DNA from: Sphingobacterium alkalisoli
Lineage (GTDB): Bacteria > Bacteroidota > Bacteroidia > Sphingobacteriales > Sphingobacteriaceae
Direction of reading: 5' to 3'
Assembly (NCBI RefSeq): GCF_005049105.1
Contig: NZ_SUKA01000003.1
Span: 744,001 to 808,000, forward strand
Length of the DNA: 64,000 bases
Positions 1-64,000 of this stretch are shown piece by piece. Under the pieces are notes generated by a model that was not told the origin of the DNA, did not search any database, and saw only the letters and a program-made list of their open reading frames with translations. How positions within the stretch are numbered: the first letter of the stretch is position 1; each line of letters opens with the position of its first letter. A program made the translations under genes and the position numbers.

Positions 1-1650
1 AAAAACCCCTTGGTAATTAATTTTTTCTGAGTTATCGTAACCAACTCGTTCATCAACACTTGCACTATTGAATAAAGCAGACCAAGGATTTGTAGAAAAT
101 GTTTGGGAAACAGTATATCCTTCTGATCTATTTTCATTCTCAGCCAAACGACCCTCAGCACCTAACAAATTAATTAGCTGCTGAAAATGATCTCCCTTAT
201 AGAAACGCAAGTCTGCCCCAACATTAAATGTCCAATATTTTTTCGTATCAAAATTATAATTTGAGACCAAGCCATACCAAAAATGGTTATTTGCTGAAGC
301 CCTTAGTACGCTACCATTATTTCCGTTAGAGATACCATTAGGTAACTGTTCATTTAAACTCGCTAAAGCGTCCCAATTTGTTAATCCATTCTCTAATGAG
401 TAGCCACCCTGAGTAAATCCAGGTCCATTACCTAGTATACCAGTACCACCGCCACGACCTACCGAAGCATACACAACAGTAGACAAGGATGATTTTTCAT
501 TTATTGTCCAATCCCAGTTTAAATTGCTTACTGGTTTATGATAAAAATTCTTTCTTTGAGTTAGCCCCTCTCCTTGGTAATACCCATAATTATAATTCCC
601 TTTTTCTCCCGTTATATCAAAACCCGGATTTCTTGGCGTACCGTTTTGGATGTTTGATACTAAAGGTTTAGAGAAATTTTGATCGTGCCATTGTGGTGCA
701 CCAAAAATCATAAAGTTCAAATTGTGATTTTCATTTGGTTTAAAACCAACAGATACAAAATAATTTTGTCCAGCACCTGCAGTTCCTAACGCATACTTCT
801 TATCTGCTCTCCAGCCGTCAAGTAAGAATGAAACGCCCCATTTACCGATCATTCCTGTATTATAGCCTACAGTAGCTTTTGCATAACCATCATTACCAGT
901 CATCATACGTGCAAATCCGCCTTTTCTTAATTCCGTAGCTTTTGTAACAATATTTACAGTACCCCCTACGGAAGAAATTGCTAATTTTGATGAACCTAAT
1001 CCCCTCTGAACCTGAATGACATTTGCCACATCAGACATCGCAGACCAGTTTGACCAGTACATATTCCCATCTTCCATTCCATTAATTGGTTGCCCGTTGA
1101 GTAAAAAAGCAGTGTTTGACTGATCGAAACCACGAACGAACATCTTCGCATCTCCAAAACCACTCGCTTGATCCGCAATATATACTGAAGGTGTATGTTT
1201 CATTATTTCAGGAAACTCGACATTTCCAACACCTTTCTCCTGAATCTCGAGTAATTTAATAGTTGATACAGCTATAGGAGTTTGTCTATCCTCAGCAATA
1301 TCAATAATACCTTTACCAACCACAATTACTTCTTCTAAATTCTCAGATTCGCTAGGTATCAACACAATGTTTCCAATAGCAGAGGTTGCATCTGTAAACC
1401 TAATTTGGGCAGTGAGGTATCCAATATATTTCACCAATACGACACCACTTGCATCTCCCACGGATAATGTAAAATTACCTCCTGCATCGGTCGACGTCCC
1501 TGCTGATCCGCCTTTTACGGACACAGATGCGCCAGCAATTGGAGAATTACCATCCGTTACAGTTCCTTTAAGCATTCGCTGCGCTACAGAAACATTACAA
1601 ATTAACATCAATACAAATATTGCTGCTAGTTGAGTAAAGATTTTTTTCAT
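1..1650 (-). CDS. TonB-dependent outer-membrane receptor, 3' end off window
   Basis: The first ~550 residues of a TonB-dependent receptor, which imports a ligand across the outer membrane using TonB energy. The start is ATG at 1650. A signal peptide ends near ISVAQ-type residues (NVSVAQ), followed by a carboxypeptidase-like regulatory beta domain (GTVTDGNSPIAGASVSVKGG), then a plug domain with FVRGFDQSNTAFLLNGQPI, MYWSNWSAMSD and GLGSSKLAISSVGGTVNIV, then beta-barrel strands. The stop and C-terminal barrel lie left of base 1. No SusD-like partner, sigma factor or FecR is adjacent on the visible side, so the ligand is unknown. The receptor class is certain; the substrate is not assigned. Confidence 0.93.
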   Translation of the reverse strand, partial: MKKIFTQLAAIFVLMLICNVSVAQRMLKGTVTDGNSPIAGASVSVKGGSAGTSTDAGGNFTLSVGDASGVVLVKYIGYLTAQIRFTDATSAIGNIVLIPSESENLEEVIVVGKGIIDIAEDRQTPIAVSTIKLLEIQEKGVGNVEFPEIMKHTPSVYIADQASGFGDAKMFVRGFDQSNTAFLLNGQPINGMEDGNMYWSNWSAMSDVANVIQVQRGLGSSKLAISSVGGTVNIVTKATELRKGGFARMMTGNDGYAKATVGYNTGMIGKWGVSFLLDGWRADKKYALGTAGAGQNYFVSVGFKPNENHNLNFMIFGAPQWHDQNFSKPLVSNIQNGTPRNPGFDITGEKGNYNYGYYQGEGLTQRKNFYHKPVSNLNWDWTINEKSSLSTVVYASVGRGGGTGILGNGPGFTQGGYSLENGLTNWDALASLNEQLPNGISNGNNGSVLRASANNHFWYGLVSNYNFDTKKYWTFNVGADLRFYKGDHFQQLINLLGAEGRLAENENRSEGYTVSQTFSTNPWSALFNSASVDERVGYDNSEKINYQGVF

Positions 1651-1677
1651 ATTTCTTTTAAATAGTTAAATCGAAAG

Positions 1678-1706
1678 CAAAATTAAGAAGAGATTTTGCA
1701 ATACAA
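1678..1706 (-). promoter_or_regulatory. Bacteroidota-type promoter of the partial TonB receptor
   Basis: Read on the minus strand, TAATTTTG (1685-1678) matches the -7 consensus TAnnTTTG. A TTG at 1706-1704 lies 18 nt upstream, slightly short of the usual 19-20. It sits about 28 bases before the ATG. The rest of the 1651-1939 gap is AT-rich and shows no gene. Confidence 0.5.
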
Positions 1707-1939
1707 GTCACTTAACATAAACTTAATATGAAATTAACCTCGGTTTAAAGCTATATTTTTCAAAAAGAATGTTATTTCGTTTCGGAAATTAAAAAAAACG
1801 ACAATAAAATCTAAAATTCTTACACTTTTATCAGTACAACTACTATAAAATTTAAATTTTAACAAATTTTAACAATTGTGAATTGTGGAAAAGTTTTTTC
1901 AAGAAATTTTAAGTTGGTATCAAATTTTAACACGATGAC

Positions 1940-2581
1940 CTAAATATTACGAAAGTGTTCGACATAATCCAAGGCAACTATTTCTTCGCTAGCCTTCCGT
2001 ATGTTCTTACGATTACCAGTTACCTCATAGATAACCGTTAGATGCTCCCCATTTTTTTCAAGTCCTTTTCGGTTTAATTTTACATGATGTACTAACATGA
2101 AACTTTCAAACTCATCTAAATGCCCTATTTGCATATCTCTAAATGTAACGTGTATCGTCCGTACGTGATATATATCCGCCATATACAACTCCAACCTTTG
2201 GAAAAGAGATAGAATAATAACCATGCAGATGGTGAGAGCTATACCAAATTGAAACTCACCAAACCCCACGATCATGCCTATGGAAGCCATCGTCCAGATT
2301 ACCGCCGCCGTCGTGAGTCCCTGTACGCTAAACTTACCCTGGTATATCACGCCAGCTCCCAAAAAGCCAATACCTGTAATAATATTTGCCGCAATGCGGT
2401 CGTCCGAAATATTACCCATCCTCGATAGCAAGGTGAAAATAGTCGAACCAAAACAGATTAAGATGACCGTTCTAAAACCCGCAGATTTGTTTTTAAATTC
2501 ACGCTCAAACCCAATTATACCCCCACAGAGAATCGAGACTAAGATCGCCTGTATATTATTATCAAAAGTCCAGTCAAACAT
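1940..2581 (-). CDS. MgtC/SapB family membrane protein
   Basis: 213 residues. The N-terminal half has several hydrophobic helices with the family signature (CGGIIGFERE near residues 19-28, then ITGIGFLGAGVIYQGKF). These are the conserved segments of MgtC/SapB proteins, inner-membrane proteins linked to Mg2+ limitation and F-ATPase modulation in some bacteria. The C-terminal ~70 residues form a small soluble domain. The gene follows mutS2 by 11 bases on the same strand, so it is probably the last gene of that operon. Its exact role here cannot be read from sequence; it may be a general MgtC-like protein rather than a virulence factor. Confidence 0.85.
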   Translation of the reverse strand: MFDWTFDNNIQAILVSILCGGIIGFEREFKNKSAGFRTVILICFGSTIFTLLSRMGNISDDRIAANIITGIGFLGAGVIYQGKFSVQGLTTAAVIWTMASIGMIVGFGEFQFGIALTICMVIILSLFQRLELYMADIYHVRTIHVTFRDMQIGHLDEFESFMLVHHVKLNRKGLEKNGEHLTVIYEVTGNRKNIRKASEEIVALDYVEHFRNI

Positions 2582-2592
2582 AAATTTAGAAT

Positions 2593-4974
2593 CTAATTAA
2601 TATAGGCATACGTAATGCCATCTCCTCCCCGGTCGGCATGCTCATCTTCAAACCTATTTACATGACTATATTTTCGCAAATAATCCCGCACGAATTTCCG
2701 CAAAATACCATCACCTTTGCCATGTACTATTTTTAACGTCGGATACCCAATCATCACTGCTCGATCTAGCACCAGTTCTATTTTCTGCAAAGCATCCTCT
2801 GTACGCATACCCCGCACATCAATCTCTGGCTGAAAATCAGCTGCCGAGTCCGTAGAAATATTACTTTGTCGTTTTATGGCCTTTGATTTCTCCTTACTCC
2901 GCAATCTGGTTACCCGGTTCTTCTTTACCACAGTGCGCAGTTCGCCCAATGCAATAATCAAACTGCTACTTTTCGTTATTTCTAAAATTTCTCCCTCTGA
3001 GCCCGAATCTTCGATCCGTACCCAATCTCCTATCTGTAGCTCCACATGCCCAGCATCCACAAGTTTAGGTTTTACAACTTTCTCTTTTAAATCTGACGTA
3101 TGTTTATCCAATTGCTGATTTAATCTCGATCGGATCTCTTTTGTTTTATCTTTATCTGCCTGAACAGATTTTATTTCAGAAATCGTATTCTCGACCAGCT
3201 TATTTGCATCCTTCAATATCGATCTCGCCTCTTCCTTCGCCGTTCGGATAATTTCCTTTTTATTCTCCTCCATATACGCCTGCAAGGACTCGTATTTGGC
3301 TTTCAATTCTTCAACCTCCTTCTCCCGTCGGTTTACAGCCTTCTTGGTATCGTATATCTCTTTTTTATCTCGCTCTAAGTCAACCAATAGCGTATCCACT
3401 TTCTTTTGCTGCACGCCGATTTTCTGTTTTGCAGCCTGGAGGATTTCTTTCGGCAATCCAATTTTTTGTGCAATCTCAAACGCGTACGAACTCCCGGGCT
3501 TACCCGTTTGGAGTATATAAAGCGGTTTCATCTGTTGATTATCGAATAGCATAGAAGCATTTTCCAAACCTTCCGCGTGGCTTGCAAATAATTTTAGATT
3601 TGAATAGTGGGTTGTGATTACCCCCCTTACCTTCTTATTATTCAACTGTTCCAACACCGCTTCTGCAATTGGCCCTCCAAATTGTGGGTCAGTTCCCGTC
3701 CCAAATTCATCGATAAGCACCAATGTACGTGCATTTGCAAAGGCCGCAAAATATTTCATTTTCGACAAGTGAGCGCTGTATGTACTCAGATCACTTTCAA
3801 TAGATTGATCGTCGCCGATATCTGCAAAAATTTGCTTAAATATACCTACCGTAGAAGTCTCATCTGCAGGAATTAAAAGACCGGACTGTAGCATCAACTG
3901 CAATAGTCCGACCGTTTTCATACACACAGACTTTCCCCCTGCATTAGGCCCAGAGACGAGAATAATACGATCTGTAGCATCAATCTTAATATTCAAGGGA
4001 ACGACTGGGTGTTGACTGTCTCTTTTCGCGTTTAAAAAGAGCAAGGGATGTCTGGCATTCACTAGACTCACATCAGCTTCTTTCGACAAAAGGGGCATTA
4101 CCGCGTCTATGTCTATTGCAAATAGCGCCTTAGCGCGCACAAAGTCAAGCTTTGTAAGCAAGCTGTGATAGGCTAGTAAAAGCGGTACGTGCGGTCGTAG
4201 TTCGGTTGTCAAGGCGGTCAGAATCCGGATCACCTCCCGTCGTCGTTCAAACTCTAAATCTCTCACCTTATTATTAAGATGGAACACCTCTTCCGGCTCA
4301 ATATAAGCAGTTTGCCCCGTTGCCGATTCATCATGAATCAGGCCTTTTAATTTACGCTTATTTTCGGCAAGAATAGGTATACAAAACCGTCCATCACGTA
4401 TCGTCAACCCGCCGTCGGCCGTCCAGCCGTTGCTTTGTGCCTGCTTAAAAACCGTATCCAAGCGTTTACGCGCTTCCTGCTCACTTTTTGCAATCTGCTG
4501 GCTTAGATCCAACAGCGCACGCGAAGCATTGTCTTTCATCTTGCCCCGTTCATCCAGCACCATCTCGATCGACCTTAAAATCGACTTTTCTATCGGAAGA
4601 TGTTCAAACAATAATTCGAGATGGGCGTATTGGCCTTCTCTTTCATTGAAGTATCGAATAATGGCATACACCGTACGAAGTGAAAGTAACATTCGGTACA
4701 GTTCCTCTTCCAGCAGAAAACTACCTTCTACCTTTGCCTTTTCTGCTAAAGGCTTAATGGGATAAATATGATCTACAGGTAAAGGTGCGTCATGCTGCAA
4801 GATATTCTTAAACTCTTGTGTTTGACGTAGGAAACGATCTATTTGATCCATCTTTACTTGAGGCTGAATTCGCTCAACCATCACTTTTCCCGCTTCACTC
4901 AGACATTTTTCCTTGATTAAACTTCGAATATCTGTAAAGCCTAACTTGTCTATGGCATTTTGAGGATAAATCAT
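2593..4974 (-). CDS. mutS2: Endonuclease MutS2
   Basis: 793 residues, normal for MutS2. It has the lever/clamp helices of MutS-type ATPases, a Walker A GPNAGGKS near residue 342, and a Walker B LVLIDEFGTGTDP near residue 420. A long coiled coil (K/E-rich, about 510-640) follows, and a C-terminal Smr nuclease domain starts near 715 with EIDVRGMR and the HGKGDGILR motif. MutS2 lacks the mismatch-recognition domain and acts in recombination control or ribosome rescue, not mismatch repair. It starts 5 bases after the stop of the upstream DUF4296 lipoprotein gene, so the two are probably co-transcribed with mgtC downstream. Confidence 0.95.
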   Translation of the reverse strand: MIYPQNAIDKLGFTDIRSLIKEKCLSEAGKVMVERIQPQVKMDQIDRFLRQTQEFKNILQHDAPLPVDHIYPIKPLAEKAKVEGSFLLEEELYRMLLSLRTVYAIIRYFNEREGQYAHLELLFEHLPIEKSILRSIEMVLDERGKMKDNASRALLDLSQQIAKSEQEARKRLDTVFKQAQSNGWTADGGLTIRDGRFCIPILAENKRKLKGLIHDESATGQTAYIEPEEVFHLNNKVRDLEFERRREVIRILTALTTELRPHVPLLLAYHSLLTKLDFVRAKALFAIDIDAVMPLLSKEADVSLVNARHPLLFLNAKRDSQHPVVPLNIKIDATDRIILVSGPNAGGKSVCMKTVGLLQLMLQSGLLIPADETSTVGIFKQIFADIGDDQSIESDLSTYSAHLSKMKYFAAFANARTLVLIDEFGTGTDPQFGGPIAEAVLEQLNNKKVRGVITTHYSNLKLFASHAEGLENASMLFDNQQMKPLYILQTGKPGSSYAFEIAQKIGLPKEILQAAKQKIGVQQKKVDTLLVDLERDKKEIYDTKKAVNRREKEVEELKAKYESLQAYMEENKKEIIRTAKEEARSILKDANKLVENTISEIKSVQADKDKTKEIRSRLNQQLDKHTSDLKEKVVKPKLVDAGHVELQIGDWVRIEDSGSEGEILEITKSSSLIIALGELRTVVKKNRVTRLRSKEKSKAIKRQSNISTDSAADFQPEIDVRGMRTEDALQKIELVLDRAVMIGYPTLKIVHGKGDGILRKFVRDYLRKYSHVNRFEDEHADRGGDGITYAYIN

Positions 4975-4979
4975 ACTGC

Positions 4980-5795
4980 TTATTGTAATTTAGGTCTTTG
5001 TAGCGGCCTCAACGTATTCGGAACAGTGCGCGGAATATTTCTTCCGGTATCCGACAATGGGCGGAGGTTTCCGGAAGGCAGTACCGTTGGCAATTTCTCT
5101 ACTGAAGATGAGTCGATTGGCTTATTTAGATCCACCGAAGGTATTGTATCCGTAGTCGGTATCGGGGGAACTTCCACAACAGGTGCTATATGAACACCGT
5201 ATACTTGGATACCGAGACCGGAATAATCATAAAACATCCTTGCAAATTCAGCATAGGTTATTTCAGTCGTGTCTACTATCACATTAGAAATCAAGTTTTT
5301 CATATCATCCGCATTCTTTTGCAAACGGTATACCCTATTGATACTATCCTGAACGCGAACATTTATAAGTGAATCTTCGACTATGATCTCCCTATTGTAT
5401 CCTTCTAGTTTTTGTTTTACTTTTCCATAAATTCTCTCCGTAAGATCGGGGTCTCCCATGTAATAATTACGGTTTTCGGCAAAAGAAACTGAATCTAACC
5501 CATATTTTTTGAAAACACCCTCATACAATACCGGTAAAACCTTCACTGCACTATCTTTGCTCAACGCAGAAAGGTAGCCATCTATCAGATGTACCTCTGT
5601 CATCAGATCGCTCATTTTGCTTTCCGACAATCTATTGTCAGGCGCCTGCTGACCGCAGGAAACCAATAAAAGGAAATTCATGATTAGCATCACCAACAAC
5701 AACCGTGAAACTGGTCTAAAAGTTCTCGATAACCATTGAAGCCAAACACGACGTAAAAAAAACGAAGATATTATAACAAATAATAAGCGATTCAT
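4980..5795 (-). CDS. DUF4296-type lipoprotein
   Basis: About 271 residues from the ATG at 5795. The reading frame stays open up to 5912, but a longer start would overlap the divergent yggS promoter. A lipobox (FLLLVSCGQQ) marks an exported lipoprotein; an internal start nearer this signal (MLIMNFLLLVSCG) is equally plausible. The body has the DUF4296 pattern (helical, MSDLMTEVHLIDGYLSAL, then FAENRNYYMGDPDLTERIYGKVKQKL), followed by a Pro/Ser/Thr-rich low-complexity tail. Function is unknown. Proteins of this type are common single-copy genes in Bacteroidota. It is first of a probable operon with mutS2 and mgtC. Confidence 0.8.
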   Translation of the reverse strand: MNRLLFVIISSFFLRRVWLQWLSRTFRPVSRLLLVMLIMNFLLLVSCGQQAPDNRLSESKMSDLMTEVHLIDGYLSALSKDSAVKVLPVLYEGVFKKYGLDSVSFAENRNYYMGDPDLTERIYGKVKQKLEGYNREIIVEDSLINVRVQDSINRVYRLQKNADDMKNLISNVIVDTTEITYAEFARMFYDYSGLGIQVYGVHIAPVVEVPPIPTTDTIPSVDLNKPIDSSSVEKLPTVLPSGNLRPLSDTGRNIPRTVPNTLRPLQRPKLQ

Positions 5796-5799
5796 TTTG

Positions 5800-5807
5800 T
5801 AAATTTG
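5800..5807 (+). promoter_or_regulatory. Candidate -7 promoter element for yggS
   Basis: TAAATTTG matches TAnnTTTG and lies about 70 bases upstream of the yggS start at 5877. No TTG is seen at the expected -33 distance, so the call rests on one element. Confidence 0.35.
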
Positions 5808-5876
5808 TACAAAAATACGAAAAGGCATTGTAATCATTGCGTTTACATAGATCATTCCCAAAATATTATTGCATAC

Positions 5877-6566
5877 ATGAGTATAACGACGAATATAGAA
5901 GAAATACGACAAGAACTAGACCCACTAGGTGTGACATTGGTGGCTATTTCTAAAACAAAACCCAATGAGGACATCCTAGAAGCCTACCATGCAGGGCAAC
6001 GAATATTTGGCGAAAATATGGTCCAGGAGCTTGTAGACAAATACGAAGCACTTCCAAAAGACATTGACTGGCATTTAGTAGGCCACCTTCAGACCAATAA
6101 AGTTAAGTACATTGCGCCTTTCATTTCATTAATCCATTCTGTAGATTCCTTCAAATTATTAAAAGAAATCAATAAACATGCCGCTAAAAACAACCGTATC
6201 ATCGACTGTCTTTTGCAGGTGTTTATAGCCGAAGAGGAAACCAAGTATGGATTTGATCATGCCGAATTGATCGAAATGTTTCAAGAAAAGGAATTCCCCG
6301 AACTCAAAAATATACGTATCAGAGGTCTGATGGGCATAGCCACTAATACCGATAAGGAAAAGGAGATTATGGAAGAATTCTACGAATTAAAAATGCTTTT
6401 TGATGGTGTCAAGGTCAGCTATTACCGCAAGGATGATACGTTCGATACGGTTTCAATGGGCATGTCGTCAGACTATAAACTAGCTATCACGCGTGGCAGC
6501 AACATGGTACGTTTAGGTAGCACCATATTTGGAAAGAGAGTCACCAAACATTTTAAAACCGTATAG
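5877..6566 (+). CDS. YggS family PLP homeostasis protein
   Basis: 229 residues. The start at 5877 (MSITTNIEEIRQ) is preferred over the upstream in-frame ATG at 5805 because family members begin here and the upstream part would cover the promoter. The PLP-binding lysine is in VAISKTKP (about residue 28). Other family motifs are RIFGENMVQEL, WHLVGHLQTNK, IRGLMGIATN and SMGMSSDYKLAI, followed by VRLGSTIFGKR. YggS/PLPBP proteins bind pyridoxal phosphate in an alanine-racemase-like barrel and control B6 and amino-acid homeostasis without a known catalytic reaction. The next gene starts immediately after its stop. Confidence 0.95.
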   Translation: MSITTNIEEIRQELDPLGVTLVAISKTKPNEDILEAYHAGQRIFGENMVQELVDKYEALPKDIDWHLVGHLQTNKVKYIAPFISLIHSVDSFKLLKEINKHAAKNNRIIDCLLQVFIAEEETKYGFDHAELIEMFQEKEFPELKNIRIRGLMGIATNTDKEKEIMEEFYELKMLFDGVKVSYYRKDDTFDTVSMGMSSDYKLAITRGSNMVRLGSTIFGKRVTKHFKTV

Positions 6567-7391
6567 ATGGCAATTCAATGGATGCTTCGACTCATCTATC
6601 TATCAATCCCAATTTTTATCTGGTCTTGCGGGGCAGGTAACAATGATAAGTCTATATCAATTGCACATACCGCCCCTTTGTTAAAAGACACCCTATCCTA
6701 TAGTTATGTCGACTTAAAAGAAGTAAGCCCCTATTTCGCGCTCCATAACGATAGCATCGATACGGCATTTTACGCTATACGCTACCCTCAATTTGATGTA
6801 CAGAAATATAATGTAATGTTAAAACCTTATATACTCATTGAAGGGGAAAATACGGCACAAGAAGCCGCAGAAAACTTTATTATTGCCTACAATGAGTTTG
6901 TCGAAGACGAGGCCACGAGACAACTTCAATTTGCTTGGCATCGGGATATTGAATGTACCATTGCAATCAATACTCCCCTCTTCTTTTCCTTGAAAAATAC
7001 GCTCTCCGAATATACCGGAGGAGCACATGGAAATAGTTACGTATTTTGGACCAACTTTGACGTTTTAAAAGCAGAAAAAATTGAACTCCCGGATATATTG
7101 GCAGAAAATAAACACGACGAATTAACACAAATTGCAGAAAAATACTTTAGAAAATCGGAATCTCTCCTAGATACAGCGTCGTTGGATAGCTTATACTTCT
7201 TTAAGGAGGGAAAATTTCAACTCAATGACAATTTTGGTTTCACAGCAAATCATTTTATCCTCTATTACAACGAGTACGAAATAAAACCTTATTCAGAAGG
7301 TACGACGGAAATCCGTATTCCATATGAACAGATAAAAGACTTATTGACTATTCGAGGCAAACAATATCTCGAAAGTATAAACAAAAATTAG
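6567..7391 (+). CDS. RsiV-like DUF4163/DUF3298 lipoprotein
   Basis: 274 residues with an N-terminal signal and lipobox (FIWSCGAG). The middle has LFFSLKNTLSEYTGGAHGNSY, typical of the paired DUF4163/DUF3298 domains seen in RsiV-type proteins and lysozyme-binding relatives. The C-terminus has FILYYNEYEIKPYSEGTTEIRIPYEQI, the usual DUF3298 end. It starts directly after the yggS stop codon with no gap, so it is translationally linked. In Bacteroidota the role of such lipoproteins is unknown. No sigma factor lies nearby, so an anti-sigma role is not supported here. Confidence 0.82.
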   Translation: MAIQWMLRLIYLSIPIFIWSCGAGNNDKSISIAHTAPLLKDTLSYSYVDLKEVSPYFALHNDSIDTAFYAIRYPQFDVQKYNVMLKPYILIEGENTAQEAAENFIIAYNEFVEDEATRQLQFAWHRDIECTIAINTPLFFSLKNTLSEYTGGAHGNSYVFWTNFDVLKAEKIELPDILAENKHDELTQIAEKYFRKSESLLDTASLDSLYFFKEGKFQLNDNFGFTANHFILYYNEYEIKPYSEGTTEIRIPYEQIKDLLTIRGKQYLESINKN

Positions 7392-7421
7392 CATAACACA
7401 ACCTATTATATTTAAGAATTA

Positions 7422-8690
7422 ATGCAAGTATTCAAGTTTGGTGGCGCATCAGTGAAAGATGCAGAAAGTATAAAAAATGTAGCGACTATCATTTCAAAAT
7501 ACAAAGATCAGGAGCTTCTTGTTGTGGTATCCGCTATCGGAAAAACGACCGATAAATTAGAAGAAGTAACTAAAAATTATGTCAACCAATCAGGTGATCC
7601 TTTTGTTTATCTAAATGCAGTTAAAGACAATCATTTCAATATAGTAAAAGAATTATTCGAAACAGAAGACCATCCTGTTTTTGATGAAATTGCTAACTGT
7701 TTTGTTGAAGTAGAATGGATTTTAGAAGAAGAGCCGCAAGATTCCGTTGACTATCTATTCGACCAAATTGTGTCATTGGGCGAAATCCTTTCCTCTAAGA
7801 TATTAGCCGCCTACTGCCAGCTCACGCATATCAACGCAAAATGGGTAGATGCTCGAGATTATATTCTTACCGACAATACCTTTACCGAAGCAAATGTAGA
7901 TTGGGAGAAAACGGAGGATAAAATTCGCCGGGATATTCCCTTTATATTAGATGAACATGTTGTTATTACACAAGGATTTATCGGATCTACTTCTGAAAAC
8001 TTTACCACCACATTAGGCCGGGAGGGATCAGATTATTCGGCAGCGATCTTTGCCTCTTGTTTAAATGTAGAAGACATTACCATCTGGAAAGACGTTCCAG
8101 GTGTACTTAATGCAGATCCCAAATGGTTTGATCAAACCGAATTAATACCCGAGTTATCATATACCGATGCGATCGAGCTCACCTATTATGGGGCAACGGT
8201 TATCCATCCGAAAACCATAAAACCCTTACAGAACAAAAAGATAACGTTAAATGTACGGTCTTTTATCCACCCCGAAGAAACTGGAACTAAAATCCGTACC
8301 ACCAATCAAACTTTACCTGTGCCCTCCTTTATTTTTAAGGTCAATCAGGTATTCGTCAATATTCAACCACGTGATTTTTCGTTCATCGTCGAAGATAATT
8401 TAAGCCATATTTTCAATCTATTCCACCAAAACCGTATCAAAATAAATATGATGCACAATAGTGCCATCAGTTTTTCAGTGAGCATCGATGATACAGGTGA
8501 AAATGTATGGAAATTAATGGAAGATCTTGAAAAACGCTATAAGGTAAGCGTAGCATCAGGGCTAGAGTTAATCACCATTCGCTACTACAATCAACAAACT
8601 TTAGACCGAGTATTAGTAAATAAGGAAATAATTCGCGAACTTAAGGACAGTTACACTTGCCAAATGCTAGTGAAAAATATAGATGAATAA
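7422..8690 (+). CDS. Aspartate kinase, monofunctional
   Basis: 422 residues. The N-terminal kinase motif is FKFGGASVKDA (about 4-14). Further family motifs are LGEILSSKI, the TLGREGSDYSAAI substrate/ATP segment, and VPGVLNADPKWF. The last ~130 residues form the paired ACT regulatory domains. It catalyses ATP + L-aspartate to 4-phospho-aspartate, the entry to lysine, threonine, methionine and diaminopimelate synthesis. No homoserine-dehydrogenase fusion is present. Its 3' end overlaps the next gene by 8 bases, implying translational coupling to a methyltransferase of unrelated pathway. Which end product inhibits it cannot be told from sequence. Confidence 0.93.
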   Translation: MQVFKFGGASVKDAESIKNVATIISKYKDQELLVVVSAIGKTTDKLEEVTKNYVNQSGDPFVYLNAVKDNHFNIVKELFETEDHPVFDEIANCFVEVEWILEEEPQDSVDYLFDQIVSLGEILSSKILAAYCQLTHINAKWVDARDYILTDNTFTEANVDWEKTEDKIRRDIPFILDEHVVITQGFIGSTSENFTTTLGREGSDYSAAIFASCLNVEDITIWKDVPGVLNADPKWFDQTELIPELSYTDAIELTYYGATVIHPKTIKPLQNKKITLNVRSFIHPEETGTKIRTTNQTLPVPSFIFKVNQVFVNIQPRDFSFIVEDNLSHIFNLFHQNRIKINMMHNSAISFSVSIDDTGENVWKLMEDLEKRYKVSVASGLELITIRYYNQQTLDRVLVNKEIIRELKDSYTCQMLVKNIDE

Positions 8691-9867
8691 ACGCATTTTA
8701 GATAAGGACGTACAACAGTTTATCAAAGAGAATAGAGAGAAATCACCTTCTGCTATTGCTTTGAAGAAAAGTCCTTTTCTCGATGTCAGTTCGTCCGAAT
8801 TAGCTACCCAGATCGACGGTTGGCAACGTAGCGTTCGTAAATTGCCCACTTGGGCATTTTCCTCTCCCATTTACTATCCAGATAAAATCAATCTCGAGCA
8901 ATGTTCCTCTGAGCACACCGCTTTAGTAAAACAGACCCTTATCAAAAAAGGGGCACGCGTTGTCGATATCACGGGAGGATTCGGAGTAGACAGCTGTTAC
9001 ATGGCGCAAGAAGCCGAGGTTGTTATTCATTGTGAACTGAATGCCAAGCTATCTGAAATTGTACGGCAGAATGCGATTGAACTCGGAGTTTCCAATCTCA
9101 TATGCATTGCTACAGATGGTGTAGCATATATACACCAGCAGAAAGATGACGCATTGGATTATATCTATATCGACCCGTCCCGCCGGGTGAATCATGCAAA
9201 AGTTTTCCTACTGGAAGACTGTGAACCGAATATTGTAGAATTACAGGATGGATTCCTCAAAAAATCTCATACCATCATCAGTAAACTATCCCCTTTATTA
9301 GACTTAACAGCTGCCATACAAAAATTACGACATATCAAACGCATATATGTGATCAGTGTAGATGGTGACTGCAAAGAGCTATTATTCGTCCAGGAACGTG
9401 ACTATCAAGGCGACGCTGTTGTTTCAACCATACGGATATTTCAGGATCAGTTGCAGAGCCATACATTTACGATACAGGAAGAAAAAGTAACCTTAACCCG
9501 TGCTTCCGATCCATTAACCTATCTTTATGACCCCGATGTATCCATTACCAAAGCCGGTGCATTCAAAACCATAGCCAAACGCTTCGATCTCTATAAGTTA
9601 CATCAGCATACCCATCTTTATACGGCCAACGATATAAAAGATCATTTCCCCGGCCGCATATTCCAGATCCAGCAGGTATACACACTATCCAATTTCAAGA
9701 AAGAAAACAAAATCAGTCAAGCCAATGTCGCTACAAAAAACTTCCCGGTCAAAGTAGAAGATATCCGTAAAAAGTTTAAAATCAAAGATGGCGGAAAAGA
9801 CTTTCTGTATTTCACAACCGATATGACAGGTAATCATATTGTCATACATGGCTACAGAGTACGATAA
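8683..9867 (+). CDS. Class I SAM-dependent methyltransferase with THUMP-like C-terminus
   Basis: 394 residues. An N-terminal helical region ([18 protein letters not shown]) is followed by a Rossmann SAM-binding domain: [17 protein letters not shown] near 95-112, then [25 protein letters not shown] motif (about 165) is reminiscent of the DPPY/DPSR catalytic motifs of RNA/DNA methyltransferases. The C-terminal third matches the THUMP-like domain arrangement common in Bacteroidota. It probably methylates an RNA or protein substrate, but the substrate is unknown. It overlaps the aspartate kinase gene by 8 bases. Confidence 0.85.
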
Positions 9868-9927
9868 AAGACAGTAAAATTACAAAGCCTATACCGATTC
9901 ATTGTATCTTTAAATTATATTTTTTTA

Positions 9928-9943
9928 CTCGCCTCGGGGCGAG
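9928..9943. promoter_or_regulatory. Small hairpin before the luciferase-like gene
   Basis: CTCGCC-TCGG-GGCGAG forms a 6-bp GC stem with a 4-nt loop, 13 bases upstream of the ATG at 9957. It is preceded by a T-run on the plus strand. It could be part of a 5' UTR structure or a terminator read on the minus strand. Role not determined. Confidence 0.35.
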
Positions 9944-9956
9944 ACAATACATACAT

Positions 9957-10952
9957 ATGGATCACATTAAATTATCTGCACTAGAATTAGCGACAATCAG
10001 CAAAGGAAGTACAACCTCTGAGGCTATTGAACGAGCAGTCATCGGCGCTCAACATATCGAAAAATTAGGCTATCACCGGATCTGGTTTGCCGAACACCAT
10101 AACATGCAGCATATCGCAAGTTCGGCTACAGCGGTATTAATAGGACATACGGCCGGTAGAACAAAGACCATTCGCGTGGGCTCAGGGGGAGTAATGCTCC
10201 CCAATCATTCCCCACTGGTTATTGCCGAACAATTTGGCACATTAGAAAGTATATATCCCAATCGTATAGATCTAGGGCTGGGTAGGGCTCCCGGGACAGA
10301 TCAGGTGACAGCAATGGCCTTACGTCGTAACAACTTGAATACCTCCTTCTACTTCAAAGACGATGTAATGGCGCTTCAACAGTATTTTGACGTAAACAAT
10401 GTACAGGCTAAGGTACGAGCCTTCCCCGGAGAGGGTCAGAATATACCTATTTATATATTAGGTTCAAGCACCGACAGTGCATATCTCGCGGCCGAACTTG
10501 GCCTCCCCTACGCATTTGCTGCCCATTTTGCACCTGCAATGTTATCCCAGGCCACGGAAATCTATCAAAAGAACTTTAAACCATCGGCCCAATTAAGCAA
10601 GCCCTATACCATGGTTTGCGTGAATATTGTCGCCGCAGATACCCATGAAGAAGCAACCCATCTATCCACCAGTTTGTTCAATATGTTTGCAGGAATCCTC
10701 ACCAATCGACGAATGCCCTTATCTCCACCAACTGAGAAACCCATTTACGATGGGATAGCCGAAATCGAACAAGCGGTACAAAGCATGGTGTCGTGCACTT
10801 TTATCGGTACCGAAAATGATATTCGCACGGAAGTAGGAGATTTTATAGCCCGTTATCAGGTTGATGAGATCATCACTACAAATTATATCTTCGACGATGT
10901 TAAACGCCTGCATTCTTTTGATATTACAGCTCGTGCGTTGTTAACGAAATAG
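9957..10952 (+). CDS. LLM class flavin-dependent oxidoreductase (luciferase-like)
   Basis: 331 residues. Luciferase-like monooxygenase TIM barrel: [17 protein letters not shown] (about 38-54), [24 protein letters not shown], then [16 protein letters not shown]. These segments are typical of the small LLM family that COG2141 places near alkanal monooxygenase-like proteins. It presumably uses reduced FMN and O2, but the substrate is unknown. A single-gene unit: the methyltransferase ends 89 bases upstream, and a structured repeat begins directly after the stop codon. A LuxE-like protein is encoded 9 kb away, but no link between the two is evident. Confidence 0.9.
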
Positions 10953-10955
10953 GTT

Positions 10956-11460
10956 AAAATGAAGGTTTATTTTATTCAGTTTTCTTTTGTCGCTTGGACC
11001 GCGACAGGTCGACACTTTTGACCGCAAAAGTGTCCAAAACTCGTCGCTGTGCCGGCTCGACACGACGGTGAACCATTCCTGCTATTGTCGACCCGCCAAG
11101 GCGACATTTGTCGGGTATGAAAGGATGGTGCTTTATCCTTAAATATGATTTTATACTTCAGCTGAACCGAAAAGGACGACCTAGGTCGATGTAGCGTTAA
11201 GAAAGCTTTTGGATTTGCGTTAAGAACAGATCCCCCAAGTGAAACGGCTTGGAGCTGTTTAGTAAATCCAAAAGGTTTTAGCGTAACATTGACCAAGTCT
11301 TGACTCTTTGCTTCTTTCTCGTCAAGGAGAACCCTCGAAGAGGCCTCTTGAATGCCTTTGAAATACAAATAGTAAATGAAAAAAGAAGAAGCCTTGTCGT
11401 GGCAACGACGGAAAGGCAATGCGGTGGGCAAAAAAGATGAATAAAATAAACCTTCATTTT
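10956..11460. repeat. Structured ~500-bp repeat, copy 1
   Basis: A 505-bp element whose ends are inverted repeats: the first and last ~21 bases (AATGAAGGTTTATTTTATTC and its complement) match perfectly. A second copy lies inverted at 22272-22773, about 97% identical by eye (roughly fifteen differences). The interior is full of stems: GACACTTTTG-ACCG-CAAAAGTGTC at 11011-11034, CTTTTGGATTT at 11206 pairing with AAATCCAAAAG at 11264, and palindromes CGACCTAGGTCG and AAGAGGCCTCTT. A 151-codon minus-strand frame (11431-10976) is broken in copy 2 by a stop and a 1-base deletion, so the element is probably non-coding. No clear target-site duplication is visible. Confidence 0.9.
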
Positions 11461-11625
11461 TTCTACACTTAACTCTACCTTTTCTACACCGAACCCTACC
11501 GTTAGAATGCTATACATTCGAAACCAAATGTATTAAGCCCTCAAACGATGCACTATAAGCGCGTACTAGCCAGCGAAACAAAACCTACTCTCAAATTGTT
11601 ATTAAGTAGCATTAGCGCTTTACAT

Positions 11626-12606
11626 ATGATCAAAAACAAGACGATGGAAGGGATACTATCCCTAATTGGAAACACACCTTTAGTACATCTAGAAAATATA
11701 TTTGCAGAATACAATTTCGAGTTTTACGGTAAAATGGAGATGCAGAACCCTGGAGGAAGCATTAAAGACAGGACATCTTACCGAATAATTACACATGCTT
11801 TCCAGGAAGGAAAAATAAGCAGTGATACAGTGATTATTGAATCCACCTCAGGTAATATGGGGATTGGTTTAGCACAGGTCTGTTTATATTATGGACTGAA
11901 ATTGATACTGGTGGTAGACCCTCATATCAATGCTCAGGCCACTAGGTTATTGGAAACGTATGGCGCTGAATTTGTCGTGGTCACCGAACATGATGGCAAG
12001 GGAGGATACCTCAAAACCCGCTTGAAAAAGGTAGAAGAATTATTGGCTAAATACCCCAACTCTTTCAACCCCAACCAGTATCACAATCACGACAATCCCC
12101 TCGCTCATCGACAAACTATCAATGAAATTCACGAATCCCTAGGTTACTTTCCCGACTATATATTGATTCCCACGAGCACCTGTGGCACCTTAATGGGATT
12201 TGCGAAAGAATTGCATCGTCAAAAAGCAAAAACCAAAGTAATAGCAGTAGACTCCGTCGGATCGGTAATTTTTGATGATATACCGCAGTTACGCCGTATT
12301 CCAGGAATGGGATCCAGTCAACATTCACATTTTCTAGATCAGAATTTGATAGATCAGGTGATACACATCCACGATGAAGAATGCATTACCGGATGTCATG
12401 AACTCCTAAAAAAGGAAAGTATTCTAGCAGGAGGCTCCTCCGGTGCTATCATTTCCGCTATTGAAAAAATAGCAAACAAAATCGAGAGAAAAGCATCGGT
12501 TGTCGGCATATTCGCTGATCGAGGCGAAAGATACCTCGATACAATATATAATAAGGAATGGATAAGCCGCTATTTCCCCCATACCGTAAAAATAAAAAAT
12601 GTATGA
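11626..12606 (+). CDS. SbnA-like PLP synthase (cysteine-synthase fold)
   Basis: About 326 residues from ATG 11626; an in-frame ATG at 11548 would add 26 residues without family similarity. It is a fold-type II PLP enzyme: SLIGNTPLVHL at the N-terminus, PLP lysine in NPGGSIKDR (about residue 47), TSGNMG phosphate/substrate loop (about 74-79), and an AGGSSGAII glycine segment near 268. Segments such as AVDSVGSVIF and PGMGSS resemble staphyloferrin B SbnA, which joins O-phosphoserine and glutamate into N-(2-amino-2-carboxyethyl)-glutamate, rather than CysK. Its stop overlaps the next start (ATGA). An ordinary cysteine synthase function remains possible. Confidence 0.8.
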   Translation: MIKNKTMEGILSLIGNTPLVHLENIFAEYNFEFYGKMEMQNPGGSIKDRTSYRIITHAFQEGKISSDTVIIESTSGNMGIGLAQVCLYYGLKLILVVDPHINAQATRLLETYGAEFVVVTEHDGKGGYLKTRLKKVEELLAKYPNSFNPNQYHNHDNPLAHRQTINEIHESLGYFPDYILIPTSTCGTLMGFAKELHRQKAKTKVIAVDSVGSVIFDDIPQLRRIPGMGSSQHSHFLDQNLIDQVIHIHDEECITGCHELLKKESILAGGSSGAIISAIEKIANKIERKASVVGIFADRGERYLDTIYNKEWISRYFPHTVKIKNV

Positions 12607-14456
12607 TTTGGCGATCAGAACATATTGCAAAACATGTCTTACAATCAGAAAAAAAAATAATCGATAAGACACTTGATATCAATAATATAAATACATCTAA
12701 TGAAACAATCCATATCGCTATAATAGGTGGAGGCCCCAAGGGATTTTATGCACTGGAGCGACTGTTAGCAACCTTAAAAGATGTGGATATGACTACAGAG
12801 CTGGAAATTCATGTTTTCAACAGCAATTCCTTTTTTGCGTGTGGCCAAAACTATCGTCCCGATCAACCCGACAACTTACTCATCAACTATGCAATCGGCA
12901 ACATCGACGCATGGGAAGTACAGCCAGCACCTCAAATCGTACAAGAGCGATTGGATCTGACAGACTGGATCAAGTGCAATAAAGTTTCGCACAGCCCTGA
13001 AGTTAACCCCCGGGATTTCGCTTCCCGCGAACTGGTGGGCTATTATTTGATAGACTGCTTCCAACAGGTATTGCATGCTGCTCCTGAAAAAATATCAATC
13101 CGTCTGATTACCCAGCAAATTAACAATATCACGGAGTTAGATGCTACCTATAGATTACACAGCGATGAAGAAATATTTCCCTTTGTTTATCAGTCGGTTA
13201 TGCTAGTTACAGGAAACAGTTACGTTAACCCTTCTTTAGATTGTGCTCGACAGTATCCCCACGTCACCTGTTTTAATTCCGCCTATCCGATCCACGATTT
13301 AAATCGCATACCTGATCAAGCAGAAGTAGCTATACAAGGATATGGACTTACGTTTACGGATGTGGCACTTCACCTTACCGAAGGCCGCGGCGGACGATTT
13401 GAGCCCCATAATAATGAGCTTATTTACATTCCTTCTGGAAGAGAACCTTTTCTCTATCCCTATTCCAGAAACAATTTGACGATGGTGCCCCGCTGTGGTA
13501 TGCTGCCTGAAGAAAAATATGAACTGCTTTTTTTTACAGATGATTATATCGCACATATACAAGCCCGTAGTCAAGAAAATAAAATATCCTTTACAAAAGA
13601 TATCCGACCGATCATAGCAAAAGAAATTCAATACGCCTATTATCGGTTAGCGTGGCGAGAAAAAAATCTTACGGAAACAGAAATCATAGAAAAGCTGGAT
13701 GGCGATGATCAAGAAAAACATTTCTCCATTGATGATCTTTTCTTTCCCAACAAATACATCAGTGGCACGCAGCTTGAGGATTATCACCAGTACATGGTAG
13801 ACCATACACGCTATATTCAGGAAGAAGCCGACAGAGGGATTTCAGAAAGTCCGCTGATGCTTGCCGTACACGCTTGCCGGGCATGCCTCCTTCAAATGAC
13901 AAAAGTTTATAACTTTTGTGGAATGGATGGCAAATCCCAAGAATATTTTGATAAGCACTGGTTTGGCAATATGAATAGACTTAGTTTCGGTCCACCAACA
14001 ACGAACAGTAAAAAGATACACGCATTACTAAAAGCAGGATACATCCGGAGCAAATTTGGTACACTTCCTACTGTACAATTCAATACGGAGGGTTTACAAC
14101 TTACCAACGGTTATTATACAAAAACGTTTAACTACCATATCGATGGTCGCATTGCCAAGCCCAATTTGGCCCAAGGCAATCATCCTTTGTACAGTAATCT
14201 ATTTAAAAACGGATTGGCACAGGAGCTTATCAACGATAATTACCACACTGGATCTATAGCGATCCATCCAGACGGAAGACTTGCCGGAAAAGAAAAATCA
14301 ATGATATATGTGTATGGAACGCCCACCGACGGCAATGTGCTGGATAATGACACCCTTTCCCGCAAATCATATAATTTTGGTAATACCTGGGCACAGAAGA
14401 TCGCTAATTTAGTCACCATCAAGTACGAAAAAGAATATGAACACAGCAGCCGATAA
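12603..14456 (+). CDS. FAD/NAD(P)-binding protein of the SbnA-like operon
   Basis: 617 residues from ATG 12603, which overlaps the preceding stop in an ATGA junction. An earlier in-frame ATG (12558) lies inside the upstream gene. The Rossmann motif AIIGGGPKGFYALERL is near residue 40, followed by VFNSNSFFACGQNYRPDQPDNLLINYAIGNID, typical of the NAD_binding_9/HI0933-like family. Further dinucleotide-binding traits are EVAIQGYGLTFTDVALHL and GGRFEPH. It probably oxidises or hydroxylates an amino-acid-derived intermediate made by the neighbours. No SbnB-like dehydrogenase is present, so this protein could fill that oxidative step; that is inference. Its end overlaps the next gene by 20 bases. 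Confidence 0.75.
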   Translation: MIWRSEHIAKHVLQSEKKIIDKTLDINNINTSNETIHIAIIGGGPKGFYALERLLATLKDVDMTTELEIHVFNSNSFFACGQNYRPDQPDNLLINYAIGNIDAWEVQPAPQIVQERLDLTDWIKCNKVSHSPEVNPRDFASRELVGYYLIDCFQQVLHAAPEKISIRLITQQINNITELDATYRLHSDEEIFPFVYQSVMLVTGNSYVNPSLDCARQYPHVTCFNSAYPIHDLNRIPDQAEVAIQGYGLTFTDVALHLTEGRGGRFEPHNNELIYIPSGREPFLYPYSRNNLTMVPRCGMLPEEKYELLFFTDDYIAHIQARSQENKISFTKDIRPIIAKEIQYAYYRLAWREKNLTETEIIEKLDGDDQEKHFSIDDLFFPNKYISGTQLEDYHQYMVDHTRYIQEEADRGISESPLMLAVHACRACLLQMTKVYNFCGMDGKSQEYFDKHWFGNMNRLSFGPPTTNSKKIHALLKAGYIRSKFGTLPTVQFNTEGLQLTNGYYTKTFNYHIDGRIAKPNLAQGNHPLYSNLFKNGLAQELINDNYHTGSIAIHPDGRLAGKEKSMIYVYGTPTDGNVLDNDTLSRKSYNFGNTWAQKIANLVTIKYEKEYEHSSR

Positions 14457-15849
14457 ACACACCCCGCTAACACCGATAACCGCACCCTGGGTACACGAGA
14501 TCGTGCGTAATAAGAAACTATTAAACGAGGCGATAGCACGCCATCATTCTCCAATTAATATCCACGATGTACGCAGTTTCGAAGAAAACATAGCCGGATT
14601 TAAAAGCGTCTTTCAAAAATACGAGCTCAAACATCAAGTATTTTTCGCCCGGAAAGCGAATAAGGCACTCGCTTTTGTGAAATCCGCCAAACGGATTGGT
14701 GCCGGAATAGATACCGCCAGTTTCCGCGAATTAGATCAGGTCCTACACGAAGGTGTTCCCGCAGCCCAGATTGTGCTTACAGCCGCTGTAAAAAACAGCA
14801 GACTTCTTGAATTAGCCATCAAAAATCAAATACCTATTACCGTCGATAATATAGATGAATGTAATCTTATCCATGAGACCTGTGAAAAACTGAATACCCA
14901 GGCCCAGATATTGGTACGCGTAAGTGGATTTGAATTTATGGGACATCAGATGCAGAGCAGATTTGGCTTTGCCATCGATATCGCAAAAGATTTGATTAGT
15001 CAGACCTTACCTTCCCTATTCCCCCGATTTAATTACATTGGACTTCATTTTCATTTAAACGGTTATTCCATTCCCCAACGTGCAGAAGCGTTGCTCCAAT
15101 GCCTTGTATTAAGCGATAGCCTTCGCACCGAAGGCATCGACACGCAGGTCATCGATATAGGCGGAGGCTACCTGATCAACTACTTATCCTCCCGGCAAGA
15201 GTGGGATTTATTTATAGCAGAATTAAAATCATCGGTACTCCACCAACGCTCTGCAGTCACCTACGACCGGGATCCACTTGGAATGACCATTTTGGACGGA
15301 CGTATCTATGGAGAACCTGCGGTCTATCCCTATTACAATGAGGTAAACAAGGCACAGTTTTTAGAAGAAATCTTAGTATATAAAAATAGCGACGGTATTC
15401 CCATACATCAACTCATTCACGACCGTAGCATAGAAATTAGGATAGAACCAGGTCGTAGCACACTCGACCAGGCAGGCATTACGGTTGCGAAAGTAGCCTT
15501 TCGAAAACCCGACACCAATGGCGAGCTATTGATCGGATTAGAAATGAACCGTACGCAATTGAGGAGTTCAAGTGCAGATTTCTTGTCAGATCCGATCCAT
15601 CTTTCAACGGCAGCACACAGCGAAGAAGAAGAATATTATGGGTATTTAGTTGGCGCCTATTGCTTAGAACAGGAATTTATTCTAAAGCGTAAGATTAAAT
15701 TCAACACATTCCCTCAGGTGGGCGATTTAATTTTATTCGTCAACACGGCGGGCTATATGATGCATTTTTATGAGTCTGAAGCGCATCTATTTGAGCTAGC
15801 GACAAACTTAGTTTACGATGCAGACAAACAGCACCTGATAGAAGATTAA
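14437..15849 (+). CDS. Y4yA family PLP-dependent decarboxylase-like enzyme
   Basis: 470 residues, fold-type III PLP enzyme (alanine racemase/DAP-decarboxylase type). Schiff-base lysine K73 lies in FFARKANKAL. The barrel continues with RVSGFEFMG, HFHLNGYS and the phosphate-binding glycine loop IDIGGGYLI. EIRIEPGRS and YYGYLVGAYCLEQEF correspond to the EPGR and active-site cysteine regions. Length and motifs fit the Y4yA family, named for a Rhizobium plasmid gene sited near a cysteine-synthase homologue. It probably decarboxylates or racemises the amino acid made by the upstream genes. It ends at a perfect palindrome shared with the convergent gene. Confidence 0.8.
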   Translation: MNTAADKHTPLTPITAPWVHEIVRNKKLLNEAIARHHSPINIHDVRSFEENIAGFKSVFQKYELKHQVFFARKANKALAFVKSAKRIGAGIDTASFRELDQVLHEGVPAAQIVLTAAVKNSRLLELAIKNQIPITVDNIDECNLIHETCEKLNTQAQILVRVSGFEFMGHQMQSRFGFAIDIAKDLISQTLPSLFPRFNYIGLHFHLNGYSIPQRAEALLQCLVLSDSLRTEGIDTQVIDIGGGYLINYLSSRQEWDLFIAELKSSVLHQRSAVTYDRDPLGMTILDGRIYGEPAVYPYYNEVNKAQFLEEILVYKNSDGIPIHQLIHDRSIEIRIEPGRSTLDQAGITVAKVAFRKPDTNGELLIGLEMNRTQLRSSSADFLSDPIHLSTAAHSEEEEYYGYLVGAYCLEQEFILKRKIKFNTFPQVGDLILFVNTAGYMMHFYESEAHLFELATNLVYDADKQHLIED

Positions 15850-15867
15850 CGGCGGTTAATCTTCTAT
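15838..15867. terminator. Bidirectional palindromic terminator over two stop codons
   Basis: ATAGAAGATTAAC, loop GGCG, GTTAATCTTCTAT: a perfect 13-bp stem. The plus-strand stop (15847-15849) and the minus-strand stop (15856-15858) both lie in the stem, so one structure ends both convergent genes. T-runs are short. Confidence 0.65.
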
Positions 15868-16935
15868 ATTTAACAAACTATGTTGACTGGCCGTAAATAA
15901 ATTCCGAAACACGATATTCAACTCGCTGTCCCGTTGGGCCGCGTAAATTCCCGCCAAGGGGTACAATTCCACCACACGGCTTCTAATCTCACGCACGATT
16001 GCATGTGATTTCAAATGGATCTGTTCAAAAATATGTTCATTCAAAACAAAATCCTCTATAACATTCTCCCACGATTCAGCGATAAGTTCCCGTACGATAT
16101 GCATTTCATGCTCTAAATAAGTACGCTTACGATCGATCAGCTTAAAGCGATTTTTAGCATATTTATCTGCCCAGGTGTCACTTCTTGATTTTTCGAAAAA
16201 ATACTTCTCCATTAAATCCAAAAATCTACGGTACATTCCCGCATAGTTGGCCAATAAGGTGATTTCTGCAAAAGGCAAGAAAGGATAATTATATAAGTGG
16301 CCCGATGAAAGACGGTGCGCAGGCGAAATCGTAAAAGAGTTTGATACCGGCACCATTAATTTAGCTATGGAAAAACTATGGCTGGCTGTGCATTCCAATC
16401 CGATGGTATCCCAATCGTAATGAATCAGAACACTGTCCCGATCCACGAAGAACGAGCGTACAACCGGATTCTGTTCATCATCCAATTGCGGCACACCATC
16501 CTCATGGATAAAACAATTTAAGGTGAAATGCGTAAGATGCGGTGCTCCCGTAGCATATTGCCATTCTCCGCTAATTTCATACATGCCTTGCCTAAGATCA
16601 GCTATTCCGCCTACCCTTCCACTACCACCCCAGCAAACATTACGCTCGGAGAATATGGCTTTGGCCTGTTCCGGATCTAAGTATCCGGCAAACATATTGG
16701 CTCCCGAACACAACGTGACCGTCCAGCCCAGTCCGCCATCCAGGTAAGCCAATTCCTCTAACAACTCAAAGCCTTCCATGAGGCTCAGCTCTAACCCCCC
16801 ATAACTGCGCGGCACCCATATATTAAACCATTTCTGCACATAGATCATCTCTAGTTGCTCAACCACAAGCGACTTATGCTGTATGGATGCTGCCCGATGA
16901 TCGTTTATTATCGCTTTATTTTTAGCAGATATCAT
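15856..16935 (-). CDS. Acyl-CoA-dehydrogenase-like flavoprotein
   Basis: 359 residues with the acyl-CoA dehydrogenase layout: helical N-terminus (WFNIWVPRSYGGLELSLMEGFELLEELAYLDGGLGWTV), a central beta domain (SGEWQYATGAPHLTHF, then DWDTIGLECTASHSFSI), and a C-terminal helical bundle. Proteins of this branch include flavin monooxygenases and hydroxylases of the DszC/HpaB-like type as well as true dehydrogenases. Absence of acyl-CoA pathway neighbours leaves the reaction open. It starts 6 bases after the pnuT stop on the same strand and so probably lies under the TPP riboswitch. That would suggest a role in thiamine salvage, but this is inference. Confidence 0.75.
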   Translation of the reverse strand: MISAKNKAIINDHRAASIQHKSLVVEQLEMIYVQKWFNIWVPRSYGGLELSLMEGFELLEELAYLDGGLGWTVTLCSGANMFAGYLDPEQAKAIFSERNVCWGGSGRVGGIADLRQGMYEISGEWQYATGAPHLTHFTLNCFIHEDGVPQLDDEQNPVVRSFFVDRDSVLIHYDWDTIGLECTASHSFSIAKLMVPVSNSFTISPAHRLSSGHLYNYPFLPFAEITLLANYAGMYRRFLDLMEKYFFEKSRSDTWADKYAKNRFKLIDRKRTYLEHEMHIVRELIAESWENVIEDFVLNEHIFEQIHLKSHAIVREIRSRVVELYPLAGIYAAQRDSELNIVFRNLFTASQHSLLNIED

Positions 16936-16941
16936 AGAAAA

Positions 16942-17547
16942 TTAGTTTTGTTGAAGGCGCATGATTCTAGTCCATTTTAGAAAACCGAAGATCGCGACAA
17001 CGAATAAAAAAGAAGTGAGCGCAGCAAAAAGATAGAGGTCTTTATGAATCAGAAGAGGAACAGCGAAAAAGTTACTGATATTTAGGAGTATCCAATTTTC
17101 AATTTTACGTTTGGCCAATAGCCACATCCCGGCCCATGCCGTAGCAGTCACCCATGCATCCCACATTGGTACATCAGAATCTGTGACTCCCTTTAAAACA
17201 AAATAAAAAAGAAAAAAACCACCGAACACTATGCAAGCTACCACCCACCTTTCTTCCTTGCTGCATCTGCTGATTGGCCTGTCTTTGGCCACCTTATTCG
17301 TAGTCCAGTACCACCAGCCGTAGATACTCATGATCAGGTAATACATATTGAGCGCGATTTCGGCATACAATTTTGCACCGAACAGCACATACATACTCAA
17401 TACAATCGAGAGTATACCAAAAAAATAATTTGATACTTTGTTATTTTTAGATAGCAGTACCTGAATAATTCCAAATACAACAGCTAATCTTTCCAACCAG
17501 GAAGTTTGCTGGAAAGCAGTCACGATATGTTCAATTATTATTTCCAT
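16942..17547 (-). CDS. pnuT: PnuC-family transporter, probably thiamine (PnuT)
   Basis: 201 residues with about seven hydrophobic segments. PnuC-family hallmarks are WLERLAVVFGIIQVLLSKNNKVSNYFFGI and the YYLIMSIYGWWYWT motif with tryptophans that bind the substrate in PnuC. PnuC proteins carry out facilitated diffusion of vitamin nucleosides, trapped by phosphorylation. The gene lies 64 bases after a TPP riboswitch, so thiamine is the likely substrate (PnuT) rather than nicotinamide riboside. A flavoprotein gene follows 6 bases later. Confidence 0.88.
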   Translation of the reverse strand: MEIIIEHIVTAFQQTSWLERLAVVFGIIQVLLSKNNKVSNYFFGILSIVLSMYVLFGAKLYAEIALNMYYLIMSIYGWWYWTTNKVAKDRPISRCSKEERWVVACIVFGGFFLFYFVLKGVTDSDVPMWDAWVTATAWAGMWLLAKRKIENWILLNISNFFAVPLLIHKDLYLFAALTSFLFVVAIFGFLKWTRIMRLQQN

Positions 17548-17611
17548 TGAAGTGTGTTAAAATTAACTACACTTACGGAACTGCTTTATTAAGACACGAT
17601 CTAGAAATTAA

Positions 17612-17710
17612 TCCCTACGCCGGCATTATCCGGATCAGGTTCCTACCTTTTGTAAGGTATTGGGTATAATCTCAGCCTTTTAATAGAGTAATCTCTATCC
17701 TTAGCACCCC
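17612..17710 (-). ncRNA. TPP (THI-element) riboswitch
   Basis: Read on the minus strand the element has all conserved parts in order: GGGGTGC at the 5' end, CTGAGA in the P2/J2-3 pyrimidine sensor, ACCC, then GAACCTGATC and GGATAATGCCGGCGTAGGGA. A variable stem (CCTTACAAAAGGTAGG region) sits between. It ends 64 bases before pnuT. It starts only about 16 bases after the mqo stop codon, with no clear promoter in between. TPP binding is expected to lower expression of pnuT and the gene behind it. Confidence 0.95.
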
Positions 17711-17725
17711 ATAAGTTTGTTTAAC

Positions 17726-19219
17726 TTATTTTAGTTTTAATACAGTATGCGTTTTTTCCCGCGTATGTTCACACAGCTGCGGGTCATCGTTCAATGATTT
17801 CCCCCATGAAGGAATCATCTCCCTTAATTTGTTGCGATATTCATCCGATTTTGCACGCTCCGGAAAACATTTCTTCAACAGCTGAATCATAATCGCCACT
17901 GAAGTCGAAGCACCGGGAGATGCGCCTAACAAGGCTGCAATCGAACCATCCGCACTCGACACGACTTCCGTGCCGAATTCCAATACCCCACCATGTTTTG
18001 GATCCTTTTTAATGACCTGTACCCGTTGTCCCGCTTTTTCGATCGCCCAATCTTCCAATTTGGCCGTAGGCATAAATTGTTTCAGCGAATCCAACTTATC
18101 TTTCGGCTTTTTCATTACTTCAGTGATCAGATACTTCGTCAAGGGAAGATTATCCAATCCAGCAGAGAGCATCGGTTTTATATTAGAAAGTTTAATCGAA
18201 GCAGGTAAATCAAAATATGAGCCTTTTTTCAAGAATTTAGTTGAAAAACCTGCATATGGACCAAACAACAAGGCCTGTTTGCCATCGATAAAACGTGTAT
18301 CCAAATGTGGTACCGACATCGGTGGAGCACCTACCGAGGCTTTACCATATACTTTTGCAATATGTTTATTGATGATCTCCTCATTGGTGCAGCGCAACCA
18401 TTGTCCACCCACTGGAAAACCGCCATATCCCTTTGCTTCAGGAATCCCCGATTTCTCCAACAATAACAAAGAATGTCCACCCGCACCGATAAAGACAAAT
18501 TTTGCGATAATCTCACGTTTCTCGCCCGTTTTCAAGTCTTTAACTTCTATTTCCCAACGTCCATCATCCTCACGGTCAATATCTTTCACCTCTTGGTTCA
18601 ACGAAAGCTTAATATTATCCTTTTTATCCAGATGATTTATCAAATCCTCGGTAAGCACACCAAAGTTAACGTCAGTACCGATCTCCATTTTCGTTGCAGC
18701 GATTGGCTCATTCGGGTCACGGCCTTCCATCATCAACGGGATCCATTCCTTTAACAAGGATTTCTCCTCGGTATATTCCATCCCTTTGAACAGATTCTCC
18801 TTCGTTAGTGCTTCATAACGGGTTTTTAAGAAATCTACATCTTTCTCTCCAAACACTGCACTCATATGAGGCACCTGGCGTATAAACTGTTCTGGATCGG
18901 CAATAATACCCTTCTCCACTAAATAAGACCAGAATTGTTTTGATATTTCAAATTGCTCAGCAATGGTAATTGCTTTATCAATTTTAACAGAACCATCAGG
19001 CTGTTGAGGTGTATAATTCAATTCACATAAGGCAGAGTGGCCAGTTCCCGCATTATTCCATGCATCCGAACTTTCCGCAGCAACAACATCCAAGCGTTCT
19101 AATATCTCTATATTGACAGCGGGATTTAATTCATTGATAAGCGTACCCAATGTAGCACTCATTATACCACCACCAATAAGAACTACGTCAACTTCAGTTT
19201 TTTGTTTTCTCTTGCCCAT
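17726..19219 (-). CDS. mqo: Malate:quinone oxidoreductase
   Basis: 497 residues, typical length. It has the N-terminal FAD motif VDVVLIGGGIMSATLGTLI (about 10-28), then the family signature DAWNNAGTGHSALCELNYTPQ (about 52-72) and a C-terminal LLGASPGASTSVAIM. It oxidises malate to oxaloacetate with transfer of electrons to the quinone pool at the inner face of the membrane, in place of or beside NAD-malate dehydrogenase. The monocistronic mRNA may run into the TPP riboswitch that begins just after the stop. Confidence 0.96.
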   Translation of the reverse strand: MGKRKQKTEVDVVLIGGGIMSATLGTLINELNPAVNIEILERLDVVAAESSDAWNNAGTGHSALCELNYTPQQPDGSVKIDKAITIAEQFEISKQFWSYLVEKGIIADPEQFIRQVPHMSAVFGEKDVDFLKTRYEALTKENLFKGMEYTEEKSLLKEWIPLMMEGRDPNEPIAATKMEIGTDVNFGVLTEDLINHLDKKDNIKLSLNQEVKDIDREDDGRWEIEVKDLKTGEKREIIAKFVFIGAGGHSLLLLEKSGIPEAKGYGGFPVGGQWLRCTNEEIINKHIAKVYGKASVGAPPMSVPHLDTRFIDGKQALLFGPYAGFSTKFLKKGSYFDLPASIKLSNIKPMLSAGLDNLPLTKYLITEVMKKPKDKLDSLKQFMPTAKLEDWAIEKAGQRVQVIKKDPKHGGVLEFGTEVVSSADGSIAALLGASPGASTSVAIMIQLLKKCFPERAKSDEYRNKLREMIPSWGKSLNDDPQLCEHTREKTHTVLKLK

Positions 19220-19236
19220 GTCTATTTAATTGGATG

Positions 19237-19244
19237 CAAAATTA
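19237..19244 (-). promoter_or_regulatory. Candidate -7 element of mqo
   Basis: TAATTTTG on the minus strand matches TAnnTTTG, 18 bases upstream of the mqo ATG. No convincing -33 TTG at 19-20 nt. Confidence 0.4.
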
Positions 19245-19387
19245 GCATTCATAATCGGTTATTTCGAATGGTTTTGTCAAAATTCTTTCATTTCCCTAAT
19301 GAATTTTTAAAAAGTTAAAATTTCCATTACATTTCTAAAAACCAGAACATATAAACTATATACCCACATATTTAGTATAAGTTTATT

Positions 19388-19418
19388 TTTGGATTATAAG
19401 CAGAATTTAACACTTTTG
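19388..19418 (+). promoter_or_regulatory. Candidate promoter of fabG
   Basis: TTTG at 19388-19391, 19-nt spacer, then CACTTTTG at 19411-19418, one base off the TAnnTTTG consensus. The first element can also be read as TATTTTTG. It lies about 56 bases before the chosen start. Confidence 0.45.
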
Positions 19419-19473
19419 TGGTGAGAATGGAATAGCGTGGGGAACGTGTGTGTTTAAAAAAATCAAATTACAT

Positions 19474-20217
19474 ATGAAATTACTTGAGGGAAAAACTGCT
19501 TTAGTAACAGGAGCTTCAAAAGGAATAGGTCGTAAAATTGCTGAAGTATTTGCCCAACAAGGGGCCAATGTAGCCTTCACCTACTTATCATCAGTGGAAA
19601 AAGGCCAAGCATTAGAACAAGAATTACAAGCTTTTGGAACGCAGGTAAAAGGTTATCGCTCCGATGCTTCCAAATTTATCGAAGCAGAGCAATTAATAGA
19701 TGGTATAGTAGCCGATTTCGGAACCGTTGATATCGTCGTTAATAATGCAGGCATTACCAAAGATGGCCTACTAATGCGCATGACTGAAGAAAACTGGGAT
19801 GACGTGATTAATGTCAACCTGAAATCAATTTTCAATATATCTAAAGCTGTTTCCAAAGTGATGATGAAAAACCGTAAAGGAAGCATCATCAACATGAGTT
19901 CGGTCGTAGGCGTACAAGGTAATGCCGGACAGGCAAATTATGCTGCTTCGAAAGCGGGTATCATCGGGTTTTCAAAATCCCTTGCAAAAGAACTGGGCTC
20001 GCGTAATATCCGGACCAATGTTGTCGCTCCAGGATTTATCCGTACAGAGATGACTGATGTATTGGATCCGAAAGTAGTTGCAGGATGGGAAGCTAATATC
20101 CCATTAAAGCGTGCCGGCGAAGCAGAAGATGTGGCCAATGCATGTCTATTCTTAGCTTCAGATCTTTCCGGATACATCAATGGCCAGGTATTACCTGTCT
20201 GTGGTGGAATGTTATAG
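19474..20217 (+). CDS. fabG: 3-oxoacyl-[ACP] reductase, FabG-type SDR
   Basis: 247 residues from ATG 19474 (MKLLEGKTALVTGASKGIGR); an upstream in-frame GTG at 19450 adds only eight residues. NADPH-binding TGASKGIG is at about 11-18, NNAG near 87, and catalytic Ser/Tyr/Lys in MSSVVGVQGNAGQANYAASK. The ending SDLSGYINGQVLPVCGGML is typical of FabG. It reduces 3-oxoacyl-ACP in fatty acid elongation. A long hairpin follows its stop, then a LuxE-like gene on the same strand. Confidence 0.9.
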   Translation: MKLLEGKTALVTGASKGIGRKIAEVFAQQGANVAFTYLSSVEKGQALEQELQAFGTQVKGYRSDASKFIEAEQLIDGIVADFGTVDIVVNNAGITKDGLLMRMTEENWDDVINVNLKSIFNISKAVSKVMMKNRKGSIINMSSVVGVQGNAGQANYAASKAGIIGFSKSLAKELGSRNIRTNVVAPGFIRTEMTDVLDPKVVAGWEANIPLKRAGEAEDVANACLFLASDLSGYINGQVLPVCGGML

Positions 20218-20242
20218 ACATTACATATTCTAAAATAGCCGC

Positions 20243-20290
20243 GTTATCAATGAAACAAGAGCAAACCATGGTTTTTGTTTCATCGATAAC
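20243..20290 (+). terminator. Long hairpin between fabG and the LuxE-like gene
   Basis: GTTATCAATGAAACAA pairs with TTGTTTCATCGATAAC, a 16-bp stem with one mismatch. The loop contains a small palindrome (AAACCATGGTTT). It ends 13 bases before the next start codon and lacks a clean T-run, so it may be a terminator, a processing site or a translational control element. Confidence 0.5.
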
Positions 20291-20303
20291 CTAAGTTTGC
20301 AAC

Positions 20304-21278
20304 ATGGTAGCACATCTTTTTGATATTTCGGATGATGATCAATTTAATGTGGCCGCATTAGCCACATTCCGCTACCAATATGAACATACAGCAATCTATA
20401 GACAGTATGTAACGTATCTCGGTATACAGCCCGCGCAGATCGACCATTATACAAAAATTCCGTTTTTACCCATTCAATTTTTCAAAACACAGTCAATTAT
20501 TGCCGACGATAAGACCCCTGAAATCACATTTACCAGTTCGGGCACTACAGGCATGGTAACCAGCCAACATCAGGTCGCTGATATTCAATTATACGAACGC
20601 AGTTTTCGCAACGCATTCGAACTGTTCTATGGAAATGTAAACGATATAGCCGTCCTAGCTCTCCTTCCATCCTATCTCGAGCGTACGGGATCAAGCCTTA
20701 TTTATATGGTAGATGATTTAATCCGCGCCTCCCAACAGAAAGAAAGCAATTATTTTCTTTATAATCATGAAGATCTAAATCAGACATTACAAGAATTGCA
20801 GGTTAAGGGTACAAAGACCATACTCATTGGGGTTACCTATGCCCTACTAGATTTTATCGATACGTACAGGCTTGATTTTCCCGAGCTCATTGTTATGGAA
20901 ACCGGCGGTATGAAAGGCCAACGGAAAGAAATGGTACGCCACGAGCTCCATGCGCTATTGTGTAAAGGATTTGGAACCACTGCCATTCACTCCGAATATG
21001 GCATGACCGAACTACTATCGCAAGGCTATTCCTACGGACAGGGTCTTTTTAAAACACCCCCATGGATGAAAATATTGATTCGCGACACCAATGATCCGCT
21101 AACCTTGCTCGACAACAAAAAAACAGGTGCAATAAATGTCATTGATCTGGCAAACTATTACTCCTGCTCGTTTATCGCCACCCAAGATCTAGGTAAATAC
21201 CACGAAAATGGTGATTTCGAAATCCTCGGCCGCTTTGATAACGCCGACATTCGCGGCTGCAACCTATTGGTTCAATAA
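20304..21278 (+). CDS. LuxE-like acyl-protein synthetase
   Basis: 324 residues with the LuxE/phenylacetate-CoA-ligase-like adenylating fold: IPFLPIQFFKTQSI (about 51-64), the ATP-binding loop FTSSGTTGM (about 78-86), EYGMTELLSQGYS near 232, and a C-terminal IATQDLGKYHENGDFEILGRFDNADIRGC. LuxE activates fatty acids as acyl-AMP and transfers them to a cysteine. No luciferase operon is present, so Bacteroidota members of this family probably activate another acyl group. It lies downstream of fabG, which fits lipid or acyl metabolism. Confidence 0.8.
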   Translation: MVAHLFDISDDDQFNVAALATFRYQYEHTAIYRQYVTYLGIQPAQIDHYTKIPFLPIQFFKTQSIIADDKTPEITFTSSGTTGMVTSQHQVADIQLYERSFRNAFELFYGNVNDIAVLALLPSYLERTGSSLIYMVDDLIRASQQKESNYFLYNHEDLNQTLQELQVKGTKTILIGVTYALLDFIDTYRLDFPELIVMETGGMKGQRKEMVRHELHALLCKGFGTTAIHSEYGMTELLSQGYSYGQGLFKTPPWMKILIRDTNDPLTLLDNKKTGAINVIDLANYYSCSFIATQDLGKYHENGDFEILGRFDNADIRGCNLLVQ

Positions 21279-21306
21279 GACTTTCGTCATACCCCAAGTT
21301 GGCCAC

Positions 21307-22173
21307 TTACTGCAAACTCGGATCATTGAAGGTATTACCCGCATTCATATCTCCGGTATCATACCCTTTCTTAAACCAGTATGCTCGTTGCTCCGAGGTA
21401 CCGTGCGTAAAAGATTCCGGATTAGCATGCCCTGTTGCCTGCTCCTGAAGATGATCATCACCAACTGCTGCCGCAGCCTGCATCCCATCTACAATATCAT
21501 CATAGGTCAATTCAATGTCCGTTAGTTTGTTGACATGATGAGCCCATACACCAGCATAAAAATCCGCTTGCAACTCCGTCATAACCGAAATTTTATTGTA
21601 GTCCCGTTCGCTCATCTGCGCCCGCATGGCATTGGTCTTATCCATCACACCAAATACATTCTGAATATGATGTCCCACTTCATGGGCAATTACATAAGCC
21701 AAAGCAAATTCACCTTCCGCACCAAACTTTTCTGATAATTCTCTATTAAAACCTAGATCGAGATACACCTTTTTGTCAGCAGGGCAGTAAAACGGACCAA
21801 AATGCGACTGTCCATAACCACATCCTTCCGTTGCCGTACCTTCCGTATAGATAACCATAGCTGGTTTCGGATAAGCCTCCCCTGCCTGCTTGAATAAATT
21901 AGACCATACATCATCCGTACTGGCCAGCACGACATCGGCAAAATCCAATAGTCGATCCTCTTCCGGAGTAGACTGATACTCCCCTTGCTGGGTTGCATTC
22001 ACCGCACTACCACCCCCCATCTGATCCAATATCTGCGAAGGGTCCCCGCCCAGTAATAAACTAACCACCAGTACGATCACCCCGCCAATACCACCAAGCG
22101 TGAGTTTCTGTCCACCAGACATTCCCCTTCTATCCTCAATATTTCCGCCTCTACGGCCACCTTGCCATTTCAT
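21307..22173 (-). CDS. Neutral zinc metallopeptidase, YpfJ family
   Basis: 288 residues. The N-terminus is basic and glycine-rich (KWQGGRRGGNIEDRRGMSGG), followed by one transmembrane helix (LTLGGIGGVIVLVVSLLLGG, about 25-44). The zinc-binding HEVGHHIQ motif is near residue 162. The family segment YCPADKKVYLDLGF precedes it, and ELQADFYAGVWAHH supplies the third ligand. A C-terminal GTSEQRAYWFKKGY is typical. Membrane-anchored putative protease of unknown substrate. It converges with the LuxE-like gene, with 28 bases between the stops. Confidence 0.88.
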   Translation of the reverse strand: MKWQGGRRGGNIEDRRGMSGGQKLTLGGIGGVIVLVVSLLLGGDPSQILDQMGGGSAVNATQQGEYQSTPEEDRLLDFADVVLASTDDVWSNLFKQAGEAYPKPAMVIYTEGTATEGCGYGQSHFGPFYCPADKKVYLDLGFNRELSEKFGAEGEFALAYVIAHEVGHHIQNVFGVMDKTNAMRAQMSERDYNKISVMTELQADFYAGVWAHHVNKLTDIELTYDDIVDGMQAAAAVGDDHLQEQATGHANPESFTHGTSEQRAYWFKKGYDTGDMNAGNTFNDPSLQ

Positions 22174-22271
22174 AATTCAGCTATTTAATGATTAACAAAT
22201 TTTTTCCAATCAATAATACAAAATCTCTGCCACAACTTTCTTACCACATAAGTAATATTAATGGGAAGTGA

Positions 22272-22773
22272 AAAATGAAGGTTTATTTTATTCATCTTTT
22301 TTGCCCACCGCATTACCTTTCCGTCGTTGCCACGACAGGGCTTCTTCTTTTTTCATTTATTATTTGTAATTCAAAGGCATTCAAGAGCCTCTTCGAGGGT
22401 TCTCCTTGACGAGAAAGAAGCAAAGAGTCAAGACTTGGTCAATATTACGCTAAAAGCTTTTGGATTTACTAAATAGCTCCAAGCCGTTTCACTTGGGGGA
22501 TCTGTTCTTAACGCAAATCCAAAAGCTTTCTTAACGCTACATCGACCTAGGTCGTCCTTTTCGGTTCAGCTGAAGTATAAAATAATATTTAAGGATAAAG
22601 CACCATCCTTTTATACCCGACAAATGTCGCCTTGGCGGGTCGACAATAGCAGGAATGGTGCACCGTCGTGTCGAGCCGGCGCAGCGACGAGTTTTGGACA
22701 CTTTTGCGGTCAAAAGTGTCGACCTGTCGCGGTCCAAGCGACAAAAGAAAAATAATTAAAATAAACCTTCATT
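22272..22773. repeat. Structured ~500-bp repeat, copy 2 (inverted)
   Basis: Inverted copy of the element at 10956-11460, with about fifteen differences by eye. The strong hairpin GACACTTTTG-CGGT-CAAAAGTGTC is kept at 22697-22720. The right terminal repeat is degraded (AAAATAATTAAAATAAACC instead of the perfect inverted match in copy 1). A one-base deletion near the AAGAGCCTCTT stretch and a CAG-to-TAG change break the frame open in copy 1. The remaining parts of the 22174-22870 gap hold no gene. Confidence 0.9.
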
Positions 22774-22870
22774 AACATCAACACTAAAAAACACTGCCTT
22801 TACACCTTCGAATTTGCTAATACGCTTCAAAAAGATTTTAATTTCGTATTTTCGCGCAAAATCAAATCAG

Positions 22871-23449
22871 ATGAGTTTAGAGAAACAACTTATAGCACGC
22901 AGTGGAGGAAAATGTGAATTATGTACCGCTACGGAAAGCCTTTCCGCATACCAAGTACCACCCACATCAGTAGCAAATAGCGACAACAGTATTTTGGTAT
23001 GTCAAACCTGTCTTGCACAGATTGAAAAAAAAGAGCAATTGAATCCAGCACACTGGCGCGTATTGTCGGATACCATGTGGTCTGAGTATCCCGCTGTACA
23101 AGTAGTAGCGTGGAGAATATTAAGCCGATTACGGAATGAAAGCTGGGCATCCGATAATCTGGAAATTCTATACTTAGATGATGCAAACCTAGAATGGGCC
23201 AAGAAAACAGGTGATCACGAACAGGATGGTACCGTAGAATTCCACCAAGATTCCAATGGAACCCGGCTTTATGAGGGCGATACCGTCGTTCTTACGAAAA
23301 CTTTAGATGTTAAAGGGTCCTCTTTAAGTGCCAAACTAGGAACAGTAGTCAAAAACATAAAATTAGTAGCTGATAATACCGAACAAATCGAAGGGAAAGT
23401 AGAAGGACAAACGATCGTCATTCTTACCAAATATCTTCGAAAGGGTTAG
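22871..23449 (+). CDS. phnA: PhnA-type zinc-ribbon protein
   Basis: 192 residues from ATG 22871 (MSLEKQLIARSGGKCELC); an upstream in-frame ATG at 22814 would add 19 residues unlike the family. An N-terminal zinc ribbon has CELC (about 15-18) and CQTC (about 45-48). The C-terminal PhnA domain reads DSNGTRLYEGDTVVLTKTLDVKGSS, then KLGTVVKNIKLV and IEGKVEGQTIVILTKYLRK. Despite the name from E. coli phosphonate genes, the family function is unsettled. No phosphonate genes are nearby. It ends 23 bases from the convergent deacetylase gene. Confidence 0.88.
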   Translation: MSLEKQLIARSGGKCELCTATESLSAYQVPPTSVANSDNSILVCQTCLAQIEKKEQLNPAHWRVLSDTMWSEYPAVQVVAWRILSRLRNESWASDNLEILYLDDANLEWAKKTGDHEQDGTVEFHQDSNGTRLYEGDTVVLTKTLDVKGSSLSAKLGTVVKNIKLVADNTEQIEGKVEGQTIVILTKYLRKG

Positions 23450-23472
23450 CAAAAGATCATTCCAGTTGATTA

Positions 23473-24438
23473 TTAATATCTTCTGGGATAATCTTCCATA
23501 AACTCAAACTGATAATCTTCCTGCTTTAAGCTATCAATAAGTGCTGTCAAGAGCGCCTGCCCTTTCTTGTTCTGAAACATATCGTCATGCATGAGCAACA
23601 CCACGTTGTTAGGTGTAAGGGCGCTCTTGTTGTTCATAAAGTTTCGGATCCGATGATAGACCTCTCCCACAGACTGTATAGGTTTACCGGTCAAGCCATG
23701 AATTCGCCATTCGACATCCCAGCCGTATATTTTGTATCCATTCGTGTATAATAGGTCTGCTGTACTTGATCCACTTTGTAGATCTATCTTACGCACATCG
23801 TCATAGATCCATATATTTCGGCCAGGCAAACGGATAATTTTATGCGTTAAGGCCAGATCGATCTCATTCTTTTCAAAATCAGCAACCGCTGTGTTCGGAT
23901 TACTATAAAATGCACTGAACCGGTTCATTCCATGCGTATAAGAGTGGTTGTAACAACCGACTAAGGGATTAGATCTGTATTTTTCCAAATCTCTTTTCAG
24001 GCGCTTGCTCATATTAGCATGCCGCCCCACCAAAAACGCATTTATTTTTATACCCTTTGCTGTTGCAATCGAATCAATCGCTGAACTACCAATCAGGGGA
24101 CCATCATCGAATGTCAGGTACACATGTTTAGGCTTTTTATCAAATTCCTTTCGCAGAGAATCCTTCAAACGCCTTTTCTGCATCTTAATATCCACCGGGT
24201 TGATACTGTCAACCAGAAATGTAATTAAATTCTTTTGCAATGAATCCCATTTGGTCAGCAATAAAGGACTATTTTGTGGTTCCGGTTGTATCGTTATAGA
24301 ATCAACATCCAGTGCTACGGTATCCGTCGTCGCAACGTAAGCCAAGGTCGTGCTTGAGCTGCGTTGACAGGACGAGAACTCCAATAAAGTAAGAATTGAT
24401 AATATGAGCAGCATGTTCCCTCTCCCGATCTTTGCCAT
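23473..24438 (-). CDS. Polysaccharide deacetylase-family lipoprotein
   Basis: 321 residues with a lipobox (LTLLEFSSCQRS), so probably anchored in the envelope. The NodB-type motif 1, VYLTFDDGP, is near residue 105. The metal-binding histidines follow in YNHSYTHGMNRF, and a late motif reads NNVVLLMHDDMF. It would remove acetyl groups from peptidoglycan or another N-acetyl-sugar polymer in the periplasm. The substrate cannot be assigned. It is a single gene; the phnA stop lies 23 bases past its end. Confidence 0.85.
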   Translation of the reverse strand: MAKIGRGNMLLILSILTLLEFSSCQRSSSTTLAYVATTDTVALDVDSITIQPEPQNSPLLLTKWDSLQKNLITFLVDSINPVDIKMQKRRLKDSLRKEFDKKPKHVYLTFDDGPLIGSSAIDSIATAKGIKINAFLVGRHANMSKRLKRDLEKYRSNPLVGCYNHSYTHGMNRFSAFYSNPNTAVADFEKNEIDLALTHKIIRLPGRNIWIYDDVRKIDLQSGSSTADLLYTNGYKIYGWDVEWRIHGLTGKPIQSVGEVYHRIRNFMNNKSALTPNNVVLLMHDDMFQNKKGQALLTALIDSLKQEDYQFEFMEDYPRRY

Positions 24439-24753
24439 GTTATACCACGAAATTAAGTGTGTATTAAATTAGACGCAAAAATAACCTTTTTTTGAACAAA
24501 ATACCCAATCTCAATTAAAATATTTTCTTTCATCATCTTATGTCTGATTATGTCTAAGCCTCACCTCTTACAATCTCATGCGTTAACACCAATCATATTC
24601 CCTTCGAAGCTGGAAAAATATAGACCGATCCGATAGATTTTATTATATAAAATAAATTAAACACCTTATCTTAGCAGCCTAAAAGAAAATTGTTAAAAAA
24701 ATAAACAATTGGCTATCGGTCACCGGTAGAGATGGTTACTTTTACAGAAGTAT
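24439..24753. promoter_or_regulatory. Intergenic region and metNIQ leader with two hairpins
   Basis: A 315-bp gap between the divergent deacetylase and metN genes. Near its right end TATCTTAG (one base off TAnnTTTG) could be a -7 element. It is followed by two stems: AATTGTT pairing with AACAATT, and CTATCGG-TCA-CCGGTAG about 25 bases before the metN ATG. No known SAM riboswitch consensus is recognised. The rest is AT-rich with no gene. Confidence 0.35.
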
Positions 24754-25500
24754 ATGATTCATCTAGATAAGGTAAGTAAGGTATTTCACAAAAAAAATAG
24801 CCGAGTGAATGCGTTGAAAGACATTACGCTACACATCGAAAAAGGAGATATCTTTGGTATCATAGGTTCATCCGGAGCTGGCAAAAGTACGTTAATCCGT
24901 ACAATCAACCTACTCGAAAGACCCACCTCAGGGCATATTTTCTGGGATAAGATTGATTTGGCTCAATTGGGAGACAAGGCACTTATTCAGGTACGCCGTA
25001 AAATAGGTATGATATTCCAGCAATTTAACCTCCTCTCCTCCCGCACCGTGTACGACAATATTGGCTTCCCGCTTGAACTCATTGGCACACCTAGCAAGGT
25101 GATCCGGGATAAGGTGGAGCGCTTACTTACATTGGTGGATCTGCTTGATAAAAAAGACGAGTATCCCGCTAATCTATCCGGTGGACAAAAACAACGGGTG
25201 GCTATCGGCAGGGCATTGGCCTCAGATCCCGAGATATTACTTTGTGATGAGGCTACCAGCGCACTCGATCCCCATACTACGCGATCGATACTTGCCCTTT
25301 TGAAAAAAATAAACCGCGAATTGGACATAACCATCATCCTTATCACGCATGAAATGGAAGTTGTCCGCGCGATATGCAACAGGGTCGCAGTGATTGCACA
25401 AGGTGAGATCATTGAGCAGAACGATGTAGAATCCCTATTTTTAAATCCGCAATCGCAGGTTGCCAAAGATCTACTCAATCCATCCTTACGAATCGATTAA
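24754..25500 (+). CDS. metN: Methionine ABC transporter ATP-binding protein MetN
   Basis: 248 residues. ABC ATPase motifs: Walker A GSSGAGKS (about 37-44), Q-loop IFQQFNLL, signature LSGGQKQR, Walker [13 protein letters not shown], and switch ITHE. It energises uptake of D/L-methionine with MetI and MetQ. It is about 95 residues shorter than E. coli MetN because the C-terminal NIL/ACT-like domain that mediates methionine feedback is absent. First gene of metNIQ. Confidence 0.9.
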
Positions 25501-25522
25501 CTTATAAAGTACGGTATAATAT

Positions 25523-26179
25523 ATGTCTGAAGGAATATTCTGGTTATTATTAAAAGGCACTTGGGAAACAATTTTCATGACCTTTACATCTGGATTTTTC
25601 AGCTTTTGTATCGGTTTACCGTTGGGCGTTTTTTTGTTCATCAGTCGCCCCGGTCAATTGATGGAAACCCCCTCCTTGTACCGTACAGTAGCCTTCTTTG
25701 TAAATGTATTTCGTTCCATCCCGTTTATTATTCTCATTGTTTGGATGATTCCATTCACCCGGATGCTGGTCGGAACGTCAATTGGTATGCAAGCCGCAAT
25801 TGTACCCCTCAGCATAGGTGCAGCACCCTTTGTAGCCCGTCTCGTCGAAAATTGCTTATTGGAGATCCCGCACGGTCTTATTGAGGCCGCCCGTGCCATG
25901 GGAGCTACTCCTATGCAAGTTGTCCGTAAGGTATTGATCCCTGAAGCATTACCGGCATTGATCAATAGTGCATCCGTCACGCTGATTACACTGGTAGGGT
26001 ATTCTGCCATGGGTGGCGCAGTAGGTGCCGGCGGATTAGGACACATTGGTTATCAATATGGATACGTAGGCTATGATGCGCTGATCATGAACATGGTGCT
26101 GGTATTGCTCGTTGGCATTGTCTTCCTCATACAATTCATTGGCGATAGGCTATCAAGACGTGTAGACCATCGTAAATAA
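25523..26179 (+). CDS. metI: Methionine ABC transporter permease MetI
   Basis: 218 residues with five hydrophobic segments. The EAA loop (VENCLLEIPHGLIEAARAMG then ATPMQVVRKVLIPEALP) contacts MetN. Early segments FVNVFRSIPFIILIVWMIPFTR and the ending YSAMGGAVGAGGLGHIGYQYGY are typical of D-methionine permeases. Lies 22 bases behind metN and is followed by metQ. Confidence 0.93.
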   Translation: MSEGIFWLLLKGTWETIFMTFTSGFFSFCIGLPLGVFLFISRPGQLMETPSLYRTVAFFVNVFRSIPFIILIVWMIPFTRMLVGTSIGMQAAIVPLSIGAAPFVARLVENCLLEIPHGLIEAARAMGATPMQVVRKVLIPEALPALINSASVTLITLVGYSAMGGAVGAGGLGHIGYQYGYVGYDALIMNMVLVLLVGIVFLIQFIGDRLSRRVDHRK

Positions 26180-26243
26180 CAAAGCTCAAGGCCTCTATCA
26201 GAAAGTCAATTAATTAGGTTAACTTACACCGTTAAAATATAGT

Positions 26244-27050
26244 ATGAATACAACATTCAAATCAATCATCGGTTTTGTGGTCATTACCCTTACCTTATCC
26301 TGCTCTTCTAACTCCAACAATGAAAATGTATTGAAGGTAGGCGTACAAACCGGGCCGGAGTACATCCTGGCCGAAACAGCCAAAAAAGTAGCGAAGGAAA
26401 AATACGATCTGGATGTCGAGCTCGTTACCTTCAGCGATTACGTAATGCCTAACGAAGCACTGCAGCAAAAAGACATCGATGCCAATGTCTTTCAGAACAG
26501 ACCCTACTTGGATGTACAAGCAAAAAACAGAGGCTATGAATTCGAAGTATTGGGTAATACATTTGTTTATCCGATGGCAGGATACTCCAAAAAAATAACC
26601 TCCATCGAACAGCTTAAAGACGAAGATACGATCGTTATCCCAAATGACCCCACCAATCTGGGAAGAGCCCTACTACTGCTTCAGGAAGTCGGTCTAATTA
26701 AACTAACGGATAGCAGCAACTTACTTCCAACGCTACAGGACATTACAGAGAACAAGAAAAACCTGCGGATTTTAGAACTTGAAGCACCTCAGTTGCCTCG
26801 TACACTCGACGACGATCAAGTAACAGTAGCAGTAATCAATAATAATTTTGCGGCTAGCCATCAGCTTACCGCCAAAAGAGATGGTATATTTATAGAGAGT
26901 GAGAAATCCCCGTACGTAAATATTATCGTAAGCCGCAAAGACAATAAAGACGACGTAAAACTTGCTAATTTTGTGAAATCCTATCAATCCGATGAGGTTG
27001 CGCAAGCAGCAGAGGAAGCCTTTAAAGGTGGTGCCATCAAAGGGTGGTAG
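26244..27050 (+). CDS. metQ: Methionine-binding lipoprotein MetQ (NLPA family)
   Basis: 268 residues with signal and lipobox (LTLSCSSN). NLPA features: LKVGVQTGPEYILAETAKKVA, VTFSDYVMPNEALQQKDIDANVFQNRPYL, FVYPMAGYS, and IVIPNDPTNLGRALLLLQ. These line the methionine cleft in characterised MetQ proteins. Completes the metNIQ transporter and feeds methionine to the MetI channel. Located on the periplasmic side as a lipoprotein. Confidence 0.93.
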   Translation: MNTTFKSIIGFVVITLTLSCSSNSNNENVLKVGVQTGPEYILAETAKKVAKEKYDLDVELVTFSDYVMPNEALQQKDIDANVFQNRPYLDVQAKNRGYEFEVLGNTFVYPMAGYSKKITSIEQLKDEDTIVIPNDPTNLGRALLLLQEVGLIKLTDSSNLLPTLQDITENKKNLRILELEAPQLPRTLDDDQVTVAVINNNFAASHQLTAKRDGIFIESEKSPYVNIIVSRKDNKDDVKLANFVKSYQSDEVAQAAEEAFKGGAIKGW

Positions 27051-27130
27051 AAAACGATGGACATCAAACGTCTAGCAATCAGCGTAAAAAGGCAGCATCT
27101 GCAATCAGAAGCGCACTTTTTTGAAATAAA

Positions 27131-27162
27131 TTTTGCAAATAAGAGTAGAATTTCTACTTTTG
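27131..27162 (+). promoter_or_regulatory. Promoter of the tRNA-Ser gene
   Basis: TTTTG at 27131-27135, 19-nt spacer, then a perfect -7 element TACTTTTG at 27155-27162. The tRNA starts 5 bases later, which matches a TSS at or next to its first base. This is the clearest Bacteroidota promoter in the window. Confidence 0.8.
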
Positions 27163-27166
27163 TCGC

Positions 27167-27251
27167 GGAGAGCTGGCAGAGTGGTCGAATGCGGCGGTCT
27201 TGAAAACCGTTAACTGTCACAGGTTCGGGGGTTCGAATCCCTCGCTCTCCG
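27167..27251 (+). tRNA. tRNA-Ser(UGA)
   Basis: 85 nt, class II. The acceptor stem GGAGAGC pairs with GCTCTCC, discriminator G. The anticodon loop CTTGAAA gives UGA, reading UCA codons. It has a variable arm (ACTGTCACAGGT region) and a T loop with GGTTCGAATCC. CCA is not encoded. It is preceded by a good promoter and followed by a hairpin terminator. An AT-rich accessory gene stretch begins downstream. Confidence 0.97.
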
Positions 27252-27254
27252 CAG

Positions 27255-27285
27255 AAAAATCCCATCAGAAATGATGGGATTTTTT
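27255..27285 (+). terminator. Rho-independent terminator of tRNA-Ser
   Basis: AAAATCCCATCA, GAAA loop, TGATGGGATTTTTT: a perfect stem running into a T-run, 3 bases after the tRNA. Confidence 0.9.
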
Positions 27286-27358
27286 GCATTGCGAAAGATT
27301 TGGGGAATAATTCTGTCAATGAATTCCGTAAAATAGAACCCAAAAACACGAGCGAATT

Positions 27359-27727
27359 ATGAAAAATATCGAAACGAATCCATTATTAAAAAGAAACGTA
27401 GAAATAACCAGAGACTATTTTGCTTTTCTCGATCGGCATTTGTCTGATATTGTAGAGGGAAAAACCACAGAGATGCTAAAATTAAACGAAATAGCAGATG
27501 CTTTATGCGTATCCCATAAGCACCTGACCCACACTATTCAACAGACAATGGGACAGCACCCCTGCCACTTTTATGATTTGAAAATAATAGAAATAGCAAA
27601 AGAAATGCTGTTAGGCACCAATATACCTATTGCTGAAATCGCCCGAAAACTAACCTATGATCCTTCCAACTTTTCAAAGTTTTTCAAAAAATGGACAGGT
27701 GAAACTCCAGGAGAATTCAGAAAATAA
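27359..27727 (+). CDS. Short AraC-family regulator (DNA-binding domain only)
   Basis: 122 residues, essentially only the AraC/XylS double helix-turn-helix. The first HTH is LKLNEIADALCVSHKHLTHTIQQ; the second is IPIAEIARKLTYDPSNFSKFFKKWTGETPGEFRK, with the usual F..FFKK..G.TP ending. No ligand-binding domain is present. It precedes the SDR gene by about 100 bases on the same strand and may regulate it. Codon use is AT-rich like its downstream neighbours. Confidence 0.85.
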   Translation: MKNIETNPLLKRNVEITRDYFAFLDRHLSDIVEGKTTEMLKLNEIADALCVSHKHLTHTIQQTMGQHPCHFYDLKIIEIAKEMLLGTNIPIAEIARKLTYDPSNFSKFFKKWTGETPGEFRK

Positions 27728-27828
27728 CAAAAGAATTTTCGAATTTCTAACATCTTACGAAAAGTTCACCATAGATACGTGACTTTCATTGTGGATTTTT
27801 GTATAATAACATTTAAAAAATTACACAA

Positions 27829-28584
27829 ATGAGCAGACACGATGTAAACGGAAAAGTAGTTCTAATTGCCGGAGGTGGTAAAAACCTTGGTGGATTATTA
27901 AGTAGAGACTTTGCAGCAAAAGGTGCAAAATTGGCAATACACTATAACAGTAAAAGTTCAAAAGCTGAAAGTGAAAAAACTTTGGCAGAAGTGCAGGCTT
28001 TGGGTGCAGATGCGTTGTTGTTTCAAGGCGATTTAACCAAAGTTGAAAACATTACCAAGTTCTTTGATGAAACCATTGCGAAATTTGGTGGTATTGACAT
28101 TGCAATCAACACCGTTGGGATGGTATTGAAAAAACCTTTCGCAGAAACGACAGAAGAAGAGTATGACACTATGTTTGGCATAAACTCTAAATCGGCTTAT
28201 TTCTTCTTACAAGAAGCAGGTAAAAAAGCGAATGACGATGCTAAAATTTGTACAATCGTTACTTCATTATTGGCAGCTTACACAGGCTTATATTCTACTT
28301 ATGCAGGTGCAAAAGCTCCGGTAGAACACTTTACCAGAGCGGCTTCCAAAGAATTTGGTGCTAGAGGAATTTCGGTAACAGCAGTAGCTCCTGGACCAAT
28401 GGACACCCCGTTTTTCTACGGACAAGAAAGTCCTGAAGCAGTGGCTTACCACAAATCGGCATCAGCTTTGGGTGGATTGACCAATATTAACGACATTGCG
28501 CCATTGGTAGAGTTTTTAGTAACTGACGGATGGTGGATTACAGGACAAACCATCTTTGCTAACGGTGGTTATACCACTAGATAA
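27829..28584 (+). CDS. SDR family oxidoreductase
   Basis: 251 residues. The nucleotide loop is AGGGKNLGGL (about 14-23; a variant of TGxxxGxG), with INTVGM in place of the usual NNAG. The active site has Thr-Ser in IVTSLLAAYTGLYSTYAGAK with catalytic Tyr and Lys. The ending DGWWITGQTIFANGGYTTR is typical. It is an NAD(P)-dependent reductase or dehydrogenase of unknown substrate, paired with the upstream AraC regulator. Confidence 0.88.
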   Translation: MSRHDVNGKVVLIAGGGKNLGGLLSRDFAAKGAKLAIHYNSKSSKAESEKTLAEVQALGADALLFQGDLTKVENITKFFDETIAKFGGIDIAINTVGMVLKKPFAETTEEEYDTMFGINSKSAYFFLQEAGKKANDDAKICTIVTSLLAAYTGLYSTYAGAKAPVEHFTRAASKEFGARGISVTAVAPGPMDTPFFYGQESPEAVAYHKSASALGGLTNINDIAPLVEFLVTDGWWITGQTIFANGGYTTR

Positions 28585-28687
28585 TTAACTTATAAACCGG
28601 CCGTAATTCCATTTTTGTTTCTTAATTTAGTAATTATCTATTTACAAATTATTTATTTACAACTTCCATTATCATAAATTCATTGAT

Positions 28688-28796
28688 ATGAAAGAGCCAT
28701 TAAATAACTACGCTTTTATTTATTGTTTTTTCCGCAATCAGTTTTACAACGTGCGGACAAAACAAAACTCAAAAAAAACCAAATGGACACAAGTAA
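28688..28796 (+). pseudogene. Remnant of a small lipoprotein gene
   Basis: An ATG at 28688 leads in one frame, while the adjacent frame ending at TAA 28794-28796 encodes LLFIVFSAISFTTCGQNKTQ, a convincing lipoprotein signal with lipobox. The two parts are out of frame by one base and only about ten residues follow the cysteine. It looks like a truncated, frameshifted lipoprotein 5' end lying between the SDR and antiporter genes. Confidence 0.5.
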
Positions 28797-28839
28797 ATTG
28801 ACTAATCTAATTAATCTTTAATCTTTTTTATCTTAAACA

Positions 28840-30447
28840 ATGCATCATACCTTTTTGCTGGTACTGGGTTTATTATTTGTTGTGTTTCTTCTAGTAATGC
28901 TGGCACAGCGTATTCGCATTGCGTATCCTATCTTTCTTGTCATTGCCGGATTGGGTATTAGTCTTATACCAGGTGTTCCACAAGTTAGCCTCGAGCCAGA
29001 ACTTATATTCTTGATTTTTCTGCCACCATTACTTTATGAAGCGGCCTGGTATACCTCTTGGAACGACTTTTGGAAATGGAAACGTCCGATAGCACTGTTA
29101 GCTTTCGGCTTAGTTTTCCTAACCTCTACAGTTGTAGCCTATACTGCTACATTTCTTATACCTGGCATGACCTTAGCACTAGGCTTTTTGCTTGGCGGAA
29201 TTGTATCTCCGCCAGATGTGGTAGCAGCCGCTACGGTTTTAAAAGGAGAAAAAGTTCCTAAAAGATTAATGACGATTTTAGAAGGAGAAAGTCTAGTCAA
29301 TGATGCTTCATCTCTAATCGTATTTAAATTTGCCTTAGCAGCTGTATTAACAGGTACATTCTCCATGCAAGAAGCTACTGGGCAGTTTTTTTTAGTAGCC
29401 GGAATGGGGGTTGTGATAGGTTTAACTGGAGCCCATATTATATATGCCATCCATCGCTTTTTACCCACTACACCAGCTATTGATGGAGCCTTAACTGTAA
29501 TGACACCGTATATACTTTTTCTTGCTGCAGAACAATTTCATTATTCTGGTGTAATGGCTGTTGTAAGTGGAGGGTTGTTTATGTCATTCAGATCTCACGA
29601 AGTATTTCAAACAGGTAGTACTCGCCTAAATATGTTGGGCGTTTGGACCACAATGATTTTTGCAATGAATGCTTTGGTATTTATATTAATAGGGTTAGAA
29701 CTCCCTGAAATTATTAATGGTTTGGGAGAATATTCTATTTCTGATGGTATCAAATACGGTATTTACATGAGCGCAACTATCATTCTGATACGTTTTCTCT
29801 GGGTTTATCCGATTGCTCATATCCCTCGTTGGCTTAGTGCAAAAGCCAGACAAGACCCTTCACCTGGGTGGAAGGGCCCATTAGTAATAGGTTGGGCTGG
29901 AATGCGTGGTGTAGTATCATTAGCAACTGCTCTTTCTATTCCGATGTTAATGTCAGACGGTACGGCGTTTCCTCAACGAAATCTTATTATCTTCATTACC
30001 TTCGTAGTTATATTTATAACGTTAGTTTTGCAAGGCTTAAGTTTACCTTTTGTAATCAAATTCATTAAACTGAAAGAAATAGATAGTGTAATTTCAGATG
30101 AAGAACAGCAGACGGGTATAAAGTTGAGATTAGATACATTGGCACTAAAAATTCTTAATGACAAGTATAAATTACAAGTAGAAAGCAACGAACTAATCGG
30201 CTTTCTTCAATCAAATCTGGAGAGAGAGACCACCAATACACAACAGAAATTGACTTCATTAGCACACGATGAAAATAGCAAGGAGGAAATAAAAACCTAT
30301 CATAAGATACTAATTGATATTTATGGTTTACAACGAAAAGAACTGTTTAAAATGCGAAAAGAGAAGTATTTTAGCGATGAAGAAATAAGAAAAGCAGAAA
30401 TACAGTTAGACCTTGAAGATCTCAAAATAAACGGTACTCATCATTAA
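28840..30447 (+). CDS. Na+/H+ antiporter, CPA1 family
   Basis: 535 residues, about 12 hydrophobic segments up to residue 405, then a hydrophilic cytosolic tail (405-535) rich in Glu/Lys. Ion-binding motifs LGGIVSPPDVVAA and ILEGESLVNDASSLIVFKF match the CPA1 transport core. A later conserved segment is GWAGMRGVVSLATALSIP. It exchanges external protons for cytosolic Na+ (or K+/Li+). The bestrophin gene follows 9 bases after its stop, suggesting co-transcription. Confidence 0.92.
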   Translation: MHHTFLLVLGLLFVVFLLVMLAQRIRIAYPIFLVIAGLGISLIPGVPQVSLEPELIFLIFLPPLLYEAAWYTSWNDFWKWKRPIALLAFGLVFLTSTVVAYTATFLIPGMTLALGFLLGGIVSPPDVVAAATVLKGEKVPKRLMTILEGESLVNDASSLIVFKFALAAVLTGTFSMQEATGQFFLVAGMGVVIGLTGAHIIYAIHRFLPTTPAIDGALTVMTPYILFLAAEQFHYSGVMAVVSGGLFMSFRSHEVFQTGSTRLNMLGVWTTMIFAMNALVFILIGLELPEIINGLGEYSISDGIKYGIYMSATIILIRFLWVYPIAHIPRWLSAKARQDPSPGWKGPLVIGWAGMRGVVSLATALSIPMLMSDGTAFPQRNLIIFITFVVIFITLVLQGLSLPFVIKFIKLKEIDSVISDEEQQTGIKLRLDTLALKILNDKYKLQVESNELIGFLQSNLERETTNTQQKLTSLAHDENSKEEIKTYHKILIDIYGLQRKELFKMRKEKYFSDEEIRKAEIQLDLEDLKINGTHH

Positions 30448-30456
30448 TCAATTTAA

Positions 30457-31473
30457 ATGAACATTTCAAGTCACTATAAGCTCGTACACTTTATTCCGTG
30501 GACAAGAACCAAAATTTACAAAATGCTTTTATTAAGCATTGTTCCAACTGCATTGTTCTATTTTTTAGATATAAAATGGTTGGCAATTCCGTGGGTTCCG
30601 GTGGCATTGTTGGGTACGGCAACTGCTTTTATTTCTGGGTTTAAAAACACCCAAACCTATAACCGCAGTTGGGAAGCAAGGCAAATTTATGGCGCCATCA
30701 TCAACAGTAGCAGGGCTTTTGGAATAATGGTGAAAGATTTTATCCGTTCGGACAATAAAACCCTCGACAATCAACTTCATCAAGAAATTATTTACCGCCA
30801 TTTTGCTTGGCTTACTGCGCTGCGATTTCAGCTTCGTGAAACAAAGAGCTGGGAAAACGTAAAAACCAAGAGCTACAATTCTGAGTATCTCAACTATTAC
30901 AAAGTGCCTGAATGGGAAAGCAGTTTGGATGAAGAATTAAAACCGTTTTTAACTGAAGATGAACGCCAATATATTTTATCGACCAAAAACAGAGCCACCC
31001 AAATCATTGCCCAGCAATCAGCTGCATTGAAAAAACTTAATGAAACAGACGTGATTACCGATTATAATTATGTAGTCTTAGAAAATCAACTGAAAGATTT
31101 GTACGACCAACAAGGTAAGTGTGAGCGTATTAAAAATTTCCCCTATCCGCGTCAATTTTCGAGCATCAATTTATATTTTACAAATGCTTTATGTCTGTTA
31201 TTACCACTCGGATTTATCGGAGAATTTTCAAAAATGACCGAAAAATTTGGCGAGAATATCATTTGGCTTGTCATTCCACTAAGTGTATTATTAGGTTGGG
31301 TATTTTTAGTGCTAGAGCAAATTGGAGAAAGTACCGAAAACCCATTTGAAGGAAGTGCAAATGATATTCCCATCACGCAAATTAGCAGAAATATAGAAAT
31401 AGATTTAAGAGAAATGTTAGCCGAAAAAGATTTACCTCCGGCAATTCAACCGCAAAACAATATTATTTTATAA
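30457..31473 (+). CDS. Bestrophin family ion channel
   Basis: 338 residues. Bestrophin/UPF0187 features: an N-terminal membrane segment LLSIVPTALFYFLD, the AFISGFKNTQTYNRSWEARQIYGAIINSSRAF segment after TM2 (conserved F..N..Y.R.WE.R), and a late helix WLVIPLSVLLGWVFLVLEQIGESTENPFEGSANDIP with the E..ENPFG-like gate sequence. Homologues are pentameric channels; the bacterial KpBest conducts cations. Probably co-expressed with the antiporter upstream. Confidence 0.9.
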   Translation: MNISSHYKLVHFIPWTRTKIYKMLLLSIVPTALFYFLDIKWLAIPWVPVALLGTATAFISGFKNTQTYNRSWEARQIYGAIINSSRAFGIMVKDFIRSDNKTLDNQLHQEIIYRHFAWLTALRFQLRETKSWENVKTKSYNSEYLNYYKVPEWESSLDEELKPFLTEDERQYILSTKNRATQIIAQQSAALKKLNETDVITDYNYVVLENQLKDLYDQQGKCERIKNFPYPRQFSSINLYFTNALCLLLPLGFIGEFSKMTEKFGENIIWLVIPLSVLLGWVFLVLEQIGESTENPFEGSANDIPITQISRNIEIDLREMLAEKDLPPAIQPQNNIIL

Positions 31474-31588
31474 ATAATCCCAAATAGAAATAACATATAA
31501 CCCACCGTAATAGCATTCATTTCTTTGGCTTTGTTCAAGTACTCTGCAAATAACTACATGTAGAAAACTATGCGGGTGCAGCCAATGT

Positions 31589-32002
31589 CTATTTTTCAGC
31601 TTTAAAAGCTATCGCATCTACTTCGATAAGCATATTATCTAATGCTAGCCGAGGTACAGGTATCAATGTACTGGCAGGATATTTTTGATTCTTCCAAATT
31701 TCTTTCATTTCTTCTGTCCAGATCTTCAATTTATCTTCATTGTGATCTACTATAAGCACTGTTATTTTAAGAACATCTTCAGGAGCTAAATTATTGTCGT
31801 CCAAAACCGTTTTTAGATTAATTAAGGCATAATGTACCTGGGTTTTAAAGTTATTAGAAAGGGTATGCTCTAAATCCTGTCCACCGCTTTGCCCTGAAAT
31901 AAATATAAACCTCCCTGGCGACATTGTGTGTGTAGAATGACAAAATGCGTATGGGGTAGGATCAAATAGATTTTCTGGGTTTTTATGATTTATACGAGTC
32001 AT
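31589..32002 (-). CDS. RidA (YjgF/YER057c/UK114) family protein
   Basis: 137 residues from ATG 32002 (MTRINHKNPENLFDP); the frame is open to 32095 but that overlaps the upstream gene. Motifs: FIFISGQSGG near 45, QVHYALINLKTVL, and the C-terminal PASTLIPVPRLALDNMLIEVDAIAF. The family's usual arginine (VxxLP) occurs as PVPRLA. RidA proteins hydrolyse reactive enamine/imine intermediates of PLP enzymes. It lies directly downstream of the EamA gene. A partial second copy of its 3' end lies at 34556-34609. Confidence 0.85.
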   Translation of the reverse strand: MTRINHKNPENLFDPTPYAFCHSTHTMSPGRFIFISGQSGGQDLEHTLSNNFKTQVHYALINLKTVLDDNNLAPEDVLKITVLIVDHNEDKLKIWTEEMKEIWKNQKYPASTLIPVPRLALDNMLIEVDAIAFKAEK

Positions 32003-32036
32003 ATTTTTAGTATTTAAGTGTTTTACATTTATGCAG

Positions 32037-32966
32037 TTAATAAATAGGCTTTTTGACCCTATTTTGATGTTTAAAATCATTGTTTTTCTTCCCAATATTG
32101 GTTAGTATTATGGATACTAGAATTATAACAATGCCAACAGTTTGTGAAATCCCTATCTGTTCGCGGAGTAAAAAAAATGCACTCAAAATGGAAACCGGAA
32201 TCTCAAGTGTTGCAATTATGCTGGTTAATCCATTTCCTATTATCGGCACGCCCTTGCTAAATAACACAGGAGGTAATACAGTACCAAATAACGCTAAAAC
32301 TATCCCCCATTTAAGTAGTTCTAGCGAGTTAAGTTCTTGAATTATTTGAATATTCCAAAATATTAAAACAGCTATAAAACCACCAAATACAAGGTATTTA
32401 CTTCGTATAATATCGGGCAACTGTAGCGACACTTTATTGGCCGAATACAAGGCAATTGTAAAGCATACTGCAGCTAAAAGACCATATAAAAAACCTATAA
32501 AATTGAAATTAAAATCACTCTCGAAAATTCGCGATGCTAATAAAGTACCTATTAATACAGCTGCAGCACCTATCAACTTGGATTTATTAACGAGTCTTCT
32601 GTCAATAAAAAACTCTAATAATATACCCATCCATACCGTTTGCATTAAAAGGATTATACCTACCGATACCGGAACATACTGTATGCATAGATAATAGAAG
32701 CTGCTGGTAAGTCCCAAACTTGTTCCAAATAACACCAATTTTAACTTAGGGTACTTTGACCTTGTTTCTCCTTTTATAGATTCTGTCGGCTTTTTAGAAA
32801 AAAACAAAGAAGAAATACTTAAAATTAAAGCACCAAATAGATATTGTGAAAAAGTAAGACTGGCAGTTCCCAGCCCATTGTTGTTGGCTAATTTGATGAT
32901 GGTCGCCAAAATACCGTAACTAGCTGACCCTACAGCTACCATTACGACTCCTGCTATTTTATTCAT
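32037..32966 (-). CDS. EamA/DMT family transporter
   Basis: 309 residues from ATG 32966 (MNKIAGVVMVAVGSASYG); the open frame extends to 33020. About ten hydrophobic segments form two EamA repeats, typical of drug/metabolite exporters. Segments: ASLTFSQYLFGALILS, TSSFYYLCIQYVPVSVGIILLMQTVW, and the second-repeat LTSIIATLEIPVSILSAFFLLREQIG. Substrate unknown. It probably forms an operon with the RidA gene. A GACAAAG palindrome overlaps its likely promoter, and a Crp/Fnr regulator is encoded next to it. Confidence 0.88.
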   Translation of the reverse strand: MNKIAGVVMVAVGSASYGILATIIKLANNNGLGTASLTFSQYLFGALILSISSLFFSKKPTESIKGETRSKYPKLKLVLFGTSLGLTSSFYYLCIQYVPVSVGIILLMQTVWMGILLEFFIDRRLVNKSKLIGAAAVLIGTLLASRIFESDFNFNFIGFLYGLLAAVCFTIALYSANKVSLQLPDIIRSKYLVFGGFIAVLIFWNIQIIQELNSLELLKWGIVLALFGTVLPPVLFSKGVPIIGNGLTSIIATLEIPVSILSAFFLLREQIGISQTVGIVIILVSIILTNIGKKNNDFKHQNRVKKPIY

Positions 32967-33091
32967 CCCGTTTAAAGAAATTTGAGATCCACTCGAGTAT
33001 CTACTTTGTACGAAAAGCAATAACCAACTATACTTAAAGCAGCCAAAAGAAACATGGAATTTTTCATATTATATATGTTTAAGATTATATG

Positions 33092-33108
33092 GACAAAGTT
33101 ACTTTGTC
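33092..33108. promoter_or_regulatory. Palindrome over the EamA promoter
   Basis: GACAAAG-TTA-CTTTGTC is a perfect 7-bp inverted repeat. Its minus-strand reading contains TAACTTTG (33101-33094), a TAnnTTTG -7 element for the EamA gene, so a bound repressor would cover the promoter. A Crp/Fnr-type regulator is encoded 40 bases away. Confidence 0.5.
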
Positions 33109-33148
33109 TGTCTTCATAAAACGTATACATATGTTGAGAGAAAGAGAA

Positions 33149-33745
33149 TTATTGAAGCAAGTCTCTTCTTATTCTACTTAATTGCGTTGGCGTAATTCCC
33201 AAATAAGATGATATTTGGTGTTGTTTTAATCTGTTTTGAAGGTGCTTATTTTCATTAAGGAATTTCTGATATCTGATTTTTGCTGTTTTGTATTTTAAAT
33301 CAACTTCCAGCGGTTCTTTGTCAACAACCCAATTTTTTTCTAAATAGTTTATGTGAAAAAAAGATATTTCCGGATATAGCCTCATTAAGTCTTTATAAGC
33401 TTTTTTTGGGTACACGAATATTTTAGAGTCTTCTAAAGCTTGTATTGCAAAAAGGCTTGGCTTTTGTTCTATTAAAGCAGCAGTAGAAGCGATAAAACTT
33501 TTCTCTGCAAAGAATTTTTTGATGATCTCATCACCATTGTCGTACGTATGAAAATATGAAAACAGTCCCTCTTGAATAAAACCATAAGAAGTAGGTACAC
33601 TACCTTGCTTTAATAAGTATTCTCCTTTTTTTATATGCTTTATTTGGAGAATTTTAATAAACTCCTCTACTGCTTCGCTGGATAAGGGATAATAAAGCCT
33701 TACTTCATCAATAAAATTATCGTATAAGTTATGTTCCTCTTTCAT
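33149..33745 (-). CDS. Crp/Fnr family transcriptional regulator
   Basis: 198 residues. The N-terminal cyclic-nucleotide-binding-like domain includes LLKQGSVPTSYGFIQEGLFSYF and FFAEKSFIASTAALIEQKPSLFAIQALEDSKIF. A C-terminal winged HTH reads LKQHQISSYLGITPTQLSRIRRDL. No iron-sulfur cysteine set is seen. Bacteroidota proteins of this type are typical local regulators, often next to an efflux or oxidoreductase gene. It could control the adjacent EamA-RidA unit. Confidence 0.9.
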   Translation of the reverse strand: MKEEHNLYDNFIDEVRLYYPLSSEAVEEFIKILQIKHIKKGEYLLKQGSVPTSYGFIQEGLFSYFHTYDNGDEIIKKFFAEKSFIASTAALIEQKPSLFAIQALEDSKIFVYPKKAYKDLMRLYPEISFFHINYLEKNWVVDKEPLEVDLKYKTAKIRYQKFLNENKHLQNRLKQHQISSYLGITPTQLSRIRRDLLQ

Positions 33746-33780
33746 CGTTTTAGCACAAACGCCCTTATTATCTCTTAGCT

Positions 33781-34440
33781 TTAGTCCGTAATTTCAATCG
33801 TAGCACCCTGCCCTTTGTTGGTTAACCCGATTTTCGTCCACTTACTTTTTGCCGGTATTTCAGTTGGATACCAATTTCGCTTAGCTTTTACGATTATCAA
33901 AAGTCCATTGTCATCTCCAATTGCAGTAAACATTTCGCTATTTTGATTTTTATCAAATAGACTAAGACCATAATCTTCGATTAGTTGAAGTCCAAATTCT
34001 TGCGGATTTTCCTTAACAACTCCGATTTCACTAATGTTTAATATCTGTTCACTATTAAACGCTCCTGTCGTCGTATTCTTCAAATCGTGTCTAGCGATAA
34101 ATTCTAATAGATTCCCATTATTATCGTAAAAATACACTGCGTTTGCATTCCAAGTTTCAAATTCAGCGATCAAAATGTCGTCTTCTTTTTTGATTAATTC
34201 AATTCGATTTGCACACCATTTTATTACTTCATTTAATTTGTTTTCAGGTATATTAAAAGCCAAATGATAGATTGAATCCGACTTTTCTAAGTTTTCTACA
34301 AATTTAAGTATTGTAGATCCGATTTTAATGCAAAGAAAATTTGATTTATTTTCCACTATTGGAAGTTCTAATATCTTTTCATAGAAGTCCTTTGTGGCGT
34401 TCAAATCATTTGTTAGAATTTCAATGCTGTCTAGTTTCAT
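33781..34440 (-). CDS. VOC-fold (glyoxalase-like) protein
   Basis: 219 residues from ATG 34440 (MKLDSIEILTNDLNATKDFYEK); the frame is open to 34521. The VOC half-repeat is seen in LDSIEILTNDLNATKDFYEKILELP and VYFYDNNGNLLEFIARHDL, which carries the family's glutamate ligand (LLEF). The C-terminal ~80 residues look like a degenerate second half. Metal-dependent family of lyases, dioxygenases and resistance proteins; the activity is not predictable. Confidence 0.8.
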   Translation of the reverse strand: MKLDSIEILTNDLNATKDFYEKILELPIVENKSNFLCIKIGSTILKFVENLEKSDSIYHLAFNIPENKLNEVIKWCANRIELIKKEDDILIAEFETWNANAVYFYDNNGNLLEFIARHDLKNTTTGAFNSEQILNISEIGVVKENPQEFGLQLIEDYGLSLFDKNQNSEMFTAIGDDNGLLIIVKAKRNWYPTEIPAKSKWTKIGLTNKGQGATIEITD

Positions 34441-34555
34441 TTTATATGGATTGTATTTTTTTAGTGTGAAGCTTGCGGTTTGCCGCTTGGCAAAGATGGT
34501 AATTTCTACCACGAAGTTCATGTCACCCTAACTTGTTAACGTTGCTACAAATATC

Positions 34556-34609
34556 CTATTTTTCTACCATAAAAGCTATCGCATCTAATTCGATAAGCAT
34601 ATTGGATAC
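34556..34609 (-). pseudogene. Remnant of a RidA-like gene 3' end
   Basis: The minus strand encodes SNMLIELDAIAFMVEK then a stop, nearly the C-terminus of the intact RidA protein (DNMLIEVDAIAFKAEK) at 31589-32002. A 34-base stretch (34570-34603) matches 31603-31636 with one mismatch in the same orientation. Nothing upstream continues the frame convincingly. A second RidA paralogue was deleted, or part of it was copied here. Confidence 0.7.
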
Positions 34610-34702
34610 AGATCTTCTTAAATTAGAAAAGTTTATATCAAAATAAATCGTTAAATTGCATTTTACATATTTGGCGCACTGCGTCAATTACCTCAAATTA
34701 AG

Positions 34703-35323
34703 ATGATGTGGGCATTTGCGATTAAACAAAAAATGACGGCCGCGTTGCTGCTGTGTGCAGTACTTTGCTTGGTTATGTTGACGAATTTGCGCGAGCGGCG
34801 AAATGCAGCGAGAATAAGTACAGCAGTAACTTCCATTTATGAAGACAGGCTCGTGGTTGGTCTTTATATCCTTAGGCTAACAAAACACGTCGAAGGTATT
34901 CTTACCGTACTCGACAAAGATGGAATAAACACAGGTGCATTAATCAACGAGCATATTACACATATCGATGAACTGAACATACTCTATGGAAAGACCAAGT
35001 TGACGGAAACCGAAAAAAGCAATTTTGAAAATTTCAAGCAGCTATCCCAAACCATCTCCGTAAACAACAAAACGGAAGACTACAATGCAGCCAAGATAGC
35101 GGCTGTAAAAGCCGAAGGTGTCCTTCAAACACTGTCTTCCATACAAGTTGAAGAAGGAAAAAACCAATTGGATAAGGTGTTGAGCATGACAAATCTATCG
35201 AGCATTATTTCCTATATTGAAATGGCTATTCTAATCGTCATAGCCGTAATTATACAGGTGCTCGTCCTTTCGTCGAAAACACTAATGTCAGTGCAAAAAC
35301 CTACTAACGAAAATTTAAATTGA
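34703..35323 (+). CDS. MCP four-helix-bundle protein without signalling domain
   Basis: 206 residues with two membrane segments: one N-terminal (AALLLCAVLCLVMLTNL, about 11-27) and one C-terminal (IISYIEMAILIVIAVIIQVLVLSS). Between them lies a helical periplasmic bundle of about 145 residues with a pattern of the 4HB-MCP sensor domain (ARISTAVTSIYEDRLVVGLYILRL, then LNILYGKTKLTETEKSNFENFK). No methyl-accepting, HAMP or kinase domain follows. It may be a sensor fragment that works with a separate partner, or a lone membrane protein. Confidence 0.7.
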   Translation: MMWAFAIKQKMTAALLLCAVLCLVMLTNLRERRNAARISTAVTSIYEDRLVVGLYILRLTKHVEGILTVLDKDGINTGALINEHITHIDELNILYGKTKLTETEKSNFENFKQLSQTISVNNKTEDYNAAKIAAVKAEGVLQTLSSIQVEEGKNQLDKVLSMTNLSSIISYIEMAILIVIAVIIQVLVLSSKTLMSVQKPTNENLN

Positions 35324-35389
35324 TCGGTAATCCTAAAAAATTCACGTACGATTAACGCTAACTTCACACCTGTTCTGTACCTTATCCTC

Positions 35390-36757
35390 ATGAATTTCAG
35401 AACGGTCCATTACAGTGTTCTTCTTGTTCTTTATGTTTGCATGATGACATCTTGCCGCAAAGACGAGCCTAATTTCCCGGTCGGGTCGGATGGAGCAGTC
35501 AATACATGGATTAGGGAACAGATGGAACAGTATTATTACTGGTCTTCCTCCCTCCCATCCAGTCGCAAGATAGATTTCACTCCTACAGCCTATTTTCAGT
35601 CGTTATTAGTAAAAGAAGACCGGTTCTCGGCTATTATGCAAACCCGACAAGCCGATACATATGGTAATACCTTATTGAACACCTTCGGTATCGATTTTCT
35701 TCAGGTTGAGCGCCCTACAGGATCAGTATCTTTACTAAGCCATATAGTTCCCGGAAGCGAAGGCGCGAAACTAGCGCTTCAGCGTGGTGATACGGTACAT
35801 AGCATCAACGGGACACCACTTCGTACTGCCGACCTACCAGTCTTGACACAGCACGCACTTAAAAATCCCAGCTTAGCACTTACTTTGGTTGATGGTTCTA
35901 CCTATACGCTTCCCGCATCTTACATCTCTCAGCCTGTGGTATACCCGTACCACAATTTTCTACTGGATGCAGATCAAAAGATCGCCTACCTGTTCTTAAG
36001 TACATTTGATTTTTCGGGCGCGTACGAATTGCTAAAAGTGGTCGGTGATATGCGTAGCAGTGGTGTTCGGGATCTGATCTTGGACCTCCGTTACAACAGC
36101 GGAGGAAGTGTGGCGTTCGCCGCTTTCACGGCTTTGGCACTCGCAGATGTAAGTCCTACCGATATTTTTGTAAACTACAAAGGCAATCGCCATCTGAATC
36201 AATTACAGGAAACCTTTGGCGAAACACTAGGTCGGCAACCCGAAGGCTACAGCTTCTCCGGCAGTGCCGTACGCGAGAGCGGACTCGGACTTAGCCGTAT
36301 TGTAGTTTTGGGGACTGGGCATACTGCTTCTGCTGCCGAGATGCTGATCAACAACCTGAAACCCTATATCAGCGTAATCCATATTGGCGAAGGCACCTAC
36401 GGCAAGGATATGGCGAGTACGACCTTGACAAGCCCTGCATCCGTTATCGGATCCGAAGCGAGCTGGCATATCTTGCCTATGGTGTACAAAATATACAATG
36501 CAAATAACGAGGGAGAATATAGCAAGGGTCTTTTACCGCAGCGATCCGTCGTGGAGTATGCTACTTTACCTTTATACCCATTTGGAGACAAGCGTGATGC
36601 ACTAATTACCGATGCGTTAACGTTTTTGGGCAGTAAGAGAACACTTCGCCTGCAGCGTATGTCCAACCTTCCGACAGCATTACCTGCAGCAGCTACTTTG
36701 CAGTTTCAGTCTGCTCCTTATGAAGCCAAGCCTATCGAGATTGATTTTAAAAATTAG
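35390..36757 (+). CDS. S41 family C-terminal processing peptidase
   Basis: 455 residues with a lipobox at the N-terminus (CMMTSCRKDEPN). A short N-terminal domain (YYYWSSSLPSS and FFTPTAYFQSLL types) precedes a PDZ-like domain about 105-170 (SEGAKLALQRGDTVHSINGTPL). The S41 core follows: DLILDLRYNSGGSVAF near 225, then the catalytic serine in GHTASAAEML near 313, and a YGKDMA segment. Probably degrades exported proteins at the outer envelope. A single-gene unit. Confidence 0.88.
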   Translation: MNFRTVHYSVLLVLYVCMMTSCRKDEPNFPVGSDGAVNTWIREQMEQYYYWSSSLPSSRKIDFTPTAYFQSLLVKEDRFSAIMQTRQADTYGNTLLNTFGIDFLQVERPTGSVSLLSHIVPGSEGAKLALQRGDTVHSINGTPLRTADLPVLTQHALKNPSLALTLVDGSTYTLPASYISQPVVYPYHNFLLDADQKIAYLFLSTFDFSGAYELLKVVGDMRSSGVRDLILDLRYNSGGSVAFAAFTALALADVSPTDIFVNYKGNRHLNQLQETFGETLGRQPEGYSFSGSAVRESGLGLSRIVVLGTGHTASAAEMLINNLKPYISVIHIGEGTYGKDMASTTLTSPASVIGSEASWHILPMVYKIYNANNEGEYSKGLLPQRSVVEYATLPLYPFGDKRDALITDALTFLGSKRTLRLQRMSNLPTALPAAATLQFQSAPYEAKPIEIDFKN

Positions 36758-36773
36758 CTTACAAAAAAGAGGC

Positions 36774-36915
36774 TGTCTAAAAAGGTCGGTGCCAGCGAGA
36801 AAAACGCGTCATTGCGAGGAAGGATGACGAAGCAATCTGCGTTTTTAACATCGTTAGATTGCTTCACCATCGTCCCTCCGGTTCGCAATGACGACGATGT
36901 TGTGCTTTTTAGACA
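36774..36915. repeat. REP-like nested palindrome
   Basis: About 142 bases. CGTCATTGCGA (36807-36817) pairs with TCGCAATGACG (36883-36893); inside are GAAGCAATCT and AGATTGCTTC in opposite sense. Outside, TGTCTAAAAAG pairs with CTTTTTAGACA at the ends. This nested layout resembles dispersed REP/MITE-like palindromes reported with CGTCATTGCGAG cores in many bacterial genomes. It follows the S41 gene and could fold in the 3' UTR. Confidence 0.75.
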
Positions 36916-36930
36916 CTTTCTTTAGCCCCC

Positions 36931-37230
36931 CTATCCAGCTGTAAGAAGAGAAGTTGACTCGAAATCGTTTGTGCTGTATCGAGCAGCTTTACGCTTTTCG
37001 CGCAGTGCCGGCACCAGAATTTCAGCACGAAGTTCTTTGTTTAGCTCATCATATCCGGCAATACATTCTCTTAATGAATCGATTAGCGACTCATATTCTT
37101 GGTATTTTTCGCGTAGCGCAGATAAGCCATTTGCAGCCGCTTCGCTGGAAGTATCACCGGCTTTCAGAAACGCAATTTGCGCAAACTTCGCACAAAGAAT
37201 ATCGTGATCTTTCTTACTGATGCCTTTCAT
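36931..37230 (-). CDS. Hypothetical small helical protein
   Basis: 99 residues, charged and helical (KKDHDILCAKFAQIAFLKAG, then LSALREKYQEYESLIDSLRE and LVPALREKRKAARYS). No domain recognised and no signal peptide. A TTTTG-containing promoter-like stretch lies upstream. Codon choice reads like a real gene, but it is short and converges with the preceding repeat. Could be an RNA- or protein-binding accessory factor; unknown. Confidence 0.5.
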   Translation of the reverse strand: MKGISKKDHDILCAKFAQIAFLKAGDTSSEAAANGLSALREKYQEYESLIDSLRECIAGYDELNKELRAEILVPALREKRKAARYSTNDFESTSLLTAG

Positions 37231-37295
37231 AGGTAGTTATTATATATCGACCTCGTGCCAACCTAAACACAAAAGATCGAAAAGATGTCTAAATT

Positions 37296-38057
37296 TTAAT
37301 TCTCAAATAAATTAGGAAGTATAGGTAGTCCGACCCATGCCTCTGCCGAAGATATAACTAAATCGTCGCTGGAAAACATCAAATCCTCTGGAATATAGCT
37401 GGTGAAAATAGACGCATTGCTTGATCCCGCAACAAAAATGAGATAAACTTCTTTTCCATCAACTTTTAGTGGACTTTTATCTTCATTTAAGACCTTGGCG
37501 CGCGCTCTGTATATATTGTTAGTTTCCGGACTTTCCACTACTTTCAATTTTGAATATTCTTCGCCAAAACTACTTTCAACGTTGTATACGGTATCGCTGT
37601 GTTCAGCATATATATTCATAAACAAATCCCAATCTATCCCCAATTCCTGTTGAAACACCAGATGAATAGGCTTGCTTTCGTCAGAAATCTTATCAGAAAA
37701 ATTAGCCAAACGAACTTGTATTGTTCCCTCGATTTTTCCCATTGTATCTTGCGGATTTGTCAACAATTGATCCTGAAAATAGTATAACGTTTGCTCCCCT
37801 ACAATTTCATATCCCTTTTCGAACACTTTTTCTCCCGTAGATCTGTTGACGAGCGAAATGTTTACGTTTCCTGCCGGTATGTGCGGAAGATTAACCGCGA
37901 TATCGTTGCAATACACTATCAGATTTGGGTCAAGACCAGAAATGCTTAGTCTAGCAAATTCTTGGAACGAAGACAGTTTCTCTCCTTTTTCACAGGATGA
38001 AAGCATAAAAAAAGAGGCAATAAAAGCTATTATATATTGATTGGTAGATATTCTCAT
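37296..38057 (-). CDS. Hypothetical lipoprotein next to TonB locus
   Basis: 253 residues with a lipobox (FFMLSSCEKGEK). The body is beta-rich (LSISGLDPNLIVYCNDIAVNLPHIPAGNVNISLVN, with repeats of short strands) and has no recognised catalytic motif. It is the last gene on the strand after the sigma-FecR-receptor-lipoprotein set, with a hairpin between. Probably an outer-membrane-associated accessory protein; the function is unknown. Confidence 0.72.
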   Translation of the reverse strand: MRISTNQYIIAFIASFFMLSSCEKGEKLSSFQEFARLSISGLDPNLIVYCNDIAVNLPHIPAGNVNISLVNRSTGEKVFEKGYEIVGEQTLYYFQDQLLTNPQDTMGKIEGTIQVRLANFSDKISDESKPIHLVFQQELGIDWDLFMNIYAEHSDTVYNVESSFGEEYSKLKVVESPETNNIYRARAKVLNEDKSPLKVDGKEVYLIFVAGSSNASIFTSYIPEDLMFSSDDLVISSAEAWVGLPILPNLFEN

Positions 38058-38099
38058 GTATTTTTTCGATTTAAACGATTCTTGATCAATTAAATATAG

Positions 38100-38130
38100 T
38101 TATCTGCCATTTTAATGTAGTGGCAGATAA
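38100..38130 (-). terminator. Hairpin after the beta-helix-like lipoprotein gene
   Basis: TTATCTGCCA and TGGCAGATAA form a perfect 10-bp stem with an 11-nt loop, 55 bases past the stop of the gene at 38186. The minus-strand continuation lacks a strong T-run, so it may be a partial terminator. Confidence 0.5.
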
Positions 38131-38185
38131 GCTATATTCATTTTATCAAAGAGCGAAACTACTATCTAGAGACAGCAATTCTAAA

Positions 38186-39562
38186 TTAATAAGTTTTTGG
38201 ACTAAACTGTGTCCACCCTTGCGTCCAAGCCGCCACACCTGGTTGGAAAGCACCTTTATAAGTGGTTGTTCCATTACCATAAGCTGGTGAAGAAGCCGTT
38301 GGTCTTAAAATCAGCGGATTGTACGATGTTGTACCAGAAGCTGCAGTCTGGTAGAATGGATTAGCAGTAGGAGATCCTAGCAATAAGTAGCTGTTTGCAG
38401 TAGCTGCAGTACTTGTACTGTTACCTGTATAATTAGCAGGTGTAGGTGTACCTGTAATTGCTGTAGTATAGCCATGTACCACATTATCGCTAAAAGTACT
38501 TCCAGCAGCAGTGATACTTTCAAAGGATACACCTGTTCCATAACCTGCAATAATAGAACGAGTAATAGTCATTGCAGATGCTCTTCTCCAGCGGTTACCA
38601 AATTTCAGTTTGGTAGCAGCAGTCGTTGAGTTATTAATACCCAAGAACGTGAAGTTCTTTAACGTAGGCTGAGTTTTTGGGCTTGCCGCAGAACCTGTAC
38701 CGTCATTATCCGACTCTAAACCATTGGAATCTGAAGAACTGCCAGAAGTACTGTTTGTTGAATTCGGATCTTTTAACGACAACGCATACTCGATCGTGCC
38801 CGTGTAACCAAAGTCAAAATCGAAGTCATCGTCGTCAGTTGATAAGGCAACTAAGTGATCCGCATTAACTGTTCCTCCAAAAAATTCAAAAGCGTCATCA
38901 CGACCCCAAGAAACCTGAATGTGAGACAAAACAGTACCACTACCAACACCACCTAATGTTAAGCCGTTGATTTCATTATCAGGTGTCAAATTAAAACCTG
39001 CAAATTCAATACGAACGTACTTCAAAATACCTGAATCGTCTGCACTAATATTTCCGCCATACGTTACATCCACACCTATTGGCTGCGGTATACCTTCTAT
39101 TACCGGAGGTGTTGTACGGTTTGTAGGGGCTTGACCTAAAAGTACCAGACCACCGAAATCACCTGCAGCACGTCCAGTTGCCTTAGGCGATGTAAACACA
39201 ATCGGTTCTGCAGCAGTACCTTCCGCATCAATCTTAGCTGTTTTAGGCACAACAAGAACACCACCTATATTAACAGTCGCGCCTCCATTCGTATAGGGCT
39301 TTAACGTTCCAGTGGTAAGGTAAGTACCTTCTTGAATTTCTAATGTTTGGCCTGGTCTTACAAACGAAATACCGTCGATCAACCAAACGGTATCCTTTGA
39401 CAAAAAGTTTTGGGTAATTAAACCGTCCACATCTACTGGAAGGTGTTTCTGAGGCTTACTCGGTAAACCTGCGTTAAAATCACCTGTTGGTGTAACAGTG
39501 TCTTTGTTACATGAAGCCAATGCGATAGCGCATACGGAGGCTAGTGTTAAAAAATTTTTCAT
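38186..39562 (-). CDS. Beta-helix-like lipoprotein of the TonB locus
   Basis: 458 residues with a lipobox ([15 protein letters not shown]). The middle is rich in Gly, Asn, Ser and Thr with repeated short strands, e.g. [43 protein letters not shown] and [19 protein letters not shown]. This is the look of a right-handed parallel beta-helix. An acidic stretch [15 protein letters not shown] could bind calcium. Such proteins are often misannotated as transporters or T9SS substrates. It follows the TonB receptor gene on the same strand and may be a surface partner for its ligand. Confidence 0.78.
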
Positions 39563-39608
39563 TTTTAATTAGTATTTAATTAACTTTGCCGTCACAAATC
39601 CTTTAATG

Positions 39609-39651
39609 ACTATGCTACTCGCCGGGACAGCATTTCGATGAGTAGTATAGT
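39609..39651 (-). promoter_or_regulatory. Hairpin between TonB receptor and beta-helix lipoprotein genes
   Basis: ACTATGCTACTC pairs with GAGTAGTATAGT, 12 positions with one G-T type mismatch. It lies in the 207-bp gap and lacks a T-run in the minus-strand reading, so it may be an mRNA stability or processing element. Confidence 0.45.
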
Positions 39652-39769
39652 TTTTGTCAACCGTTGGTTTCTTTTTTTCGTGTTAATTTCCAGATTGTGC
39701 TAATGGACAATGCTCGGAATCCTTTTATTTTTACCAACCGCTTAACGAACTGCCTCGCGCAGTTATATT

Positions 39770-42700
39770 TTAAAAATTATATTTTAACGTCAATACAAAT
39801 CGTCTTCCTTCTCTTCTTCGGTACGTAATGATATCGCCCTTTTCCGGCTCATATTTTAAATCCCCCACCACTTTATAGCCACCAATTTCGTCACCCACTG
39901 TGGGCACCTGTTCATAGGTATCTTCCGAATTTCGGTAGTAAAAGGCCCACTCGTTCAACAAATTAGCTATGTTGAAGGCGACTTCGGCTTTTCTGTTCAG
40001 AAAACGCCCGTACAGCTGCAAATCCAATTGCTTGGGCAACACTTCAAATTCAGTGTTAATAGCCTGCGCAGAACTAATAAACGTTCTATAGCCTATTGCA
40101 TTATAATTCATTGTAATTCCCGCATAGTCACCCCAGTATCCTGCTCCTGCATTCAATAACCAGGGGGACTGCCCGATCAACGGCCGATCTTGCCTCGGAC
40201 GTCTTTCACTAATTATTCCCGGAGGAGTTGTACTGTATTTTGGAAAAGACATAGCTTCTACCTGTGAGGTCATTAATGTACCGTTAGCATATAGGAACGT
40301 CTCTGCTAGCCACGACCGGTCACCCAAGAAGTTAAGAGATTTCCTAATTTCGGCTTCCAACCCGTAATTCACTGCCGAATGCTGATTTTGGTAGTTGTAC
40401 CTATACCCTGAATTGACAGCATCATCTTGCGCCAATTCAATGGGCTTGTCGAGGTACTTATAGAAGCCCGAAACCGACAGCACTTCACCCGCCGACGGAT
40501 ACCATTCCAAACGCAGATCCACGTTATCAATGGTAGTTGACTTTAGGTTTCTACCCGCGATCAACCCATCCAGATCATTATCGTACATTTCGAATAAAGA
40601 TGTCTCCCGTAAATCAGGACGTATTACCGTTTTTCCGTATGAGGCACGCACATTAAATTTAGACGTCACACTGTAAATCGCATTAAGCGAGGGCAAAAAT
40701 TTCCAACCTTTTTCTGCCGGCTCTATATCGTCACTGTAGTAAGCCGGTATCCCCTCCGGAAACAGCCGATTTAAAAATACGTCTTGCTGGTTGCGCAAGT
40801 TAAAAAACTCGCCACGCAAGCCATAAATAAGCCGAAGCTTATTGTTTAATAGCTTTTGATCGGCCATCGCGTACAACGCATGCGAAGCTAATTTTCCATC
40901 GAACACCGTACCGTTGTAATAATTCGCATAATAATACGCTTCGTTAACCCCGACTCCTATATGCTCGGGTGCAAGCACAACATCATACGGCTTTTCGATC
41001 TGACTTTCCGAGTGCGTATAGGGAATAAGCCGTGTCGCCGAAAGCCCTCTTTGTCGCTGGTAACCGGCATAGCCTATCTTTAGCAACGTGCTAATAGCGC
41101 TTTCCGCGCCAAGGGTACGTGTGAGCGCAGCCTGCCAATAGTAGTCGGTTTCATCAACCTCAGACCACATCCTGGAATCTTCCCCTATAACATCGTTTGC
41201 AAGCGCATCTAGGTTCATGATATTCGGTGTCTGAAAATAATAGGTATCGCCGATAATTGTCGTTAAGCGGTACTTCAATTTCCGCTGATCGATTATCTGC
41301 TGACCGATGCGGTTCATGGTACCGCTAAGCTGCAAACGAAAGTCTGCCGGTAATAAGTATTCCGCATCCAATTTATGCTGCCACAAGGTCAAGAGCTCCG
41401 GTTGTTGAAATTCTTCTTTAAAGCCAACCTGCGTAACATCCGAATAAGGCAGGCGGTACGCTTCGTTATAATTATCATGATATACACGCGAGTACAAGTT
41501 TTTCAACGACAACTTCAGTTTTGAATTTTGGTACCCGATATTGGCTACCGCGCTTAGTGCACTCATCGACCGGTACGACTTACCCGCCCCATTCTGCCCA
41601 AAACCTGTACTATCAATATAGTTTGCCTTGGAATGATCCTGACCACGAACATTATTGAAGTCCAATATATTCTGTTCATTACGAAAACTCGTACTGGCCA
41701 CAAACCCTAGGCGCTGATCGCCGGGCAGCTCGTATACCCGCCCCAAAGAAAGACGGTAATTTTGGTAAGGTAGCGCCTTATACTTGTATTTTGTGAGTGC
41801 GTCGACGTTGAATCGCCGACTCTGACCCGCTGCGTCCAAGTCGCTGTACTTCGGCCCATTTGGATTACCGGGATCCAATGGCATATTACCTGTCACGTCT
41901 GTCCCGGGAGGCGGTGTTTCCGTTTGGCTAGCTTCGTTGTGCCAATACCAGTTTAGGATATTCTCCGGCAGTTTATTTTTCTCCTGCGGGAAGGTAAAAA
42001 ACTCATGGGTAGAACCTTGGCCCAACCGGTAAAAGTCCTTTCCGGTCGACTGCGCATTTCCTCCCGTTCCTAGCTGGATACTGGTAAAGTTTTGTTCGGG
42101 AATATCCAATGTATTGACTGATACCTGTCCACCGGAAAATTCCGCAGACATATCCGGCGTAGCCGTTTTGTTTACGACCACACTGCTCACCACTTCAGTA
42201 GGAATCACATCAAACGAAAAATTGCGCTTATTCATCGACGAACTCGGAATAGTGACTCCATCTAGCATAGCCTGATTATAGCGATCCGACATCCCGCGTA
42301 CAATCACATATTTATTATCCATAGTGGTCACACCGCTAATTCGCTTAATGGATCCGGCCATATTTATGTCTGGTGTACGCGCAATCTGCTCGGCCGAAAT
42401 CCCGTCTGTAACCGATGCAGCATTCTTCTGGGCAGCATATAATCCAGCAACCGAAGCTTTCTTAAACGTAGTCGTTACCACCACATCTTCCAGACGCTCG
42501 CTGCTTATCTCCATAGCGATATCCAAGGTTGCACGCTGCCCAGCCGCTACCTTGATCTCCTGTACACGCTGGGTCTTATACGATATATAACTTACCTCCA
42601 CCACATAGGTACCGGCAGGTAGCTCGATATTGTAGGTACCGTCTACACCGGTCTGTGCGGTCTTATTACCTACCACCTTAACGCTGGCACCTATCAATGG

Positions 42701-43105
42701 TAAACCGCGTTCGTCGTATACAGTACCGCTAATGCGCCCCGGGCGCTGTGGCACTGTCTTCTCCAAAATAATATAAGCACCGGTTTCGCGAAAGCCTAGA
42801 TCGGTGCCGTTAAAAATATAAGTAAGTACTTCTCCTATCGGCTTGCTCACGAAACGTCTAGCGCTTACTTTCCGGTTGTCCAGGTCGTACCTAGCTGCGT
42901 CGTACGCGATCAGTATATTCTTCGCTTCTAAGGATTTGACGGCTTCGGCAATACTGCCATTATGCACGTCGAGGGTAACTTTTTTCTGTAAAAGCTGTGC
43001 GTTGACTGCCGAGGCGATTAACACTTCGGTAAAGCAAAGAACAACGATTACACCAAGCATCAAAGTTCGCATAAGAAAATAGAGATAGTATGGGTTAAAT
43101 TGCAT
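39770..43105 (-). CDS. TonB-dependent receptor with STN domain
   Basis: 1111 residues. After the signal (LCFTEVLIASAVNAQ) is an STN domain (VTLDVHNGSIAEAVKSLEAKNILIAYDAARYDL, about 43-120), then a carboxypeptidase-like beta domain (ISGTVYDERGLPLIGASVKV), a plug with IVRGMSDRYNQAMLDGVTIPS and VVNKTATPDMSAEFSGGQVSV, and a long barrel ending in LTLKYNF with the expected aromatic C-terminus. The STN domain contacts FecR and signals ligand arrival to the ECF sigma factor encoded upstream. Ligand unknown. Confidence 0.94.
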   Translation of the reverse strand: MQFNPYYLYFLMRTLMLGVIVVLCFTEVLIASAVNAQLLQKKVTLDVHNGSIAEAVKSLEAKNILIAYDAARYDLDNRKVSARRFVSKPIGEVLTYIFNGTDLGFRETGAYIILEKTVPQRPGRISGTVYDERGLPLIGASVKVVGNKTAQTGVDGTYNIELPAGTYVVEVSYISYKTQRVQEIKVAAGQRATLDIAMEISSERLEDVVVTTTFKKASVAGLYAAQKNAASVTDGISAEQIARTPDINMAGSIKRISGVTTMDNKYVIVRGMSDRYNQAMLDGVTIPSSSMNKRNFSFDVIPTEVVSSVVVNKTATPDMSAEFSGGQVSVNTLDIPEQNFTSIQLGTGGNAQSTGKDFYRLGQGSTHEFFTFPQEKNKLPENILNWYWHNEASQTETPPPGTDVTGNMPLDPGNPNGPKYSDLDAAGQSRRFNVDALTKYKYKALPYQNYRLSLGRVYELPGDQRLGFVASTSFRNEQNILDFNNVRGQDHSKANYIDSTGFGQNGAGKSYRSMSALSAVANIGYQNSKLKLSLKNLYSRVYHDNYNEAYRLPYSDVTQVGFKEEFQQPELLTLWQHKLDAEYLLPADFRLQLSGTMNRIGQQIIDQRKLKYRLTTIIGDTYYFQTPNIMNLDALANDVIGEDSRMWSEVDETDYYWQAALTRTLGAESAISTLLKIGYAGYQRQRGLSATRLIPYTHSESQIEKPYDVVLAPEHIGVGVNEAYYYANYYNGTVFDGKLASHALYAMADQKLLNNKLRLIYGLRGEFFNLRNQQDVFLNRLFPEGIPAYYSDDIEPAEKGWKFLPSLNAIYSVTSKFNVRASYGKTVIRPDLRETSLFEMYDNDLDGLIAGRNLKSTTIDNVDLRLEWYPSAGEVLSVSGFYKYLDKPIELAQDDAVNSGYRYNYQNQHSAVNYGLEAEIRKSLNFLGDRSWLAETFLYANGTLMTSQVEAMSFPKYSTTPPGIISERRPRQDRPLIGQSPWLLNAGAGYWGDYAGITMNYNAIGYRTFISSAQAINTEFEVLPKQLDLQLYGRFLNRKAEVAFNIANLLNEWAFYYRNSEDTYEQVPTVGDEIGGYKVVGDLKYEPEKGDIITYRRREGRRFVLTLKYNF

Positions 43106-43247
43106 AAATTTGTATTGTGTATAATATTAGTGTTAATGGTAAATGATACGATGTTGTCACGTTTAGAGCGGAAGAATACCGTCCGCTTGTTGAGAAGGGT
43201 TATCGATGGCGGTCGGTAACTCTTCTTTTTTAGTAGACAATTGACGG

Positions 43248-44219
43248 TTAATAAAGGATCACTGTATTCCCCTCCTTTCTAATTTTGTTTTGGTGAATAG
43301 ACTGTATGGCGCGTAAGGCCTCATCAACCGATACGTATTTTATGATTGGCATGCTATATTGCTGGCGGGCCACATGGTCATTACCGGCTCGGAGTACGAT
43401 GCCATACGTATTTTTGATGGCCAAGGCCAGCTCGTTAAATTCAGCATCTTGCAGCACCACTCTTCCACTGGTCCATGAATGGCTGTATTCCCGATCGAAA
43501 TCTTCGGTGAGACTATTGGCGCGTTCTTTTTCAAAACGGATGCGTTGGCCCTTTTCTAACGTACCCAGCATATGCGTACCGCGCTGCACCTGCACCCGAC
43601 CTGTAAATACAGAGATCACCTGTTCAGGCATTTCGCCGTAGGCCTGTATATTAAACGAAGTACCTAACACAGTCGTCTGTAAGACACCGGCCTGTACAAT
43701 GAAAGCACGGCTACTGTCTTTGGCCACATCGAAAAAGGCTTCTCCCGACAGCAGCTCCACCATCCGGGTTGTACGGCCATATTGGTTTTCATCGAAGCGA
43801 AGTTGGCTACGTGCGTTTAAGGTGATCGTCGACCCATCGGGCAGATCGACACGCTTGCGCTCGCCCACCTGCGTGGTAATGGTCCGGTATGCCGGTACAA
43901 CAGCTACATGCGCTTGCTGCTGCGACTCCTGCTGGGTATTCCAATAGAACAAGCCGATACTTGCAATCAAGAGAGCGACCGCAGTGACCAGCCAGCGCCC
44001 AAGAGGAAGATTTGATTTCTGTTTTACCGGTTCGGTGTTGTCGATCGTTGCCAGCAAGCGTCGCCAGGACTGATTGCGGCGCGCTTCGTTATCGGTCTCG
44101 GGTACCTGAATCCGGTCGTCCAAACTTTCGTACCAGTCGTCAAACAACTGTTTCTCCTGTTTGCTCGCCTGCCCCTGTTGATACCGATCTATTAAGAATC
44201 GAAATAATTTATTTCCCAC
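43248..44219 (-). CDS. FecR-family anti-sigma factor
   Basis: 323 residues. A cytosolic helical N-terminus (FRFLIDRYQQGQASKQEKQLFDDWYESL, DUF4880-like) binds the sigma factor. One membrane helix follows (WLVTAVALLIASIGLFYW, about 79-96). The periplasmic FecR domain has TTQVGERKRVDLPDGSTITLNARSQL, LLSGEAFFDVAKDSSRAFIV and TTVLGTSFNIQAYGE. The C-terminal STN-contacting part has LALAIKNTYGIVL. It passes the ligand signal from the TonB receptor to the sigma factor upstream. Confidence 0.93.
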   Translation of the reverse strand: MGNKLFRFLIDRYQQGQASKQEKQLFDDWYESLDDRIQVPETDNEARRNQSWRRLLATIDNTEPVKQKSNLPLGRWLVTAVALLIASIGLFYWNTQQESQQQAHVAVVPAYRTITTQVGERKRVDLPDGSTITLNARSQLRFDENQYGRTTRMVELLSGEAFFDVAKDSSRAFIVQAGVLQTTVLGTSFNIQAYGEMPEQVISVFTGRVQVQRGTHMLGTLEKGQRIRFEKERANSLTEDFDREYSHSWTSGRVVLQDAEFNELALAIKNTYGIVLRAGNDHVARQQYSMPIIKYVSVDEALRAIQSIHQNKIRKEGNTVILY

Positions 44220-44347
44220 GTGTTACTTATTGCTTTTATAAGTATGTCAGAAAAAAGGCCAAAAGGTACTTTTAAAAATTGTTACGATTACGTTAAGTGA
44301 TTGTTAAGTTAATGAATTCCTAAAACTGCGTGAAGAGATGAGTACAG

Positions 44348-44965
44348 TTAGTATGCCAATAGAAGGGTAAGAGACTGTGTTGCCAGTACAGCCAAGGTGC
44401 TATAAGCGTCCGAATTATTGACCAGCAAGGCATGCTGCAGACGCTTGCTTCCTACGCTTATATTATTTTTTACCGTTTGTTCCGACAGCCCCAGCTGTAC
44501 GGCGATATCGCGGATGCTAAGTTTGTCCCATTTGAGTAATATAGCTTGCTTCATATTGAGCGGCATGCTATCGAGTTCACGATCCAATAGGCGCTCCAGC
44601 GCGTAGTAGGCCTCCAGTTCATCCGGATTTTGTTGCACATAGTGATGCAGGTCGGTCGCCCATAAATCAAGTAACTGGGGTTTTACCTTGTTGGAGTTAA
44701 AGAAATCAATGATTTTATATTTGAGCATGCCGTACAGGTATGCAGGCAGATTCATCATGGTATCGAGTCGCTCGCGTTGTTCCCACAGTTGAATAAAGAG
44801 CTCCTGCACTAAATCCTCCGCTTGCTGCTCATTCCGAACACGTCGTAAGGCATGGTTATAGAGTTCTTCCCAGTACACACGATAAACAGCGCCAAAAGCG
44901 TCTTTATCGTTTCGTTCTTTGATGGCTAGCAGCCAACCTCGATGTAGTGGCACAACTTGGGACAT
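44348..44965 (-). CDS. ECF RNA polymerase sigma-70 factor
   Basis: 205 residues. Region 2: FGAVYRVYWEELYNHALRRV then AEDLVQELFIQLWEQRERL. Region 4 HTH: LSIRDIAVQLGLSEQTVKNNISVGSKRLQ. It is first in the sigma-FecR-TonB receptor order on the minus strand and is expected to switch on transcription of the receptor locus when the receptor is occupied. A 13-bp inverted repeat lies upstream of its promoter. Confidence 0.93.
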   Translation of the reverse strand: MSQVVPLHRGWLLAIKERNDKDAFGAVYRVYWEELYNHALRRVRNEQQAEDLVQELFIQLWEQRERLDTMMNLPAYLYGMLKYKIIDFFNSNKVKPQLLDLWATDLHHYVQQNPDELEAYYALERLLDRELDSMPLNMKQAILLKWDKLSIRDIAVQLGLSEQTVKNNISVGSKRLQHALLVNNSDAYSTLAVLATQSLTLLLAY

Positions 44966-44982
44966 AAGTTTCTTTAATCAAT

Positions 44983-45055
44983 CAAAGATACCTTCCCTAT
45001 GTTAAATGAATATTAAATATGCAATATCAATTATTTGATTTGTATTGCATATTTA
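44983..45055 (-). promoter_or_regulatory. Sigma-factor gene promoter with upstream inverted repeat
   Basis: The minus-strand -7 element is TATCTTTG (44990-44983). Upstream, TAAATATGCAATA (45014-45026) and TATTGCATATTTA (45043-45055) form a perfect 13-bp inverted repeat with a 16-base spacer that itself has ATCAA/TTGAT. It could be a regulator site or an mRNA end for the convergently read neighbour. It shares TGCAA half-sites with the zinc-locus operators but not their 5-base spacing. Confidence 0.5.
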
Positions 45056-45110
45056 AATCTTCTTCTATCCCGACACAACTCCAAAATATAAAAAAATCAT
45101 TTAATGTCCA

Positions 45111-45848
45111 TCATTTATCGAGATGAAATGTATGACCGATCCGCTTTTCCACCCGATCAGTCACGGAAATATGGATATGATAGTGTCCACTCGGCGCTTC
45201 TGCTAGATTTAGCGTTTTATTCAAGGTGTAATTTGTCAATCCTACTAGCCCGACTTCCGTAAATACATATTTCCGTGTCCATGCTGCAGACTGCACTTCG
45301 ATATAAATTTCTTGCAATCCGGAGGGAATCTTAATATCCGCTGTTACCGCTAATACATCACCGCTTAAGCTAATTTCAGCATTTGCTATCTGAGGAATGA
45401 GTGGATCTTTAAGAATAGTTAAAGATCCTTTATACCGAGTCTGTCCCCCATTTTCGTCGTATGCGATAAAAAGCACATCATAAACTCCCGCTCTCGCGTT
45501 CTCAGGAATGTAAATATGCTCATGAAAATGTAAACTTTCTGCTCCAGACACATTCTCGGTAAATGTCTGGCTGAATATCCATCCATGCCCTGATATGCTC
45601 GGCGTAATCTGAAGCTTCAACTGCTTTATTTTTGTACTTGCGGTTACTTTCGCCTCGAGATGTAAGTCGCCATTTACGTAAGCTGTCCTACTGTCATTTG
45701 TACCTATCTCTACATCCGAAATTTGCAATACAGTTCTCGTATCAATAGGTTCTGGCTGCGCATCCTTCTCCTTCGCGCAATTCACGAACAAAAACGGAAA
45801 AGCAAATAAAATAACATAGCGGAAGATAGCGCATTTTTTTGTCGTCAT
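45111..45848 (-). CDS. DUF4625 lipoprotein 1 of the zip operon
   Basis: 245 residues with a lipobox (FLFVNCAKEKD). Two similar beta domains follow; the first has LHFHEHIYIPENARAGVYDVLF, the HEH motif of the DUF4625 family, and the second ends LAEAPSGHYHIHISVTDRVEKRIGHTF. The clustered histidines suggest metal binding, inferred from context with the zip transporter. It is last of a four-gene minus-strand operon, 24 bases behind the next DUF4625 gene. Confidence 0.8.
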   Translation of the reverse strand: MTTKKCAIFRYVILFAFPFLFVNCAKEKDAQPEPIDTRTVLQISDVEIGTNDSRTAYVNGDLHLEAKVTASTKIKQLKLQITPSISGHGWIFSQTFTENVSGAESLHFHEHIYIPENARAGVYDVLFIAYDENGGQTRYKGSLTILKDPLIPQIANAEISLSGDVLAVTADIKIPSGLQEIYIEVQSAAWTRKYVFTEVGLVGLTNYTLNKTLNLAEAPSGHYHIHISVTDRVEKRIGHTFHLDK

Positions 45849-45872
45849 TTCTTACTAGATTAGTCGGTATGG

Positions 45873-46901
45873 CTACTGCAGTAACTTATAAGTACCAAAA
45901 TAAAACAACCCCTGCGATCTGAAAACAGTAAGCGAGTCGCCACTAACGAAACCTAATTCTGTTCCCCCTGCACTGTTCTTAAATTTAAAAGCGCTGTTAT
46001 TAATATTTTCAAACGCGTTAGTAGGCTCTGCCGCAGCAGCCCTCTCCGCTGCACCGTAGTGACTACCCGTTGCATTGAATTTATAATACCAATCGGCTTT
46101 GTTGCTCGCAGGCCCCATTTTAAACTCTTCACCTCTAAATGTTTTACCGACAAACTGGTTCTGTTCATTTATAGCCAAAAGTACACCGGTGGTTTTATAT
46201 ACCATAGACAGGGCTCTGTAATAAGCAGAGGTAAGCTCATGCTTCTCATTTATTGCAAACCTGGCAGTGCGGTAGTTATTGGGATCGCTAATCGTAACGA
46301 GGAGTGAATCGGACGTCAGCTCGTATTCGCCCACAAGATCGTTGCCCGACCCCATGAAGACGGCTTTATTATCTTCCAATAACCTAATAAAATACACACT
46401 ATTATAAGATCCACTTGCCGGAGAAAGCGTACCTGCCACAAAATGTTCAGTAATATCAAATGCTTTTTCGAGTGTCAACTCCGACTCAACGGTAGTCTTA
46501 TTTCCCACGTTATCCGTCACCGTAAAATCGAGGTGATAGGCACCCGCAGGTGCATCAGAAGGAATGTCAATATGTTCGTGAAATAAGGTATTCCTTACGC
46601 CGATATACGGTCCGTCATTGTAAGATTTCAGGATTTTAAAATTGCCAGCTTCCTGATGGATTTCAATCTCTATTTTAGCAATGAGGCCTACAGCGATTAT
46701 ATCGCCTTCTAAATGCAGTTCGGATCCCACAACTACCTTTTTGCTGTTTGACGCCCCAATCTCGGACAAATTAATCACTGGGGCTTCGACCAATTCTACC
46801 TTGTCGTCTTTACAAGATGTAATGACTCCACCTAAACTTAATAGTAGAAATAGAAGATAAATTGTATTTTTTTTCATGTGAATTTTAGTTTTTAATGTCA
46901 A
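45873..46901 (-). CDS. DUF4625 lipoprotein 2 of the zip operon, with extra C-terminal domain
   Basis: 342 residues with a lipobox (GGVITSCKDD). The first ~140 residues are a DUF4625 domain with NTLFHEHIDIPSDAPAGAYHLDFTVTDNVGN. The rest is a beta-rich domain of unknown type (SVYFIRLLEDNKAVFMGSGNDL, LYYFGTYKLLQ at the end) that resembles a lipocalin-like or ZinT-like add-on only in general composition. It follows the third DUF4625 gene by 14 bases and precedes the first by 24. Confidence 0.78.
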   Translation of the reverse strand: MTLKTKIHMKKNTIYLLFLLLSLGGVITSCKDDKVELVEAPVINLSEIGASNSKKVVVGSELHLEGDIIAVGLIAKIEIEIHQEAGNFKILKSYNDGPYIGVRNTLFHEHIDIPSDAPAGAYHLDFTVTDNVGNKTTVESELTLEKAFDITEHFVAGTLSPASGSYNSVYFIRLLEDNKAVFMGSGNDLVGEYELTSDSLLVTISDPNNYRTARFAINEKHELTSAYYRALSMVYKTTGVLLAINEQNQFVGKTFRGEEFKMGPASNKADWYYKFNATGSHYGAAERAAAAEPTNAFENINNSAFKFKNSAGGTELGFVSGDSLTVFRSQGLFYFGTYKLLQ

Positions 46902-46915
46902 ATAATTGCGTTATT

Positions 46916-47662
46916 TTACTTCTTCTCAAAACTGCCGCGCGTTTCAAACGTCCGATCTTGCTGATCTTTTACCTGTAGCACGACCTCATACCTACCTTTA
47001 GGCACATCAGCTACTTTAAGGTGTTCATGGAAGTTGTATTCCAATTTGCCTACCATGCTTGCCTTTTCGAATGGATACTCCTTACTCCAGGAATCCCCTA
47101 TTATGCTAATCGTAACCGATTTGATCGTTTTGGCTGCACTCAGCTGGCTTTCCAGATGTAGATCTGTACCATCGGCGTTAATGCCTACCTCCAGTTTGGA
47201 TGCAAGTGGTATCGAGCTATCCACTGATATATTAAAATCAACAGTTGATTCGACTTCGGTCAAATCCGCATATATAACCTTTATTTTCAAATGGTAATCC
47301 CCTACCTTAGCATCCATTGGAATAGGGATAGCCTCTTTAAAATCGGCTGATTTCTGTCCTGCAAGTCCGTCTCGATACCGCTGTGAAAAATTCCAGCCCG
47401 ATCCCGATTTCGGCGAAATAGCCAGTTCAATTTCCTTAATATCTTTATCACCCTTCACCTTCGCCGTTACAGGCATAGCTATTCCTGCAAAGCCCTTCGG
47501 GTCGCTATCCGTACCCACTTTTAGATCCGTAATCGCTGTATCGTTGCCGCTATTACAACTGTACAGTACGCCAAGTCCGATAAAGAGCAATACAATACAG
47601 GTAATATATCTACACGCTGCGGGCAATAGATATTCTTTAAAAAATTTGATAATGTTATTCAT
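46916..47662 (-). CDS. DUF4625 lipoprotein 3 of the zip operon
   Basis: 248 residues from ATG 47662 (MNNIIKFFKEYLLPAACRY), which overlaps the zip stop codon by 8 bases, so it is translationally coupled. The frame is open upstream to 47917 but that part is the antisense of the zip histidine-rich tail. Lipobox GVLYSCNSGN, then two beta domains; the second has YNFHEHLKVADVPKGRYEVVLQV. The first domain lacks the HEH motif (AIPIPMDAKVGDYHLKI). Probably exported to the envelope, working with the zip transporter. Confidence 0.78.
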   Translation of the reverse strand: MNNIIKFFKEYLLPAACRYITCIVLLFIGLGVLYSCNSGNDTAITDLKVGTDSDPKGFAGIAMPVTAKVKGDKDIKEIELAISPKSGSGWNFSQRYRDGLAGQKSADFKEAIPIPMDAKVGDYHLKIKVIYADLTEVESTVDFNISVDSSIPLASKLEVGINADGTDLHLESQLSAAKTIKSVTISIIGDSWSKEYPFEKASMVGKLEYNFHEHLKVADVPKGRYEVVLQVKDQQDRTFETRGSFEKK

Positions 47663-48521
47663 GATTGTGTTCGTTATGGGTTTCATCCTTTTGCTCGGGC
47701 TCATGTCCATGATGATTGTGGTCGTGGTCATGATCGTCATGGCTGTGACCGTGATCATGTCCGCGTTCGCCATGCTGATGATGACTATGATCATGGCCGT
47801 CAAAAAATAGATTTCCGACTGCAAGCAAGAGCCCGATAAACACAGCCAACATTTTCCGCTTGTTAAACGTATGGTGGTCTGCCGATCCCGATTCAAATAA
47901 GATCGTCGTCGAAACATGCAGGAAAATACCGATTACCACCGCCATGATTTTATCGTAGTAGAGGTGGATGTCGCCAATACTTCCCTCGCTGATTCCCTTA
48001 CTGACCAGAAATCCCAGTGGGGTCATGAAGGCAAAAATCAATAAGCAGATGGCTATTTTCCTTTTAGACAAGTTGGTCGCAATCAGCAAGCTGCCCAACG
48101 CAAATGCTGCAGGTATATGGTGGATCGAAATACCAAATACCAGCTGGGATTGCTGACCGGAAGCCAATGGCATACCTTCCAAAAATGCATGCAGACATAG
48201 ACTGATCATAATGGCCAAAGGAAATGCACTGTGATTTCCGTGGTGCACATGGCCGTGTTCAATCCCCTGTGAGAAATGTTCCAACACCAACTGAAAGATA
48301 AAGCCACCCAATATATAGAGGCCTATCGTCGATCCGGCGGTTTCGTTTCCTTGATAGACATGTGGAATGAGGTGCAGTACGGTAATTCCAAATAGATACG
48401 CCCCACTAAACGAAAGAATAAGCTTAAGGAGTGAGGTACTGTCTCTCTTCACGAAAAAAACCGATAGACCGCTTAATAAAGCGGGCAGAAATAAGATTAA
48501 AATAATAAGTAAAGGATGCAT
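47655..48521 (-). CDS. ZIP-family metal transporter
   Basis: 288 residues from ATG 48521 (MHPLLIILILFLPALLSGLS); an upstream in-frame ATG at 48569 would cover the promoter. About eight hydrophobic segments carry the ZIP binuclear metal motifs SLCLHAFLEGMPLASG (TM4) and ISIHHIPAAFALGS (TM5). The C-terminal ~45 residues are extremely histidine-rich (GHDHSHHQHGERGHDHGHSH). It imports zinc or a similar divalent ion. First of an operon with three DUF4625 lipoproteins. Its promoter carries the shared operator at 48565-48579. Confidence 0.9.
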   Translation of the reverse strand: MHPLLIILILFLPALLSGLSVFFVKRDSTSLLKLILSFSGAYLFGITVLHLIPHVYQGNETAGSTIGLYILGGFIFQLVLEHFSQGIEHGHVHHGNHSAFPLAIMISLCLHAFLEGMPLASGQQSQLVFGISIHHIPAAFALGSLLIATNLSKRKIAICLLIFAFMTPLGFLVSKGISEGSIGDIHLYYDKIMAVVIGIFLHVSTTILFESGSADHHTFNKRKMLAVFIGLLLAVGNLFFDGHDHSHHQHGERGHDHGHSHDDHDHDHNHHGHEPEQKDETHNEHNHE

Positions 48522-48538
48522 ATAAGTTTGTTTTCGTG

Positions 48539-48569
48539 CAAAGATAACATATAGAAATACTAAATGCAA
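48539..48569 (-). promoter_or_regulatory. Promoter of the zip operon
   Basis: Minus strand: TTG at 48569-48567, 20-nt spacer, -7 element TATCTTTG at 48546-48539. The -33 TTG is part of the left TGCAA half-site of the operator at 48565-48579. It lies 18 bases before the zip ATG. Confidence 0.7.
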
Positions 48570-48579
48570 CTATATTGCT
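48565..48579. promoter_or_regulatory. Zur-like operator shared by two divergent promoters
   Basis: TGCAACTATATTGCT, one base off a TGCAA-N5-TTGCA palindrome. It sits between the zip and GTPase operons and overlaps the -33 elements of both promoters. Two better copies lie before the histidine-rich lipoprotein gene. A zinc-responsive repressor such as Zur is the obvious candidate; this is inference. Confidence 0.65.
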
Positions 48580-48605
48580 TTTATGAAATATACTTTATAC
48601 TTTTG
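48575..48605 (+). promoter_or_regulatory. Promoter of the small ORF/GTPase operon
   Basis: TTG at 48575-48577, 20-nt spacer, perfect -7 element TACTTTTG at 48598-48605. The -33 TTG is part of the right half-site of the operator at 48565-48579. The first start codon is at 48628. Confidence 0.75.
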
Positions 48606-48627
48606 CGGTAGCAATTAATACGATAAT

Positions 48628-48864
48628 ATGATCCCACAGAACTTCGAAGAATGGAAAATATGCATTGAAAAGAAATGCCAGATACCACTGACGGTGGCTT
48701 TCGCGAGCCAACGGCTAACCATTTATAGCCAACGTGAGCTTCCTGAAACACAACGCTTCATCAAGCTTTATGGCGAACCCCATTACCTACGGGTTATGGA
48801 ATGGTTCAGCCGTATAGCTGCTGGCGAAAATGTACTCGAGCCCTCATCAAATGACAAAAAATAA
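48628..48864 (+). CDS. Small conserved-looking protein before the zinc GTPase
   Basis: 78 residues: no signal peptide, no membrane segment, two cysteines (CIEKKCQIP). The C-terminal half looks helical (RFIKLYGEPHYLRVMEWFSRIAAG). No family recognised. It lies 22 bases after a strong -7 element and only 4 bases before the GTPase start, so the two are co-translated. The context suggests a zinc-related accessory or target of the GTPase. Confidence 0.7.
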   Translation: MIPQNFEEWKICIEKKCQIPLTVAFASQRLTIYSQRELPETQRFIKLYGEPHYLRVMEWFSRIAAGENVLEPSSNDKK

Positions 48865-48868
48865 ATAA

Positions 48869-50068
48869 ATGAACCAAAAAAAATTACCCGTTACGGTACT
48901 AAGCGGATTTCTTGGAGCCGGAAAGACCACCCTTTTAAATCATATCCTGCATAATAAGGATAACCTCAAGGTAGCCGTTATTGTAAACGACATGAGTGAG
49001 GTGAATATCGACGCGCAATTAGTAGCGAAAGAAAATACCTTATCCCGCACAGAAGAGAAATTAGTAGAAATGAGCAACGGATGCATTTGTTGTACCCTTC
49101 GTGAAGATCTGATGGTCGAAGTCGAAAGGCTTGCCAAAGAGAATCGGTTTGACTACCTCTTAATCGAAAGTACCGGGATTTCTGAACCTGTCCCAGTGGC
49201 TCAAACATTCAGTTACACAGATGAAAATAAGGGTATAGACCTTTCGGCATTTAGTTATATCGACACCATGGTTACAGTTGTCGACTGTTATAACTTTTTC
49301 AAAGATTTCGGTTCAGACGACTTGCTTCTCGACCGGGAATTGACGGACGACGAATATGATTCCCGCACCATCGTGAACTTACTGACCGACCAGATCGAGT
49401 TTGCCAACGTCATTCTGCTCAACAAGACTGATCTTGTTTCAGATGAAACAATCGGTATACTGGAAGCCGCCATTAAGAAACTGAATCCAGAAGCAAAGCT
49501 CATCAGATCGCATTTTGGACGGGTGGATACCAAAGAGATATTGGGCACAAAGCGCTTTGATTTCGAGAAGGCTTCAGCATCTGCAGGGTGGATTAAAGAA
49601 CTCGAGAACGAGCATACACCCGAAACGGAAGAGTACGGTATCTCTTCATTCGTATTCCGTACCAGCAGACCCTTTCATCCCCAACGGTGGCACCATTACT
49701 TAAACGAGGTATATCCGCATAATATCATCCGGACAAAGGGCTTGTTTTGGTTGGCCTCAAGGCCGCACACCGCCGTTAGCTTTAGCCAAGCGGGAGGCAG
49801 CCTACGGATTGAAAATGCCGGATCCTGGTGGTGCAGTATTCCCGAGAACGAACGCGAGCATTATGCCGACTATATTGAAAATAAAGATTATATCCTATCC
49901 CGTTGGGATCGGGAATGGGCAGACCGAAAAACGGAATTGGTATTCATCGGTCAGGACATGGATAAGGCGGAGCACGTTGCTGCTTTGGGAGCTTGCCTAT
50001 TGACGGAAAATGAAACCAATAACTGGGAGAATACATCTTGGGTGGATCCATTTCCGCAGAACTTCTAG
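48869..50068 (+). CDS. CobW/ZNG1-family zinc-chaperone GTPase
   Basis: 399 residues, G3E family. Walker A GFLGAGKT is at 13-20. The metal-binding motif CICC (72-75) lies in [13 protein letters not shown]. The G-domain continues with [18 protein letters not shown] and a late LNKTDLV guanine-specificity motif. A C-terminal CobW_C domain has [14 protein letters not shown], with more histidines than usual. Such GTPases (ZagA, ZigA, ZNG1) deliver zinc to target enzymes in scarcity. The promoter of its operon carries the operator shared with zip. Confidence 0.92.
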
Positions 50069-50227
50069 GTAAATCGTACTTCTATCCTCACTACCCCCCA
50101 GCGATGTATTCATCTCTGGGGTAGAAAATGCATTCTTTGACGTAACAGGTACCTGTAACACCTTTAATCGAAGCTGGGTAGACCTAATTCCATGTTCCTT
50201 TTTTAATAATTTCGTAAGGTCCTCCAT
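50069..50227 (-). pseudogene. Truncated Fur-family (Zur-like) regulator remnant
   Basis: Read from ATG 50227, about 53 residues follow the pattern of a Fur-type winged helix: MEDLTKLLKKEHGIRSTQLR, then LKVLQV, TSKNAFSTPEM, SLGG and DRSTIY, which matches the D-R-x-T-x-Y recognition helix. The similarity stops exactly where the antisense of the GTPase gene's stop begins. There is no dimerisation domain and no HxH metal site. It looks like a zinc-uptake regulator destroyed by rearrangement, next to operators it could have bound. Confidence 0.6.
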
Positions 50228-50280
50228 CGCAGTTTCGTCTATCCTAAAAAACTAATGTTTATCATTAATAATACACCACA

Positions 50281-50314
50281 AAGGCTTGGTATCCCCTATG
50301 AGATACCAAGCCTT
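50281..50314 (-). terminator. Terminator of the histidine-rich lipoprotein gene
   Basis: AAGGCTTGGTATC and GATACCAAGCCTT form a perfect 13-bp stem with an 8-nt loop, 15 bases past the stop of the gene at 50329. No long T-run follows on the minus strand. Confidence 0.7.
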
Positions 50315-50328
50315 ATAAGAAAATAAAA

Positions 50329-51039
50329 TTAATGATCGTGCCCGTGTTCAGCGTGGATTTCAAATTTCAATTCCAAAACGTTCTCACCGGCAAATAGCGT
50401 TGCATAATTGTCTTTGTTCCAATCTGTACGCGTAACCGTAGCTTTCAATCCTGTATTTAGCTTTCTCAATACATACTTCACTTCTTTCATTGCACCCTCG
50501 TTATCGTGACCGATCGTAAAGTAGCTCAAGATTCCAGTGGTCTCGAACTGACCACTTACATCAGTATCGTCGCCATATTTTAAATCGCGTGGTTGAAAAA
50601 TGGCACCGCTCTCATCATCCGTATCCGGATTTAAGATAAAGTTACCCCCTACCAAAAAAGCTTTATAATTATCGGCTACCGCTTTGCTGGCAATAAAGTC
50701 ATTCTGCACTTCTTTTCCATTATAATCCCATGCTTTCAGCTCGATTTTATAGACCGCGTCCGCTTCCAGATGCAAGTGGCCGCCAGACGTAGCATCACCA
50801 TTTTCATCAAACTTGATCGTTACGGACTCCCCTTCTACACCAGCAGCAAGACCGTGGAAATGGTCACCATGTGGGTAAACGGCCTCACCGCTCACTTCTG
50901 TCAGTATAAGCTCTGAGCGCTCAATACCTTCTTTTATCGGATCGTTGTCGTCATCCTTGTTACAAGAAGAAAGCGAGAACATCGTAAATCCAACCAACGC
51001 TAGTGCGACTAAAAATTTGTTTTGTTTTTGTGTAATCAT
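50329..51039 (-). CDS. Histidine-rich lipoprotein, probably zinc-binding
   Basis: 236 residues with a lipobox (FSLSSCNKDDD). Metal-ligand-like clusters are visible: VYPHGDHFHGL contains an HxxHxH histidine-triad-type motif (about residue 57), GGHLHLEADA (about 87), and the C-terminal HAEHGHDH. The body looks beta-rich. No catalytic motif. It is exported and probably binds or collects zinc at the cell surface. Two operator-like sites cover its promoter. It is a single-gene unit ending in a strong hairpin. Confidence 0.75.
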   Translation of the reverse strand: MITQKQNKFLVALALVGFTMFSLSSCNKDDDNDPIKEGIERSELILTEVSGEAVYPHGDHFHGLAAGVEGESVTIKFDENGDATSGGHLHLEADAVYKIELKAWDYNGKEVQNDFIASKAVADNYKAFLVGGNFILNPDTDDESGAIFQPRDLKYGDDTDVSGQFETTGILSYFTIGHDNEGAMKEVKYVLRKLNTGLKATVTRTDWNKDNYATLFAGENVLELKFEIHAEHGHDH

Positions 51040-51055
51040 AATAAATTTGTATTAA

Positions 51056-51070
51056 TGCAATTAAGTTGCA
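51056..51070. promoter_or_regulatory. Operator-like site over the lipoprotein promoter -7 region
   Basis: TGCAATTAAGTTGCA, a perfect TGCAA-N5-TTGCA palindrome. It overlaps the end of the -7 element at 51076-51069 and the expected start of transcription. Same motif as at 48565 and 51095. Confidence 0.65.
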
Positions 51071-51099
51071 AACATACAAACTGAAAATAATAAATGCAA
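51069..51099 (-). promoter_or_regulatory. Promoter of the histidine-rich lipoprotein
   Basis: Minus strand: TTG 51099-51097, 20-nt spacer, -7 element TATGTTTG at 51076-51069. The TTG is inside the operator at 51095-51109; the -7 touches the one at 51056-51070. Confidence 0.7.
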
Positions 51100-51109
51100 T
51101 ATAATTGCA
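51095..51109. promoter_or_regulatory. Operator-like site over the lipoprotein promoter -33 region
   Basis: TGCAATATAATTGCA, a perfect palindrome with flanks that extend it by three bases on each side (AAA and TTT). It contains the -33 TTG of the minus-strand promoter. Best copy of the motif in the window. Confidence 0.7.
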
Positions 51110-51163
51110 TTTAAAACTTTACATAAATATAGAGGAGTTGCGATGTAATGACAACACAAGCAA

Positions 51164-51194
51164 AAAAACGCGGTACTATGATAATACCGCGTTT
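51164..51194 (-). terminator. Rho-independent terminator of the AI-2E-family gene
   Basis: On the minus strand AAACGCGGTA pairs with TACCGCGTTT (10 bp, about 9-nt loop) and runs into a T-run, 27 bases past the stop at 51221. Confidence 0.85.
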
Positions 51195-51220
51195 GACGTT
51201 TAATGGCTTCATTTAGCAAA

Positions 51221-52270
51221 TTAATCCATTGCAGACTGCTGTAATTGGTCTTGTTTTTTGATATATAGTTCGTTCACCATTACCATGACGATCACCAAAA
51301 TAGGTGTTGCAAGGACGATACCCCATCCGCCGAGCCAAATACCAATGAAGACCTGCGAAATAATGATCAGCGCAGGCGGTGTCTTGATTAGTTCCTGCTG
51401 GACTAAGGGTGTTATAAAATTACTTTCCAATACCTGTACAACACAGTATATAAGGATCACCCAGGCAGCCGTTGTGGGAGACTGTGCCAGTGCTACAAGG
51501 GCAGCGGGAATTACCGCTATAACGGGGCCGAAGTTAGGAATAAAGCTTAGCAAGCCGGCAATTAACGCCAAGATCAACCACAGATCGATGCCTAGTATAG
51601 ACAGGCCTATGGCGGTCAAAACAAATACCACAAACATCGAAAACAACATGCCTTTTAACCAGGCGCGCAGATTTTGGGCAGTGAGGTTAATAATTTCTGC
51701 TCCTTCAGCACGGGCTTTGGCTGGCAATAACTTCACTACCCCCATCTTATATTCTTTCGGTGTAGCCGTAAAGAAAACTCCTATAAAAAGTGCGACATAG
51801 ATATCTCCGAAGAAACCGAGCGTACTGTTGAAGAAGCTACCGAGCACAGGAGATAATTTTTGCAACATTTGAGAAGATTTAGCCTTTTGATAAGCCGATC
51901 TAAACATCTCGTTCTTTTCCAAATAGGCTTTTGCATCTTCTATCAGGGCGGGAACTTCTTTAGAAAATCGCATCGCCTCATCGACCACACGCGTGCCGAT
52001 TAAGAAAAATACACCTGTTAGAAACAGGATCGTGATCAGGATAGAGGCAAAAAGCGGCCATTTACCGGGCAGCTTTGTTTTGCGCGCAATCATTCCAGCT
52101 AATCCATGAAAAAAAACAGATATAATCACTCCCATAAGAATAAAAAGCAATACGTTTACCGCCTTCCATAGTAACAACAAAATTATGGTTACCAATGCAG
52201 TAATACCAACTGCAGTCCATACTTTATCAAGGAAAGTCGTGTTGGCGTTAGGGGAATTTTGTTCTTTCAA
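51221..52270 (-). CDS. AI-2E family transporter
   Basis: 349 residues with about eight hydrophobic segments. Family features: LGFFGDIYVALFIGVFF, NLRAWLKGMLFSMFVVFVLTAIGL, LALIAGLLSFIPNFGPVIAVIPA (the conserved P-N-x-G-P) and the ending GIVLATPILVIVMVMVNELYI. Named for AI-2 export (TqsA), but most members are permeases or Na+/H+ antiporters of unknown substrate. It is a single-gene unit with its own terminator. Confidence 0.88.
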   Translation of the reverse strand: MKEQNSPNANTTFLDKVWTAVGITALVTIILLLLWKAVNVLLFILMGVIISVFFHGLAGMIARKTKLPGKWPLFASILITILFLTGVFFLIGTRVVDEAMRFSKEVPALIEDAKAYLEKNEMFRSAYQKAKSSQMLQKLSPVLGSFFNSTLGFFGDIYVALFIGVFFTATPKEYKMGVVKLLPAKARAEGAEIINLTAQNLRAWLKGMLFSMFVVFVLTAIGLSILGIDLWLILALIAGLLSFIPNFGPVIAVIPAALVALAQSPTTAAWVILIYCVVQVLESNFITPLVQQELIKTPPALIIISQVFIGIWLGGWGIVLATPILVIVMVMVNELYIKKQDQLQQSAMD

Positions 52271-52513
52271 AGGTCTCTATTTTTATATTAAACAATCCGT
52301 CGTTGCTCTAAGTGAACAAAAAGGAAAACAAATAGTTTTTGTGCTGTACGAAAAAAAAATTGCTTTCTTTTACATTTACCAGCCCCATATTACCGTAACT
52401 TTTTTATACGACCAATACGTTTATTTTTTACTATTTTTATCCATTCATCTTCGGCATCCGAGCTTGGTACGAACGCCGGGCTAGCTACGGTATACTTTAA
52501 AATTTGCAATAAA

Positions 52514-53113
52514 ATGAAGAAAATTCTTGTTCTGATGTTTCACCCCCGGTTGGAATCCAGCATCGTGAATGTGTTTTTACAGCAGGAACTGATCAATCAT
52601 CCATCACTTAAGATAAAGGATATGTATGAGCTGTATCCCGATTTTAATATTGATATTAAAAGAGAACAGCAAGATTTATTGGAAGCAGATCTCATTATCA
52701 TGCAGCATCCTTTTTTCTGGTATGCCGCCCCTCCTTTGGTTAAGCAATGGATCGATCTGGTGCTAGAGCACAATTGGGCATATGGACGAACCGGAGACAA
52801 ACTGGCCGGTAAGAAAATACTACATATCATCAGCAGCGGGGGCACTTTTGAAGCCTACCACAGTGCCGGAAAAAATCAGTATACATATTTAGAACTTTTA
52901 CGTCCCTTCGAGCTAACCTACAAGCTGTGCCAGATGCAGCAGCTCCCCCCGTACATCATTCCCGGTGCCAACAAGTTAAGTACAAGTGCACTTGAAAACC
53001 ACTCCCGTCAGATCAATACGCTTATTGCATCTCTTATAGAACACGATCTAAACTTCACTATCCCTGAACACACCGAATATTTAAACGATACAACAATACA
53101 CTATGGCAGCTGA
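52514..53113 (+). CDS. KefF-like NAD(P)H quinone reductase
   Basis: 199 residues. Flavodoxin-like fold: ILVLMFHPRLESSIVNVFL at the N-terminus, LIIMQHPFFWYAAPPLVKQWIDLVLEHNWAYGRTGDKLAGKK (the conserved P-x-W-x-x-P-x-x-K-W-x-D segment), then ISSGGTFEAYHSAGKN. These are the KefF/MdaB family hallmarks. KefF binds and activates the KefC potassium efflux channel. Its end overlaps the KefC-like gene by 11 bases, supporting such a partnership. Confidence 0.88.
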   Translation: MKKILVLMFHPRLESSIVNVFLQQELINHPSLKIKDMYELYPDFNIDIKREQQDLLEADLIIMQHPFFWYAAPPLVKQWIDLVLEHNWAYGRTGDKLAGKKILHIISSGGTFEAYHSAGKNQYTYLELLRPFELTYKLCQMQQLPPYIIPGANKLSTSALENHSRQINTLIASLIEHDLNFTIPEHTEYLNDTTIHYGS

Positions 53114-54968
53114 TTTATTTCAAAACGCACTTATCTATCTCGGAACTGCCATTGTGTGCGTCCCTATTTCGAAAAAACTTGGTATAGGCAGTGTCTTAGG
53201 TTACCTCATCGGAGGTATCTTAGTCGGTCCATTTGTATTGGGCTTGATTGGTACTGATGGGCACGATGTGATGCATACTGCCGAGTTTGGGGTAGTGATG
53301 ATGCTCTTCGTGATCGGGTTGGAGCTGAATCCCGCCCAATTTTGGAAGATGAAAACGAAAATAGTGGGACTCGGCGGGCTTCAGATGCTGCTTACCGGGT
53401 TATTACTTTTCCCGCTACTTTATTTCGTACTGTCCTTCTCCCTTAATGCGTCTTTGGCACTCGCCATGACATTTGCCATGTCGTCGACAGCCATCGTATT
53501 GCAAACGCTGAAGGAAAAAAACCTCGACAAGACACCAGCCGGTCAAAATGCATTTTCTGTATTGCTTTTCCAGGATATTGCCGTTATTCCGATCCTTGCG
53601 GTACTCCCTTTGCTGGCGCTACAATCTGTTTCCGACAGTCAAGAACAACATCAATTACCCGGTTTTCTATCGGTTATGGAAGATTATCCAAGCCTATTAT
53701 TACTCCTCGCAGTTGGCTTTGTGTTTGTACTCAGTAAATACCTCCTTCCAATTTTTCTTAGGTTAATTGCCAAAGTGCAGATGCACGAACTCTTTACTGC
53801 AGCGGCCTTATTTTTTGTAATCGGCATTGCCTGGCTAATGGAAGCCGTCGGTATCAGTGCAGCCCTCGGTGCTTTTATGGCCGGGGTTTTATTGGCTAAC
53901 AGCGAGTTCAGGCATGAACTGGAAGCCGATATCAACCCCTTCAAAGGCTTGCTGCTGGGTATCTTCTTTACCGCCGTTGGATCTACCATCAACTTTGATA
54001 TTATCGCGGCCGATCCCCTAAAAGTTTCCGCCATTGTCTTCTCACTCCTATTCGTAAAATGGATAGTCCTGTTTGTTATTGGGAAAAAATTCAAGTTGGC
54101 ATCCGACCAGAATATCCTATTTGCATTCTTGCTCTGCCAAGTGGGCGAATTTGCGTTTGTATTATTAAGCTCCATTGGCCAAATCGGCATCGTTCCGAAA
54201 GATGACCTGGATCTGTTTATGGCGGTCGTGACGATCAGTATGATGGTCTCACCGTTGCTGCTATTTATAAACGAGAAGTTCATCGCGCCCAAGATTGGTG
54301 TTACCGAAAAAAATACGGAAAAATCCTACGACGAAATTGAAGCACATCACGAGGTCATTCTGATCGGTTTTGGACATTTTGGAAGTACACTCGGACGGTT
54401 TTTGCGGGCTAACCATATACAGGCTACCATTATCGATAGCGATAGCGATCGCGTAAACTTACTTCGAAAGATGGGATTCAACGTATTTTATGGCGACGGT
54501 ACCCGATTGGATCTATTGGAATCAGCTGGAGCAAGAGATGCAAAAATACTGATTTCCGCCCTCGACAATCCACACACCAATATGGAGCTTTTCGACATGC
54601 TTCCCAAGCATTTCCCACACCTGAAGCTCTTTGTACGCGCCAAAAACCGAAACGATGCGTATGAGTTGATGGACAAAGGGATCGACCACATCTTCCGGGA
54701 ATCGCTGTTAGACTCCGTATATATGGGCGTGGACGTACTATCCGAGTTGGGTTTAAGAAAATACACCCTGCACCGCAAAGCGCAGGATTTTATAGTATAC
54801 GATAATGAAGCCATGAAAAAGCTTGCGCAGCACCGGACGAGTAAAGAATATCTGGGTAACTTTCGGGAAGAAATCGAACTGCAGGAACGCTTGCTCCAAG
54901 AAGATAGCGTATTCATTGCCGAGTCGGAGGAGGATAGCGCCTGGGATTCTTCCGTTCGGGAGAGCTAG
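53103..54968 (+). CDS. KefC-like CPA2 potassium/proton antiporter
   Basis: 621 residues. The first ~390 residues hold about 12 membrane segments of the CPA2 family, with GYLIGGILVGPFVLGLI, ELNPAQFWKM, and SSTAIVLQTL. The C-terminal TrkA-N/RCK domain (about 413-530) has the nucleotide motif ILIGFGHFGSTLGRFLRA. KefB/KefC systems release K+ during electrophile stress to acidify the cytoplasm; the glutathione-gated mode may not apply in Bacteroidota. Overlaps the KefF-like gene. Confidence 0.92.
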   Translation: MAADLFQNALIYLGTAIVCVPISKKLGIGSVLGYLIGGILVGPFVLGLIGTDGHDVMHTAEFGVVMMLFVIGLELNPAQFWKMKTKIVGLGGLQMLLTGLLLFPLLYFVLSFSLNASLALAMTFAMSSTAIVLQTLKEKNLDKTPAGQNAFSVLLFQDIAVIPILAVLPLLALQSVSDSQEQHQLPGFLSVMEDYPSLLLLLAVGFVFVLSKYLLPIFLRLIAKVQMHELFTAAALFFVIGIAWLMEAVGISAALGAFMAGVLLANSEFRHELEADINPFKGLLLGIFFTAVGSTINFDIIAADPLKVSAIVFSLLFVKWIVLFVIGKKFKLASDQNILFAFLLCQVGEFAFVLLSSIGQIGIVPKDDLDLFMAVVTISMMVSPLLLFINEKFIAPKIGVTEKNTEKSYDEIEAHHEVILIGFGHFGSTLGRFLRANHIQATIIDSDSDRVNLLRKMGFNVFYGDGTRLDLLESAGARDAKILISALDNPHTNMELFDMLPKHFPHLKLFVRAKNRNDAYELMDKGIDHIFRESLLDSVYMGVDVLSELGLRKYTLHRKAQDFIVYDNEAMKKLAQHRTSKEYLGNFREEIELQERLLQEDSVFIAESEEDSAWDSSVRES

Positions 54969-55112
54969 CATAGTTGATCCCGTGTGTTTCAGCGATGTAG
55001 ATACACGGGAGCAATGTCGTCTGAAAGACATGATACGATCCGGTATTTGCAAATTTTTAAAAAATAAGATAGATTTACAAAAAATTAATCATTTGGTAAC
55101 AAAGTAGTAGCC

Positions 55113-55703
55113 GTGCGAGAGAGAGGTACCTATAGCGATGATGTACAGTTAGTTTTACGGATTAATGCCGGCGACCACCGGGCTTTTGATGAATTGTTCA
55201 GTCGTTATAAAGAAGTCCTCTACCGCCACGCGTATCGTATGATTCCCGATGTGGAGGTCTGCAACGACATTATACAAGATGTATTCCTGACCATCTGGAC
55301 CAAGCATAAGACCTGGCATATCAAAACCTCTGCAATTTCATACCTTTATCAAGCGGTACGCAACAAGGTACTTGATCACATCAGCCACGAAAAAGTAATT
55401 GACAAATATTTAGGCGAGTTGACCGATTTCGAGCGAAACGGACAGTGCTACACCGAAGAATCGGTACTCGAACGCGAACTTTTAGCCCTGATCGAAGAAA
55501 ATAAGTCTAATTTACCCCCTCGTACGCGCGAAATTTTCGAAATGAACCGCGAACAACAGCTAAGTTACCGCGAAATCGGCGAAAAACTATCTATTTCGGA
55601 GACAACTGCAAAGAAACAGGTACATAATGCACTCCGTTACCTCCGCACAAAGCTTACTACACTCCTATTTTCTATACTTTTTTTACTTTTTTCGTTTTTA
55701 TAG
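55113..55703 (+). CDS. ECF RNA polymerase sigma-70 factor
   Basis: 196 residues from the GTG at 55113, the only in-frame start giving region 2 in full. Region 2: FDELFSRYKEVLYRHAYRMI and NDIIQDVFLTIWTKHKTW. Region 4 HTH: LSYREIGEKLSISETTAKKQVHNALRYLR. The C-terminus is unusual: a hydrophobic tail LLFSILFLLFSFL. It heads the FecR-SusC-SusD-TlpA locus and is expected to drive it. Confidence 0.9.
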   Translation: MRERGTYSDDVQLVLRINAGDHRAFDELFSRYKEVLYRHAYRMIPDVEVCNDIIQDVFLTIWTKHKTWHIKTSAISYLYQAVRNKVLDHISHEKVIDKYLGELTDFERNGQCYTEESVLERELLALIEENKSNLPPRTREIFEMNREQQLSYREIGEKLSISETTAKKQVHNALRYLRTKLTTLLFSILFLLFSFL

Positions 55704-55773
55704 TACTCCCTTTTCCTAGGTTGCCCGTCTCTTCTATAACTGACCGTCGTAAATATGGGGCCAGTACCTGATA

Positions 55774-56904
55774 ATGATGAACAAACTAGACACTAAAAAG
55801 ATCCTGCAAAAGTACAATGCAGGCGAAAAATTAAGCAGGCAGGAGATACTGTGGCTGGATAGCTTTTATCTACATAAAGCCAAGCAGTCTAAGCACAAGA
55901 TATCCGATTCTGATCTGGCGAACAACCTGGCACAGGTGGACGCCTCCATGCGGCAACAGATTCCAAAAAAGCGTTTCGGTTCCCACCATATCTGGTGGTA
56001 CGCGGCCGCATCCGCCGTCATTGCGGTAGCTTTTGCATTATACAGCTATCAATTGGGTTCCACCAATCGGTTAATAGCAGAACAGCGAACCTTACTGGAA
56101 AATATAAAGCCCGGAAGCGACAAAGCGATATTGGAACTTGCCAATGGCGAGCAGGTCATCCTAGACGGCACCCAAACCCTACACCATGGAGCCAGCACAA
56201 TCGCACTGAGCGATAAAACTATCGATCTTCAGAAACTAGGAATTCATGCGACGGCTCTCAATACGATCCGTATACCCCGGGGTGGACAATATAAAGTAGT
56301 ATTGAGTGACGGATCGACCGTATGGCTCAATGCGGGATCGCAGTTGCGCTATCCAAACGTATTTGCGGCAGACAGTCGTCGTGTGGAACTCATTGGCGAA
56401 GCCTATTTTGAGGTTAGTCACAACCCGAACAAGCCGTTTATGGTGAAAACAAAAGATCAGCAGATACAAGTCTTGGGTACCGGCTTTAATGTGCGTGCAT
56501 ATCCAAACAGCCCTTCGGCAACGACCTTGGCACATGGCAAGGTGCAGGTAACGGCATCACAAGCCGTACAACCGCTACTCCTACACCCTGGCGAACAGGC
56601 CTTTTTGGACAAGGGATCCTTACATCGCAAACGCGTAAATGTGAATAGCGCTATGGCCTGGAAAAATGGATTATTCAGTTTTCAACGAAGCGACCTACGC
56701 GATATTACCGCGCAGCTTGAGCGTTGGTACGACGTAGACTTTGTATTTGAAAACATGACTATCCCGAGCAAGCAAATTACCGGAGAAATATCGCGCCATG
56801 TAAGCTTATATGATGTCGTAGAAATCCTATCCTACTTTGACATTAGCTGCCGAATTGAAGGCCGTACAGTATATCTAGATGTAAAAAATAACAAAACCAA
56901 ATAA
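55774..56904 (+). CDS. FecR-family anti-sigma factor
   Basis: 376 residues. Cytosolic N-terminus (ILQKYNAGEKLSRQEILWLDSF), one membrane helix (WWYAAASAVIAVAFALYSYQ), then periplasmic FecR domain: IRIPRGGQYKVVLSDGSTVWLNAGSQL, LIGEAYFEVSHNPNKPFMV, VLGTGFNVRAYPN, and a DUF4974 C-terminus with LERWYDVDFVFENM. Links the SusC receptor to the sigma factor encoded upstream. It ends 6 bases before the SusC start. Confidence 0.93.
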   Translation: MMNKLDTKKILQKYNAGEKLSRQEILWLDSFYLHKAKQSKHKISDSDLANNLAQVDASMRQQIPKKRFGSHHIWWYAAASAVIAVAFALYSYQLGSTNRLIAEQRTLLENIKPGSDKAILELANGEQVILDGTQTLHHGASTIALSDKTIDLQKLGIHATALNTIRIPRGGQYKVVLSDGSTVWLNAGSQLRYPNVFAADSRRVELIGEAYFEVSHNPNKPFMVKTKDQQIQVLGTGFNVRAYPNSPSATTLAHGKVQVTASQAVQPLLLHPGEQAFLDKGSLHRKRVNVNSAMAWKNGLFSFQRSDLRDITAQLERWYDVDFVFENMTIPSKQITGEISRHVSLYDVVEILSYFDISCRIEGRTVYLDVKNNKTK

Positions 56905-56910
56905 TCAATC

Positions 56911-59900
56911 ATGAAGCAATACCGAATGAAGAAACTGACCTTACGTCAGTGGCTATTACCCCTTGCGGCATCTGTCGTATTATTTTCGTCCAACGCTTTT
57001 TCGCAGATTACACTGCGCGTAAAGCGAGCGGATGCCCGGACTGTGATCTCGTCTATCGAGCAACAGAGTGGGTACCGCTTTGTATACGACGAAGGGAATA
57101 TACAATTTCCGATCGTAGACGTAGATATAAGCAACGTCTCCATCGAGCGCGCTTTAGCAGCAGCGTTTGATGACAGTAACCTAACGTACAAAATCGTCAA
57201 GAAAAATATCTTGATAAAAAACAAGACCAAATCTGCGTCGAAAGCAAGTGCGCCTGGTCGCGTCGAACAGGAAATAGTACAAAGCTATACCTTCTCGGGT
57301 AAAGTGGTAGATGCGGCAAATACCCCGTTAGCAGGTGCCAGCGTACGCCTAAAAAATACCGATATCTTTACATCAACGAATGAAGAAGGAATCTTCATAC
57401 TAACCAGTAATAGACAAAAGGGCACGTTACAGATTAGCTTTATTGGCCATCAGACCGTGGAAGTACCCGCTCAGACGCAGGTAGGCAATATCGTCCTGCC
57501 AGAACTGGAGGCCGAACTCGAAGAGATTGCCGTAACAGTGAGTACCGGTTATCAGACGATACCCAAAGAGCGCGCAACAGGTGCGTTTGCTTCACTACCG
57601 AAGAAAAGCTTAGAACAACAGCGGCTTAATGATCTAAGCACCTTGCTCGAAGGAAGAATTGCTGGCTACCATAATGGTAGAGTTCGTGGCACGACGTCCA
57701 TGAAAGGAGTAACCAATCCCCTATACGTTGTAGATGGTTTTCCGATAGAAAATAATACGATAGCTTTCAATGGTAATATTGAAGAAGCACTACCAAACCT
57801 CAATTTAGAAGACATCGAATCCATTACCGTATTGCGCGACGCCGCTGCAGCTTCTATCTATGGCGCGCGGGCCGCTAATGGGGTTGTCGTTATCGTCACA
57901 AAGAAAGGTAAAGCAAACGGAACAGAAGTAGGCGCTTCTGCGGTTGTAACCCACACGCCTTATTATTTCAACACGAGCCGTTTAACGTCGGCAGCAGATA
58001 TTATCGGCATTGAACGCGAATGGGCATTACGTGATCCAAAATTAGACACGTTAACTTCTCCCGGTGCGCACGCTTTGCTTAACCAGATGGTTTATCCGAC
58101 TCGCGGCATACAAACCATTTTGCAAAGCTATGCAGGTACGATCACCGAGACAGAAATGAACAGGCGTTTAGATGAAATGGCGAGTAGCGGCTATCGGTAT
58201 TATGATGATGTCGAGAAATTCGGAAAGCGCAATCCCTTCGCGCAACAATACAATATTAACATCTCAAATGGAAGCGAAAGAAACCGTTTTTATTCTTCGG
58301 TTACTTATAAAAAGAATTTGCTGGAAGACGTTTATAACAAAGAGGATAATTTAGGGATTAACCTGCGCAATACCACGCAAGTCACCAAATGGCTAGCGGT
58401 AGAACTCAGTACATTTATGACATACGGTTCGCGCGACGCGCAAACCTATGATTTGCTGCAAAATCCACAATTCCCATTTATGCCGTATGATGGACTCCGC
58501 AATGCCGATGGCAGCAACTTCATATCCACCGAAGAGTCCCGCTTAAGTCTAGAGATGCGTGATATCATTAGAAACAATAATCTTTACCCTATGCATATAG
58601 ATCCATTGAACGAGATCGGGAATAATATTCAAAAGCAGAATCGTTTCGGAAACAGAAGTTACCTGAAGTTGGATGCGAAGCTTGCGGATTGGATTTCGTA
58701 CATGGGGTGGTTCCAATACGAATATACGCGGGATAACGGTGAGACCCTTTACGACAAAAACTCTTTTTATGTGCGTAATCGGGTGAATGGATATGCACGT
58801 ACGATCGACGGGCAGCTCCGCTACCTCATACCTTATGGCCATATTTTTGCGACTGATGAGCAAAACGGGCGCAATTTCACCTTTCGGCAGCAGCTTAATA
58901 TCGACAAAAATTTCGGCAGCAACCATAGTCTTAATGCCATCCTCGGTACCGAGATCCGTAACAATCACATTATCCGTACGAACCAAAGTTTGTACAACTA
59001 CGACCCGATGGCGCTTACTTATGAGATGTTGACACCAAACATCGGATCCGGTGGAGGTATACTTGGTAACTATGCACAATTTAATCCACAAAGTGATGTT
59101 TATGGCAAATTTGATCTTGAGCGTCGCTATGTCTCACTTTATGCAAATGGGGGCTATGCCTACCAAAACAAATACCTGTTGAGCGGTAGTGTACGGTGGG
59201 ATCGTTCCAATTTATGGGGCACCAGCAATAAATACCAGAACAAGCCGATCTGGTCTCTCGGTGCAGGATGGAACCTCGAAAAGGAAAGCTTTTTTAAAGT
59301 AGATTGGATCAATCAGCTGAAGCTCAGAACGTCGTACGGGATAGGTGGTAATATTGCACATGACACCAGTCCTTATTTAACAACTTACTACAATATGAAC
59401 CCGAATGTAGGCGGTACCTCAGCCACTGTTGATACGCGTCCAAATCCGTTGCTCTCCTGGGAAAAGACAACGACCTTCAACCTGGGAACAGACTTTTCTG
59501 TCTGGAATAACCGAATTACCGGTAGCCTTGATTATTATCGGAAGACAGGAGCAGATTTGTTATCCAGCGCCCAAGGCATACCGACCGAAGGTTTTGGCTA
59601 TAGTACATATGACTTAAACAATGGCGGAATGACAAATCACGGTATCGAAACTACCCTTGGCGCAACGGTAATAAATAAGGGAAAATTCAGTTGGAACACC
59701 AATCTTCTCCATGCGTATAATAAGAATAAGGTGACCTATGTAGATGTCGAAGCGCCGGTATATTTCTTGCAAATTGACCATGCCTACGCTTTTCCTAGGA
59801 TAGGAAATCCATATCAATCCCTATATGGATACGCATGGGCAGGGCTTACCGACCAGGGCATGCCCCAGGTCTATGATAGCGCGGGCGAAAAAGTCTTGTA

Positions 59901-60441
59901 CACACCAGGCGATTTAGCCTCTGTGATTTATGCTGGATCAACAGTTCCCACCCACACGGCATCGTGGACGAATAGTCTCACCTATGCCAACTTCGACTTT
60001 TCCATTATGATGACCTATGAAGCGGGGCACAAAATTCGTAATACAGACCTTCCTTATTTAGGGGGATCTTCACAGTTTGCAAATATCCGTATCGCTAACA
60101 AAGACATCGCCGACCGCTGGAGGCAGGCGGGCGATGAAATGCACACAGATATTCCGCGCCTGGTCTTTCCGGAAGAAGAAGGCCTGTACAACGCCCAAAG
60201 CGAAAATATTTACAGAAACGCAGACATCAACGTACTTGACGCCAGCAACCTAAATATACGCAATATCAGCCTGGCCTATCGTATTCCTGGCCAATACTTA
60301 AGCAAGCTACGCATACCAAATGCCCGCATTCAGCTAAATGCCGAAAACGTAGCGCTATTTGCCAAAAGTGCCAACGCAAAAAATATGTTGGGGGGCTACC
60401 GCAGACCAAATTATGTCTTCGGACTTTACATTACTTTATAA
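56911..60441 (+). CDS. SusC/RagA-type TonB-linked outer-membrane protein
   Basis: 1176 residues. Signal (VVLFSSNAFSQ), STN domain (ADARTVISSIEQQSGYRFVYDE, about 45-105), carboxypeptidase-like beta domain (SGKVVDAANTPLAGASVRL), plug with MKGVTNPLYVVDGFPIENN and IESITVLRDAAAASIYGARAANGVVVI, then a barrel ending in GLYITL. Together with the adjacent SusD protein it imports an unknown oligomer. The STN domain signals through FecR. Confidence 0.95.
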   Translation: MKQYRMKKLTLRQWLLPLAASVVLFSSNAFSQITLRVKRADARTVISSIEQQSGYRFVYDEGNIQFPIVDVDISNVSIERALAAAFDDSNLTYKIVKKNILIKNKTKSASKASAPGRVEQEIVQSYTFSGKVVDAANTPLAGASVRLKNTDIFTSTNEEGIFILTSNRQKGTLQISFIGHQTVEVPAQTQVGNIVLPELEAELEEIAVTVSTGYQTIPKERATGAFASLPKKSLEQQRLNDLSTLLEGRIAGYHNGRVRGTTSMKGVTNPLYVVDGFPIENNTIAFNGNIEEALPNLNLEDIESITVLRDAAAASIYGARAANGVVVIVTKKGKANGTEVGASAVVTHTPYYFNTSRLTSAADIIGIEREWALRDPKLDTLTSPGAHALLNQMVYPTRGIQTILQSYAGTITETEMNRRLDEMASSGYRYYDDVEKFGKRNPFAQQYNINISNGSERNRFYSSVTYKKNLLEDVYNKEDNLGINLRNTTQVTKWLAVELSTFMTYGSRDAQTYDLLQNPQFPFMPYDGLRNADGSNFISTEESRLSLEMRDIIRNNNLYPMHIDPLNEIGNNIQKQNRFGNRSYLKLDAKLADWISYMGWFQYEYTRDNGETLYDKNSFYVRNRVNGYARTIDGQLRYLIPYGHIFATDEQNGRNFTFRQQLNIDKNFGSNHSLNAILGTEIRNNHIIRTNQSLYNYDPMALTYEMLTPNIGSGGGILGNYAQFNPQSDVYGKFDLERRYVSLYANGGYAYQNKYLLSGSVRWDRSNLWGTSNKYQNKPIWSLGAGWNLEKESFFKVDWINQLKLRTSYGIGGNIAHDTSPYLTTYYNMNPNVGGTSATVDTRPNPLLSWEKTTTFNLGTDFSVWNNRITGSLDYYRKTGADLLSSAQGIPTEGFGYSTYDLNNGGMTNHGIETTLGATVINKGKFSWNTNLLHAYNKNKVTYVDVEAPVYFLQIDHAYAFPRIGNPYQSLYGYAWAGLTDQGMPQVYDSAGEKVLYTPGDLASVIYAGSTVPTHTASWTNSLTYANFDFSIMMTYEAGHKIRNTDLPYLGGSSQFANIRIANKDIADRWRQAGDEMHTDIPRLVFPEEEGLYNAQSENIYRNADINVLDASNLNIRNISLAYRIPGQYLSKLRIPNARIQLNAENVALFAKSANAKNMLGGYRRPNYVFGLYITL

Positions 60442-60452
60442 TCTTCATAATC

Positions 60453-61865
60453 ATGAGAAAACAACTGATAAGATATATACTTCTAGGATTTGTAGCAACT
60501 GGCGCTGTATCATGCAACGACTATCTTAATGTACTGCCAAAAGGGAAAAAACTTCCGACGACGTATGCAGACTTCGAACCGTTGCTCCGCGATGAATACG
60601 GTGTACACCACACCCGCACTACGCAAGCTACCAATCTGCTCAATGATCGATTTGTATCTAGCTCCAATCTCAATTATTACCGCTTATGGGATGCCAACTA
60701 TTTTTGGCGCGAAGACGTAGATCGAAAATTGCTGAACAATGCCGATGAAGACACCTATTACCAAAGTTACACGAGCATATCAACCTGCAACTTGATCATA
60801 GAGAATGGGGCTGAGATGACAGAAGCCACAGATGCGCAACGGAAAGAGCTTGTCGCTACTGCAAAAGTGCTACGGGCCTTAAATTACTTTATTTTAACAA
60901 ACTATTACGCAGCCACTTATGAGGAAGGAACGGCATCAAACTTACGTGCAGTGCCGATCATCTACAGTGCAGATGTTGGCGCGGCACATACCCAGGTTAG
61001 CATTCAGGAAATTTATGATTTCATGATCAGTGAGCTACAAACATCTTTGAGCGATTTGCCCGAGACGGGACTAACAGTTTTGCACCCTGCCAGAGGAGCA
61101 GCGCATGCTTTGCTTGCCCGCATCTACTTACAGATGGGAAATTATCCATTAGCACTTGAACATGCTGACGACGCTTTACAGCTAAACGACAAACTCTTTG
61201 ACTGGCTTACTTATTATCAGCAAAACAAAACGCGTATTGAATCTCCGTCAGACTACGCCCTGAACGAAACCCCTGTAAACCATGGATATGTAGAAAATTA
61301 CTACTTCCGGCATGGTAATAATGCGTCATCCTACCGCACTTCCGAGTACGCACTGCGTGTAGACCGCGCTGCGCGGTTTGAAGAGGGGGATGCCAAATTT
61401 TTATCGCGTTGGAAGCTTCGCACGCTGGGACCTGATACCTACTATGCCACTACAATGACCGGATACCACAACCTGCAAGGACTCACTACAGTCGAAGTAT
61501 ATCTCATTAAAGCAGAGGCCTTAGCGCGTACCGGAAAAGTAGCAGAGGGTATGCAAGTACTGAACACGGTGCGCAAAACAAGAATCCTCGCCGATAAATA
61601 CGCTGATCTACAAACGAACGACCCCGTACAAGCTATTAAGTGGATCCACCGCACGAAAGCGAATGAACTTATCTTTTCTATCATGCCTTTCGCGGATAAA
61701 CGACGATTAAATAAAGAAGATGCCTACAAAACAACGTTAACCAAAACTGAAAATGGCACTGCATACAGCTTATCGCCAGCCTCGCATCTTTGGATAATGC
61801 CCTTTCCGCAGGGCGCATTCGACAACCCGGGTAACGGAACACTGGAACAAAACGTAGATAAATAA
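60453..61865 (+). CDS. SusD/RagB-type outer-membrane lipoprotein
   Basis: 470 residues with a lipobox (VSCNDYLN). TPR-like helical pairs (ELVATAKVLRALNYFILTNYYA, then AAHALLARIYLQMGNYPLAL) and the C-terminal SusD region with VYLIKAEALARTGKVAEGMQVLNTVRKTR. It acts as the lid of the SusC barrel at the cell surface. Substrate unknown. It lies 11 bases behind susC and 6 bases before the TlpA-like gene. Confidence 0.93.
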   Translation: MRKQLIRYILLGFVATGAVSCNDYLNVLPKGKKLPTTYADFEPLLRDEYGVHHTRTTQATNLLNDRFVSSSNLNYYRLWDANYFWREDVDRKLLNNADEDTYYQSYTSISTCNLIIENGAEMTEATDAQRKELVATAKVLRALNYFILTNYYAATYEEGTASNLRAVPIIYSADVGAAHTQVSIQEIYDFMISELQTSLSDLPETGLTVLHPARGAAHALLARIYLQMGNYPLALEHADDALQLNDKLFDWLTYYQQNKTRIESPSDYALNETPVNHGYVENYYFRHGNNASSYRTSEYALRVDRAARFEEGDAKFLSRWKLRTLGPDTYYATTMTGYHNLQGLTTVEVYLIKAEALARTGKVAEGMQVLNTVRKTRILADKYADLQTNDPVQAIKWIHRTKANELIFSIMPFADKRRLNKEDAYKTTLTKTENGTAYSLSPASHLWIMPFPQGAFDNPGNGTLEQNVDK

Positions 61866-61871
61866 AAAGAT

Positions 61872-63341
61872 ATGAAAAACACACTAATTTTCGCCCTGGC
61901 GCTATCTGCCACCGTGAGTTACGGTCAGCAAAAGCCAGCCGATCGGTATCAGCAATACCTTCCGATCATCACTGAGGGCTCTGCGGCACAAAAGGACTCC
62001 TTAGCTACTGCCTTGGTGGGTGAAGCAAAGAGCTATAAAACGGAAGCCGAATACCGGTCGACGCTAAATATACTCCGCAATTTGGAACAGGATGCAAAAA
62101 CGCAGGAACTGGAAAAAGTTGCCGTCAAGAAATTTCCGAAAGGTGCCATCACACGCGATGCGTTTATCCAGAACACGCTTTACAAAGCCGAAACTACAGC
62201 GGCAAAAGAAAAGGCCTATAAGGAACTGCTAAAAAAATGGCCGGTTAAAAATTTTCCCGACGAAGGGCTTACATACGATTATGCCGTGGCCCAACTGGCG
62301 CAAAGTTTCGCTAAAGACGGCGACGCAGCAAAAGCCATACAGTACCTCGAAACCATGCAGGAACGGTTTTGGCGTGGAAATGGATACCTGCCTGTTGGAA
62401 AGACGTTATTGGCTCAGGGCGACACCACGAATGCCACTCCCCTGTTGAAGATCGCTATGGATGATGCCTATTACTATATATCCTTGCCAGAGGAACAGCA
62501 AGACAATAAAGCGAAGTTCGCCGCCATGGGTTATGCCAGTGCCATGTCGGCATACGTGGATATCCTGGTAAACAGAGGGCAATATGAGCAGGCCGTGGAG
62601 CAGATCGAAAAGGCACTGGTGGTGGCACCGCAGCAAGCAGACGCCCTATCCACGGTGTACTATAAATCATTAATCGGCCTGGATCGTAAACTGGAAGCGT
62701 ACAATATCCTTACGCGGCTCTACGCAAAAGGTCAATTTAATGTAGAAGACCAGCTGAAGAAACTTTACGCCGATCTCAACGGATCCATGACGGGCTACGA
62801 GCGGTTCAACGCCAACCTCAAAGAAGAGTTGACACAATCCATCCGCACGCATATCAAAGAAATGGAAACGTTTAAACCTGCCCCAGCCTTCGAGCTACTG
62901 AACCTGAAAGGTGAAAAGGTTTCCCTGGCCAGCCTTAAAGGGAAGGTCGTGGTATTGGATTTCTGGGCAACCTGGTGCCAGCCTTGTATCCGCTCGTTCC
63001 CGGGCATGCAGGCTGCACAAGCATCCTACGCGGCAGATCCGGATGTAGAGTTCCTATTTATCAATACCTGGGAGCGTGACAAAGATTATAAAACGAAAGT
63101 TCCTGCCTTTATCGAAAAGAATAATTATCCTTTCGAAGTATTATACGATGACCAGAAAGACCGGGAATCCGGCCAAAACATGGCGGCACAATACGGTGTG
63201 CAAGGTATTCCGGCCAAATTCATTATCGACAAGGAAGGTAATATCCGTTATTTTCTAACGGGGTCTTCGCCCAATGTAGATTACATCAAAATGGAGATGC
63301 ATGAACTGATCGAATCGGCAAAAAAACCACATAAAGGTTAA
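61872..63341 (+). CDS. TlpA-type thiol-disulfide reductase with helical N-terminal region
   Basis: 489 residues. Signal peptide (ALALSATVSYGQQ), a long helical/TPR-like region of about 300 residues (QYLETMQERFWRGNGYLPVGK, then YEQAVEQIEKALVVAPQQADAL), then a thioredoxin domain with FWATWCQPC near 365 and a cis-proline region QGIPAKFII. Acts in the periplasm on disulfides. It is co-transcribed with SusCD; such partners are seen in several Sphingobacteriaceae loci, where the target may be cysteine-containing peptides or proteins. Confidence 0.9.
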   Translation: MKNTLIFALALSATVSYGQQKPADRYQQYLPIITEGSAAQKDSLATALVGEAKSYKTEAEYRSTLNILRNLEQDAKTQELEKVAVKKFPKGAITRDAFIQNTLYKAETTAAKEKAYKELLKKWPVKNFPDEGLTYDYAVAQLAQSFAKDGDAAKAIQYLETMQERFWRGNGYLPVGKTLLAQGDTTNATPLLKIAMDDAYYYISLPEEQQDNKAKFAAMGYASAMSAYVDILVNRGQYEQAVEQIEKALVVAPQQADALSTVYYKSLIGLDRKLEAYNILTRLYAKGQFNVEDQLKKLYADLNGSMTGYERFNANLKEELTQSIRTHIKEMETFKPAPAFELLNLKGEKVSLASLKGKVVVLDFWATWCQPCIRSFPGMQAAQASYAADPDVEFLFINTWERDKDYKTKVPAFIEKNNYPFEVLYDDQKDRESGQNMAAQYGVQGIPAKFIIDKEGNIRYFLTGSSPNVDYIKMEMHELIESAKKPHKG

Positions 63342-63368
63342 TACAGTACTAAAGGTTTTTTAATAACA

Positions 63369-63410
63369 CAACAAGGGGGAAAGTTCTGCGATGAACTATC
63401 CCCCTTGTTG
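63369..63410. terminator. Terminator after the TlpA-like gene
   Basis: CAACAAGGGGGA pairs with TCCCCCTTGTTG, a perfect 12-bp stem with an 18-nt loop, 28 bases past the stop. It may also end the convergent gene. Confidence 0.8.
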
Positions 63411-63429
63411 TTTAATGGAATGCAGTATG

Positions 63430-63858
63430 TTAACGCGCCCGGTAACGGTAACCCAGATAAGCGATCAGCAGCAATACGGCCAGCATCCATGGCCAATGCG
63501 ATAGGTTGGAAACCCATTTGCGCCAGGTCCAGGCCGTCGATTGAACCTGCGTTTCTGTCAGGGCATCCACGACACCGACCCGATGGCTGTAAGTACTGCC
63601 ACGCGATCGTCCGTCTTGATACTGCACCCAGCCGTTGTACGCCGATAGGCCGCTATCGGGATGGAAGTAAAAGACACTGTCGGCATAGAATGACCATATT
63701 CTCCGCGCGCTATCCGTTACCCGTTGCTGTCTGTCTTCGGCAGTCCACCATGTCGATTTCGAAAGTGCGGTATTGGTCTGCTCCCGCTGTACAGTTGTTT
63801 TTTGCATTCCGCAGCTGGCTACCAGCCACAGAAATACCAGAAGGTAAGTGCATTTCAT
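63430..63858 (-). CDS. Hypothetical small lipoprotein with C-terminal membrane helix
   Basis: 142 residues. A lipobox (FLWLVASCGMQK) at the N-terminus and a hydrophobic helix near the C-terminus (WPWMLAVLLLIAYLGYRYR). The middle has a short Trp/Tyr-rich stretch (RIWSFYADSVFYFHPDSGL). This layout resembles small lipoprotein genes that sit beside lysis or cell-wall genes in prophage-like units, but no phage gene is proven here. It starts directly against the stop of the preceding gene. Confidence 0.65.
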   Translation of the reverse strand: MKCTYLLVFLWLVASCGMQKTTVQREQTNTALSKSTWWTAEDRQQRVTDSARRIWSFYADSVFYFHPDSGLSAYNGWVQYQDGRSRGSTYSHRVGVVDALTETQVQSTAWTWRKWVSNLSHWPWMLAVLLLIAYLGYRYRAR

Positions 63859-64000
63859 TTAGTGGAGGTTTTGGTTTTCCGTTATCCAATCCGCAAGGGC
63901 ATAAATCGTAGACAGGTGCCTCCGCCTCGATTCCACCCGGTTGTTGCTGTTTCCTTCAATCGTGATTAGGTATTTATTATCCCGCTCCTTGATCAATCCG
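63859..64000 (-). CDS. 3' end of a peptidoglycan-hydrolase-like gene, partial
   Basis: 47 codons visible on the minus strand, reading GLIKERDNKYLITIEGNSNN and ending ADWITENQNLH-stop. The TIEGN pattern is common at the end of small CHAP/peptidoglycan amidase-type proteins in Bacteroidota, often in phage lysis units. The 5' part lies beyond base 64000. The next gene's ATG touches its stop codon, so the two are coupled. Confidence 0.45.
   Translation of the reverse strand, partial: GLIKERDNKYLITIEGNSNNRVESRRRHLSTIYALADWITENQNLH

Follow-up and report, generated by a model that had tools for sequence, protein, structure and literature searches.

The window, by which we mean the whole 64,000-nucleotide stretch of Sphingobacterium alkalisoli DNA analysed here, contains two sets of genes that point away from a short palindrome (Table 1). 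To its left lies zip, which encodes a ZIP-family zinc transporter with a His-rich tail, followed by three genes for DUF4625 lipoproteins; judging from their spacing, zip and these three genes are probably co-transcribed as one operon. DUF4625-like lipoproteins are also encoded within a Fur/MerC/TonB-receptor cluster of a relative (L243), and membership in that cluster suggests a zinc role for the domain. To the right of the palindrome, a small ORF precedes the gene for a COG0523/CobW GTPase. The family to which the small ORF belongs (about 70 aa) shares two invariant Cys residues and an invariant ET..F...YG..H core in an alignment of 18 relatives, and the ORF has no match in Pfam or NCBIfam. 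In L238, a relative stands before MerC, beside a Fur gene, and not at the GTPase. The GTPase resembles the zinc metallochaperone ZigA, matching model NF038288 over its full length, although its score remains below the curated cut-off (558.6 vs. 600 bits). Directly behind the GTPase is a remnant of a Fur-family gene, encoding the HTH part only (50069-50227, minus strand), whose counterpart in S. olei is full-length (L106:6215-6601) and has a degenerate sensory site without equivalents of H77 and C88. Left of the zip operon, at 43248-44965 on the minus strand, the translations, judged by eye, indicate a gene pair for an ECF sigma factor and a FecR-like anti-sigma factor.

Table 1. Operators, predicted promoters, genes, and candidate regulators, with positions in the window unless a contig is named
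Feature	Position	Strand	Details
Shared operator TGCAACTATATTGCT	48565..48579	none	Direct reading; PWM 25.2 bits; kept in relatives
Extended operator AAATGCAAC-TAT-ATTGCTTTT	48562-48582		Longer form of the 48565..48579 site
Predicted leftward zip promoter	48539..48569	minus	TTG 48569-48567, 20-nt spacer, TATCTTTG 48546-48539
Predicted rightward small ORF/GTPase promoter	48575..48605	plus	TTG 48575-48577, 20-nt spacer, TACTTTTG 48598-48605
zip, ZIP-family zinc transporter	47655..48521	minus	Pfam PF02535, E=3e-22; start codon 48521
Three DUF4625 lipoprotein genes after zip	45111..47665	minus	Pfam PF15418 in 3/3
Small ORF, 78 aa	48628..48864	plus	Conserved family
COG0523/CobW GTPase, ZigA-like	48869..50068	plus	PF02492 and PF07683; NF038288 (ZigA) 558.6 bits
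Second operator TGCAATATAATTGCA	51095..51109	none	PWM 26.4; covers -33 of lipoprotein promoter
Predicted lipoprotein promoter		minus	TTG 51099-51097, 20-nt spacer, TATGTTTG 51076-51069
Third operator TGCAATTAAGTTGCA	51056..51070	none	PWM 22.5; over -7/start region of lipoprotein promoter
His-rich lipoprotein	50329..51039	minus	Predicted third target transcript of the window
L024, candidate Zur	C12:73477-73935		153 aa; PF01475 40.9 bits (cut-off 23.1)
L023, Zur-like paralogue	C21:11460
L022, Fur/PerR-like			Adjoins purA; without H77/C88 equivalents

The first-pass annotation had proposed a single operator placed such that each half-site provides the -33 box of a divergent promoter, and a base-by-base check of the sequence found this placement to be exact: both TTG triplets of the palindrome at 48565-48579 are -33 elements of divergent promoters, with TAnnTTTG 20 nt away. 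The right half-site, in contrast, had been given incorrectly as TTGCA; the sequence reads TTGCT (48575-48579). Right half-sites of the TTGCT type also occur in L043, L044, L045, L050, L106, and L107, indicating that the asymmetry itself is common to several Sphingobacterium and near relatives; possibly, it is tuned for promoter strength. Housekeeping promoters of Bacteroidota take the form TTTG / TAnnTTTG. The promoters in the window are like these in having TAnnTTTG 19-20 nt from the TTG, but differ in that the -33 TTG doubles, on both strands, as a predicted repressor half-site. On the zip side, S. olei likewise has TATCTTTG with a 20-nt spacer, and L043 and L044 have TACCTTTG; the rightward layout of TTG, 20-nt spacer, and -7 box recurs in many relatives. 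The palindrome is flanked by perfect -7 boxes left and right in the window, S. olei (L106), L043, and L044 (spacers 20/20 in all four), and in L048/L110 (20/18), L107 (20/17), and L129 (20/19). The operator TGCAACTATATTGCT has the form of a 7-1-7 inverted repeat with an AT-rich centre, and overlaps promoter elements of genes for zinc uptake and a zinc chaperone. Fur-family proteins can also occupy a box of ~21 bp as a pair of dimers, and the single dimer proposed for 48565-48579 may therefore be two.

Comparison with S. olei, which is syntenic with the window at 97.6-98%, offers a history for this arrangement. In that genome, zip and the small ORF are separated by a gene for a ~170-aa exported protein; this gene faces away from the GTPase, with the orthologous operator between the two, and a further operator (TGCAACAAAGTTGCA, L106:4002-4016) belongs to zip. 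The window has 16 bp in place of ~720 bp, with the junction at the zip start codon, so that zip now lies on its neighbour's promoter and the shared operator. Given the extra gene and the separate zip operator in S. olei, the pairing of zip and GTPase under one operator is probably derived. Since other Sphingobacteriaceae (L044 and L048) encode relatives of the ~170-aa protein on the left of the GTPase, it is simpler to assume that the window's lineage underwent a deletion. Elsewhere in the window's genome, at C12:138403, lies a gene for a protein related to the missing one (53% identity). The label DUF3299, assigned to the ~170-aa protein by eye, receives no support from Pfam and was dropped.

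Within the window alone, enrichment of the motif was too weak to judge it by (seven matches to TGCAAN5TTGCA in a one-mismatch search vs. 3.8 expected), and we used conservation in relatives instead. The 121 Sphingobacteriaceae genomes searched yielded 22 GTPase orthologues. In the 420 bp upstream, 21 of these, the window's own included, show the motif with no more than one mismatch, and 14 match it perfectly; shuffled upstream regions give an expectation of ~1 and 0.05, respectively. The sole family GTPase without a site (L059) comes from a genome, G008, that has no L024 match but is only 76% complete. Exact matches across the family were rejected as evidence and their raw counts left unused, as many are coding coincidences (the 3' end of a Fur paralogue, unrelated genes). 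For the Bacteroidota, the comparison comprised 80 named genome contigs holding the GTPase locus; the motif is present with at most one mismatch within 400 bp in 38 (27 perfect), against expectations of ~3 and 0.1. A PWM built from the relatives' sites (consensus AAATGCAAC-WWW-GTTGCATTT, i.e., TGCAAY-WWW-RTTGCA with A/T flanks) detected a site of at least 20 bits within ~5 kb at 66/80 loci, vs. 0/80 in reversed sequence; 28 of the 42 loci that had given no site to the PWM still have such a site elsewhere in their examined stretch, and 14 of the 80 have none. Sites were also found before MerC/ABC/FtsX operons and Fur genes. Two records, titled Nostoc (L141) and Candidatus Planktophila (L156), hold Bacteroidota-type GTPase loci at 66-67% identity, and are probably the result of contamination or mis-binning.

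The motif, written TGCAAYN-N-NRTTGCA, is the 7-1-7 inverted repeat typical of Fur-family boxes, and its link to the promoter is shared widely. At 43 of 88 sites upstream of GTPase genes, the gene-side TTG lies 19-20 nt from TAnnTTTG (at most one mismatch), vs. ~1.8 expected, and a far-side spacing of 20 occurs nine times, vs. 1.1 expected. This excess indicates that the palindrome incorporates the -33 TTG far outside the window's genome as well. Other Sphingobacteriaceae have, instead of one shared operator, two palindromes 38-39 bp apart.

With a PWM derived from other genomes, only three sites of at least 14 bits were found in the 64 kb of the window (25.2 at 48565, 22.5 at 51056, and 26.4 at 51095), and none in its reversed sequence. 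The sites at 51056 and 51095 are 39 bp apart, a spacing (38-39 bp) that recurs in relatives, and they precede the gene for a His-rich lipoprotein for which Pfam gives no match. In the genome as a whole, which was covered by pattern searches and PWM scoring of selected stretches, at least four sites exceed 22 bits: 48565, the two before the His-rich lipoprotein, and C17:78752. The last lies between genes for a TonB-dependent receptor and a lipoprotein, in the same divergent form as at 48565 (leftward TTG-19-TATTTTTG; rightward TTG-20-TACCTTCG), and the best solved match of the receptor is ZnuD (4rdr, E=7e-22; next match 1e-6). Next in score among the genome sites identified is one of 18.0 bits, which borders a long open frame (L190). 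The motif is thus both conserved before orthologous targets and non-random in the genome, where each of the four strong sites identified (more than 22 bits) accompanies a zinc-type gene, namely zip and the ZigA-like GTPase, the His-rich lipoprotein (two sites), or the ZnuD-like receptor. A variant palindrome, TGCGAYNNNRTCGCA, was rejected as a regulon motif of this genome, being close to its control (34 vs. 26) and revealing no regulon.

Five proteins encoded by the genome match PF01475 (L022-L026). L026, which resembles a BlaI-type repressor, and L025, with a short partial match, were set aside, leaving L022, L023, and L024 as real candidates. The ligands of sites A and B have been listed for E. 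coli Zur, and Cys88 singled out as the best-conserved sensory residue in that Zur subfamily (PMC4219657). Both L024 and L023 align with H77, C88, H96, and both CxxC pairs of that protein, and the ligands are kept throughout the Fur clade (H77 in 58/61, C88 in 56/61, H96 in 60/61, and the CxxC pairs in 61/61); at the sensory-site position E111, conservation is only partial, with E in 25 and D in 19 of the 61. L024, encoded at C12:73477, accordingly combines a FUR domain with the sensory-site Cys88/His77 equivalents and the two structural CxxC pairs. While it shares these residues with E. coli Zur (PDB 4MTD), it is distant in sequence (31 bits, E=2e-6), and it falls below the curated cut-off of the NCBI Zur model NF008646 (43.2 vs. 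167 bits); as that model is an E. coli-type equivalog (PRK11639), the low score rules out that subfamily alone. By score, the best solved match of L024 is Vibrio cholerae Fur (40 bits), and its identity as a Zur therefore rests on ligands and gene context.

That context comes from relatives, the C12:73477 gene not being adjacent to the operator in its own genome. A Fur-family gene is present at 27/80 Bacteroidota GTPase loci. In L060, a Fur gene of the L024 clade and the GTPase gene point away from each other across a perfect site; in seven Pedobacter loci (L131, L132, L138, L148, L158, L174, and L184), a MerC-ABC-FtsX-Fur operon with an L024-clade Fur is divergent from the GTPase, with two shared sites; and in L242, such a Fur is the last gene of an operator-MerC-ABC-FtsX-Fur arrangement. 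Motif sites upstream of Fur genes (L236-L238 and L240) suggest that these genes are autoregulated. Further, in two Sphingobacterium genomes that possess the operator (G102 and G117), the orthologue of C12:73477 is the only such protein detected (E<=1e-12).

The best reading of 48565-48579 is a Bacteroidota Zur box, whose predicted binder is the C12:73477 protein or a close paralogue. We put at roughly 0.8 the probability that it is a Zur-type operator at which a Zn-loaded Fur-family repressor, with C12:73477 as the best candidate, represses both operons. The earlier suggestion of a Zur (or analogous) operator of this lineage thus finds support in the genomic distribution of the motif and its conservation before GTPase orthologues. 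When zinc is sufficient, one or more Zn-loaded Fur-family dimers would bind the palindrome and keep RNA polymerase off both -33 elements, silencing zip and the DUF4625 lipoproteins to the left as well as the small ORF and ZigA-like GTPase to the right. As zinc drops, the repressor would leave, and both operons would start together; the His-rich lipoprotein encoded at 50329..51039 and the ZnuD-like receptor on the other contig would be co-regulated.

We considered it unlikely, if well worth weighing, that the same kind of operator is served by the paralogue C21:11460, or that both proteins share the site. This paralogue too keeps H77/C88-like residues, its clade adjoins GTPase loci in several Flavobacteriia, and in L239 the genes for a Fur of its type and an FAD oxidoreductase diverge on either side of TGCAATATAGTTGCA; against it, the promoter region of C21:11460 itself has a different palindrome, TTGCGATATAATCGCAA, and nothing of its type was detected among the proteins of G102, G117, G083, or G096, of which G102 and G117 keep the GTPase operator. 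The altered palindrome lies at L023:1889-1927 (C21:11944-11982), between the C21:11460 gene and an oppositely oriented gene for an FAD oxidoreductase; in relatives L245-L247, TGCAAN5TTGCA precedes the same oxidoreductase. Quite improbable, in our estimate, is a Fur-family operator responding to another metal (Mn, Ni, Co, or Fe). Strict zinc specificity does not hold for all of the ZIP, COG0523, and MerC families, which would allow it, but the ZnuD match of the receptor, the 558.6-bit score of the GTPase against the ZigA model, and the retention of Cys88 in 56/61 clade proteins argue for zinc. Finally, the idea that the TTGs are ordinary promoter letters in a coincidental palindrome, which the weak enrichment in the window and the presence of TTG in the promoter consensus on both strands might favour, is refuted in practice by the family, Bacteroidota, and PWM conservation: conservation extends to the TGC/GCA flanks, which no promoter needs, many of the sites form full palindromes, another site is often found 38-39 bp off, mostly without its own gene-side promoter, and the reversed-sequence control gave 0/80.

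Like the Zur boxes of Firmicutes and Proteobacteria, the putative Zur box described here is an AT-rich inverted repeat of 7-1-7 spacing that precedes zinc uptake genes and COG0523 GTPases; unlike them, its half-site is TGCAAC.., and we know of no characterised Zur box with such a half-site. How zinc controls genes has been charted well for Proteobacteria, Firmicutes, Actinobacteria, and Cyanobacteria. For Bacteroidota, we found no published Zur box in the open-access literature. Comparative work on COG0523 and Zur covers Bacilli, alpha/beta/gamma-Proteobacteria, and Cyanobacteria, but not Bacteroidetes (PMC2770081), and a review of Zur mentions neither Bacteroid- nor Flavobacter- (PMC6103462). 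The Porphyromonas Fur papers concern a different, non-Zur protein (PMC6613475, PMC4222909), and a Riemerella zinc paper deals with the MerR-type ZntR (PMC11960050).

We regard the locus as the lineage's version of a well-known type of regulation, in which promoter and operator are fused. Whether this extends to the phylum we hold to be an even bet: a Bacteroidota zinc box, TGCAACnnnGTTGCA, whose half-site is the -33 of the sigma factor, would act either as one palindrome serving two divergent promoters or as two, ~39 bp apart, each covering the -33 of one promoter and the start of the other, and its regulator would belong to a separate Fur clade rather than being an E. coli-type Zur orthologue. 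Bacteroidota dominate gut and many soil communities. The box points to zinc roles for the two-Cys small protein, the DUF4625 lipoproteins, the MerC-ABC-FtsX operons, and the FAD oxidoreductase, and, with the box defined, a candidate repressor named, and only a few targets listed, a Bacteroidota zinc regulon becomes directly testable.
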